Below, piece by piece: positions 1-33,807 of a stretch of DNA of 33,807 bases (the first letter of the stretch is position 1; every line of letters begins with the position of its first letter). The notes under the pieces are model-generated. The model saw only the letters and a program-made list of their open reading frames with translations. It was not told where the DNA came from and ran no database searches. The position numbers and the translations under genes are program-made. The stretch is from Cyclobacteriaceae bacterium (lineage in GTDB: Bacteria > Bacteroidota > Bacteroidia > Cytophagales > Cyclobacteriaceae). Location of the stretch: the NCBI GenBank assembly GCA_026989505.1, contig JALSJF010000012.1, forward strand, positions 1-33,807, read 5' to 3'.

Positions 1-27
1 TAAAAAGTTATCGTTAAAAGCGGTCAT
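1..27 (-). CDS. hemE: Uroporphyrinogen decarboxylase, N-terminal 9 codons only (probable)
   Basis: Directly after hemL an ATG overlaps the hemL stop (TAATG, one shared base) and opens a frame of nine codons reading MTAFNDNFL before the window ends. HemE proteins of the Bacteroidota commonly begin with a short stretch like LKNDLLLRALRGE, so the N-D-x-F-L pattern fits. The product would decarboxylate uroporphyrinogen III to coproporphyrinogen III, the next step after HemD. The identification rests on nine residues, the overlap and the pathway context, so it is an inference. Confidence 0.5.
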
Positions 28-1319
28 TATTTTTTCAGGTTGATAATTGATTGATAAACAATTTTTTCCAGGCGTTCAAATTCTACCTCCAGCAGGGCGG
101 TTGACAAAAACCACGACTCGAACTGCGATGGTGGCAAGAAAACGCCATTTTTGATCATTTGCCAGAAGAACTTACCAAATAATCGGGTATCGCTGGCTTG
201 TGCCGATTTAAAATCGGTTACTTCTCCGGCTGTAAAAAACGGGTTAATCATGGAACCAAAAGCATTAACGGTAACCGGGATACCGGCTTCGTCAGCGGCC
301 GCTTTCATGGTCTCGGCCAGGGAAGTTGTTCTCCCGGTAAATTGCTGATAAGGATTTTGCTTTTGTAGTTCGGTAAGCGTTGCCAGGCCGGCTGCCATGG
401 CTACCGGATTACCTGATAAAGTGCCCGCCTGGTACACCTCTCCCAGGGGCGCTACCATATCCATAATTTCTGCCCGGGCACCGTAAGCCCCCACGGGAAA
501 GCCCCCGCCAATTACTTTGCCGAGGCAGGTAATGTCAGCTTTAATGCCCACCAGGTCCTGGGTGCCGCCAAACTTTGCCCGAAAACCGGTCATTACCTCA
601 TCCACAATGATCAGTGCCCCATGATCAGCCGCCAGCGCTGCCAGGCCCTGTAAAAACTCAGCCGTGGGCACCACTACCCCCATATTGCCGGCCACGGGCT
701 CCAGGATAACCGCGGCTATATCGTCATGCTGCGAAAATAATTCCGCCACTGTGTCAATGTTATTGTATTCTGCCACCAGGGTATTACCTACTGCTGCCTG
801 CGGCACCCCTTTGCTAGCCGGCAGGCTTAGCGTAGCCAGCCCCGAGCCGGCCGCTACCAGCAGGGCATCCATATGGCCGTGATAGCAGCCGGAAAATTTA
901 ATAATCTTATCGCGGCCGGTATAAGCCCGTGCCAGGCGAATGGCACTCAGCACCGCTTCGGTACCGGAGTTAACAAAGCGGATTTTGTCAATGGTTGGGA
1001 AAGCCCCGGTAATTAATTCGGCCAGGTAAATTTCTTTTTCGGCAGTAGCCCCGTAACTAAAACCCAGTTCAACGGCTGCCGCCACGGCCTTCCTTACCTG
1101 CGGATACCCATGGCCGAGGATCATGGGGCCATAAGATAATACGAGGTCAATGTATTCGTTACCATCCACATCGTAGATAAACGGCCCGCTGGCATGGCTG
1201 ATGAACAGGGGCTGGCCGCCAACCGAAGCAAAGGCCCGCACCGGGCTGTTGACCCCGCCAACCAATACTTTTTCGGCACGCTGCAAAGCGGCAGCAGATT
1301 TATTAAATGATCTATTCAT
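27..1319 (-). CDS. hemL: Glutamate-1-semialdehyde 2,1-aminomutase
   Basis: A 430-residue PLP enzyme that converts glutamate-1-semialdehyde to 5-aminolevulinate in the C5 pathway, in the cytosol. The N-terminus ([11 protein letters not shown], residues 20-30) and the NSGTEAV motif (117-123) are typical of HemL. The PLP-binding lysine is K268 within [11 protein letters not shown]. Length matches the family. The start ATG lies inside the end of hemB (ATGAATAG, 8-base overlap), which suggests translational coupling. It is the fifth gene of the hemACDBLE chain. HemA makes its substrate as a labile intermediate, so coexpression with hemA makes sense. Confidence 0.97.
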
Positions 1320-2286
1320 AATTCACCTTGTTAAGAAGTCCGGCTGCCTCCAGGGCAAAATAGGTAATGATGATATCGGCCCCCGCCCGCTTTATGGATA
1401 ACAGCAGTTCCATCATTACCTTATCACCATCAATCCAGCCCTTGGCTGCGGCCGCTTTAATCATGGCATATTCGCCACTCACATTATAGGCCGCAATGGG
1501 TTTATTAAAGTTTTCTTTCAGGGCCCTTACCACATCAAGGTAAGCCATGGCCGGTTTCACCATGAGGATATCAGCGCCTTCCAGATCATCATATTCGGCT
1601 TCCAGCAACCCTTCACGGCTGTTGGCGGGGTCCATCTGGTAGGTCTTACGGTCACCAAAAGAAGGGGCCGAGTCGGCCGCCTCACGAAACGGGCCATAAA
1701 AAGCCGAAGCATATTTAACCGTATAGGCCATAACAGGCAGGTTGGGATAGCCATTAGCATCGAGTGCCTCGCGAATATTTTCAATGGTGCCGTCCATCAT
1801 TCCCGAAGGGGCTACCATGTCGGCCCCGGCCCGGGCGTGTGACAGCACCTGCTTGCGGATATTGCCAAGGGTAAGGTCATTATCCACATAATCATCTACC
1901 AGCACCCCGCAATGGCCATGCGAAGTATATTCACAAAAACAAACATCGGTAATTACGGTAACCTGCGGATAGTCCTTTTTGATATAACGGACAGCCCGTT
2001 GAATTATACCCTCATCATTCCAGGTTTCAGCACCCTCCTCATCTTTGCTGGCGGGGATGCCAAAAAGTAATACGGCCGGTATCCTGGCCGCAGCTACCTT
2101 ATCCATAATCCCGGGCAGTTTATCCACCGAGTAGCGGTTTACCCCGGGCATGGAAGAAATGGGGGCATCGATGTTCTCCCCTTCCTCAATAAACAGGGGG
2201 TAAACAAAATCATTTACCGACAACTGGTTTTCCCTCACCAGCCTGCGCAAACTATTGCTGTTTCGTAATCTTCTGGTCCTATGCAT
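1312..2286 (-). CDS. hemB: Delta-aminolevulinic acid dehydratase (porphobilinogen synthase)
   Basis: A 324-residue enzyme condensing two 5-aminolevulinates to porphobilinogen. Visible signatures are the cysteine-rich zinc site in the [16 protein letters not shown] segment (three cysteines, so probably a zinc-dependent form) and the two active-site lysines in [15 protein letters not shown] and in [14 protein letters not shown]. Length is normal. The ATG at 2286 overlaps the end of hemD by 8 bases (ATGCATAG), the same geometry as the hemB/hemL junction. Cytosolic; supplies HemC. Confidence 0.97.
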
Positions 2287-2995
2287 GGTCTTTTATGTCT
2301 GCAATTAAATAGTCCACTAAAACTTTTACCTGCGGTTCGGGGGCAGTGTGCACCCGGTTAAAATATTTTTTTGCTTCCGAAGCGGTAGTATCGCCCAGGC
2401 AATAGGCCGCAGCATGGGTAGTATTGCCCCCTTCCACGTAGCCCCGCACCCCCGAAGGGCTAAAAAACAGCACCCTGTCAAACTGTTCACCTAACAGCTT
2501 TGGCAGGATGACCGTATCGTAAACCACCACCTCTGTTACCGCAACCTGATGGCCGGCCAGCAGCTCAAACAGTTCATCCCTGCGTAAATTGCCCACAAAA
2601 GCCACAAATTTATGCTGGCGATAGTTCGCTGTGATAACCTTGCCCAACTCATGCGCAGAGCGGGCCGCTACGGCTACGGTTACCCCCAGGTGGTTAAGGG
2701 CTACGGCCGTCTTACCACCCACACAATAGGCGGCTTTGATTTTAGCGAAGTTAAAACCATTGTGCTGCAATGATTTTACTGCCTGCACACTGGTAAAAAG
2801 GGCATTTACCGGGGTGGTAAATGACAAGTCAGGCTGACGAAAATGCTTCTCGATAAAGGCAACTTCTTTAACCTGAATATTATGTGCCCGCAAGCGGGTT
2901 CGCTCTCCTATAGGCAATAGCTTGGTACTCAGCACTTTGTGTACGTTGCCGGATACTGGCGCCTGGTTACTATGTGTTTGTACCACCTTTACCAT
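2279..2995 (-). CDS. hemD: Uroporphyrinogen-III synthase
   Basis: A protein of about 238 residues from the poorly conserved HemD family, which cyclises hydroxymethylbilane with inversion of ring D. Family-like features are the [10 protein letters not shown] segment and the C-terminal [12 protein letters not shown] segment. The assignment is strengthened by its place between hemC and hemB. I prefer the ATG at 2995, which shares one base with the hemC stop (TGATG), over a GTG one codon upstream. Without the context the sequence alone would give only moderate confidence. Confidence 0.9.
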
Positions 2996-3921
2996 CACGG
3001 TGTAAGGTTTTTCCTGATCTCCTCAATAATGGCCTCGCCCCCCCGGGCCAGTACTTCCTGTGCCCACTGTACGCCCAGGCCTTGCGCCCCGGCCTCCCCG
3101 GCAACATTCACTTCCACTTTTCTTTCCCCGTTGATGCTGTAAACACCGCCCTTGAAGAGCACTTTTTTGCCGTCTAACTGCGCATGTGCGCCAATAGGCG
3201 AAGTACAGCCGCCTTCAAGGGTACGCATAAAGTCACGCTCAATAGCCACCATACGTTCGGTAGCCGGGTGGTTCAATACGGGCCTTAGCTCGGCAACCAA
3301 AGCAGCATCTTGCAGGCGGGCCGTTACCATAATGGCCCCTTGCGCAGGGGCGGGCACCATCCAGTCCAAAATAATACTGTTGGCCGGCAATTCATTAACC
3401 CTTTCCAAACCGGCACGGGCAAAAATAGCCCCCAGCCAATCTGATTCTGCCAGTTTACGCAACCGGGTCTGTACGTTGCCGCGCAGCCCCACCACCGTAT
3501 GATGGGGATAGCGGCTCAGCCATTGGGCCTTGCGCCTGAGGCTGCCGGTAGCAATAACAGCCGGCCTGTCATCCGCAAAATCAGGGGCTGTTGCCGATTT
3601 ATAAACCAATATATCGTTAAAATCGCCCCTCGGCAATACGGCCATCTGCACAATATCTTCCGGCAATTCGGTGGGCACATCTTTGAGGGAATGTACGGCA
3701 ATATCTATTTCATTTCTGCGCATGGCCTCATCCAGCATGCGGGTAAACAGGCCCACCCCGCCAATTTCATGTAAAGGCTTGTCTTGTTGCTGGTCACCTT
3801 CCGACTCTACGGTAACCACTGCGCAATTTATCCCATGCAAAGTGAGTTCTTTTTCTACCAACGATGCCTGCCAAAGTGCAAGTTTACTGCCTCTGGTCCC
3901 TATTCTGATTACCTGGCTCAT
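2995..3921 (-). CDS. hemC: Hydroxymethylbilane synthase (porphobilinogen deaminase)
   Basis: A 308-residue enzyme that polymerises four porphobilinogens to hydroxymethylbilane. The start is RIGTRGSKLALWQA, the substrate-binding segments include AVHSLKDVPTELP and ATGSLRRKAQ, and the dipyrromethane cofactor cysteine is C239 in EGGCTSPIGAHA. Full length. The ATG overlaps the hemA stop in an ATGA quartet. It is second in the operon after hemA, an order also known from other bacteria. Confidence 0.97.
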   Translation of the reverse strand: MSQVIRIGTRGSKLALWQASLVEKELTLHGINCAVVTVESEGDQQQDKPLHEIGGVGLFTRMLDEAMRRNEIDIAVHSLKDVPTELPEDIVQMAVLPRGDFNDILVYKSATAPDFADDRPAVIATGSLRRKAQWLSRYPHHTVVGLRGNVQTRLRKLAESDWLGAIFARAGLERVNELPANSIILDWMVPAPAQGAIMVTARLQDAALVAELRPVLNHPATERMVAIERDFMRTLEGGCTSPIGAHAQLDGKKVLFKGGVYSINGERKVEVNVAGEAGAQGLGVQWAQEVLARGGEAIIEEIRKNLTP

Positions 3922-5186
3922 GCAACCGCTTCTTTTTCTGTCTCAAAAATACGGTAAATCAAATCAAGGGTTTGGTTGGCATCAAGGCTATTGGGTTTCA
4001 TGTGTTTGGCAAACTGCCGCACCACTTTCTGCATCAGTTGGGCCGTAATATGGTCCAGGTCTTCGCTGGTAAACTGGTCGCGCTTGCGCAGGTGCTGGTT
4101 GATTTCGTTCCTGCGGATTTCTTCAAGCGATTGGCGTAGGGTATTAATGGCCGGGGCAAACTTACGGTTATCCAGCCAGGCGAAAAAGTCATGCTCAATT
4201 TCGGCAATAATAGCCTCGGCCCGGGGTATCTCATCCCTGCGATGGTCCAGGGTGGCATTGGTAATTTTTGACAACCGGTCAACATCCACTACGCGCACAT
4301 GGCTTAACTCCTTGACCTCAGGGGCTACGTTACTGGGCATAGACAGGTCTAATATCAATAATTCTTTGCCGGCCGGAATATCATTGCTGGTAACGGTAGG
4401 ATGATCGGCACCTGTAGCCACTATCATAATATCTGTATTACTAACCTGCTTATTGAGGTTGGCAATCTCACAAACTTCTACGTGCGGGGGCTTACCGGCA
4501 ATAAGTTCCTTCAGTTTCTCCTGCGAGCGGTTAGCCACAACAATTTTTTCCGGCAGGGCATATTCCAGCAAGTGCTTATAGGTGTTTTTACCAATTTCTC
4601 CCAAGCCATAAAGTAAAACAGTTTTATCGGTTAGCGTGGTAAACTCAGCGAGTAAAAACTGCACGGCTGCATAGGCTACCGAGGTGGTACCCGAGCTCAG
4701 GTCAGTCTCGTTTTTTACCCGCTTACTGGCATGCATTAAATGGCTGAACAGTTTATCGAGGTACGTATTGACTGCCCCCAGGGATTGACTAAGTTGAAAA
4801 GCCCTTTTCAACTGGCCAACAATTTCGTAATCGCCAAGTATCTGGCTATCCAGGCCCGATACCAGCCGGAACAAATGGGTTACCGCTTCGGCAGCTTTAT
4901 ACACATAGGCTACGCTGGCAAACTCTTTAACCGTACCCTCCTGCCAATAATTGCTCAACAACTCAATAAGCTTAAATGGGTGTTCGGCAAAGCCAATAAT
5001 CTCGGTACGGTTACAGGTAGAAACCAGCAACAGGCCATCAATGCCCCTATCTACGGCATTTTTGATTAAATCTTCCTGGTTGGCGGCCGAAATGCTGAAT
5101 TTACCCCGCGTAGCCGTGTCGGCTTTCTTATAATTTATGCCCGCAATATAGAGTTTTTTGGGGCTGTTGAATCCTGCTGTGCTCAT
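3918..5186 (-). CDS. hemA: Glutamyl-tRNA reductase
   Basis: A 422-residue NADPH-dependent enzyme that reduces glutamyl-tRNA(Glu) to glutamate-1-semialdehyde, the committed and usually regulated step of C5 haem synthesis. The catalytic cysteine is in VSTCNRTEI (about residue 58) and the nucleotide-binding GLGEIG is near residue 194. The helical dimerisation domain follows at the C-terminus. The open frame extends six codons upstream to a TTG, but the ATG at 5186 is the better start. First gene of the minus-strand haem operon, divergent from hemH across about 185 bp. Confidence 0.96.
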   Translation of the reverse strand: MSTAGFNSPKKLYIAGINYKKADTATRGKFSISAANQEDLIKNAVDRGIDGLLLVSTCNRTEIIGFAEHPFKLIELLSNYWQEGTVKEFASVAYVYKAAEAVTHLFRLVSGLDSQILGDYEIVGQLKRAFQLSQSLGAVNTYLDKLFSHLMHASKRVKNETDLSSGTTSVAYAAVQFLLAEFTTLTDKTVLLYGLGEIGKNTYKHLLEYALPEKIVVANRSQEKLKELIAGKPPHVEVCEIANLNKQVSNTDIMIVATGADHPTVTSNDIPAGKELLILDLSMPSNVAPEVKELSHVRVVDVDRLSKITNATLDHRRDEIPRAEAIIAEIEHDFFAWLDNRKFAPAINTLRQSLEEIRRNEINQHLRKRDQFTSEDLDHITAQLMQKVVRQFAKHMKPNSLDANQTLDLIYRIFETEKEAVA

Positions 5187-5316
5187 TATAGTAAAGTTGT
5201 ACAAAATTGTAATTTTATGGCCAACAGAAATGCCGCATTAAGGATTTAATTATAACGAAAGCGGTATTTTTATGCCTCTACGGCCAAATAAATTACGTTT
5301 CCACTGCTGCCGGCCG

Positions 5317-5324
5317 TATATTTG
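5317..5324 (+). promoter_or_regulatory. Bacteroidota-type -7 element for hemH-hemG
   Basis: TATATTTG fits the TAnnTTTG consensus of the Bacteroidota primary sigma factor and lies 48 bp before the hemH start. No clean -33 TTTG is present at the usual spacing; TTTC at 5298 is the nearest. No equally good element was found for hemA on the other strand. Confidence 0.4.
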
Positions 5325-5371
5325 CCGATATAACTAAACTTATAGACAAAACTTAATTAAACCGATAAATT

Positions 5372-6412
5372 TTGTCCCCTGCCAGCCTACAAAAGCCAGC
5401 CGTTTTGCTTGTAAACCTGGGGTCACCCGACCATCCGGAAGAAAAGGCCGTAGGCCGCTATTTACGGGAGTTTTTAATGGACCGTTATGTAATTGATGTC
5501 CCCTTTTTACTACGGTATTTTTTGGTAAATTTCGCTATTGTTCCCAGGCGGGCGGCTAATTCGGCCGCCCTGTATCAAAAAATATGGACAGCAGAAGGTT
5601 CGCCCCTGATCTTTAATACCGAAAACCTGGCCCGCAAAGTTGGGCAAAAACTAAATATTCCGGTTATCATGGCCATGCGTTATGGCGAACCTGCTATTGC
5701 CACGGCTGTACAACAATTACACGACATGCAAATAACCGACCTGTATGTAGTGCCATTATACCCGCAATATGCCATGTCAACTACGCAAACGGTAAACGAA
5801 GAGGTGGCCAAACAGCTTGCCAGGCTGCTGCCCGGGATAAGCCTGACCACCGCCCCCCCCTTCTACCAGGATGAAGATTACTTGCGTGTACTGACAGAAA
5901 ATATACGCAGCCAGTTAGCAAAAACCACCTTTGACCACCTGCTGTTCTCTTACCACGGGGTACCGGAAAGGCACTTGCGCAAAACCGACCCCACCGGCAA
6001 CCATTGCCTGATAAACCAGGACTGCTGCCAGGTGGCCAGCGAAGCTCATGCCGTATGCTACAAACACCAATGCCTGGTGACCACCGAACGCGTGGCACAG
6101 GCACTAGGTTTGCCGGCAGAACAGTACAGTATATCCTTTCAATCCCGACTGGGCAAAGACCCCTGGATACAGCCCTACACTACCGATATCCTTAAAAAGC
6201 TGGCGGCCGGAGGCGTTAAAAAACTGGCGGTAGTTACCCCGGCTTTCGTTAGCGATTGCCTGGAAACTATCGAGGAAATCGGAGAAGAGGCCCGGGAGGA
6301 TTTTCTGGCGGCCGGAGGAACGGAGTTTTACCGCATTACTTGTTTGAATGATGACGACAACTGGGTTGACACCCTGGTTAATTGGAGTAAAATCGCACTA
6401 AACCTACCCTGA
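5372..6412 (+). CDS. hemH: Ferrochelatase with internal cysteine cluster
   Basis: A 346-residue ferrochelatase inserting Fe(II) into protoporphyrin IX. It shows the N-terminal AVLLVNLGSPD, the active-site histidine H195 in FSYHGVPERH, and SFQSRLGKDPWIQPYT. Unusual is a cysteine-rich segment just after the histidine, with cysteines 212, 218, 219, 229 and 234. Ferrochelatases with an internal cysteine-ligated [2Fe-2S] cluster are known, and this segment is a candidate site. The only plausible start is a TTG at 5372, since an in-frame TAA stands two codons upstream and no ATG precedes the conserved region. It overlaps hemG by one base. Confidence 0.96.
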   Translation: MSPASLQKPAVLLVNLGSPDHPEEKAVGRYLREFLMDRYVIDVPFLLRYFLVNFAIVPRRAANSAALYQKIWTAEGSPLIFNTENLARKVGQKLNIPVIMAMRYGEPAIATAVQQLHDMQITDLYVVPLYPQYAMSTTQTVNEEVAKQLARLLPGISLTTAPPFYQDEDYLRVLTENIRSQLAKTTFDHLLFSYHGVPERHLRKTDPTGNHCLINQDCCQVASEAHAVCYKHQCLVTTERVAQALGLPAEQYSISFQSRLGKDPWIQPYTTDILKKLAAGGVKKLAVVTPAFVSDCLETIEEIGEEAREDFLAAGGTEFYRITCLNDDDNWVDTLVNWSKIALNLP

Positions 6413-7743
6413 TGGAAAAAGTAGATACTATTGTTCTTGGAGCCGGCATCTCGGGGTTAACGGCAGCGCACTATTTACATAAAAAAGGGGTTGATTTCTT
6501 GTTGCTGGAAAGCAGCAACCGGGCTGGCGGGGTAATTCAAACGGCTAAAACCGGCCGCTACCAGGTTGAAAAAGGGCCAAACTCCATCATGCTGAATGAG
6601 AATGTTCAGGCCCTGATTGATGACCTCGGCCTTGGTGATAAGGTGTTAACCGCCCCTGATGTAGAAAAAAACCGCTATTTGTATTTCAAGGGCAAACTTA
6701 CCCCGGCCAAACCCGGGCCCGGCATCCTCAAAACCGGCTTGCTGCCCTTTGCAAGTGTAATGGCATTTTTACGCGAGCCGTTTGTCAAGCCTACGACAAA
6801 AGACGATGAGAGTATTGCCGATTTTTTCACCCGCAGGCTAAACAAAGACATCCTCGAAAACCTGATTAACCCGATGGTTTCCGGGGTTTATGCCGGTGAT
6901 CCGGCCAAACTTAGCCTCCGCTCTACTTTTAAAAAGCTGTATGCCATGGAACAGGAACACGGTTCCCTGATAAAAGCGGCCATCAAGAAGCGTAAAGAAA
7001 AAAAATTTAAGCGCATCTTAACCTCGTTTCAGGGAGGGCTGTCCACGTTTACCAATAGCCTGGCCCACCCGTTTAAAGAAAAAACAGCGTATAACAGCAC
7101 CGTAATTTCGGTAACCAGGGAAGGGGAAGGTTACCGGGTAAGTTTTGACCGGGAAGGCAAGCGCACGGCCATTATATGCCGGCAGGTAATCTCTACGGTA
7201 TCCACCAAAGCTACGGCCGACATATTTACCGGTTTGGCAGAAGCGGTTAAAGATGAACTAAGGCAGGTATTTTATGCCCCAATGCTCTTGCTTTACCTTG
7301 CCTATCATAAAAACGATATGGGCTTTGACCCGGATGGCTTTGGCTTTCTCATCCCGCAAAAGGAGAATATGCCGTTTCTGGGCGCTATCTGGAGCTCCGC
7401 CCTCTTCCCCCAGGTTGCCCCCGCCAACCAGCTTTTGAGTACAGTATTTGTGGGTGGGGCCAATAATACGGCAGTAACCGAGCAAGCGGCAACACAGGCT
7501 ACCGAAGCTGAAAACTCTTTTGCCGGGGTAATGGACATCAGGGCCAGGCCGGAGTTTCGGGAATTTTATCTTAAAAAGGAAGCTATACCGCAGTTTCATG
7601 TGGGATATTATAAAATACAGCAGGCCATTGATGCGTTTGAACAGGCCAACCCCGGGCTCTACATCTCCGGCAACTGGCGCAGCGGGGTGGCCATTGGCGA
7701 CTGCGTGGACTATAATAAAGAACTGGTGCTAAAGAAGTTCTGA
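6412..7743 (+). CDS. hemG: Protoporphyrinogen oxidase, FAD-dependent (HemY type)
   Basis: A 443-residue flavoprotein that oxidises protoporphyrinogen IX to protoporphyrin IX with oxygen as the usual acceptor. The N-terminus carries the dinucleotide-binding VLGAGISGLTAAHYL and the following ESSNRAGGVIQT, with ISGNWRSGVAIGDCV near the C-terminus closing the FAD site. Length agrees with the HemY family rather than the short flavodoxin-like HemG. Its ATG shares one base with the hemH stop (TGATG), so the two are an operon. A coproporphyrinogen oxidase role is the main alternative, but the pairing with a protoporphyrin-type pathway is more likely. Confidence 0.93.
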   Translation: MEKVDTIVLGAGISGLTAAHYLHKKGVDFLLLESSNRAGGVIQTAKTGRYQVEKGPNSIMLNENVQALIDDLGLGDKVLTAPDVEKNRYLYFKGKLTPAKPGPGILKTGLLPFASVMAFLREPFVKPTTKDDESIADFFTRRLNKDILENLINPMVSGVYAGDPAKLSLRSTFKKLYAMEQEHGSLIKAAIKKRKEKKFKRILTSFQGGLSTFTNSLAHPFKEKTAYNSTVISVTREGEGYRVSFDREGKRTAIICRQVISTVSTKATADIFTGLAEAVKDELRQVFYAPMLLLYLAYHKNDMGFDPDGFGFLIPQKENMPFLGAIWSSALFPQVAPANQLLSTVFVGGANNTAVTEQAATQATEAENSFAGVMDIRARPEFREFYLKKEAIPQFHVGYYKIQQAIDAFEQANPGLYISGNWRSGVAIGDCVDYNKELVLKKF

Positions 7744-7744
7744 C

Positions 7745-7770
7745 AAAAAAATAGCCGGTAATTACCAGCT
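7745..7770 (-). terminator. Rho-independent terminator between convergent genes
   Basis: On the minus strand AGCTGGT-AATT-ACCGGCT forms a 7-bp stem with one G-T pair and is followed by ATTTTTTT. It lies about 160 bp past the stop of the CAP-domain gene and directly after the hemG stop. The same hairpin read on the plus strand is followed by only a short TTTAAT, so it may stop hemHG transcripts weakly as well. Confidence 0.55.
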
Positions 7771-7930
7771 TTAATGGGAATTCCCTTCTTAACTCCCGTG
7801 GCGACATCCAACTCCATTCTGTCAATGCCGCTTCCCACTTGGCAGTAACACACGGTTACTGTTTTCCGGTACAAAAGTAAACAGAAGTTATTAACCAATT
7901 GTATAAGGGATATTACCGATTTATTAAGGA

Positions 7931-8569
7931 TCAGTCGGCAAACTTGGCACAAAAGTCCATAACACAAGTAAACCTATACGTACTGTGCGGGGCAATAGCC
8001 ACCCCAATATATTTCAATTCAGGGTTAAGGATGCTCTTGCGGTGCCCAAGGCTGGGCACATCCTGGTCCAACAACAACTGGCCAACAATACGCACGGCAT
8101 CTTCGTAGCCATAGGAGCAGTTTTCCGCCATCGTTTTCCATCCTTGCACGTACCTGGGCAACCGTTTGGCAAAGGTTGTGCCGTCAGAAGAAGTATGCCC
8201 CACCAGCCCATGCTTACCGGTATCACGGGCATGGTAGCGGGCGGCTTTAAACAAGTCCTCATCCGGCTGCAACATGGGCAGATTTTTGGCAGCCTCCATG
8301 TCTTTTTTCAGCGACTCCAGATAGGCATTACCCGAGCCGGCCATGTTGGCATAAGGTATAGGGTTAAATTGCTGAAAATAGGTTTGCAGGTATTTCCTGC
8401 CATCCAGCCGGGCCAGGTTAACCAGCAGGATTACTTTTTTCTCCGCTGCCGTGAGATAAGCGGCATCGCTGGCGGTGTTAGCCCTGGCCAACTCCGCTGC
8501 CGACCAGACCGGTTGCGGGGGCTGTCGGGCAGGCATAAAAAAGAGGTGAAAGAAGAGTAACAACTGCAT
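7931..8569 (-). CDS. CAP/SCP-domain secreted protein (YkwD-like)
   Basis: A 212-residue protein with a short hydrophobic N-terminus (MQLLLFFHLFFMPA) that may be a signal peptide. The rest is a CAP (SCP/PR1) domain: VNLARLDGRKY, the first conserved histidine in ARYHARDTGKHGLVGH, AENCSYGYEDA and the terminal SLGHRKSILNPELKYIGVAI. Bacterial members are extracytoplasmic and of mostly unknown activity. It follows the D-2-hydroxyacid dehydrogenase on the same strand with an 82-bp gap containing an inverted repeat (8601-8624), so it may have its own promoter there. Confidence 0.85.
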   Translation of the reverse strand: MQLLLFFHLFFMPARQPPQPVWSAAELARANTASDAAYLTAAEKKVILLVNLARLDGRKYLQTYFQQFNPIPYANMAGSGNAYLESLKKDMEAAKNLPMLQPDEDLFKAARYHARDTGKHGLVGHTSSDGTTFAKRLPRYVQGWKTMAENCSYGYEDAVRIVGQLLLDQDVPSLGHRKSILNPELKYIGVAIAPHSTYRFTCVMDFCAKFAD

Positions 8570-8600
8570 GAACTATCTTTAATCCTTTTACCCAGCCATA

Positions 8601-8624
8601 ATTATTCGCGATTTTCGTGAATAT
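8601..8624. repeat. Imperfect inverted repeat, related to the one at 9747
   Basis: ATTATTCGCGA and TCGTGAATAT flank TTT. The arms are nearly complementary, and the layout matches the perfect repeat at 9747-9771 (ATTATTCATGA, three bases, TCATGAATAAT). It lies 32 bp upstream of the CAP-domain gene start and 27 bp past the dehydrogenase stop. It may be an operator for the CAP gene or a weak hairpin terminator for the dehydrogenase. Confidence 0.5.
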
Positions 8625-8651
8625 CGGGGTTAAAGCTACTGAATTTTCCGG

Positions 8652-9584
8652 CTAATAACCTGCCTGGCGCGAGACAACATTTTGCAAGGGTTCTCCCCGC
8701 TGCAACCTGTGGTAATTGGCCACAATCTGCGGGGCTACGCTTTCCGGGCTGGTAATGCTGGCCACGTGCGGGGTAATTATAATGTTGGGGTGCCGCCAGA
8801 AAGGGTGGCCCTGCGGCAAGGGCTCTTCCCGGAAAACATCGAGGCAAGCCCCGGCCAAATGGCCACTTTCCAGGGCCGCCAGCAGGTCCTCCTCTACCAG
8901 GTGCTCACCACGGGCCACATTAATAACAAAAGCCCCCCCCGGCAATGCCTGAAAAGTTTGCCGGTTAAGAATATTCCTGGTTTTTGCAGTTAGCGGCAGC
9001 AGGCAGATCAGCACATCGGTGTGCTGCAAAAATTCCTTGAGCCTTGCTTCTCCCGCCAGCACCTCGATACCGGCTACCTCCTTCGGGGAGCGTGACCACC
9101 CCTTTACCGGAAAGCCCAACTGCCTTAACTTCAGGGCGGCATCCTGGCCCAGCACCCCCATCCCCATAATACCGATACGTGCCTGTCGTTCCATAAGATA
9201 TTTTCCCGGTTGCCACTTTTCCTGCCGCTGTAAGTCATGATACCCGGGTAAGTTGCGCAGGTAACCGTAAACCTGGGCGATAAGGTAAGAAGTCATATCA
9301 TGGGTAAGTTGCCGGTCAACTACCCGGGTAATGGTAATCTCCGGTGAAATATCCGGATCCTTCAAAATGTGGTCAACCCCCGCCCCGGCAGAAGCAATTA
9401 CCTTAAGGTTGGGGAACCTGTTAAACACCCCTTGCGGTGGGCGCCAGGCCAGAGCGAAATCTACCGCCCCGCTATCCGTTACTTCAGGATATACGCTGAC
9501 CGGAAGTCCGGGGTCTTGGGCCTGTAAGGCAGTCGCCCATTTTTGCCGGAAGATTTCGTGCTGAACAATAACAACTATGGCCAT
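8652..9584 (-). CDS. D-2-hydroxyacid dehydrogenase (glyoxylate/hydroxypyruvate reductase A-like)
   Basis: A 310-residue NAD(P)-dependent 2-hydroxyacid dehydrogenase. The substrate domain shows IASAGAGVDHIL, the Rossmann motif is GIMGMGVLGQDAA, the catalytic arginine is in FVINVARGEHLVEEDLL, and the catalytic histidine is in IITPHVASIT. The pattern is closest to GhrA-type reductases of glyoxylate and hydroxypyruvate; the true substrate is not visible. The frame extends to a TTG at 9635, but the ATG at 9584 gives the normal MAIVVIVQH start and lies 18 bp after a -7 element at 9602-9609, so I chose it. Confidence 0.88.
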   Translation of the reverse strand: MAIVVIVQHEIFRQKWATALQAQDPGLPVSVYPEVTDSGAVDFALAWRPPQGVFNRFPNLKVIASAGAGVDHILKDPDISPEITITRVVDRQLTHDMTSYLIAQVYGYLRNLPGYHDLQRQEKWQPGKYLMERQARIGIMGMGVLGQDAALKLRQLGFPVKGWSRSPKEVAGIEVLAGEARLKEFLQHTDVLICLLPLTAKTRNILNRQTFQALPGGAFVINVARGEHLVEEDLLAALESGHLAGACLDVFREEPLPQGHPFWRHPNIIITPHVASITSPESVAPQIVANYHRLQRGEPLQNVVSRQAGY

Positions 9585-9601
9585 ACTACCTGGTTCTCCT
9601 G

Positions 9602-9609
9602 CAAAAATA
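9602..9609 (-). promoter_or_regulatory. -7 element of the dehydrogenase gene
   Basis: TATTTTTG on the minus strand fits TAnnTTTG and lies 18 bp upstream of the ATG at 9584, which implies a leader of about ten nucleotides. It supports that ATG over the TTG at 9635, which would lie upstream of the transcription start. Confidence 0.45.
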
Positions 9610-9746
9610 ACCGCCCCAAGCAGGGGAAACAACAACTTTTTGCAGAATTGGCCATAATCTCCCCGGGTTCACCCCCACACCACCGCAAATAATGCCTTCT
9701 TACGGCAGCGGATATTTTGGCCCTGCCGCACAAGGCACTAACCCGG

Positions 9747-9771
9747 ATTATTCATGAAAATCATGAATAAT
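9747..9771. repeat. Perfect 11-bp inverted repeat (operator-like)
   Basis: ATTATTCATGA and TCATGAATAAT are perfectly complementary and separated by AAA. The repeat lies in the 283-bp space between two divergent genes and is far from any gene end, so a terminator role is unlikely. A regulator site is more likely. It resembles the repeat at 8601-8624. Confidence 0.55.
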
Positions 9772-9827
9772 GACGTAAATTAACCACCAAACGATTGTTT
9801 GTCAGTTAATTACATCAGCCCTGCGGG

Positions 9828-9851
9828 CGAAAAATTCATATGAATTTTTCG
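9828..9851. promoter_or_regulatory. 24-bp perfect palindrome within the promoter of the GNAT-like gene
   Basis: CGAAAAATTCAT and its complement ATGAATTTTTCG form a perfect 24-bp palindrome. It ends three bases before a perfect -7 element (9855) and covers the expected -33 region, so a protein bound here would compete with RNA polymerase. It shares the core ATTCAT/ATGAAT with the repeat at 9747-9771. Confidence 0.6.
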
Positions 9852-9854
9852 GGC

Positions 9855-9862
9855 TAACTTTG
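9855..9862 (+). promoter_or_regulatory. -7 element; probably leaderless transcript
   Basis: TAACTTTG matches TAnnTTTG exactly and ends only five bases before the ATG at 9868. With transcription starting about seven bases past this element, the mRNA would begin at or next to the start codon. Confidence 0.55.
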
Positions 9863-9867
9863 CGCCC

Positions 9868-11040
9868 ATGACAATAACTGAGGTTAGCACCCAAAAGCAA
9901 GGCCGGCAATTCCTGCAGGTACATGTGGCAATCAACCGTCATGACCCCAACTGGATCAGGCCGCTGGACCAGGATATAGAACAAATCTTCGACCCTGCCC
10001 GTAACCCGTTTTTCCGGCATGGGGAGGTCTGCCGCTGGCTCTTATTTGATGATAAGCAACAAGCTATTGGCCGCATTGCCGCTTTTGTAAATAATAAATA
10101 CACCAATAAGGGCGATGACCTGCCGGTGGGTGGTATAGGCTTTTTCGATTGCATAAACAACCAGCAAGCCGCCAATATTCTTTTCAACCAGGCGCGTAAC
10201 TGGCTGCAGGCAAGGGGCATGGAAGCCATGGACGGGCCGATTAACTTTGGTGAGCGCAACAACTGGTGGGGCCTGTTGATTAAAGGCTTTAAGCCACCGG
10301 TTTACGGCATGAATTATAACCCGCCCTATTATCAACAGTTGTTCGAGGCCTACGGCTTCCGTATTTTTTATAACCAGCTTTGTTTCTACCTGAAAATCGA
10401 CCAACAAAATAACCAGTTACAACAACGTGGCTACAACCTGCATGCCCGCTTTGCCGCCAAAGGGCATTATCAGGTAAAAACCATTGACCCGAAAAACCTG
10501 ACAAAGTTTGCCGATGATTTCCGGGAAGTTTATAACCGGGCCTGGGCCAGACACGAAGGGGGTAAAACCTTATCAACAGAAAAAGCCCGGCAGATTTTCC
10601 GGCAGATGAAGCCCATCGCCAGGAAGTATATCAGTTGGCTGGCGTATTATAAAGACCAACCCATTGCTATGTGGGTCAACATCCCCGATATCAACCAGAT
10701 CATCAGGGATTTTAACGGCAAACTCAGCCTGTTCAATAAGCTGCGCTTTTGGCGGGCTCTGCGCAGCAACCGCATGACCCAACTGGTAGGCATCGTCTAT
10801 GGTGTGATACCAGAATACCAGGGTACCGGGGTAGATTATTTTATGCTTGTTGAGGCGGAAAAAGAATTAAAAAAACACACCAATTTCCAGACACTGGAGA
10901 TGCAATGGATAGGTGATTTTAACCCTAAAATGCTGGGCGTAACCCGCTTCCTCGAAGCCACCGAAGACCGCAGGCTGGCCACCTACCGCTATCTGTTCGA
11001 CCGTAACCGGCCATTTAAGCGGCACCCTGTCCTTTCCTGA
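9868..11040 (+). CDS. GNAT-like protein of unknown substrate
   Basis: A 390-residue soluble protein. It has no signal peptide or membrane segment. The N-terminal part (residues 15-80: VHVAINRHDPNWIRPL, IGRIAAFVNNKY) and the middle (GPINFGERNNWWGLL, MNYNPPYYQQLFEAYGFRIFYNQ) are of a type often seen in Bacteroidota proteins that contain an acyl-CoA N-acyltransferase fold. The GVIPEYQGTGVDYFML segment near residue 315 resembles the acetyl-CoA loop of GNAT enzymes. Such proteins are sometimes labelled GTP cyclohydrolase without clear support. The promoter carries a perfect palindrome, so the gene is probably regulated. Confidence 0.6.
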   Translation: MTITEVSTQKQGRQFLQVHVAINRHDPNWIRPLDQDIEQIFDPARNPFFRHGEVCRWLLFDDKQQAIGRIAAFVNNKYTNKGDDLPVGGIGFFDCINNQQAANILFNQARNWLQARGMEAMDGPINFGERNNWWGLLIKGFKPPVYGMNYNPPYYQQLFEAYGFRIFYNQLCFYLKIDQQNNQLQQRGYNLHARFAAKGHYQVKTIDPKNLTKFADDFREVYNRAWARHEGGKTLSTEKARQIFRQMKPIARKYISWLAYYKDQPIAMWVNIPDINQIIRDFNGKLSLFNKLRFWRALRSNRMTQLVGIVYGVIPEYQGTGVDYFMLVEAEKELKKHTNFQTLEMQWIGDFNPKMLGVTRFLEATEDRRLATYRYLFDRNRPFKRHPVLS

Positions 11041-11105
11041 CGGCCAGGCAGGTTGGAACCTTTTTGTGGTGAATTATGTTTAAACATATAATTAACCGCT
11101 ATGCT

Positions 11106-12020
11106 ATGAAATACGTTGTTCTGTCTGTACTATTCCTGGCCATTATGCGCCAGGCCTCTGCCCATGTTGACCTTGACTCACCCGTAGGGGGCGAAAATTA
11201 CGACCCGGGGCAGGTAGTTGTCATCAAATGGAGTATCCGGATCGCCCACCCGCAAGATAACTGGGACCTGTATTTTTCTACCGACAGCGGTGTTACCTGG
11301 CAAGAACTGGGGATTGACCTGCCTGTGTCGCAGCTCAGCTTTACCTGGACGGTACCGGATGTAAGCACCCCTAATGCCAAAATAAAAATTGTTATGGACA
11401 ACCAGGGCCCCGACTATGAAAGCATCAGCAATGATTTCGCCATCGGGGTATTTGTGCCCTTAATGCTGAACTACCCCATGGGCAATGAAACCCTGGCCGG
11501 TGGCTACACCACCAACATTACCTGGCAGGTAAACGGCCTGGTAACTTTTGATGCCTGGAACCTGCATTTCTCAGACGATGGCGGCAACACCTGGACTTCC
11601 CTGGCCGAAAACCTTGCCCCCGAAACTTTGTCCTACACCTGGTTGGTACCGCCTATCCTCACCGATCAGGCCAGAATAAGGCTGGAAATGGATATTGGTG
11701 GCACAATTTACGAAGATATAAGCGGGGTTTTTACAATAAGCGATGCGGTGGTAACCGGATTGAAAAACTCCGAAGATAAGCACCTGTTGCATATTTACCC
11801 CAACCCGGTCACCGATAAGATGACCATAACCGGGCTCCGGCAGGGGGATATAAGGGTACGGGTGCTGTCACTCCAGGGAAAATTACTGATCAATAAACCA
11901 TTAACAAACAACTCTGATAAAATTACCCTTAACCTTACCTCCCTGAGGCCGGGGCCTTACCTGGTAGAAACAACCCAGTCAAACAGCAAGGTTGTACAAA
12001 AAATTATCCTGCAAAAATAA
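11106..12020 (+). CDS. Secreted protein with two Ig-like repeats and T9SS sorting domain
   Basis: A 304-residue cell-surface or secreted protein. A signal peptide (MKYVVLSVLFLAIMRQASA) is followed by two homologous repeats of about 95 residues. Each opens with a PxGxE-type segment and contains WxLxFSxDxGxTW and TWxVP (WDLYFSTDSGVTW in the first, WNLHFSDDGGNTW in the second). The last 75 residues are a type A T9SS sorting domain starting at HIYPNPVTDKMTI and ending KVVQKIILQK. The frame extends ten codons upstream to an ATG at 11076, but the ATG at 11106 gives a proper signal peptide. Ligand or activity unknown. Confidence 0.85.
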   Translation: MKYVVLSVLFLAIMRQASAHVDLDSPVGGENYDPGQVVVIKWSIRIAHPQDNWDLYFSTDSGVTWQELGIDLPVSQLSFTWTVPDVSTPNAKIKIVMDNQGPDYESISNDFAIGVFVPLMLNYPMGNETLAGGYTTNITWQVNGLVTFDAWNLHFSDDGGNTWTSLAENLAPETLSYTWLVPPILTDQARIRLEMDIGGTIYEDISGVFTISDAVVTGLKNSEDKHLLHIYPNPVTDKMTITGLRQGDIRVRVLSLQGKLLINKPLTNNSDKITLNLTSLRPGPYLVETTQSNSKVVQKIILQK

Positions 12021-12057
12021 AAGGTCCCTGAAACCAGGAGCTTTGTTCGTGGTAACG
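12019..12057 (-). repeat. Diverged copy of the tRNA-Lys 3' end and terminator
   Basis: These 39 bases match 12155-12193 at 33 of 39 positions, and five of the six differences are transitions. The source segment holds the terminator hairpin of tRNA-Lys plus its CCA end. Farther along on the same strand, traces such as GCCCCAGCC still resemble the T-arm side of the tRNA, but no tRNA can be folded. The copy starts at the stop codon of the T9SS gene. Confidence 0.6.
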
Positions 12058-12150
12058 TACCCCCGTGCGGGACAGGCTGGGGCTTCCCGTCTGCCTCACT
12101 ACACACGACAGTACGGGGCCCCGGGTGAGCACAAAATAACCTGATGGTAC

Positions 12151-12180
12151 AAAAAAAAGGCCCCTGAAATCAGGAGCCTT
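12151..12180 (-). terminator. Rho-independent terminator of tRNA-Lys
   Basis: On the minus strand AAGGCTCCTG, a short loop and CAGGGGCCTT form a stem with one mismatch, followed by eight T residues. It begins five bases after the tRNA CCA end. Confidence 0.8.
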
Positions 12181-12185
12181 GCTGG

Positions 12186-12261
12186 TGGTGACGGGCCTGG
12201 GGCTCGAACCCAGGACCCACGCCTTAAAAGGGCGTTGCTCTACCAACTGAGCTAGCCCGTC
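12186..12261 (-). tRNA. tRNA-Lys (anticodon UUU)
   Basis: A 76-nt cloverleaf can be drawn by hand. The acceptor stem is GACGGGC/GCCCGTC, the D-arm is GCTC-AGTTGGTA-GAGC, and the anticodon stem is ACGCC/GGCGT with loop CTTTTAA (anticodon TTT). The T-arm is CTGGG-TTCGAGC-CCCAG, and ACCA is encoded at the 3' end. Promoter and terminator are both visible. Confidence 0.97.
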
Positions 12262-12318
12262 AGCCTTTACCTAAGGAATATTTGCTTTTTAGAAGCGCTT
12301 ATTCCTTATTTGCGAGTG

Positions 12319-12349
12319 CAAATGTAGCAGCTTAGCTTTTAATTGCAAA
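12319..12349 (-). promoter_or_regulatory. Promoter of tRNA-Lys
   Basis: TTTG at 12349-12346 and TACATTTG at 12326-12319 on the minus strand are separated by exactly 19 bp, the Bacteroidota consensus. Transcription would start near 12312, leaving a leader of about 50 nt before the mature tRNA. That leader holds an inverted repeat (TAAGGAATA at 12272-12280 with TATTCCTTA at 12300-12308). Confidence 0.65.
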
Positions 12350-12353
12350 CCCA

Positions 12354-13085
12354 ATGATAAAAAAACTCCTGCCAACCTTATTTACCCTGGTGCTTTATCA
12401 ACTGGGTGGCTTTGCCCAAACAACCAACCCCCTTTTATTACGTGCAGATTCGCTTTTTACCCAACAGCAGTTTACCCAGTCGTTTGAGCTTTATGATTCT
12501 ATTTACCGGTATCAGGGGGAAGCCTCACCTGCCATGCTGCTGAAAATGGCCTATATCAAAGAAGGCCTGGGGGATGTTACCTCGGCCCAGTATTATTTAA
12601 ACGAATATTACCTCGCTACCGCCAACGAACAGGCCCTGCAAAAAATGGAAGACCTGGCCGAAACCAATGAGTTAGAGGGCTACGAACATAACGACATTAC
12701 CTTCTTTTTCAACCTCTATTACAAAAACTATAACTGGCTGGTTTTCGGGCTTATTCTTATCTGCCTTACCCTCTTTGCCCTACTAGTCTATCAGAAAATA
12801 AAGTTCCGGCAACCCGCTCCGGTAAACACCTTTTTATTGCTGGCCCTGCTGACCGGCCTGTTTATCCTGGTGAATTTTGGCAAAGACTATAACCGCGGCA
12901 TTATCATCAAAAACAATACCTTTATCATGGCTGCCCCTTCGGCCGGGGCCGACCTGTTAGATGTTACCGGCAAAGGCCATAAAGTGGTGGTAAGTGGCCG
13001 GCAGGATGTCTGGTATAAGATTGAATGGCAGGGGCAGGAAGGTTATATCAAGGCCAAAAATGTAAAACTGTTGAATATTTGGTAG
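12354..13085 (+). CDS. Membrane protein with TPR-like N-terminus and C-terminal SH3 domain (BatE-like)
   Basis: A 243-residue protein. A signal peptide (residues 1-21, cleaved before QTT) precedes a helical repeat region (about 28-100) resembling TPRs. Two membrane helices follow (about 127-146 and 157-174), and a bacterial SH3-like domain ends the chain (about 180-243, with VVVSGRQDVWYKIEWQGQEGYI). The layout is that of BatE-like proteins of aerotolerance operons, but no bat genes or MoxR ATPase are nearby, so the role is unclear. It probably displays the SH3 part in the periplasm for peptidoglycan or protein binding. Confidence 0.65.
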   Translation: MIKKLLPTLFTLVLYQLGGFAQTTNPLLLRADSLFTQQQFTQSFELYDSIYRYQGEASPAMLLKMAYIKEGLGDVTSAQYYLNEYYLATANEQALQKMEDLAETNELEGYEHNDITFFFNLYYKNYNWLVFGLILICLTLFALLVYQKIKFRQPAPVNTFLLLALLTGLFILVNFGKDYNRGIIIKNNTFIMAAPSAGADLLDVTGKGHKVVVSGRQDVWYKIEWQGQEGYIKAKNVKLLNIW

Positions 13086-13126
13086 GCCCCTGTTTTTATT
13101 TGCCTTACTACGGCCATCTGAACCGG

Positions 13127-13134
13127 TAATTTTG
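13127..13134 (+). promoter_or_regulatory. -7 element of the dnaE-type gene
   Basis: TAATTTTG fits TAnnTTTG and lies 26 bp before the ATG at 13161. A TTTG at 13099-13102 is 24 bp upstream of it, slightly longer than the usual spacing. It suggests that the polymerase gene is not only read through from the upstream gene. Confidence 0.4.
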
Positions 13135-13160
13135 TAATTTATCGGGCAACCCATTGGCCC

Positions 13161-16100
13161 ATGTACCTGAACAACCATAGTTATTTCAGCCTTCGTTACG
13201 GAGTGTTGCCGCCCGGGGAACTACTGGCGCTGGGAAAAAATATGGGGTTAGACACCCTGGCCCTGACCGATATCAACAATACTTCGGCCAATCTTGAATT
13301 TGCCAGGTTAGCCCCGAGGTACGGTATTAAACCCATATTGGGTATCGACTTCCGTAAGGCTATCGAACAAAAGTTTGTTGCCCTGGCCAAAAACAACCGG
13401 GGCTACCAGGAACTGAACGAATTCCTCGCACATTATCTGCATACAGGAACGGACCTGCCCCCTATAGCCCCGGATTTTCAGCATTGTTATGTAATCTATC
13501 CCTTTGGTAAAGCCCCGGCAACTTTGCGGGAATGGGAATACATCGGTATCAACAAACAGCAGGTTGACAAATTGCGTTTCTCAACACGGCAACACCCCCT
13601 TACCAAACTGGTCATCCTGCAACCCATAACCTTCCGCCATCAGCAGGATTTTAATATTCACCGGCTGCTCAGGGCCATTGCGTTGAACACTCTGCTAAGC
13701 AAACTGGCAGACACGGCAGTAGCCGATAAAACCGACCGCCCTGTGCAGCCGGAAGAATTACAGCAGGCCTTTGCCGGTTTCCCTCAAATCATTGAAAACA
13801 CCAGGCAACTCCTGGCCGGTTGCCACATCGACTTTACCTTTGGCGACCAGGGCCAACATAACAACCAACAAACCTATACCGGCACCGAAGCAGGCGACTA
13901 TGAAAAAGTTAAACAGCTTTGCTATGCAGCCGTTAAGCAAAGATACCCCAACCCGGGCAAAAAGATTTATGCCCGCATAGAGAAAGAGCTGGCCATCATC
14001 CGCCAAAAAGGGTTTCTGGCCTATTTTCTGATTAACTGGGATATCCTGTCCTATGCCCGCACCCAAGGGTATTTTTATGTTGGCCGCGGCAGTGGCGCCA
14101 ACAGCATTGTGGCCTACCTGTTGCGCATCACCGATGTTGACCCTATCGACCTTGACCTTTATTTTGAACGGTTTATCAATCTGTACCGTAAAAACCCACC
14201 TGACTTTGATATTGACTTTTCCCGGCACGACCGGGACGATATCACCCAATATATTTTCAAAAGATTTAAGCATGTCGCCTTGCTGGCCACCTACAATACC
14301 TTTCAGCAAAAGGCAGTCATCCGCGAACTGGGCAAGGTGTTTGGCCTGCCTGCCCATGAGATTGAAGCGCTTTCGGGGACAACAGGGCCGCCCTCCAACC
14401 CCGATACGTTAAGCCAACTGGTGTTGCGCTATGCCCGCCTTATACACGGGTTTCCCAGCCACCTCAGTGTCCATGCCAGCGGTATCATTATTACGGAAAA
14501 ACCGGTACATTATTTTACCACTACTTTCTTGCCCCCCAAAGGTTACCCTACCACCCACATCGACATGGAAATAGCCGAGGATGTGGGCCTGCATAAATTT
14601 GATATCCTCAGCCAGCGTGGCCTGGGCAAGATCAAAGAGGCGCTGACCATCATCCGTTACAACCACCCGTATTTGCCGGCCATTGATATGCACAATATCA
14701 CTATGTTTAAAAAAGATGAGGCGGTAAAGCAACTGCTGCGCCAGGGAGAGGCCATCGGTTGCTTTTATGTAGAATCACCGGCCATGCGCATGTTACTCAA
14801 AAAGCTGGCGGTAGATACCTACCTGGGACTGGTGGCGGCCAGTTCTATTATCCGCCCGGGGGTAGCCAAATCGGGGATGATGCGCGAATACATTTACCGC
14901 TTCCGCCACCCCGAAGAGGTAAAGCAACGCGCCCACCCTATCCTGCTCGACCTCATGCCCGACACCTTTGGGGTGATGGTTTATCAGGAAGACGTGATAA
15001 AAGTAGCCCATTATTTTGCCGGCCTCACCCTGGGCGAAGCCGACCATCTGAGGCGGGGCATGTCGGGGAAGTTCCGCTCGCGCAGTGAATTTAGCAAGAC
15101 CAAAGACAAGTTTTTCAACAACTGCCGGCAACGGGGCATTCCGGCAGCCGAAACCGCAGAAATATGGCGCCAGATAGAAAGTTTTGCCGGCTATGCCTTT
15201 GCCAAAGGGCACTCGGCCTCCTATGCCGTAGAAAGCTACCAATGCCTGTTTTTGAAAGCCTATTTTCCCCTGGAATATATGGTAGCGGTAATCAATAATG
15301 GCGGTGGCTTTTACCGTACCGAAACCTATGTGCACGAGGCCCGGATGTGTGGGGCCACTATAGAAGCGCCCTGTATAAACACCTGCAAAAGTGAAACCAC
15401 CATCAAGGGTAGCACTATTTTCCTTGGCCTGGCCATGATAAAAGATATGGAGCTTAAAACCATCGGGCAGCTTGTTGCCAGCCGCCAGCAACAGGGGCCG
15501 TTTACCTCGCTGGCTAACCTGCTGCAGCGGGTACCCTTAAGTATAGCGCAAGTGAAGCCCCTTATCCGGGTGGGGGCATTGCGCTTCACCGGCCAGGACA
15601 AGAAGCAACTGCTGTGGGAAGCGCACTTTTTGCTGGCAGGCAAAAAGCAAACAAACACCTCCGGTGATTTGTTTAATGCCCCCACCGGCCGGCCCCGGTT
15701 GCCCCAATTCACCACCAAGCCCATAGAAGATGCCCACGACCAGATAGAACTGCTTGGGTTCCCGTTGTGTAACCCCTTTGATTTACTGGCCGCAGAACCA
15801 CCCGCCAGCATTAAGGTAACAGAAATGAAGGGGTTTGTTGGCCAGCCGGTAACCATGACCGGTTATTTTGTGCACCGTAAAACTGTAGTTACCGGCAACA
15901 GAAAACTGATGTACTTCGGCACATTTACCGATGCCGATGGGCATTTTCTTGACACTGTGCATTTTCCCGAAGTGGCCCGCCAATACCCTTTGCGCGGCCC
16001 CGGTATTTACCTGCTGAAGGGTAAGGTAACAGAAGAGTCCGGCTACCATAGCCTGGAAGTAAGCTCTATGGAAAAACTACCGGTGCAGGTTTTAGCCTGA
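13161..16100 (+). CDS. dnaE: DNA polymerase III alpha subunit, short DnaE-type
   Basis: A 979-residue C-family DNA polymerase, clearly shorter than the replicative DnaE (about 1160-1200). The N-terminal PHP domain starts NNHSYFSLRYG and continues ALTDINNTSANLEFAR. The palm carries GRGSGANSIVAYLL and the catalytic aspartates in PDFDIDF (residues 347-353). Later come FDILSQRGLGKI, GFAKGHSASYAVESYQ-like sequence of the fingers, a helix-hairpin-helix region (VPLSIAQVKPLIRVGALR) and a C-terminal OB fold (about 890-979). Short DnaE forms often act in damage-induced, error-prone synthesis together with ImuA and ImuB, but neither partner is adjacent. It could be a second alpha subunit. Confidence 0.88.
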   Translation: MYLNNHSYFSLRYGVLPPGELLALGKNMGLDTLALTDINNTSANLEFARLAPRYGIKPILGIDFRKAIEQKFVALAKNNRGYQELNEFLAHYLHTGTDLPPIAPDFQHCYVIYPFGKAPATLREWEYIGINKQQVDKLRFSTRQHPLTKLVILQPITFRHQQDFNIHRLLRAIALNTLLSKLADTAVADKTDRPVQPEELQQAFAGFPQIIENTRQLLAGCHIDFTFGDQGQHNNQQTYTGTEAGDYEKVKQLCYAAVKQRYPNPGKKIYARIEKELAIIRQKGFLAYFLINWDILSYARTQGYFYVGRGSGANSIVAYLLRITDVDPIDLDLYFERFINLYRKNPPDFDIDFSRHDRDDITQYIFKRFKHVALLATYNTFQQKAVIRELGKVFGLPAHEIEALSGTTGPPSNPDTLSQLVLRYARLIHGFPSHLSVHASGIIITEKPVHYFTTTFLPPKGYPTTHIDMEIAEDVGLHKFDILSQRGLGKIKEALTIIRYNHPYLPAIDMHNITMFKKDEAVKQLLRQGEAIGCFYVESPAMRMLLKKLAVDTYLGLVAASSIIRPGVAKSGMMREYIYRFRHPEEVKQRAHPILLDLMPDTFGVMVYQEDVIKVAHYFAGLTLGEADHLRRGMSGKFRSRSEFSKTKDKFFNNCRQRGIPAAETAEIWRQIESFAGYAFAKGHSASYAVESYQCLFLKAYFPLEYMVAVINNGGGFYRTETYVHEARMCGATIEAPCINTCKSETTIKGSTIFLGLAMIKDMELKTIGQLVASRQQQGPFTSLANLLQRVPLSIAQVKPLIRVGALRFTGQDKKQLLWEAHFLLAGKKQTNTSGDLFNAPTGRPRLPQFTTKPIEDAHDQIELLGFPLCNPFDLLAAEPPASIKVTEMKGFVGQPVTMTGYFVHRKTVVTGNRKLMYFGTFTDADGHFLDTVHFPEVARQYPLRGPGIYLLKGKVTEESGYHSLEVSSMEKLPVQVLA

Positions 16101-16106
16101 TATCAG

Positions 16107-17342
16107 CTATGGATTATGCCCGAGCAATACTTTCATCATTTGCCGGGCAGCTACCCGGCCCTTTAGCTCAATGAAATCACGGGGCGTTTCATCCCCAACC
16201 TCATAGGTTACCCCTTCAGCCTTAAATTGGGTGTAAAACCAGCCTTTGGTTACCGGCTGGCCTATTCCCGAAGGGCTTTCGTTTAACGCATAATCAGCGA
16301 TACTGTTTTCAATACCAGCCAGCCAGGCTTGCTTAAACCAGGGGATAGCAGATACATAACCCGAATCGGGCAGGGTATAAAAAACATCTTTCTGGGTACT
16401 GTGAAAATCGATACCGAGGATAACCCTGGCGTTAGCCGCAGCCGCAGTGTTTACCACATGATCGGCCACCTGGCGGGTTTCGGGCTGGTTATAATAGGCC
16501 CAGTCGCGGTTAAGGTCGATCCCCCCGGCACTATGGCGCCAATGGCCGAGGTCCACCCCATCGGGGTTAAGCAGGGGGTAAACCACTACCCGGTACTGCT
16601 TAAAAAAAGCCTCCGACCGGCTATTCACCAGCAGCTCATCCAAAAAAGCCTGCATGGCCTTAAAACCGGTTACTTCGGGCGGGTGCTGACGGCTGAAAAT
16701 AACAATGATGTCTTTCTTTTTGGTTTTGCCGTTGTTGAAATCCATAAAAAACAAATCACGGCCAAGCTTGCTTTTGCCAACGGTACTAAAGGTTACCCGC
16801 TCATCTTTGGCCAGGCCCTCACACCAGGCGCCAATACGTTGCGCATCCATTATCTCCTGGGCGGCTATCCATAAGGTATCGGGGCTAACCTCGATATTCA
16901 TTACGGCATAGCCCCCTTTAAGAAAGGTAAAGCGGGTCAACTCAACCGGTTGCCAGTGCTCGCCATCGTAGCTGAGTTTAGGGATATAACGGTGGCCGGC
17001 ATGGGGATAAACAAACTGCAGCCAAATGTTTTTCTTTTCTGCCGACCATATTTTAAAGGCATACCAGGGGCTATAGTTAATGGGCGTGTTCTCCGGCTCA
17101 ATGGTAGCTGCATAAAGATTGCCATGCACCAGTTGAAAATCATTTAACCGGGCAGCCGGAAAATCATTGGTGGCCGAAACCCCGCCAACCGTATCTACAA
17201 ACACCTTTTTTACCTGGTAGCTGATCTCCCTGGTTTTGGTATCAACCGGATCGGGAAAATCGTAGGTAGTGGCCTGTAGCTTCTGGGCATAGAGTGGCAC
17301 GGACAAGGCCAGTGCCAGCAGGAGGTTAAATAATCTGTACAT
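16107..17342 (-). CDS. Secreted M14-family zinc carboxypeptidase
   Basis: A 411-residue protein with a signal peptide (MYRLFNLLLALALSVPLYA). The N-terminal beta domain (about 35-155) resembles the domain preceding the catalytic part in cytosolic carboxypeptidase-like M14 enzymes. The catalytic domain has the zinc ligands in RQHPPE and DFHST, the substrate-binding LNPDGVDLGHWRHSAGGIDLNRDW, and the catalytic glutamate in VTYEVGDETP. It should remove C-terminal residues from peptides in the periplasm or outside. It is convergent with dnaE (6-bp gap). A terminator hairpin ends just 6 bases before its ATG. Confidence 0.88.
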   Translation of the reverse strand: MYRLFNLLLALALSVPLYAQKLQATTYDFPDPVDTKTREISYQVKKVFVDTVGGVSATNDFPAARLNDFQLVHGNLYAATIEPENTPINYSPWYAFKIWSAEKKNIWLQFVYPHAGHRYIPKLSYDGEHWQPVELTRFTFLKGGYAVMNIEVSPDTLWIAAQEIMDAQRIGAWCEGLAKDERVTFSTVGKSKLGRDLFFMDFNNGKTKKKDIIVIFSRQHPPEVTGFKAMQAFLDELLVNSRSEAFFKQYRVVVYPLLNPDGVDLGHWRHSAGGIDLNRDWAYYNQPETRQVADHVVNTAAAANARVILGIDFHSTQKDVFYTLPDSGYVSAIPWFKQAWLAGIENSIADYALNESPSGIGQPVTKGWFYTQFKAEGVTYEVGDETPRDFIELKGRVAARQMMKVLLGHNP

Positions 17343-17347
17343 AGTGC

Positions 17348-17404
17348 TAAAAAACCAAACCGGGCTGTCGCCAAAGTGGCTTGTTCCACCTGCCGCGACA
17401 GCCC
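17348..17404 (-). terminator. Terminator hairpin between the M28 and M14 peptidase genes
   Basis: GGGCTGTCGC (17362-17371) and GCGACAGCCC (17395-17404) are perfectly complementary over 10 bp. On the minus strand the hairpin is followed by GGTTTGGTTTTTT. It ends only a few bases before the start of the M14 peptidase gene, so it also sits in the leader of that gene. Confidence 0.7.
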
Positions 17405-17436
17405 TGCTTATTTACGCATTAATCCAATCGTTATCA

Positions 17437-18663
17437 CTAAAATTCAACTTCAAGCTCAAGTTCTTCCTCGCCCCGTTTCACGGTAACAATGGTTTTGTCG
17501 CCTTTTTTGAATTTCCCCAGGGCTTTCATATAGCCCATCATGTCATTCACTTCATACTCCCCCATTTTAACAACAATGTCACCTTTGCGAATGCCGGCTT
17601 TTTCAGCCGCACGGCCTTCGCGTACCCCGCTGATGAGCATCCCCTTGCCATCGTACATGTAGTCTGGGATTACGCCCAGGGCAACCGAGTATTTCGGGGC
17701 TTTGTTGGGGTCTTCATCTTTGGTCTTGGTAAACTCAATTTTACCTTTGTTGTCTGTACGTGCGATGACCTCCTCAATAAAGCCCTGCACCTCTTGCATG
17801 CCCGCATAATTGATCTTATCAAAGTCATCGGTGGGCTTATGGTAGTCTTCATGCTGCCCGGTAAAGAAGTGCAGCACCGGTAAGTCTTTCAGGTAGAAAG
17901 AGGTATGGTCGGAAGGGCCGATACCACTGGGGTGGAATTTCAGTTTGAAGCCCTTTTCTTTGCCGATCTCGGCCAGCAACGGGTCCCAGGCCGGGGAGGT
18001 CCCCGAACCGTAAATAGCCAAATCCTTCCCGGCACTCAGGCGGCCCACCATATCCATATTGATCATATAATTAACGGTAGCCAGGTCGATCGTGGGGTTT
18101 TTACTAAACCAATTAGAGCCCCAAAGGCCTTTTTCCTCACCCGAAAAGGCAATAAACAAGTAGTTATTATGGGCGTACTTGCCCTGCAGGTCATTTGCCA
18201 GTTGCAACAATACGGTTACCCCGCTGGCATTGTCATCGGCCCCGTTATGGATTTCCGGTTCCTTGCCTTCGTAAAGGGAGCCTTCCCCACCATAGCCCAG
18301 GTGGTCGAAGTGGGCGCCAATGATGACGGTGGTGGGGGCGCCATTATCAATATAGCCGATAACATTCCTGCCGGTAATGGCCTTGCTGGTATCTACCGGC
18401 ACCCTGGCGTGGGGGTTATACCTCGGTTTTACCGAAAACTCCTGAAAATAGCCGGCCGTGCCTTTGGGCTCGAGGCCTATTTTTTTAAATCTTTTAGCCA
18501 GGTATTTGGCAGCCGCTTCTTCCCCGGCAGTACCTGTTTCCCTGCCTGCCAGTTTATCGGCTGCCAGATATTCCATATCCTTTTGCATGGTTTGCGCCAG
18601 CCCCGGTACAGAGAAGGCCAGTAAAACCAGCAGTGCATAATACTTAATCGGATTCCTCATCAT
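17437..18663 (-). CDS. Secreted M28-family aminopeptidase with PDZ domain
   Basis: A 408-residue protein with signal peptide (cleavage after VPGLA). The M28 domain carries the metal ligands in GAHFDHLG, HNGADDNASG, FSGEEKGLWG, NMDMVG and HEDYHKPTDD; the EE pair includes the catalytic glutamate. A PDZ domain occupies about residues 330-408 (LGVIPDYMYDGKGMLISGV, AEKAGIRKGDIVVKMG). Probably a periplasmic or secreted di-zinc exopeptidase. It stands beside an M14 carboxypeptidase, so the two could cooperate in peptide degradation. A -7 element precedes it at 18684-18691. Confidence 0.92.
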   Translation of the reverse strand: MMRNPIKYYALLVLLAFSVPGLAQTMQKDMEYLAADKLAGRETGTAGEEAAAKYLAKRFKKIGLEPKGTAGYFQEFSVKPRYNPHARVPVDTSKAITGRNVIGYIDNGAPTTVIIGAHFDHLGYGGEGSLYEGKEPEIHNGADDNASGVTVLLQLANDLQGKYAHNNYLFIAFSGEEKGLWGSNWFSKNPTIDLATVNYMINMDMVGRLSAGKDLAIYGSGTSPAWDPLLAEIGKEKGFKLKFHPSGIGPSDHTSFYLKDLPVLHFFTGQHEDYHKPTDDFDKINYAGMQEVQGFIEEVIARTDNKGKIEFTKTKDEDPNKAPKYSVALGVIPDYMYDGKGMLISGVREGRAAEKAGIRKGDIVVKMGEYEVNDMMGYMKALGKFKKGDKTIVTVKRGEEELELEVEF

Positions 18664-18683
18664 TATTCCTTCATTAGTTAAAA

Positions 18684-18691
18684 CAAAAATA
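18684..18691 (-). promoter_or_regulatory. -7 element of the M28 peptidase gene
   Basis: TATTTTTG on the minus strand fits TAnnTTTG and lies 21 bp before the ATG. No clear -33 TTTG was found. Confidence 0.4.
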
Positions 18692-18806
18692 CTTTACAAC
18701 CACGGTAACTGCTAAGCGAAATGTGATTACTGGTTAGACAACCATTGGCAGGAAAACATGCGAAGTTCCTCTCTTCCGGAAAAAAAAGGCAGGTGCCGGG
18801 CAAAAC

Positions 18807-19499
18807 CTATTTCCTGAATTCGGTTAAGATAGCGTAGCCGGTAAGTTTGCCTTTCTTGTTATACGTTTCCGACTTTACCATGCCCACATCAGGCTGGAAC
18901 CACTCTTTAGAAGTCATTTGGAAGGTAACAACCGCTTTGGTTTTGATGGTTTGCCTGATAATCAGGCAATCAAACTGACCGGCCGGGGTATGCAGGTTTT
19001 CTTGGCCTTCTACCTTGCGGTTAAAAATATCAACGGTCATTTTAAGCCCCATGGGCGAATCGGCACTGCCCAATCGCATGGTTACCGAAGCATCCGGCAG
19101 GACATCCCCCGGTTGCATATTTATGGGCAACTCCAGGTTCTTGCCTTCGATGGCAATAGTGGTGCCCCCCTCGTCATCCTTCAGGTACTCATCGGGGACA
19201 AACTTTTTCATATCATAATAGAGTACCCCCTCCTTGCAGGTCATGTCCATGGTAATCTTTGGCCCCTGGGCGCCCTCTTTATCTGTTTGCACCACCGATA
19301 CTGTAGCCGCAAAGCCATTTCCTGTTTGTGTAAACTTTTCCACCCGTTGAAAGGTCTTTGACAGCAGTTTGCCTTTTTTGTCATAATTAGCCCATTTCCA
19401 GGAAGTACCTTCCTTAAAATCAAACAGTTTCTCACACTGGCCATAAGCCAGGTTGGCGATCAGGAGTATAAGGGCCGTTGCCCTCGCTGCTTTTTTCAT
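18807..19499 (-). CDS. Secreted TapB-like (DUF3108-like) protein
   Basis: A 230-residue exported protein with signal peptide (MKKAARATALILLIANLAYG). The body is beta-rich: FDFKEGTSWKWANYDKKGK at the start, a central YYDMKKFVPDEYL, then GQFDCLIIRQTIKTK and EWFQPDVGMVKSETYNKKGK at the end. This pattern matches the TapB/DUF3108-like proteins common in Bacteroidota, which have no established activity. A -7 element (TATATTTG, 19525-19532) precedes it, so it is expressed independently of recQ upstream. Confidence 0.65.
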   Translation of the reverse strand: MKKAARATALILLIANLAYGQCEKLFDFKEGTSWKWANYDKKGKLLSKTFQRVEKFTQTGNGFAATVSVVQTDKEGAQGPKITMDMTCKEGVLYYDMKKFVPDEYLKDDEGGTTIAIEGKNLELPINMQPGDVLPDASVTMRLGSADSPMGLKMTVDIFNRKVEGQENLHTPAGQFDCLIIRQTIKTKAVVTFQMTSKEWFQPDVGMVKSETYNKKGKLTGYAILTEFRK

Positions 19500-19524
19500 A
19501 GTCGGTTTGGTTTAGTTTGCATAA

Positions 19525-19532
19525 CAAATATA
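19525..19532 (-). promoter_or_regulatory. -7 element of the TapB-like gene
   Basis: TATATTTG on the minus strand matches TAnnTTTG and lies 26 bp before the ATG at 19499, in the 53-bp gap after recQ. Confidence 0.45.
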
Positions 19533-19552
19533 ACCATCACCTAGCTAACCAC

Positions 19553-21511
19553 CTATTTAAGGTGTAGTTTACCTTCTTTTTGCTCGATGCCGGCCGTATC
19601 CAACAGTTGCCTTACGGCCGCCATAACTTCTTGCTCATGTTCCCAGGGAAATTCAGCCAACAGGGCCTGCATGGTCAGGGGGGCCGTGGCAAGCAAGGCC
19701 AATACGTCCCGCGCGTAATCCCTGGTTGCCTGCCTGTGGCGGATACATACATCGCACTTGCCGCAGCTTTCTTCGCCTGGCTCGCCAAAGTACTGCAAAA
19801 TCCGCGCCATACGGCATGCCGTGTGGTTGCCAAGGTAAGCCAGCATGGCCTGCATACGCTCTTCCCCCGCTTTTTTCAGGGCCTGCAGCCTGCGTGGCTT
19901 GAGCAAAATAGCCTGGGGGTTAAGCCTTTCGGTAACAAAGGTTATTTTGGGCTTATCGGTCCGGGGAATGTAGGTCACTACCTGAAGCTTGTGCAACTGG
20001 TTTAGTTGTTTTTCCACTTTATCTACCGGCATCTTCAGAAAGCCGGCAACCTTCAACTCCTCTATACGTACAAAGTCGCCAAACAATTGCCCGCCATACA
20101 GGCGCAATAACCCTTTGATAAAGCTATCGTGCCGGGCATTGGCCACCTGAAACTCGTATAAATCCTGGTGCGAAAGATTGATTTTAAGCACCGAAGGCAT
20201 GTGAATAGCCTCACTCAGACTGATCAGGTCTTCCTCTTCTAACCGTTTTAGTGCGTGAAATGCGGGCAACGACTGCAGGTTATAACGCCTGACGAAACCG
20301 GCCAGGTCAAAGGGCAACGACTGGTCTTTGCCACTGCCTACCGCCAGTTGAAAGTAGTTGGCCAGGCACTGGTAAATATGCCGCAGGTAAGTAATCTCCG
20401 GATGGGCGGTTTTAAACCTCTCCTGCAAAAGTTTTTCATCCATTGGCTGCGCCAGTATCACCGCATAGGCCAGCCGGCCATCGCGGCCGGCCCGGCCGGC
20501 CTCCTGGTAATAGGCTTCCAGCCCGGGCGGGATATCATAATGCACCACCAGCCGTACATCGGGTTTATCGATACCCATGCCAAAGGCATTGGTGGCTACC
20601 ATAACCCGGTGACGGTTGTTTTTCCACATCTTCTGTCTTTCAAGCCTGCTTTTAGCCGTTAGCCCGGCATGGTAATAGGTGCTGGAAATATTATTTTTCA
20701 ATGTCAGCCATTGCGAAATTTCACGGGCTTTTTTGCGGGAGCGGACATAAACAATGGCACTGCCCTTCAGGCGGGTCAATATTTCCACCAGTTTGGCCTC
20801 CTTGTCTTCCACCATTCTTACCGCTAATGACAAATTATCCCGCAGAAAAGAGGTACGAAAAACAGCCGGTTGTTGCAGGCCCAGCAAATCCACGATTTCC
20901 TCTTCTACCCGTCTGGTAGCAGTAGCGGTTAAGGCAAGCAGCGGTACCCCGGGGAATTTTGTCCGTAAGTCTTTGATGCGCAAATAAGCCGGCCGGAAAT
21001 CATGGCCCCACTCAGAAACGCAATGGGCTTCGTCCACCGCAATAAGGCGGCAGTTCAGTTGTTCCAGCCGTTCCTGAAAAACAGCCGAAGTCAATCTTTC
21101 CGGGGCACAAAAAAGCAGTTTGGTATTACCATAGGCACAATTATCCAGGGCTATTTCTATCTGCCGGTAAGTCAGGCCCGAATGTAGCGCCACCGCCTTA
21201 ACCCCTTTGGCCTGCAAGGTTTCCGTCTGGTCAATCATCAACGACACCAGCGGGGTGATGACCAGTGTCAGGCCTTCCTGCATCAGGGCCGGCACCTGAT
21301 AGCAAACAGATTTGCCGCCCCCCGTTGGCAACAGGGCAAACGTATCGTTGCCGGCCATGACGGCCTCAATAATTTCCTTTTGCCCGGGCCGGAACCGGTC
21401 ATAGCCAAAAATCCGGGACAATATTTCCTGAGGGTCCTGCAAGGGCGGCAAGGGTTTTGTTACCAGTTGATTTTTTTGCCCGCCAGAAAAGCGGCTATCC
21501 CCTGCCGGCAA
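19553..21511 (-). CDS. recQ: ATP-dependent DNA helicase RecQ
   Basis: A protein of up to 652 residues. Helicase motifs are visible in order: FRPGQKEII (motif 0), TGGGKS (63-68, Walker A), VDEAHCVSEWGHDFRPAY (DEAH), LTATAT, GMGIDKPDVR and YYQEAGRAGRDGR. The RQC zinc-binding cysteines follow in CRMARILQYFGE and CGKCDVC. A clear HRDC domain is not seen, so it is a short RecQ. It unwinds DNA 3' to 5' in recombination and fork repair. The ATG at 21511 lies 52 bp inside the upstream crotonase gene; a later TTG near residue 21 is an alternative start. Confidence 0.94.
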   Translation of the reverse strand: MPAGDSRFSGGQKNQLVTKPLPPLQDPQEILSRIFGYDRFRPGQKEIIEAVMAGNDTFALLPTGGGKSVCYQVPALMQEGLTLVITPLVSLMIDQTETLQAKGVKAVALHSGLTYRQIEIALDNCAYGNTKLLFCAPERLTSAVFQERLEQLNCRLIAVDEAHCVSEWGHDFRPAYLRIKDLRTKFPGVPLLALTATATRRVEEEIVDLLGLQQPAVFRTSFLRDNLSLAVRMVEDKEAKLVEILTRLKGSAIVYVRSRKKAREISQWLTLKNNISSTYYHAGLTAKSRLERQKMWKNNRHRVMVATNAFGMGIDKPDVRLVVHYDIPPGLEAYYQEAGRAGRDGRLAYAVILAQPMDEKLLQERFKTAHPEITYLRHIYQCLANYFQLAVGSGKDQSLPFDLAGFVRRYNLQSLPAFHALKRLEEEDLISLSEAIHMPSVLKINLSHQDLYEFQVANARHDSFIKGLLRLYGGQLFGDFVRIEELKVAGFLKMPVDKVEKQLNQLHKLQVVTYIPRTDKPKITFVTERLNPQAILLKPRRLQALKKAGEERMQAMLAYLGNHTACRMARILQYFGEPGEESCGKCDVCIRHRQATRDYARDVLALLATAPLTMQALLAEFPWEHEQEVMAAVRQLLDTAGIEQKEGKLHLK

Positions 21512-22233
21512 TCATCGGTGGCCCGTACCTCGGCATTGGTGGCCGCAGCGAGATCAAGCGCAGCAGACAGCACTTGGTCTTGTACCTGGCAGATGAGCTT
21601 TTTGGTATAAGCCATGGATGCGGCCGAGTTAGATACGGCTAACTGACGGGCAAAGGCCATGGTAGTGGCGGCCAACTCCCCGCCAGGCACTACTTTATTA
21701 AGCAGGCCGATTTCGTAAGCCCGGCTGGCGGTGATAAGCTCTCCGCCCAACAATAATTCCCGCGCCCGGGCCTCGCCAAGTTTGCGCAACAAAAACACCA
21801 TAACAATTGCCGGCACAAAGCCAATTTTCACTTCGGTATAACCAAATTTTGCCTCCGGGACAGCAAAAGCAAAATCGCAAACGGTCATCAGTCCGCAGCC
21901 CCCGGCAATGGCATGCCCCTGCACCCCGGCAATCACTACCTTTGGCAGGGTATAAATTTTCCGGTAGAGGTCTTTCAGGTGGTGAGAGTCGGCCAGGTTT
22001 TCTTCATAGCTGTTTTGCTGCAACTGTTGCAGGTACTGTAAATCGGCCCCCGCGCTAAATACGTTGCCGTTGGCTTGCAGGATAATTACCTTAACCTGCT
22101 GATCGGCTGCCATCGCATCAAAAGCCGCCTGCAATTCGGCCACCACTTGCTGGTTAAGCGCATTGCGCTTATCCGGACGGTCAAGTGTAATCCGGCCGAT
22201 ACCTTCTGTTATCGTTTGTTGCACATACTCCAT
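21460..22233 (-). CDS. Crotonase-family enoyl-CoA hydratase (methylglutaconyl-CoA hydratase-like)
   Basis: A 257-residue crotonase-fold protein. The oxyanion-hole segments are NVFSAGADLQYL and HAIAGGCGLMTVCDFAFA. The second catalytic glutamate is present in FGYTEVKIGFVP. The position of the first glutamate of classical enoyl-CoA hydratases is glycine (GGCGLM), as in methylglutaconyl-CoA hydratases of leucine breakdown. The substrate is therefore uncertain. It lies 11 bp after comEC and its end overlaps recQ by 52 bp, so the three are probably cotranscribed without a shared pathway. Confidence 0.85.
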   Translation of the reverse strand: MEYVQQTITEGIGRITLDRPDKRNALNQQVVAELQAAFDAMAADQQVKVIILQANGNVFSAGADLQYLQQLQQNSYEENLADSHHLKDLYRKIYTLPKVVIAGVQGHAIAGGCGLMTVCDFAFAVPEAKFGYTEVKIGFVPAIVMVFLLRKLGEARARELLLGGELITASRAYEIGLLNKVVPGGELAATTMAFARQLAVSNSAASMAYTKKLICQVQDQVLSAALDLAAATNAEVRATDDCRQGIAAFLAGKKINW

Positions 22234-22244
22234 ACAAATCCATC

Positions 22245-24269
22245 TTAAAGGTCAACAATCAGGGCGCCTTCGGTACGCAAATTGTGTACCTGATAGCGCA
22301 CCCCTTCATCACTCACGAATTTACGCAATAGTATTTGATCCTGATAACATTTAGCTGCCGATTGCCCCGCCCGGTATAAAACAAAGTCGAAATAAGGCGG
22401 CATTTCTGTGGGCTTAAGGCAAGGATTGGCCAGCAGCAGGGTTTTCCCCTGCCAGGCAATTATTTCCCCCAGGCCGGCAACTTGCTGCCGTACCGGCCTG
22501 GCCAAAGCAGGCTTTAGCCCATAAAACCTGCGGTATGGGGTAACTAAAAAAGCCCGCTTCTCCCGGTCGGCCAGCAAGGCAGTATCGGCAAAAGAGACAA
22601 AGCGCCTACCGGCTACCAGGTCAACAGCCCAGCCCCGGTTAATGCTGTAGAATACCATTTGCCGCAAGTGCCGGCTGCGGTAACCGGCATAAAACAGGTT
22701 TAAGCAGAGCACCACGGTTAGGGCCGTAGCCAGGCGGAAATACATAACTTTGCCAGCCGTAAGATAGAGAAAAGCAAAAACAAGCAAGCCGTAAACCAAC
22801 CAGGTGTCGGCAATGGTAGGCGCCAGGTTATGGATGTCGGCCATCGGTAACAGGGATATCCAATGAAGAAACCGGTTCAACAAGCCAATAAGCCCACCCA
22901 ACAGCTTGCCCATGGCAGTCGCTAAAAGCGAAGAAAATGCTCCCAGGCATAACAACCCCAACCCGCCCCAGACAATAAGTGTGGCGGCCGGAATAACCAG
23001 CAAGTTGGAAAACAGGAAATAGGTAGGAAAACGGTGAAAATACAGGGCCGAAAGGGGCGAAGTAGCCAACTGGGCCGCCAACGACAAAGCCGTGATTTGC
23101 CATACCAACCGTAAAATACGGTTGCCGGGATTAAACCAACGCTCAACAACAGGGTATAGGAAGATAATCCCTACCACGGCTACATAACTAAGTTGAAACC
23201 CCACCGCCATGATCATATACGGGTTAATAAGCAACAAAATAAAAGCGCTTATGGCCAGGGTATTGAGGGTGTGCGACCTACGGTTAAAAACCTGCGCCAG
23301 GGCCAGAAAAGAGAACATGGTAACCGCCCGCAACACCGATGGTGAGAGGCCGGTAACAAAGGCATACAGCCACAGGGTTGGGATAACCACAACCGCCACC
23401 AGCCCAGGCTTTTTTACTTTGCCTTGCTTTTGGCCGAGCAGCATAAGGAGCACTACATAGATAATCCCCACATGCAGGCCGCTGACCGCCAGCACATGCA
23501 TGGCCCCGGCCATCGCATATACTTCCCGTACCGGCTTGCCCAGGTCTCCTTTGTCTCCCAGGATCAGCGCCTTGGCAATGGCCAGTTCCTCAGCCCCGTG
23601 AATATTCTCGCCCAGCACAGCAGCGAGGTAATTTCGTACCCTGATTGACGCTCCGATAACATCAAACCGCTGTTGTCCGGGAACCCTCAACCATGCATCC
23701 TGAGCAACAAATTGCTGGTGGTGGATATTATTGAAAGCCAGGTATTGGCGGTAGTCAAACTCTCTGGGATTACGGGGTGGGGTAACCTCAAACGGGGCGC
23801 CCTTGATCAGTAACCTATCGTTGTAAGCAGGACTTTGCCGTAATGGCAACCTGAAATAGGCCAGCACCCTGCCGGTAGCCGGGCGCCAGCCGTCTGCGGC
23901 TATGGCTTCCACCTGCAAACGCAGGCGCAAGTACCCCCCTTTTACCTCCGGACCGGAAACCACCCTGGCCACGTAGTAGTTGGCTGACGGCAGGTGAAGG
24001 AGATGGTTGGGCTGCCGGGTTTCGGTGCGTTGTAATAAAAAAACCATACCCAGGGCCAGAAAGACCCAGGATAAAGCCATCCCGTACAGAAAATTATACC
24101 GCAACTGCCAGCTTCCCCGTTTGGCCAGCAAAACGATAAGGGCAACAACCGGCAGCCCCAAAAGAAGCCCTATAGGAGCAGCCGGAAGGGGCAAATATAT
24201 ACCGGCAAGAATTCCCAGGATAAAGAACAACACCACCCTGACAAACGGAAACCCTGACCAGTAAAACAT
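22245..24269 (-). CDS. comEC: ComEC/Rec2-family DNA uptake membrane protein
   Basis: A protein of about 674 residues with many membrane helices. An N-terminal pair of helices is followed by a soluble DUF4131-like domain (about 60-190, with ARVVSGPEVKGGYLRLRLQVEA). The Competence domain (about 215-490) begins around ALILGDKGDL and includes HVLAVSGLHVGIIYVVLLML and TGLSPSVLRA. A C-terminal metallo-beta-lactamase domain is absent, as is common in Bacteroidota. ComEC carries single-stranded DNA across the inner membrane in transformation. The frame runs five codons farther up to a TTG; the ATG at 24269 is preferred. Confidence 0.9.
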   Translation of the reverse strand: MFYWSGFPFVRVVLFFILGILAGIYLPLPAAPIGLLLGLPVVALIVLLAKRGSWQLRYNFLYGMALSWVFLALGMVFLLQRTETRQPNHLLHLPSANYYVARVVSGPEVKGGYLRLRLQVEAIAADGWRPATGRVLAYFRLPLRQSPAYNDRLLIKGAPFEVTPPRNPREFDYRQYLAFNNIHHQQFVAQDAWLRVPGQQRFDVIGASIRVRNYLAAVLGENIHGAEELAIAKALILGDKGDLGKPVREVYAMAGAMHVLAVSGLHVGIIYVVLLMLLGQKQGKVKKPGLVAVVVIPTLWLYAFVTGLSPSVLRAVTMFSFLALAQVFNRRSHTLNTLAISAFILLLINPYMIMAVGFQLSYVAVVGIIFLYPVVERWFNPGNRILRLVWQITALSLAAQLATSPLSALYFHRFPTYFLFSNLLVIPAATLIVWGGLGLLCLGAFSSLLATAMGKLLGGLIGLLNRFLHWISLLPMADIHNLAPTIADTWLVYGLLVFAFLYLTAGKVMYFRLATALTVVLCLNLFYAGYRSRHLRQMVFYSINRGWAVDLVAGRRFVSFADTALLADREKRAFLVTPYRRFYGLKPALARPVRQQVAGLGEIIAWQGKTLLLANPCLKPTEMPPYFDFVLYRAGQSAAKCYQDQILLRKFVSDEGVRYQVHNLRTEGALIVDL

Positions 24270-24348
24270 GGCAAAACAAAGCAATTACCCTATGCAAGAT
24301 AACGATTTTGTTTGAATAACAAATAATTGGCAAAGGCGAAAAAACCGC

Positions 24349-25293
24349 CTATTCAGGTTTGTTTTTCTCGTAAGCAGCCACAATCTGCTTTACCAGGCGG
24401 TGGCGTACCACGTCTTTCCCTTGAAGGTGCACAAGCCCGATGCCCTCAATGTCCTTGAGCAAGTCAATAGCCTTAAGCAAGCCAGAGTGCTGGTTGTTGG
24501 GCAAGTCAATTTGGGTGGTATCCCCGGTAACAATCACTTTCGACTGCGGCCCCATGCGGGTTAAAAACATCTTAATCTGCATGTGAGTGGTATTCTGGGC
24601 CTCATCGAGCAAAATAAAGGCCTTATGCAGGGTACGGCCGCGCATGTAGGCCAGCGGGGCAATTTCAATACTATCGTTTTCTAAGTAATAGCGCAGCTTT
24701 TCCTTCGGTACCATGTCATCCAGGGCGTCATAGACCGGCCGCAGATAGGGGTCAACTTTTTCTTTCAGGTCACCGGGCAGGAAACCCAGGCTTTCCCCGG
24801 CCTCCACAGCCGGGCGGGTGATGATGATTTTTTTTACCTCCTTGTTTTTCAGCGCCCGTACGGCCAGGGCTACGGCAATATAGGTTTTGCCGGTACCGGC
24901 CGGGCCAATGGCAAAAACAATATCATTGGCAAAAACAGCCTCTACCAGTTTACGCTGGTTAACCGATTTGGCTTTGATAACATTACCCCGCGGGCCATAA
25001 ACCAGGGCCTCCTCGGCACTTTGGGGCAGGTGGTGGGTCTCCTCTTCCCGGATATAAGATTCCACGTTTTCAGTCGTAACCTTACCAAACTTGTGGTAGT
25101 GGGCAATGAGGCTGTTAAGAATATCCTGTATTTTCAGGATATCGGCTGTAGCCCCCTTTACCTGTATTTGGTTGCCGCGGGAAATAATTTTACTTCGGGG
25201 AAAGGCTTTGGCCAGCCGGCCGATGTTTTTATTCTCCACACCGAGAAAATCCGGCAGGGAGATGCGTTCCAGGGTTATTACCTTTTCTACCAA
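24349..25293 (-). CDS. phoH: PhoH-like ATPase
   Basis: A 314-residue PhoH/YbeZ-type P-loop NTPase. A KH-like N-terminal part (about 1-70) precedes Walker A GPAGTGKT (130-137), ITRPAVEAGESLGFLPGDLKEKVDPY, Walker B FILLDEAQN and VTGDTTQIDLP. Family members are linked to RNA metabolism together with the YbeY endonuclease, which is not in this window. The start appears to be TTG at 25293: an in-frame TAA lies upstream, no ATG occurs between, and the conserved region begins at once. Confidence 0.93.
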   Translation of the reverse strand: MVEKVITLERISLPDFLGVENKNIGRLAKAFPRSKIISRGNQIQVKGATADILKIQDILNSLIAHYHKFGKVTTENVESYIREEETHHLPQSAEEALVYGPRGNVIKAKSVNQRKLVEAVFANDIVFAIGPAGTGKTYIAVALAVRALKNKEVKKIIITRPAVEAGESLGFLPGDLKEKVDPYLRPVYDALDDMVPKEKLRYYLENDSIEIAPLAYMRGRTLHKAFILLDEAQNTTHMQIKMFLTRMGPQSKVIVTGDTTQIDLPNNQHSGLLKAIDLLKDIEGIGLVHLQGKDVVRHRLVKQIVAAYEKNKPE

Positions 25294-25383
25294 TAGTTTT
25301 ATGCTTTATGACAACTCAAATATGGGTATTTTTTAACTAATTTTACACCATTCTAAGCTACGTAATTCTTTGTTAATGGTTTT

Positions 25384-26151
25384 ATGGCAATAATCACGCT
25401 TACATCAGATTTCGGTCATCGTGATGCCTATGTGGCCATTTTAAAAGCAACACTACTCAAGCTAAACCCCAAAGTTACTCTTCTCGATATCAGCCACGGG
25501 ATAGCCCCCGGCAACCTGGCCCAGGGCGCCTTTGTGCTGAGCTCGGCCTATCAGAATTTTCCTGAAAATACCATACACCTGGTAGCGGTAGATTCACTGG
25601 GTAACCCCGGTAACACGTTTATTGCCACCGAAATCGAGGGGCAATTTTTTGTTGGGGCCGACAACGGCCTGCTGAGCCTGGTCTCGGAGTGGGAACCGGA
25701 AAAAGTGGTACTCCTCAACAACAACACCCCTTCAAGTTTTCCGGCCCGGGACATCATGGCCCCGGCCGCTGCAGAACTGGCCTCGGGGGCTATTTTGGAG
25801 GACCTGGGCCAGGCGTATGACGGAATGAAGAAGTTCCTGAGACGGTCGGTAAAAACTACCAAACAGGAAATTGTTGGCCATGTAGTACATATCGACCACT
25901 ACGGTAACCTGATCACCAATATCCCGCAGCGTGATTTTGATATTCTGTCGCAGGGGAAAAAATATACTATTGGCATTGGCCGTGAATACATTTACCAGAT
26001 ACACACCTCCCCCGCTGAGGTAGATTCCGGGGATTGTTTCGTACTGTTTAACCACCTGGGGCTACTGGAAATAGGCATTAAAAACGGCCATGCCGGCCAA
26101 TTGCTGGGCATGGAGTTTGATAGTTCAATCTGGATAAAATTTAGTGAATGA
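25384..26151 (+). CDS. S-adenosyl-L-methionine hydrolase (adenosine-forming), DUF62 family
   Basis: A 255-residue member of the SAM hydroxide adenosyltransferase (SAM-dependent chlorinase/fluorinase-like) family. The N-terminus ITLTSDFGHRDAYVAILK holds the conserved aspartate, VAVDSLGNPGNTF and FVGADNGLLSLV form the substrate site, and the C-terminal barrel begins near VGHVVHIDHYGNLITNI. Prokaryotic members hydrolyse SAM to adenosine and methionine; the physiological purpose is unclear. The last four bases overlap the next gene (ATGA). Confidence 0.88.
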   Translation: MAIITLTSDFGHRDAYVAILKATLLKLNPKVTLLDISHGIAPGNLAQGAFVLSSAYQNFPENTIHLVAVDSLGNPGNTFIATEIEGQFFVGADNGLLSLVSEWEPEKVVLLNNNTPSSFPARDIMAPAAAELASGAILEDLGQAYDGMKKFLRRSVKTTKQEIVGHVVHIDHYGNLITNIPQRDFDILSQGKKYTIGIGREYIYQIHTSPAEVDSGDCFVLFNHLGLLEIGIKNGHAGQLLGMEFDSSIWIKFSE

Positions 26152-26447
26152 TGTTGATACGCATTGTACGCATGACCTTCCGGCCGGAAGAAAGTCAAAA
26201 TTTTCTGCACCTTTTTGCCGCCACCAGCGATAAGGTGAGAAATTTCCCGGGTTGTCATTACCTGGAGTTGCTCCAGGACTATGATGATCCGCACACCTTT
26301 AGCACCTACAGCAAATGGACGGACGACAAGGCGTTAACTACTTACCGGGAATCTGAATTATTTCACGGGGTATGGGCCAAAACCAAGGCCATGTTTGCCG
26401 CCAAACCCATTGCTTTTTCTTTAAAAAGCCATACCCGGCTGGCGTAA
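26148..26447 (+). CDS. ABM-domain protein (putative quinol monooxygenase)
   Basis: A 99-residue single-domain protein of the dimeric alpha/beta barrel type. Typical are the strand MLIRIVRMTFRPE, the central GCHYLELLQDYDDPHTFSTYSKWTDDKAL and FHGVWAKTKAMFAAKP. Members include quinol monooxygenases and haem-degrading enzymes, but also many of unknown function. Translation is likely coupled to the SAM hydrolase gene through the ATGA overlap. It ends two bases from the end of convergent nosY. Confidence 0.75.
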   Translation: MMLIRIVRMTFRPEESQNFLHLFAATSDKVRNFPGCHYLELLQDYDDPHTFSTYSKWTDDKALTTYRESELFHGVWAKTKAMFAAKPIAFSLKSHTRLA

Positions 26448-26449
26448 GG

Positions 26450-27232
26450 TCAGAAATCCTTCTTCGAGGCTTTGCGGGCAATAAAATAAACGGGAATGAT
26501 CGTCCAGATAACAAGCACCAGCAGGGAACTGAAAATGCCGGCATGGGTACCAAAGAATTTTTGGAAGATGGCCCCCGTATAGCCCAGCAGGGCCGAGATA
26601 TCGAGCTTGAGCAGGATTAATATCCTGGAGAGATCAATGGGGTTAAACATGGTAGCAATAAGGGTGAACTTATCGAGCGGGTAGTCTTCAAAAATGATCA
26701 GGGAGATCAAAAACATGCCATCGTAAATAACGGCCATAAACAGCCAGACCAGGATAGCATAGCCAAAACCTTTGATTTTATTATCGTTACTGAGGGCAAT
26801 ATTATAGGCCAGGGCCACAAAAATCAGGGTAAGGAAGGAGCCGGACAACAGTAGCAGGCCGAAATTAGCCATTTCGGCAGACTGCCAGAGGCCGTAGAAC
26901 ATAAACGGGATACCCAGGCCAATGACCAGGCTGAGCATCAACGACAAAGAAACCCCGAGGTACTGACCGATGAAAATGGTGGTACGCTTGATGGGCTGGG
27001 CCAGCAACAACTCGGTAAATTCGCGCGAGCTGTAAAAATACATGACCCCGAAAATAGTGCCGATCATAGGTGTGAGCACAATAATGATATTCATCAGGGT
27101 AATTACCGATTTGGCAACACTGTTATTCAAAAAGAGCAAAGCAAAGCCCAGCACCAGGTAAAACAGGAAATACACATAGCTCCAGCGGCTACGGATAAGG
27201 TCATAAAAGCTGTATTGCAGTACTTTAATCAT
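26450..27232 (-). CDS. nosY: ABC transporter permease NosY
   Basis: A 260-residue integral membrane protein with about six helices (for example LVLGFALLFL, IIIVLTPMIGTIFGVMYFY and the terminal SSLLVLVIWTIIPVYFIA). It contains the SSREFTELLLAQPIKRTTIFIGQYLG segment common in NosY/ABC-2 permeases. With NosF and NosD it forms the complex that helps assemble the copper-sulphide site (CuZ) of nitrous oxide reductase. The ATG overlaps the nosF stop (ATGA). Last gene of the nos locus. Confidence 0.92.
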   Translation of the reverse strand: MIKVLQYSFYDLIRSRWSYVYFLFYLVLGFALLFLNNSVAKSVITLMNIIIVLTPMIGTIFGVMYFYSSREFTELLLAQPIKRTTIFIGQYLGVSLSLMLSLVIGLGIPFMFYGLWQSAEMANFGLLLLSGSFLTLIFVALAYNIALSNDNKIKGFGYAILVWLFMAVIYDGMFLISLIIFEDYPLDKFTLIATMFNPIDLSRILILLKLDISALLGYTGAIFQKFFGTHAGIFSSLLVLVIWTIIPVYFIARKASKKDF

Positions 27233-27933
27233 TTGTTCTCGGATAAAATAGTGGCGATGGCATGCTCCAGGTCGTTACGGTCGCTTTTTTGCTTAAGTTC
27301 AGCCACGGTACCTTTAAAATAAATATTTCCTTCCAGCAAAAACACAATCTCATCGGCCATGGTTTCCACAAAATCCATGATATGGGTAGTGATGAGAATG
27401 GTTTTACCGGCTTCCCTTTCCTTGCGGATTAAATCTTTTAGGTGCAGCAACGACACCGGGTCCAGGCCGGTAGTCGGCTCATCGAGTATCAGCAGCGGGC
27501 TGTCGAACATAAACGCCAGCACCAGGTTTACCTTTTGCTTGGTGCCCCCCGACAGGTTGCCCAGTTTCTTGTCAAGGAAGGGTTCCAGCCCGAACATGTC
27601 GATCAACTCTGTATCGTTGGCCTGCCGGTTGCGCAGGTTTTTGATCATGTTAATCAACTCGGTTACGGTAATATTATCCGGGAAGCGGGCAATCTGGGGC
27701 AGGTAATCAATGTTTTTCCGGTAATCATATTTTCCTTTGATCACCTCGCCATCAATTTTTATTTCGCCCTGCTGCGGGATGACCATACCGAGGATGCTTT
27801 TGATCAGCGTGGTTTTGCCCGAACCATTGGGCCCCAGAATGGCGAAAATACCCTTATCGGCAATGGTCAGGCTAACGCTGTCGAGCACCTCTACCTTACC
27901 AAACTTTTTATGTAAACCGGTTATTTCAATCAT
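27229..27933 (-). CDS. nosF: ABC transporter ATP-binding protein NosF
   Basis: A 234-residue ATPase. It shows Walker A GPNGSGKTT (residues 34-42), the signature LSGGTKQKV, Walker B LLILDEPTTGLDP and the switch histidine in ITTHIMD. It energises the NosDFY complex at the inner membrane. The start overlaps the nosD end by 8 bases (ATGATTGA). Confidence 0.94.
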   Translation of the reverse strand: MIEITGLHKKFGKVEVLDSVSLTIADKGIFAILGPNGSGKTTLIKSILGMVIPQQGEIKIDGEVIKGKYDYRKNIDYLPQIARFPDNITVTELINMIKNLRNRQANDTELIDMFGLEPFLDKKLGNLSGGTKQKVNLVLAFMFDSPLLILDEPTTGLDPVSLLHLKDLIRKEREAGKTILITTHIMDFVETMADEIVFLLEGNIYFKGTVAELKQKSDRNDLEHAIATILSENK

Positions 27934-29173
27934 TGATTATTTTCATTGAGGGTGAAGTATCCAGTAAATCATCCGGGGTGAATACAGGGGAGACCTTCTC
28001 GGAAAAATTTAAAATATCAATAAACAAACTCCTTAACAGAATAATGGTTTCCGGGGTGCGGTTAACAATATAGGAGAACAATTTTACCGGCCGGTAGGGC
28101 ACATCGCCAATGCCGTCCTTGTCCAGGTCATAGCCGGCATAAGAACTCCAGTAATTGTGGTCAAACAAATTATCGTTCATTTTGGTATTGTAGGAGACAT
28201 CAAAAGAGTTGCTCAAAAAGTCGTTCCCGGTAAAAATATTGGCATAACAGCCGCCTGTAAACTTAACGGCCCAACCATTGCCAACAAACCGGTTGTTTTT
28301 ATAGTTTATCCTGTTGGTACCTTCAATATTTACCCCAATGGTATTTTCTTCAAACAGGTTTTGCTCAATTTCAGCATCATAAATTTCTTTCAGCAACAGG
28401 CCAAACGAGGCTGTTCCCCAGTTTCTAAGAAACTTATTCCGCTTCATGTTGATGAATTTTGAGAACATAACGGCTACGCCAGCCCCGTTGTTGATAAACA
28501 CATTGTCATAATAATCATCATGGTTGGAAAACATAAAATGTAAACCATAGCGGATATTATTGGTGCTGATATTATCCGTTATTAAACTCTCTTCAACAAA
28601 TTCAAGATAGATGCCATCACGTAACCGCGAAAGGTGGTTACCGGTAACCGTGATGTTTTTACAGTGCCAGATATGAATACCATTACCGGAGTTGAACTCT
28701 TCTACCGCCTGACTGGATATGGTATTCTGATGGATAAGGCCATAGTCAGACTTCTGCACATAAATGCCAAAAAAAACATCTTTCAGCACATTATCAGCAA
28801 TAACGAAATAATCGCTGTTGCCAATATGGATAGCCGCAAAATCCTGGGTATAGCTAAGGCCGACATTTTGTAGGACAAAGCCACGCAAGGTAACACTATC
28901 GGATTTTATTTCAACAATACCGGCCAGGTATTGGCCGTCAATAACCGGGGCGTTTTCCCCCAGTAAAACCAATGGCTTGTCAATAATTATGTTGTTTTCT
29001 AAGTAAGTACCGCCTCTAACCAGGATTGTATCGTAAGGGCTGGCCTGCAAGACTGCATCTTTTACAGATTTAACAGCACAGGTGGCACATACCTCTGTTG
29101 TTACCGCAGCCGCTGGTAATGACAACAGTAGAGCCCCAATGAAAATGCCTAAAACAAACCTGAATTGTTTCAT
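27926..29173 (-). CDS. nosD: Nitrous oxide reductase maturation protein NosD
   Basis: A 415-residue periplasmic protein with a signal peptide (cleaved after LSLPAAA). The body is a right-handed beta-helix of CASH/NosD repeats with recurrent N-N and G-x-x-I turns, for example NGIHIWHCKNITVTGNHL and NSFDVSYNTKMNDNLFDHNYWSSY. NosD receives copper and sulphur species for building CuZ. Near the mature N-terminus is a CATC pair (CxxC) that could bind copper. A promoter-like element lies in the 64-bp gap after nosL, so nosDFY may be separately transcribed. Confidence 0.93.
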   Translation of the reverse strand: MKQFRFVLGIFIGALLLSLPAAAVTTEVCATCAVKSVKDAVLQASPYDTILVRGGTYLENNIIIDKPLVLLGENAPVIDGQYLAGIVEIKSDSVTLRGFVLQNVGLSYTQDFAAIHIGNSDYFVIADNVLKDVFFGIYVQKSDYGLIHQNTISSQAVEEFNSGNGIHIWHCKNITVTGNHLSRLRDGIYLEFVEESLITDNISTNNIRYGLHFMFSNHDDYYDNVFINNGAGVAVMFSKFINMKRNKFLRNWGTASFGLLLKEIYDAEIEQNLFEENTIGVNIEGTNRINYKNNRFVGNGWAVKFTGGCYANIFTGNDFLSNSFDVSYNTKMNDNLFDHNYWSSYAGYDLDKDGIGDVPYRPVKLFSYIVNRTPETIILLRSLFIDILNFSEKVSPVFTPDDLLDTSPSMKIIND

Positions 29174-29190
29174 CGTACGAAGTTGCCCGG

Positions 29191-29225
29191 CAAATTTACT
29201 ATTGTTTCAACTATGGTAGTACAAA
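29191..29225 (-). promoter_or_regulatory. Possible internal promoter for nosDFY
   Basis: On the minus strand TTTG (29225-29222), 23 bp and TAAATTTG (29198-29191) resemble the Bacteroidota -33 and -7 elements. The -7 element ends 18 bp before the nosD ATG. Confidence 0.4.
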
Positions 29226-29237
29226 AGCAGGGGACTA

Positions 29238-29666
29238 TTATTCAACTTCCTTTTTAACCGATGCCCAATTATAGAGGGTGCCGCCATGCTCAGCTTTTAC
29301 TGTAGCCGCTTTTTCCTCGCTGCTAAAGCCCGAAAGGAATGCCCCCATAGGACTGGGAATTTCCGGGGAAATTAAATAAACGGCTGTTCGGGCAGGGATC
29401 AGCTTGCCGGGTTCGCTATAGTCATTTATTAAAAAAAGTGCTATATCCGCTTCATTGCGTTGTTTCAAATCGTTAATCATACACTCTATGGCATCATACT
29501 TATAGGCTTTGCCTTTGGCCGTAACAATCTGGGCCGCATGCTGGTTATCAACAATAGTCATTTTACAAAAATGACAGCCATCTTTACCATAATTAATCTC
29601 GGTGGGTTCTACCGAACAGGATATCCCCAATATTAATAGGGTAAGTACAGTCAGTAGGTTTTTCAT
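29238..29666 (-). CDS. nosL: Copper chaperone lipoprotein NosL
   Basis: A 142-residue lipoprotein with the lipobox cysteine at C17 (LGISC). The copper-binding region is CHFCKM (C31, C34, M36), followed by the conserved DAIECM and the MGAFLSGFSS segment. NosL binds Cu(I) and donates it to apo-NosZ or NosDFY outside the cytoplasm. The ATG overlaps the preceding membrane-protein gene by four bases (ATGA). Confidence 0.93.
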   Translation of the reverse strand: MKNLLTVLTLLILGISCSVEPTEINYGKDGCHFCKMTIVDNQHAAQIVTAKGKAYKYDAIECMINDLKQRNEADIALFLINDYSEPGKLIPARTAVYLISPEIPSPMGAFLSGFSSEEKAATVKAEHGGTLYNWASVKKEVE

Positions 29667-30262
29667 GTTATTTCGTTTTTTTGTTCTTCTTTTTTATCAA
29701 CATAAAAGGCAACTAACGACAGCATCATGCCTGAAAAAAGGAAATAGGCCCCGGTAGAGGGGTATGACCTGGCAATAAAGTTGAGGATAACTTCTGTACC
29801 AAACAAGGGCGGCTGATAGTCAAGGGGGTTACCCTGGTCATCAAGAAACTTTATAGCCGCATTTTCATTTAAATTATGGCCATACTCATATTCCCATAAG
29901 TAAAAATCATACATACCGGCTGCCCCCAGGATAGACATCACCACAAACCAGGTAACATATAACCCACGTCTGCCCACAAAACCAATAATAATACCCATTA
30001 CACTCATAGCGATTATCACCTTTGGGAAAATATCAAACTCCGGCATATGCTCTGGAATTTCCTTCATCCCCACATAATGGTTCATCAGGTTAATATTTTT
30101 TATATCGTTCGGCTCCTGGTCGGTTATTTTATTGATCCAGATGTTCATTCCCAGGGGATCAGGATATTGGGGTGCTTCCAGGGTAATATTCCACAATGGG
30201 AATACAAACAGGGCCAATAAGAGCAGTGCCCCTATTATCATTATAGCCTTCGATTTTCTCAT
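29663..30262 (-). CDS. Four-helix membrane protein of the nos locus (NosB-like position)
   Basis: A 199-residue protein with predicted helices at about 6-24, 80-97, 100-118 and 170-187. The large loop after helix 1 (25-79) holds APQYP (30-34), LGMNIWIN (37-44) and NHYVGM (61-66), sequence blocks I associate with membrane proteins beside nosZ and nosL in clade II clusters. No function is established. The loop has methionines and histidines but no cysteines, so copper handling is possible but unproven. It is cut off from nosZ by a terminator hairpin and coupled to nosL by ATGA. Confidence 0.65.
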   Translation of the reverse strand: MRKSKAIMIIGALLLLALFVFPLWNITLEAPQYPDPLGMNIWINKITDQEPNDIKNINLMNHYVGMKEIPEHMPEFDIFPKVIIAMSVMGIIIGFVGRRGLYVTWFVVMSILGAAGMYDFYLWEYEYGHNLNENAAIKFLDDQGNPLDYQPPLFGTEVILNFIARSYPSTGAYFLFSGMMLSLVAFYVDKKEEQKNEIT

Positions 30263-30293
30263 AGCATTAGTATTTAATTGTTTGATACCTTCA

Positions 30294-30352
30294 TAAAAAA
30301 GATAAAGGTGCCGAAATCCTATTTAAGTTGTTGGAACCGGCACCTTTTATCT
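30294..30352 (-). terminator. Strong terminator hairpin after nosZ
   Basis: AGATAAAGGTGCCG (30300-30313) pairs with CGGCACCTTTTATCT (30338-30352) apart from one bulged A, leaving a 24-nt loop. On the minus strand the stem is followed by TTTTTTATGA. It starts 20 bp after the nosZ stop, between nosZ and the accessory genes. Confidence 0.75.
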
Positions 30353-30372
30353 GAATCTAACTAAAAATTCAA

Positions 30373-32337
30373 CTATTCATCGTCCAAAGACCATTTAAGC
30401 GGCACATCAGACCCCTTAGGCGATACCCGCACATACCCCTGCATTTCCTGGTGCAGGGCTGAGCAGAAATCAGTACAATAGAACGGCCACACACCTTCTG
30501 CCGTGGCATCCCAAACAAACGTTTCGGTCTGGCCCGGCATAATTAACATTTCAGAAGTGTTGGCGCCAATCATGCTGATACCATGCGGTACGTCATAGTC
30601 TTGCTCCAGGTTAGTCACATGGAAGTAAACCTTATCCCCCACTTTTATGCCCTCAATATTATCCGGGGCAAAGTGGCTGCGGATCATGGTCATGTAAACA
30701 TGCACGGTGTTGCCATCACGAACAACCTTGGTGTCTTTTTCACTTAATGTAGCGTAAGGGTGCTTGTTCTCTTCAAGTTTATAATACTTTTTAGAATTGG
30801 GGGCCACCAAATCGGCCGGGATACCGGCTGCATAGTGCGGTTCGCCAACCGTAGGGAAGTCCAGCAACAGCTCCATTTTCTCCCCGGTAATATCATAAAG
30901 TTGTGCCGATTGCGTAACCTCGGGGCCGGTAGGCAGGTAGCGGTCTTTGGTGATTTTGTTCATAGCCACCAGGTATTTACCAAAGGGTGCCTGTGAGTTG
31001 CCACCCGGGATCATTAAGTGCCCTACAGAGTAATAGGTAGGCTTTCTGTCCACCACTTCCCAGGTACCCAGTTTCCATTTCACTACCTCAGAAGAAATAA
31101 AGAAAGTGGTATAGGCATTACCCTTGCCATCAAACTCGGTGTGCAACGGCCCTAAACCCGGCTGTACAACTGTTCCGGCCAGTACGTCTTCGAAGTTAAG
31201 GATAGGAATACCATAGGCATCCCCGGCAAACTTCTCGTTCTTAATAGCCTCAAGCATTTTCGTAAACGAGTGAACCGTAACATTGGCCGAAAGCTTACCA
31301 CTACCAACAATGTACTCACCCGAAGGGTCAACATCGCAACCGTGTGGCGATTTTGGCATCGGCATGAAGTAAACCAGACCCGGTAATTTAGACGGATCGA
31401 GGATTTTAACTTCTTTTTCCCAGATAGTCTTGGCGCTATGGGTTTCCTCATCATAAATATTGTGGGCATAGTTGGTCTTCATGGTTTCAAATTTGCCCTC
31501 CTTGATGTACTCTTCGGCTTTTTTCCAGTTAACGGCAGCCACAAAATCCTTGTCCCTTTGCGAAGCGTTAACCTCTAACAAGGTATGGGCTTCCTCGGTA
31601 TTGTAGGTGGTATAAAAGAACCAGCCATGTGATTTCCCGCGGCCAGGGTGTGCTTTGTCGTAGTCAAAGCCCGGCATCATAATTTGAAAGGCAATATTCA
31701 TTTCACCCGTTTCCGGATCAACTTTTAAGAAAGAGAGCGCCCCTTTAAAGTTACCTTTATATTCATTAATCGGCATGTCCCTTTGCGGTACGGGTACGGC
31801 AAAGCGTGTTCCGGCAATCACGTACTCGGTATTGTCGGTAACATAAGAAGAACTATGGTTACCGGCACTATTGGGGATTTCTATAATCTCCTCTGTTTCA
31901 AACGTAGTCAGGTCAACACGGGCAATACGGGGGGTATTGTTTTCGTTAACAAACACCCAGCGGCCATCCAGCTTGCCATTGGTTTGCGAAATGTCGGGGT
32001 GGTGCAAATCCCCCCACGGAATGAAACCATAAGAAGTGTTTAGCATAGGTTTGGTTTCTTCATTAAAACCATAAGCTTTTTCCGCATCAACCGAAAAGAC
32101 CGGAATAACTTTAAACAACCTGCCTGACGGAAGCCCGTAAACAGCCAGTTGGCCATTAAAACCTCCCGAAATAAAGGCATAGAACTCATCGTGCTCTCCC
32201 GGGGCAACATATACCCTTTCGGCCAGGTTACCACCTAAAGCTCCCTGGTTACCCTTTTTTGAGCTGCCGGTATTGCAACTTGTTAGTGAGACGGCACCAA
32301 CAACAGCGAACAGTAATAAATAATTAAAGAATTTCAT
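30373..32337 (-). CDS. nosZ: Nitrous oxide reductase, Sec-type lipoprotein (clade II-like)
   Basis: A 654-residue enzyme reducing N2O to N2. There is no twin-arginine motif; instead a Sec lipoprotein signal ends in LTSC with C21 as lipid site. A seven-bladed propeller supplies CuZ histidines, visible in DLHHPD, GNHSSS, KSHGW, YAHN, SPHGCD, PLHTEF and EPHYA. The C-terminal cupredoxin domain has the CuA ligands H585 (DVPHGI) and C621, C625, H629 and M632 (YCTDFCSALHQEM). All copper ligands appear intact. The Sec signal and the gene context fit clade II. It lies 33 bp after the FAS1 gene and probably shares its promoter. Confidence 0.96.
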   Translation of the reverse strand: MKFFNYLLLFAVVGAVSLTSCNTGSSKKGNQGALGGNLAERVYVAPGEHDEFYAFISGGFNGQLAVYGLPSGRLFKVIPVFSVDAEKAYGFNEETKPMLNTSYGFIPWGDLHHPDISQTNGKLDGRWVFVNENNTPRIARVDLTTFETEEIIEIPNSAGNHSSSYVTDNTEYVIAGTRFAVPVPQRDMPINEYKGNFKGALSFLKVDPETGEMNIAFQIMMPGFDYDKAHPGRGKSHGWFFYTTYNTEEAHTLLEVNASQRDKDFVAAVNWKKAEEYIKEGKFETMKTNYAHNIYDEETHSAKTIWEKEVKILDPSKLPGLVYFMPMPKSPHGCDVDPSGEYIVGSGKLSANVTVHSFTKMLEAIKNEKFAGDAYGIPILNFEDVLAGTVVQPGLGPLHTEFDGKGNAYTTFFISSEVVKWKLGTWEVVDRKPTYYSVGHLMIPGGNSQAPFGKYLVAMNKITKDRYLPTGPEVTQSAQLYDITGEKMELLLDFPTVGEPHYAAGIPADLVAPNSKKYYKLEENKHPYATLSEKDTKVVRDGNTVHVYMTMIRSHFAPDNIEGIKVGDKVYFHVTNLEQDYDVPHGISMIGANTSEMLIMPGQTETFVWDATAEGVWPFYCTDFCSALHQEMQGYVRVSPKGSDVPLKWSLDDE

Positions 32338-32370
32338 ATCGCATTATATTTAGTTTATTCAAAATAAGTA

Positions 32371-32955
32371 TTATTCGGATTTAGGTAAGATTACTTCATC
32401 GATAACATTGATGATGCCATTGGATGTTTGAATGGAGGCTAACACCTTAATGCCATTGATATATACATCATCACCTTCTACCGTAACATCAAGATAGTCT
32501 CCGGTAGCCATGTATAATTTACGGCCTTTACGCGCCTCTTTCTTCAGGTCGTCAATAGCATACGAGCCCGGGGCGGCATGGCGGGTTAAAATAGTAGCCA
32601 ATTGCTGCTTGTTTTCAGGTTTTAACAGGTTTTCTACCGTGCCTGCCGGTAATTTTTCAAAAGCCGCATTGGTAGGGGCAAAAACCGTAAGCGGGCCGGC
32701 ATTTACCAGTACATGCTCAATTTCTGCTGCCTGTACGGCCGCTACCAGGGTAGTGTGGTCCGGTGAACCGATAGCTACCTGCAGAATATTGGGGGCTGAT
32801 TCGTTATCAACCACCGAAGCCTGGCCCTTAGGCGTGTTTTTCAATATGTCGGCATCGGCAGCGCCAGCCTGGCTGGTCTCATCGGTGCCGCCAGAACATG
32901 CACCCAGGAAAATTAAGGCGGATGCAATAAACAAGGTGTAAATTAAAGATTTCAT
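32371..32955 (-). CDS. Fasciclin (FAS1) domain lipoprotein
   Basis: A 194-residue lipoprotein with lipobox LGAC (C20). After a low-complexity linker (about 23-55) a single FAS1 domain fills residues 56-192, with LVAAVQAAEIEHVLVNAGPLTVFAPTNAAFEKLP (FAS1 box 1, 71-103) and NGIINVIDEVILP (box 2). FAS1 domains usually mediate adhesion or protein contact. Here it is the first gene of the nos transcript, 33 bp ahead of nosZ, which suggests a role with the reductase, for example as an outer-leaf partner. This link is inferred from position only. Confidence 0.88.
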   Translation of the reverse strand: MKSLIYTLFIASALIFLGACSGGTDETSQAGAADADILKNTPKGQASVVDNESAPNILQVAIGSPDHTTLVAAVQAAEIEHVLVNAGPLTVFAPTNAAFEKLPAGTVENLLKPENKQQLATILTRHAAPGSYAIDDLKKEARKGRKLYMATGDYLDVTVEGDDVYINGIKVLASIQTSNGIINVIDEVILPKSE

Positions 32956-32975
32956 GGTGTTTAGGTTTATGTTAA

Positions 32976-33008
32976 CTAAGTTAGAATGTTGTCAAAATTT
33001 GTGCTCAC
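32976..33008 (-). other. Possible 10-codon leader ORF and purine-rich tract in the nos leader
   Basis: A GTG opens ten codons (MSTNFDNILT) ending in TAG, 20 bp before the FAS1 gene. Upstream lies a purine-rich run with AAGGAGGA (33031-33024) and GAGGGGGA next to the GTG. Bacteroidota genes rarely use such sites, so it stands out, but translation is unproven. Confidence 0.2.
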
Positions 33009-33031
33009 TCCCCCTCTCGTCTATCCTCCTT

Positions 33032-33115
33032 AAAATTAAGAATAATTGGTCGAAAATTGCGTGAGATTTTTGCTTCATGTTTGATAATTGTTTTATTTAG
33101 CAAAATTAAGATAAT
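33032..33115. repeat. Direct repeat pair in the nos-rrf2 intergenic region
   Basis: AAAATTAAGAATAAT (33032-33046) and AAAATTAAGATAAT (33102-33115) differ by one base and start 70 bp apart. The second copy overlaps a minus-strand -7 element TAATTTTG (33108-33101). They are candidate binding sites for the Rrf2-family regulator or another factor controlling the nos genes. Confidence 0.45.
33101..33108 (-). promoter_or_regulatory. Possible -7 element for the FAS1-nosZ transcript
   Basis: TAATTTTG on the minus strand fits TAnnTTTG and implies a leader of about 140 nt before the FAS1 gene. No -33 TTTG is at the normal distance, as may be expected of a regulated promoter. Confidence 0.35.
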
Positions 33116-33154
33116 AAGACTTTTATATCCTAATTTATTTTACTGATTTTCGTC

Positions 33155-33565
33155 ATGTTTTCAAATTCTACCAAGTATGCTATCCGGGCCATTGTTTACA
33201 TCATGGAGAACCAGCATGAGCGGAAGGACACGGTAGTGAAAATGGCTGAAGAGCTAAAAATTCCGCAGCCGTATTTAAGCAAGGTATTACAGCAATTGGC
33301 CAAAAGCGGCATTATTTCCTCGGCCAAAGGCCGGGGGGGTGGTTTTTACCTCACCAAAGAAAACATGCAGCGGCCTTTAATGGATGTGGTGGTGTGTATT
33401 GAAGGCTATAATGTTTTCAATAAATGTATTCTGGGCCTGGAAAAATGCTCTGACGAAAACCCCTGTATCCTGCACCCGCATTTCAAGGCCTTTAAAGCCA
33501 GCATTGAACACTCGGTAAGCGAGCAATCGGTGGCTGATTTATTTAACATTGCCACAGATGATTAA
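33155..33565 (+). CDS. Rrf2-family transcriptional regulator with Fe-S cysteines
   Basis: A 136-residue winged-helix protein. The N-terminus MFSNSTKYAIRAIVYI and the helix-turn-helix IPQPYLSKVLQQLAKSGIISSAKGRGGGFYL are typical of Rrf2. Three cysteines, C91, C98 and C104, and H107 (CILGLEKC, PCILH) correspond to the cluster ligands of IscR and NsrR; C81 is an extra cysteine. An Fe-S cluster that senses NO or redox state is therefore likely. It is divergent from the FAS1-nosZ operon across 199 bp and is the obvious candidate for its regulator. Confidence 0.88.
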   Translation: MFSNSTKYAIRAIVYIMENQHERKDTVVKMAEELKIPQPYLSKVLQQLAKSGIISSAKGRGGGFYLTKENMQRPLMDVVVCIEGYNVFNKCILGLEKCSDENPCILHPHFKAFKASIEHSVSEQSVADLFNIATDD

Positions 33566-33611
33566 CCTGTCCCGGATGGTTAACTATGGCTTTTTTCTGC
33601 CCCGATGTTTA

Positions 33612-33640
33612 TTGATATGCCCAAAAAGTAATTATGTTTG
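33612..33640 (+). promoter_or_regulatory. -7 element before the tRNA-Leu-like repeat
   Basis: TATGTTTG (33633-33640) fits TAnnTTTG; a weaker TTTA at 33608-33611 precedes it by 21 bp. The first tRNA-Leu-like copy starts 18 bp downstream, as expected for a tRNA promoter. Confidence 0.45.
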
Positions 33641-33657
33641 CATGCCAATTACCTGTT

Positions 33658-33768
33658 GCCCAGGTGGCGGAATTGGTAGACCTGCCTGCCGGCAGGCAGG
33701 CGCCTTGAACCAACGCTAATTGCATAAGGCAGTTAGTATTACTTATTGTACTTGAAATTATATATTAT
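33658..33768 (+). pseudogene. tRNA-Leu 5' part interrupted by a palindrome, copy 1 of tandem repeat
   Basis: GCCCAGGTGGCGG followed by AATTGGTAGAC is the acceptor strand, D-stem and D-loop of a bacterial tRNA-Leu. At the point where the D-stem should close, the perfect palindrome CCTGCCTGCCGGCAGGCAGG (33681-33700) follows. The remaining 68 bases are partly AT-rich and contain no anticodon arm, no T-arm and no 3' acceptor strand CCTGGGC before the next copy starts. I see no way to fold an intact tRNA from it. Confidence 0.55.
33681..33700. repeat. Perfect 20-bp GC-rich palindrome
   Basis: CCTGCCTGCCGGCAGGCAGG is self-complementary over its whole length and built from the CCTG/CAGG unit. It occurs again at 33792 onward at the same place in the second copy, where the window cuts it off. 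It looks like a small repetitive extragenic palindrome. Confidence 0.75.
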
Positions 33769-33807
33769 GCCCAGGTGGCGGAATTGGTAGACCTGCCTGC
33801 CGGCAGG
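33769..33807 (+). pseudogene. tRNA-Leu-like repeat, copy 2, cut by the window end
   Basis: The 39 bases are identical to 33658-33696, giving a period of 111 bp, and end inside the palindrome. Whether a full tRNA-Leu follows cannot be seen. Upstream flanks of the two copies differ, so the identity begins exactly at the tRNA 5' end. Confidence 0.6.

Follow-up and report, generated by a model that had tools for sequence, protein, structure and literature searches.

Two partial tRNA-Leu(CAA) genes, each split by the same palindrome, stand in tandem at the very end of the contig that we analysed, and quite probably they are 5' remnants left behind by a minimal, homing-like element of tRNA genes that carries a GIY-YIG nuclease of approximately 85 aa. 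The window, i.e. the whole stretch of 33,807 nucleotides, is contig C12 of a Cyclobacteriaceae draft genome of 3.5 Mb in 273 contigs. In other genomes one layout recurs, in which the nuclease gene is located between an intact tRNA gene and a remnant of it, with heads upstream and tails downstream of the intact tRNA, and with a GC-rich hairpin in a loop or junction of the remnant. The recurrence of an intact tRNA, a duplicate, a nuclease gene between the two, a hairpin and tandem growth points to a homing-like element. We see an even chance that these loci belong to an undescribed class of minimal mobile elements on tRNA genes in several phyla, which would consist of an SLX1-like GIY-YIG nuclease and a hairpin-blocked tRNA piece, spread between isotypes, always leave one intact tRNA and grow tandem arrays.

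Results

Tandem tRNA-Leu heads at the contig end

The two heads start at 33658 and 33769 on the forward strand, i.e. 111 bp apart, and as the earlier note had reported they share 39 identical bases counted from tRNA nt 1, and 40 if the preceding T is included (33657-33696 versus 33768-33807). Each contains nt 1-23 of tRNA-Leu(CAA) (33658-33680 and 33769-33791), covering the 5' acceptor strand, the 5' strand of the D-stem and the D-loop. After nt 23, at the boundary of the D-loop and the 3' strand of the D-stem, both are interrupted by the perfect 20-bp palindrome CCTGCCTGCCGGCAGGCAGG, with an intact tRNA-Leu(CAA) of a same-genus genome (G001) as the reference. The palindrome is complete in the first copy (33681-33700), whereas the second copy shows its first 16 of 20 bases (33792-33807) because the contig ends at 33807; the claim that the same palindrome interrupts both heads at the D-stem thus stands. 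Behind the palindrome the first copy continues with CGC (33701-33703, forward strand; nt 24-26, 3' strand of the D-stem) and diverges from there on, and comparison with the intact gene of G001 bore out that the anticodon arm, the T-arm and the 3' acceptor strand are missing. The spacer between the heads (33704-33768, forward strand) has no room for a nuclease ORF and resembles the short class of spacers (11-125 bp) described below. The unit in the window contains no nuclease ORF and represents the short, nuclease-less form only.

The heads are preceded by a gene for an Rrf2-family regulator (33155-33565, forward strand; Pfam PF02082, E 3e-26). A promoter-like element had been noticed before the first copy, and TATGTTTG at 33633-33640 (forward strand), 17 nt before the first head, is a candidate for it, fitting the Bacteroidota -7 promoter motif TAnnTTTG. 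Near the Rrf2 gene, positions 26450-32337 hold what we take, by eye, to be a nitrous-oxide reductase-like cluster (NosZ, NosL, NosD, NosF, NosY). Another perfect palindrome, AT-rich, at least 20 bp long and unrelated to the tRNA one, is found around AAAATTCATATGAATTTT at 9830-9849.

No complete cloverleaf or functional tRNA was found at 33658-33807 by ARAGORN or Rfam, and nowhere on the contig does this sequence form part of a normally folding, intact tRNA-Leu. None of the Rfam families scored above the gathering threshold at the window end, the single candidate being PtaRNA1 with 19 bits versus the 47 needed, and the plasmid records searched with the window end gave no match. With up to 3 mismatches allowed, 0.01 matches to the palindrome are expected by chance in the window.

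Split tRNA copies in the same genome

A search for the exact 20-mer in the 3.5-Mb genome returned two copies, both inside partial tRNA copies: the one in the window (tRNA-Leu) and one on C137, where it splits a partial 5' copy of tRNA-Gly 107 bp upstream of an intact tRNA-Gly(GCC). Being rare by expectation and confined to partial tRNAs in both of its exact genomic copies, the palindrome is placed in a way that is more than chance. Other hairpins were found in partial copies of the same genome, namely in a tRNA-Gly 3' tail and in tandem tRNA-Val tails on C86. A full set is present around the tRNA-His gene on C18, with a hairpin head, the intact gene, a GIY-YIG gene, a hairpin tail and a second GIY-YIG gene, and C247 carries tandem GIY-YIG genes plus tails. 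In the locus at C86:1-900 (L053), the tRNA-Val is followed by tandem repeats of approximately 150 bp of its 3' half with the hairpin TCACGCCCCAGGCGTGA, and the start of C86 falls inside this array.

A search of the genome with the intact tRNA-Leu(CAA) of G001 matched both heads and the first bases of contig C41 (E 4e-5) and, more weakly, further sequences that included other tRNA-Leu genes; it found no tRNA-Leu(CAA) body. C41 opens with the codons NFLKSI-stop, resembling the end of a GIY-YIG protein (EFLKSL), and these last codons are the visible part of a putative GIY-YIG ORF for the locus of the window. After the stop come nt 55-85 of tRNA-Leu(CAA), split after nt 64 in the T-loop by an 18-bp hairpin CCTGCCTGCGCAGGCAGG, and this tail is followed by a terminator-like hairpin. 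Since the heads end C12 and a tail starts C41, an intact tRNA-Leu(CAA) is expected between these contigs; the missing gene probably lies there, and we infer that C12 and C41 join. It is also possible that the heads and the tail are two separate loci. The suggestion in the earlier note that the assembly had stopped on a repeat fits the contig end, with C41 beginning in the tail of the same tRNA.

In G001 (contig C75) the Rrf2 gene (73% identical DNA) is followed by two tRNA-Leu(CAA) genes called by ARAGORN, the first with an insert near its 3' end and the second intact, the latter being our reference. Synteny with G001 did not support the join of C12 and C41, because the relative of a C41 gene is located on another contig (C49) in a stretch without tRNA.

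Recurrence of the palindrome at tRNA genes

The exact palindrome was present in 28 of the 196 family genomes searched, and its letters read backwards, as a control, in none of the 196. We inspected 48 distinct places: at 16 of them the palindrome interrupts the 5' head of a tRNA (Leu, Gly, Arg, Val, Gln, Thr), and the other 32 were outside any tRNA match. The proposal of a palindromic element linked to tRNA genes gained support from this recurrence in the tRNA heads of many genomes. Apart from the window, all of the split heads (15 of 16) are followed at a distance of 22-341 bp by the intact same tRNA, downstream and in the same orientation. L097 resembles the window most closely, having two tandem palindrome heads and then an intact gene. 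The variants CCTGTCTGCCGACAGGCAGG or CCTGACTGCCGTCAGGCAGG (40 regions, 39 distinct contexts) split a tRNA copy in 6 cases. The palindrome family also occurs within other short repeats (GCGAGATTC/CATCTGACC, CTTTGCGTC/TTTGCG, ATTGCTTCGGTCG..CTCGCAATGACG; loci L294, L295, L297-L299; L308, L318, L325, L326; L089, L105, L324). At four loci (L065, L066, L070, L076) mechanical ORFs across the palindrome give peptides such as LPAGRQ and PACRQAG, which are not evidence for a gene; neither the palindrome letters nor two peptide strings encoded by it gave a literature match.

When genome contigs were scanned for the palindrome next to a D-arm motif, we obtained 118 hits in 107 stretches, a set that partly overlaps the family set (L155 and L161 versus L077 and L102). 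As a D-arm position was preset in the pattern, the insertion sites and the shares of heads and tails are biased by design and the scan is uninformative on either. The intact same tRNA was located within 800 bp downstream in 71 of the 118 hits, which by record title include Bacteroidota, Patescibacteria, Omnitrophota and WOR-3, and a few other labels that may be wrong bins. The spacers fall into a short class of 11-125 bp (31 of 71), with a GIY-YIG ORF between in 0 of 31, and a long class of 211-674 bp (40 of 71), which encloses a GIY-YIG gene of approximately 85 aa in 39 of 40; many remnant copies, including that of the window spacer, are without a nuclease gene. The remaining 47 hits comprised 15 at less than 500 bp from the stretch end, 10 followed by GIY-YIG and 11 that were not D-arm-like. 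Most remnants start at tRNA nt 1: in 57 of 71, no more than 3 bases before this point are identical. Their median end is nt 33 (range 26-74; 71 hits). Several loci of the scan have two palindrome hits each. In these 71 hits the fragment and the intact tRNA are 11-674 bp apart, and no kilobase cargo with an integrase separates them. The head at L183 (CALPLL020000168.1), titled Rhizobium sp., is the same as in Flavobacterium-type loci, and this contig may have been wrongly binned.

GIY-YIG nuclease loci

A profile made from six GIY-YIG ORFs matched in 104 of 148 family genomes. We studied 72 distinct nuclease loci, all of them better matches (30 returned as loci, 2 from the own genome and 40 picked down the listing), of which 5 were sources of the profile, picked for their tRNA link, and 67 were non-seed loci. 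A same-strand intact tRNA was found within 400 bp in 61 of the 72 loci (56 of 67 without the seeds), 'intact' being an ARAGORN call, which is likely to overlook genes that have an insert in a loop, and none of the 72 had a tRNA on the opposite strand only. The neighbouring tRNAs are of many isotypes, indicating a gene class, not one site. Partial copies of that tRNA were present at 56 of the 61 loci (51 of 56 without seeds) and lacking at five. By a simple rule, a hairpin was in or at a partial copy at 48 of these 56 loci (44 of 51 without seeds), and 8 had none; the rule is satisfied at 14.3% of random positions and a locus has a mean of 2.2 partial copies, therefore some loci pass by chance.

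PF01541 was detected in all six related ORFs tested. In these ORFs, which are 78-89 aa long, the catalytic domain takes up almost the whole length and no separate DNA-binding domain is seen, i.e. they encode a bare GIY-YIG domain, and the nearest solved structures (PDB) by sequence are UPF0213 and SLX1. Searching 50,697 phage records with the 85-aa protein of L066 gave no hit at E 1e-5, and Rfam found ordinary tRNAs only at three loci. A long series of units was seen at L247 (G110:C1:3225000-3232000), where six tRNA-Asp heads in tandem and two intact genes are followed by 14 full tandem units of nuclease gene and remnant, each of approximately 346 bp, in which the anticodon arm of the tRNA-Asp copies is replaced by TCCCGATCCTCGGGA. 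In L233 a complete tRNA-Leu copy carries hairpins in both the D-loop and the T-loop.

Hairpin sites and pairing

The hairpins at the nuclease loci vary, with CCTG.., CCCGCCCG.. and TCCCG.. types, and their sites include the D-loop, the T-loop and the place of the anticodon arm, among others; the exact 20-mer occurs in 1 of the 67 non-seed loci. Of 24 events, a set that leaves out the window (which shows no intact tRNA-Leu(CAA)), one L097 head, L314 and L189, 23 have the insert in a cloverleaf loop or junction, versus 13.7 expected (P 2.4e-5 for independent events, an assumption that relatedness among the genomes may partly break). The two N of CCTGNCTGCCGNCAGGCAGG, hairpin bases 5 and 12, were complementary at 92 of 115 places versus 42 expected, the places being a hand tally among the matches listed, each counted as independent and most not checked for tRNA.

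Strand-specific insertion of the hairpin is unsupported because the orientation of the non-palindromic variants was mixed, 7 lying with and 5 against the tRNA strand. Outside tRNAs, a local inverted repeat with a stem of at least 6 enclosed the hairpin in its loop in 6 of 62 cases versus 2.35 expected, so that a preference for hairpin loops there is weak at most. A pure model in which a tRNA becomes immune when its target is lost with the native flank fails at G110, where the 3' flank of an intact tRNA-Asp is almost the one that the remnants have.

Discussion

In the mechanism that we propose, part of a tRNA gene would be duplicated with the tRNA itself left intact, and the nuclease would promote recombination at tRNA genes in the manner of phage SegB. 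This recombination may insert or amplify the unit of tRNA piece and nuclease gene, which would give the tandem arrays, and the hairpin may act as a lock that stops the duplicate from serving as a tRNA, as a further target or as a recombination partner. We infer the mobility of the element, the action of its nuclease and the role of its hairpin in this form. A lock is favoured because the hairpins are located in the remnant beside an uninterrupted copy, lie in loops and are varied in sequence. Past the end of C12 we would then expect an intact tRNA-Leu(CAA) and probably also a nuclease gene.

The main rival to the lock is that the hairpin works as a key, being the preferred substrate of an SLX1-like, structure-selective nuclease. 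Cutting at the hairpin would free tRNA-homologous ends and so drive hopping and tandem amplification, with the essential tRNA spared. This is a tentative alternative that we rate below the lock but would take seriously: SLX1, a structure-specific endonuclease, is among the nearest solved structures, the complementary base changes preserve the pairing of the hairpin, and tandem arrays can be long, as with the 14 full units of approximately 346 bp in G110. However, hairpins persist at the short-spacer loci, where no nuclease ORF lies between (31 of 71).

Somewhat less probable is that the palindrome is independent of the nuclease, as a REP-like dispersed 20-bp element with its own insertion route that is merely tolerated in tRNA remnants; the link to the nuclease would then come from both being at duplicated tRNA pieces. 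The 32 of 48 family places outside tRNA matches agree with such an element, as do the variants within other short repeats and the weak excess in inverted-repeat loops outside tRNAs (6 of 62 versus 2.35). Yet tRNA genes and their remnants are a tiny share of the genome and still account for 16 of the 48 places, at loops or junctions, and the equivalent sites of the nuclease loci hold other hairpin types, with the exact 20-mer in just 1 of 67 non-seed loci.

A similarly doubtful explanation concerns the window itself, where the second copy could be an assembly artefact, with one split head followed by an intact tRNA and a false loop back into the first copy at the contig end. The second copy matches the first right up to its final base and the contig breaks off within the repeat, as an artefact would have it, but tandem heads also occur elsewhere, with two plus an intact gene at L097, six in G110 and two hits at several loci of the scan.

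Fragments made by integrases are normally 3' ends with kilobase inserts. A plain array of tRNA pseudogenes that arose through unequal crossing over or insertion by an integrase, and that needs no dedicated element, is very unlikely: tRNA fragments from phage and ICE integration are common according to the available part of PMC9897764, and G011 has three intact tandem tRNA-Leu(CAA) genes at 114-bp spacing, but the recurring nuclease gene and the hairpins disfavour it, and so do the presence of heads as well as tails, the spacers of 11-674 bp and the D-arm remnants that mostly run from nt 1 (57 of 71) to about nt 33 (median end). The decayed tRNA array of the earlier note holds as far as tandem heads are found elsewhere (L097, G110), and falls short in that these heads stand with an intact copy and, often, with a GIY-YIG gene.

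If the homing-like element is real, it would be a very small parasite of tRNA genes, with a nuclease gene of approximately 250 bp and a hairpin of approximately 20 bp. In genomes of Bacteroidota, Patescibacteria and Omnitrophota it would account for a recurrent source of tRNA fragments, of tandem arrays and of broken contigs, and it would tie the story of phage SegB to bacterial chromosomes. It would also raise a testable question, namely if a structure-selective nuclease uses or avoids a hairpin in the copied tRNA gene.

Comparison with known systems

The arrangement of a nuclease with hairpin-split tRNAs was not found in the literature searched, among the matches listed, with most subscription journals and bioRxiv outside the scope. 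Its known parts are GIY-YIG homing enzymes near phage tRNAs, tRNA fragments made by integration and small palindromic elements. Of the latter, the Rickettsia palindromic elements, the PstI palindromes of Neurospora mitochondria, the double-hairpin elements of Allomyces and the GC clusters of yeast are short GC-rich hairpins in or beside genes, and some of these are at tRNA genes, e.g. the Neurospora mitochondrial PstI palindromes nearby. Compared by description, the loci studied here differ from them in that duplicate tRNA copies are interrupted and a GIY-YIG gene lies alongside. A REP-type palindrome comes with a TnpA_REP/RAYT transposase gene and has many dispersed copies; the own genome has two exact copies of the palindrome.

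With the small GIY-YIG proteins of the UPF0213 and SLX1 type the present ORFs have PF01541 in common, and we know of no fixed link of UPF0213 proteins to tRNA genes or hairpins. I-TevI has a separate DNA-binding domain, unlike the present ORFs. As in the tRNA fragments of integrases, phages and ICEs, a partial tRNA copy accompanies an intact gene, but in contrast to what the available part of that source (PMC9897764) describes, the inserts are tens to hundreds of bp long, heads occur together with tails and hairpins are present in the remnant. One of the genes for which a transfer out of Patescibacteria into other bacteria has been predicted encodes a GIY-YIG protein, and no tRNA link is mentioned in the portion of that paper available to us (PMC12455944).

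According to the accessible part of PMC13096335, SegB, a free-standing homing endonuclease of the GIY-YIG type, belongs to the tRNA region of phages T4 and T6, and recombination that amplifies a tRNA-plus-nuclease unit in tandem has been linked to it. The present nuclease differs from phage SegB in consisting of the catalytic domain only and in being found on bacterial contigs. Hairpin-split tRNA remnants, which are present in our loci, are not described for SegB in that part of PMC13096335. As with SegB in the same source, a GIY-YIG gene stands beside tRNA genes of many isotypes, and a unit that joins the two appears to be amplified in tandem.
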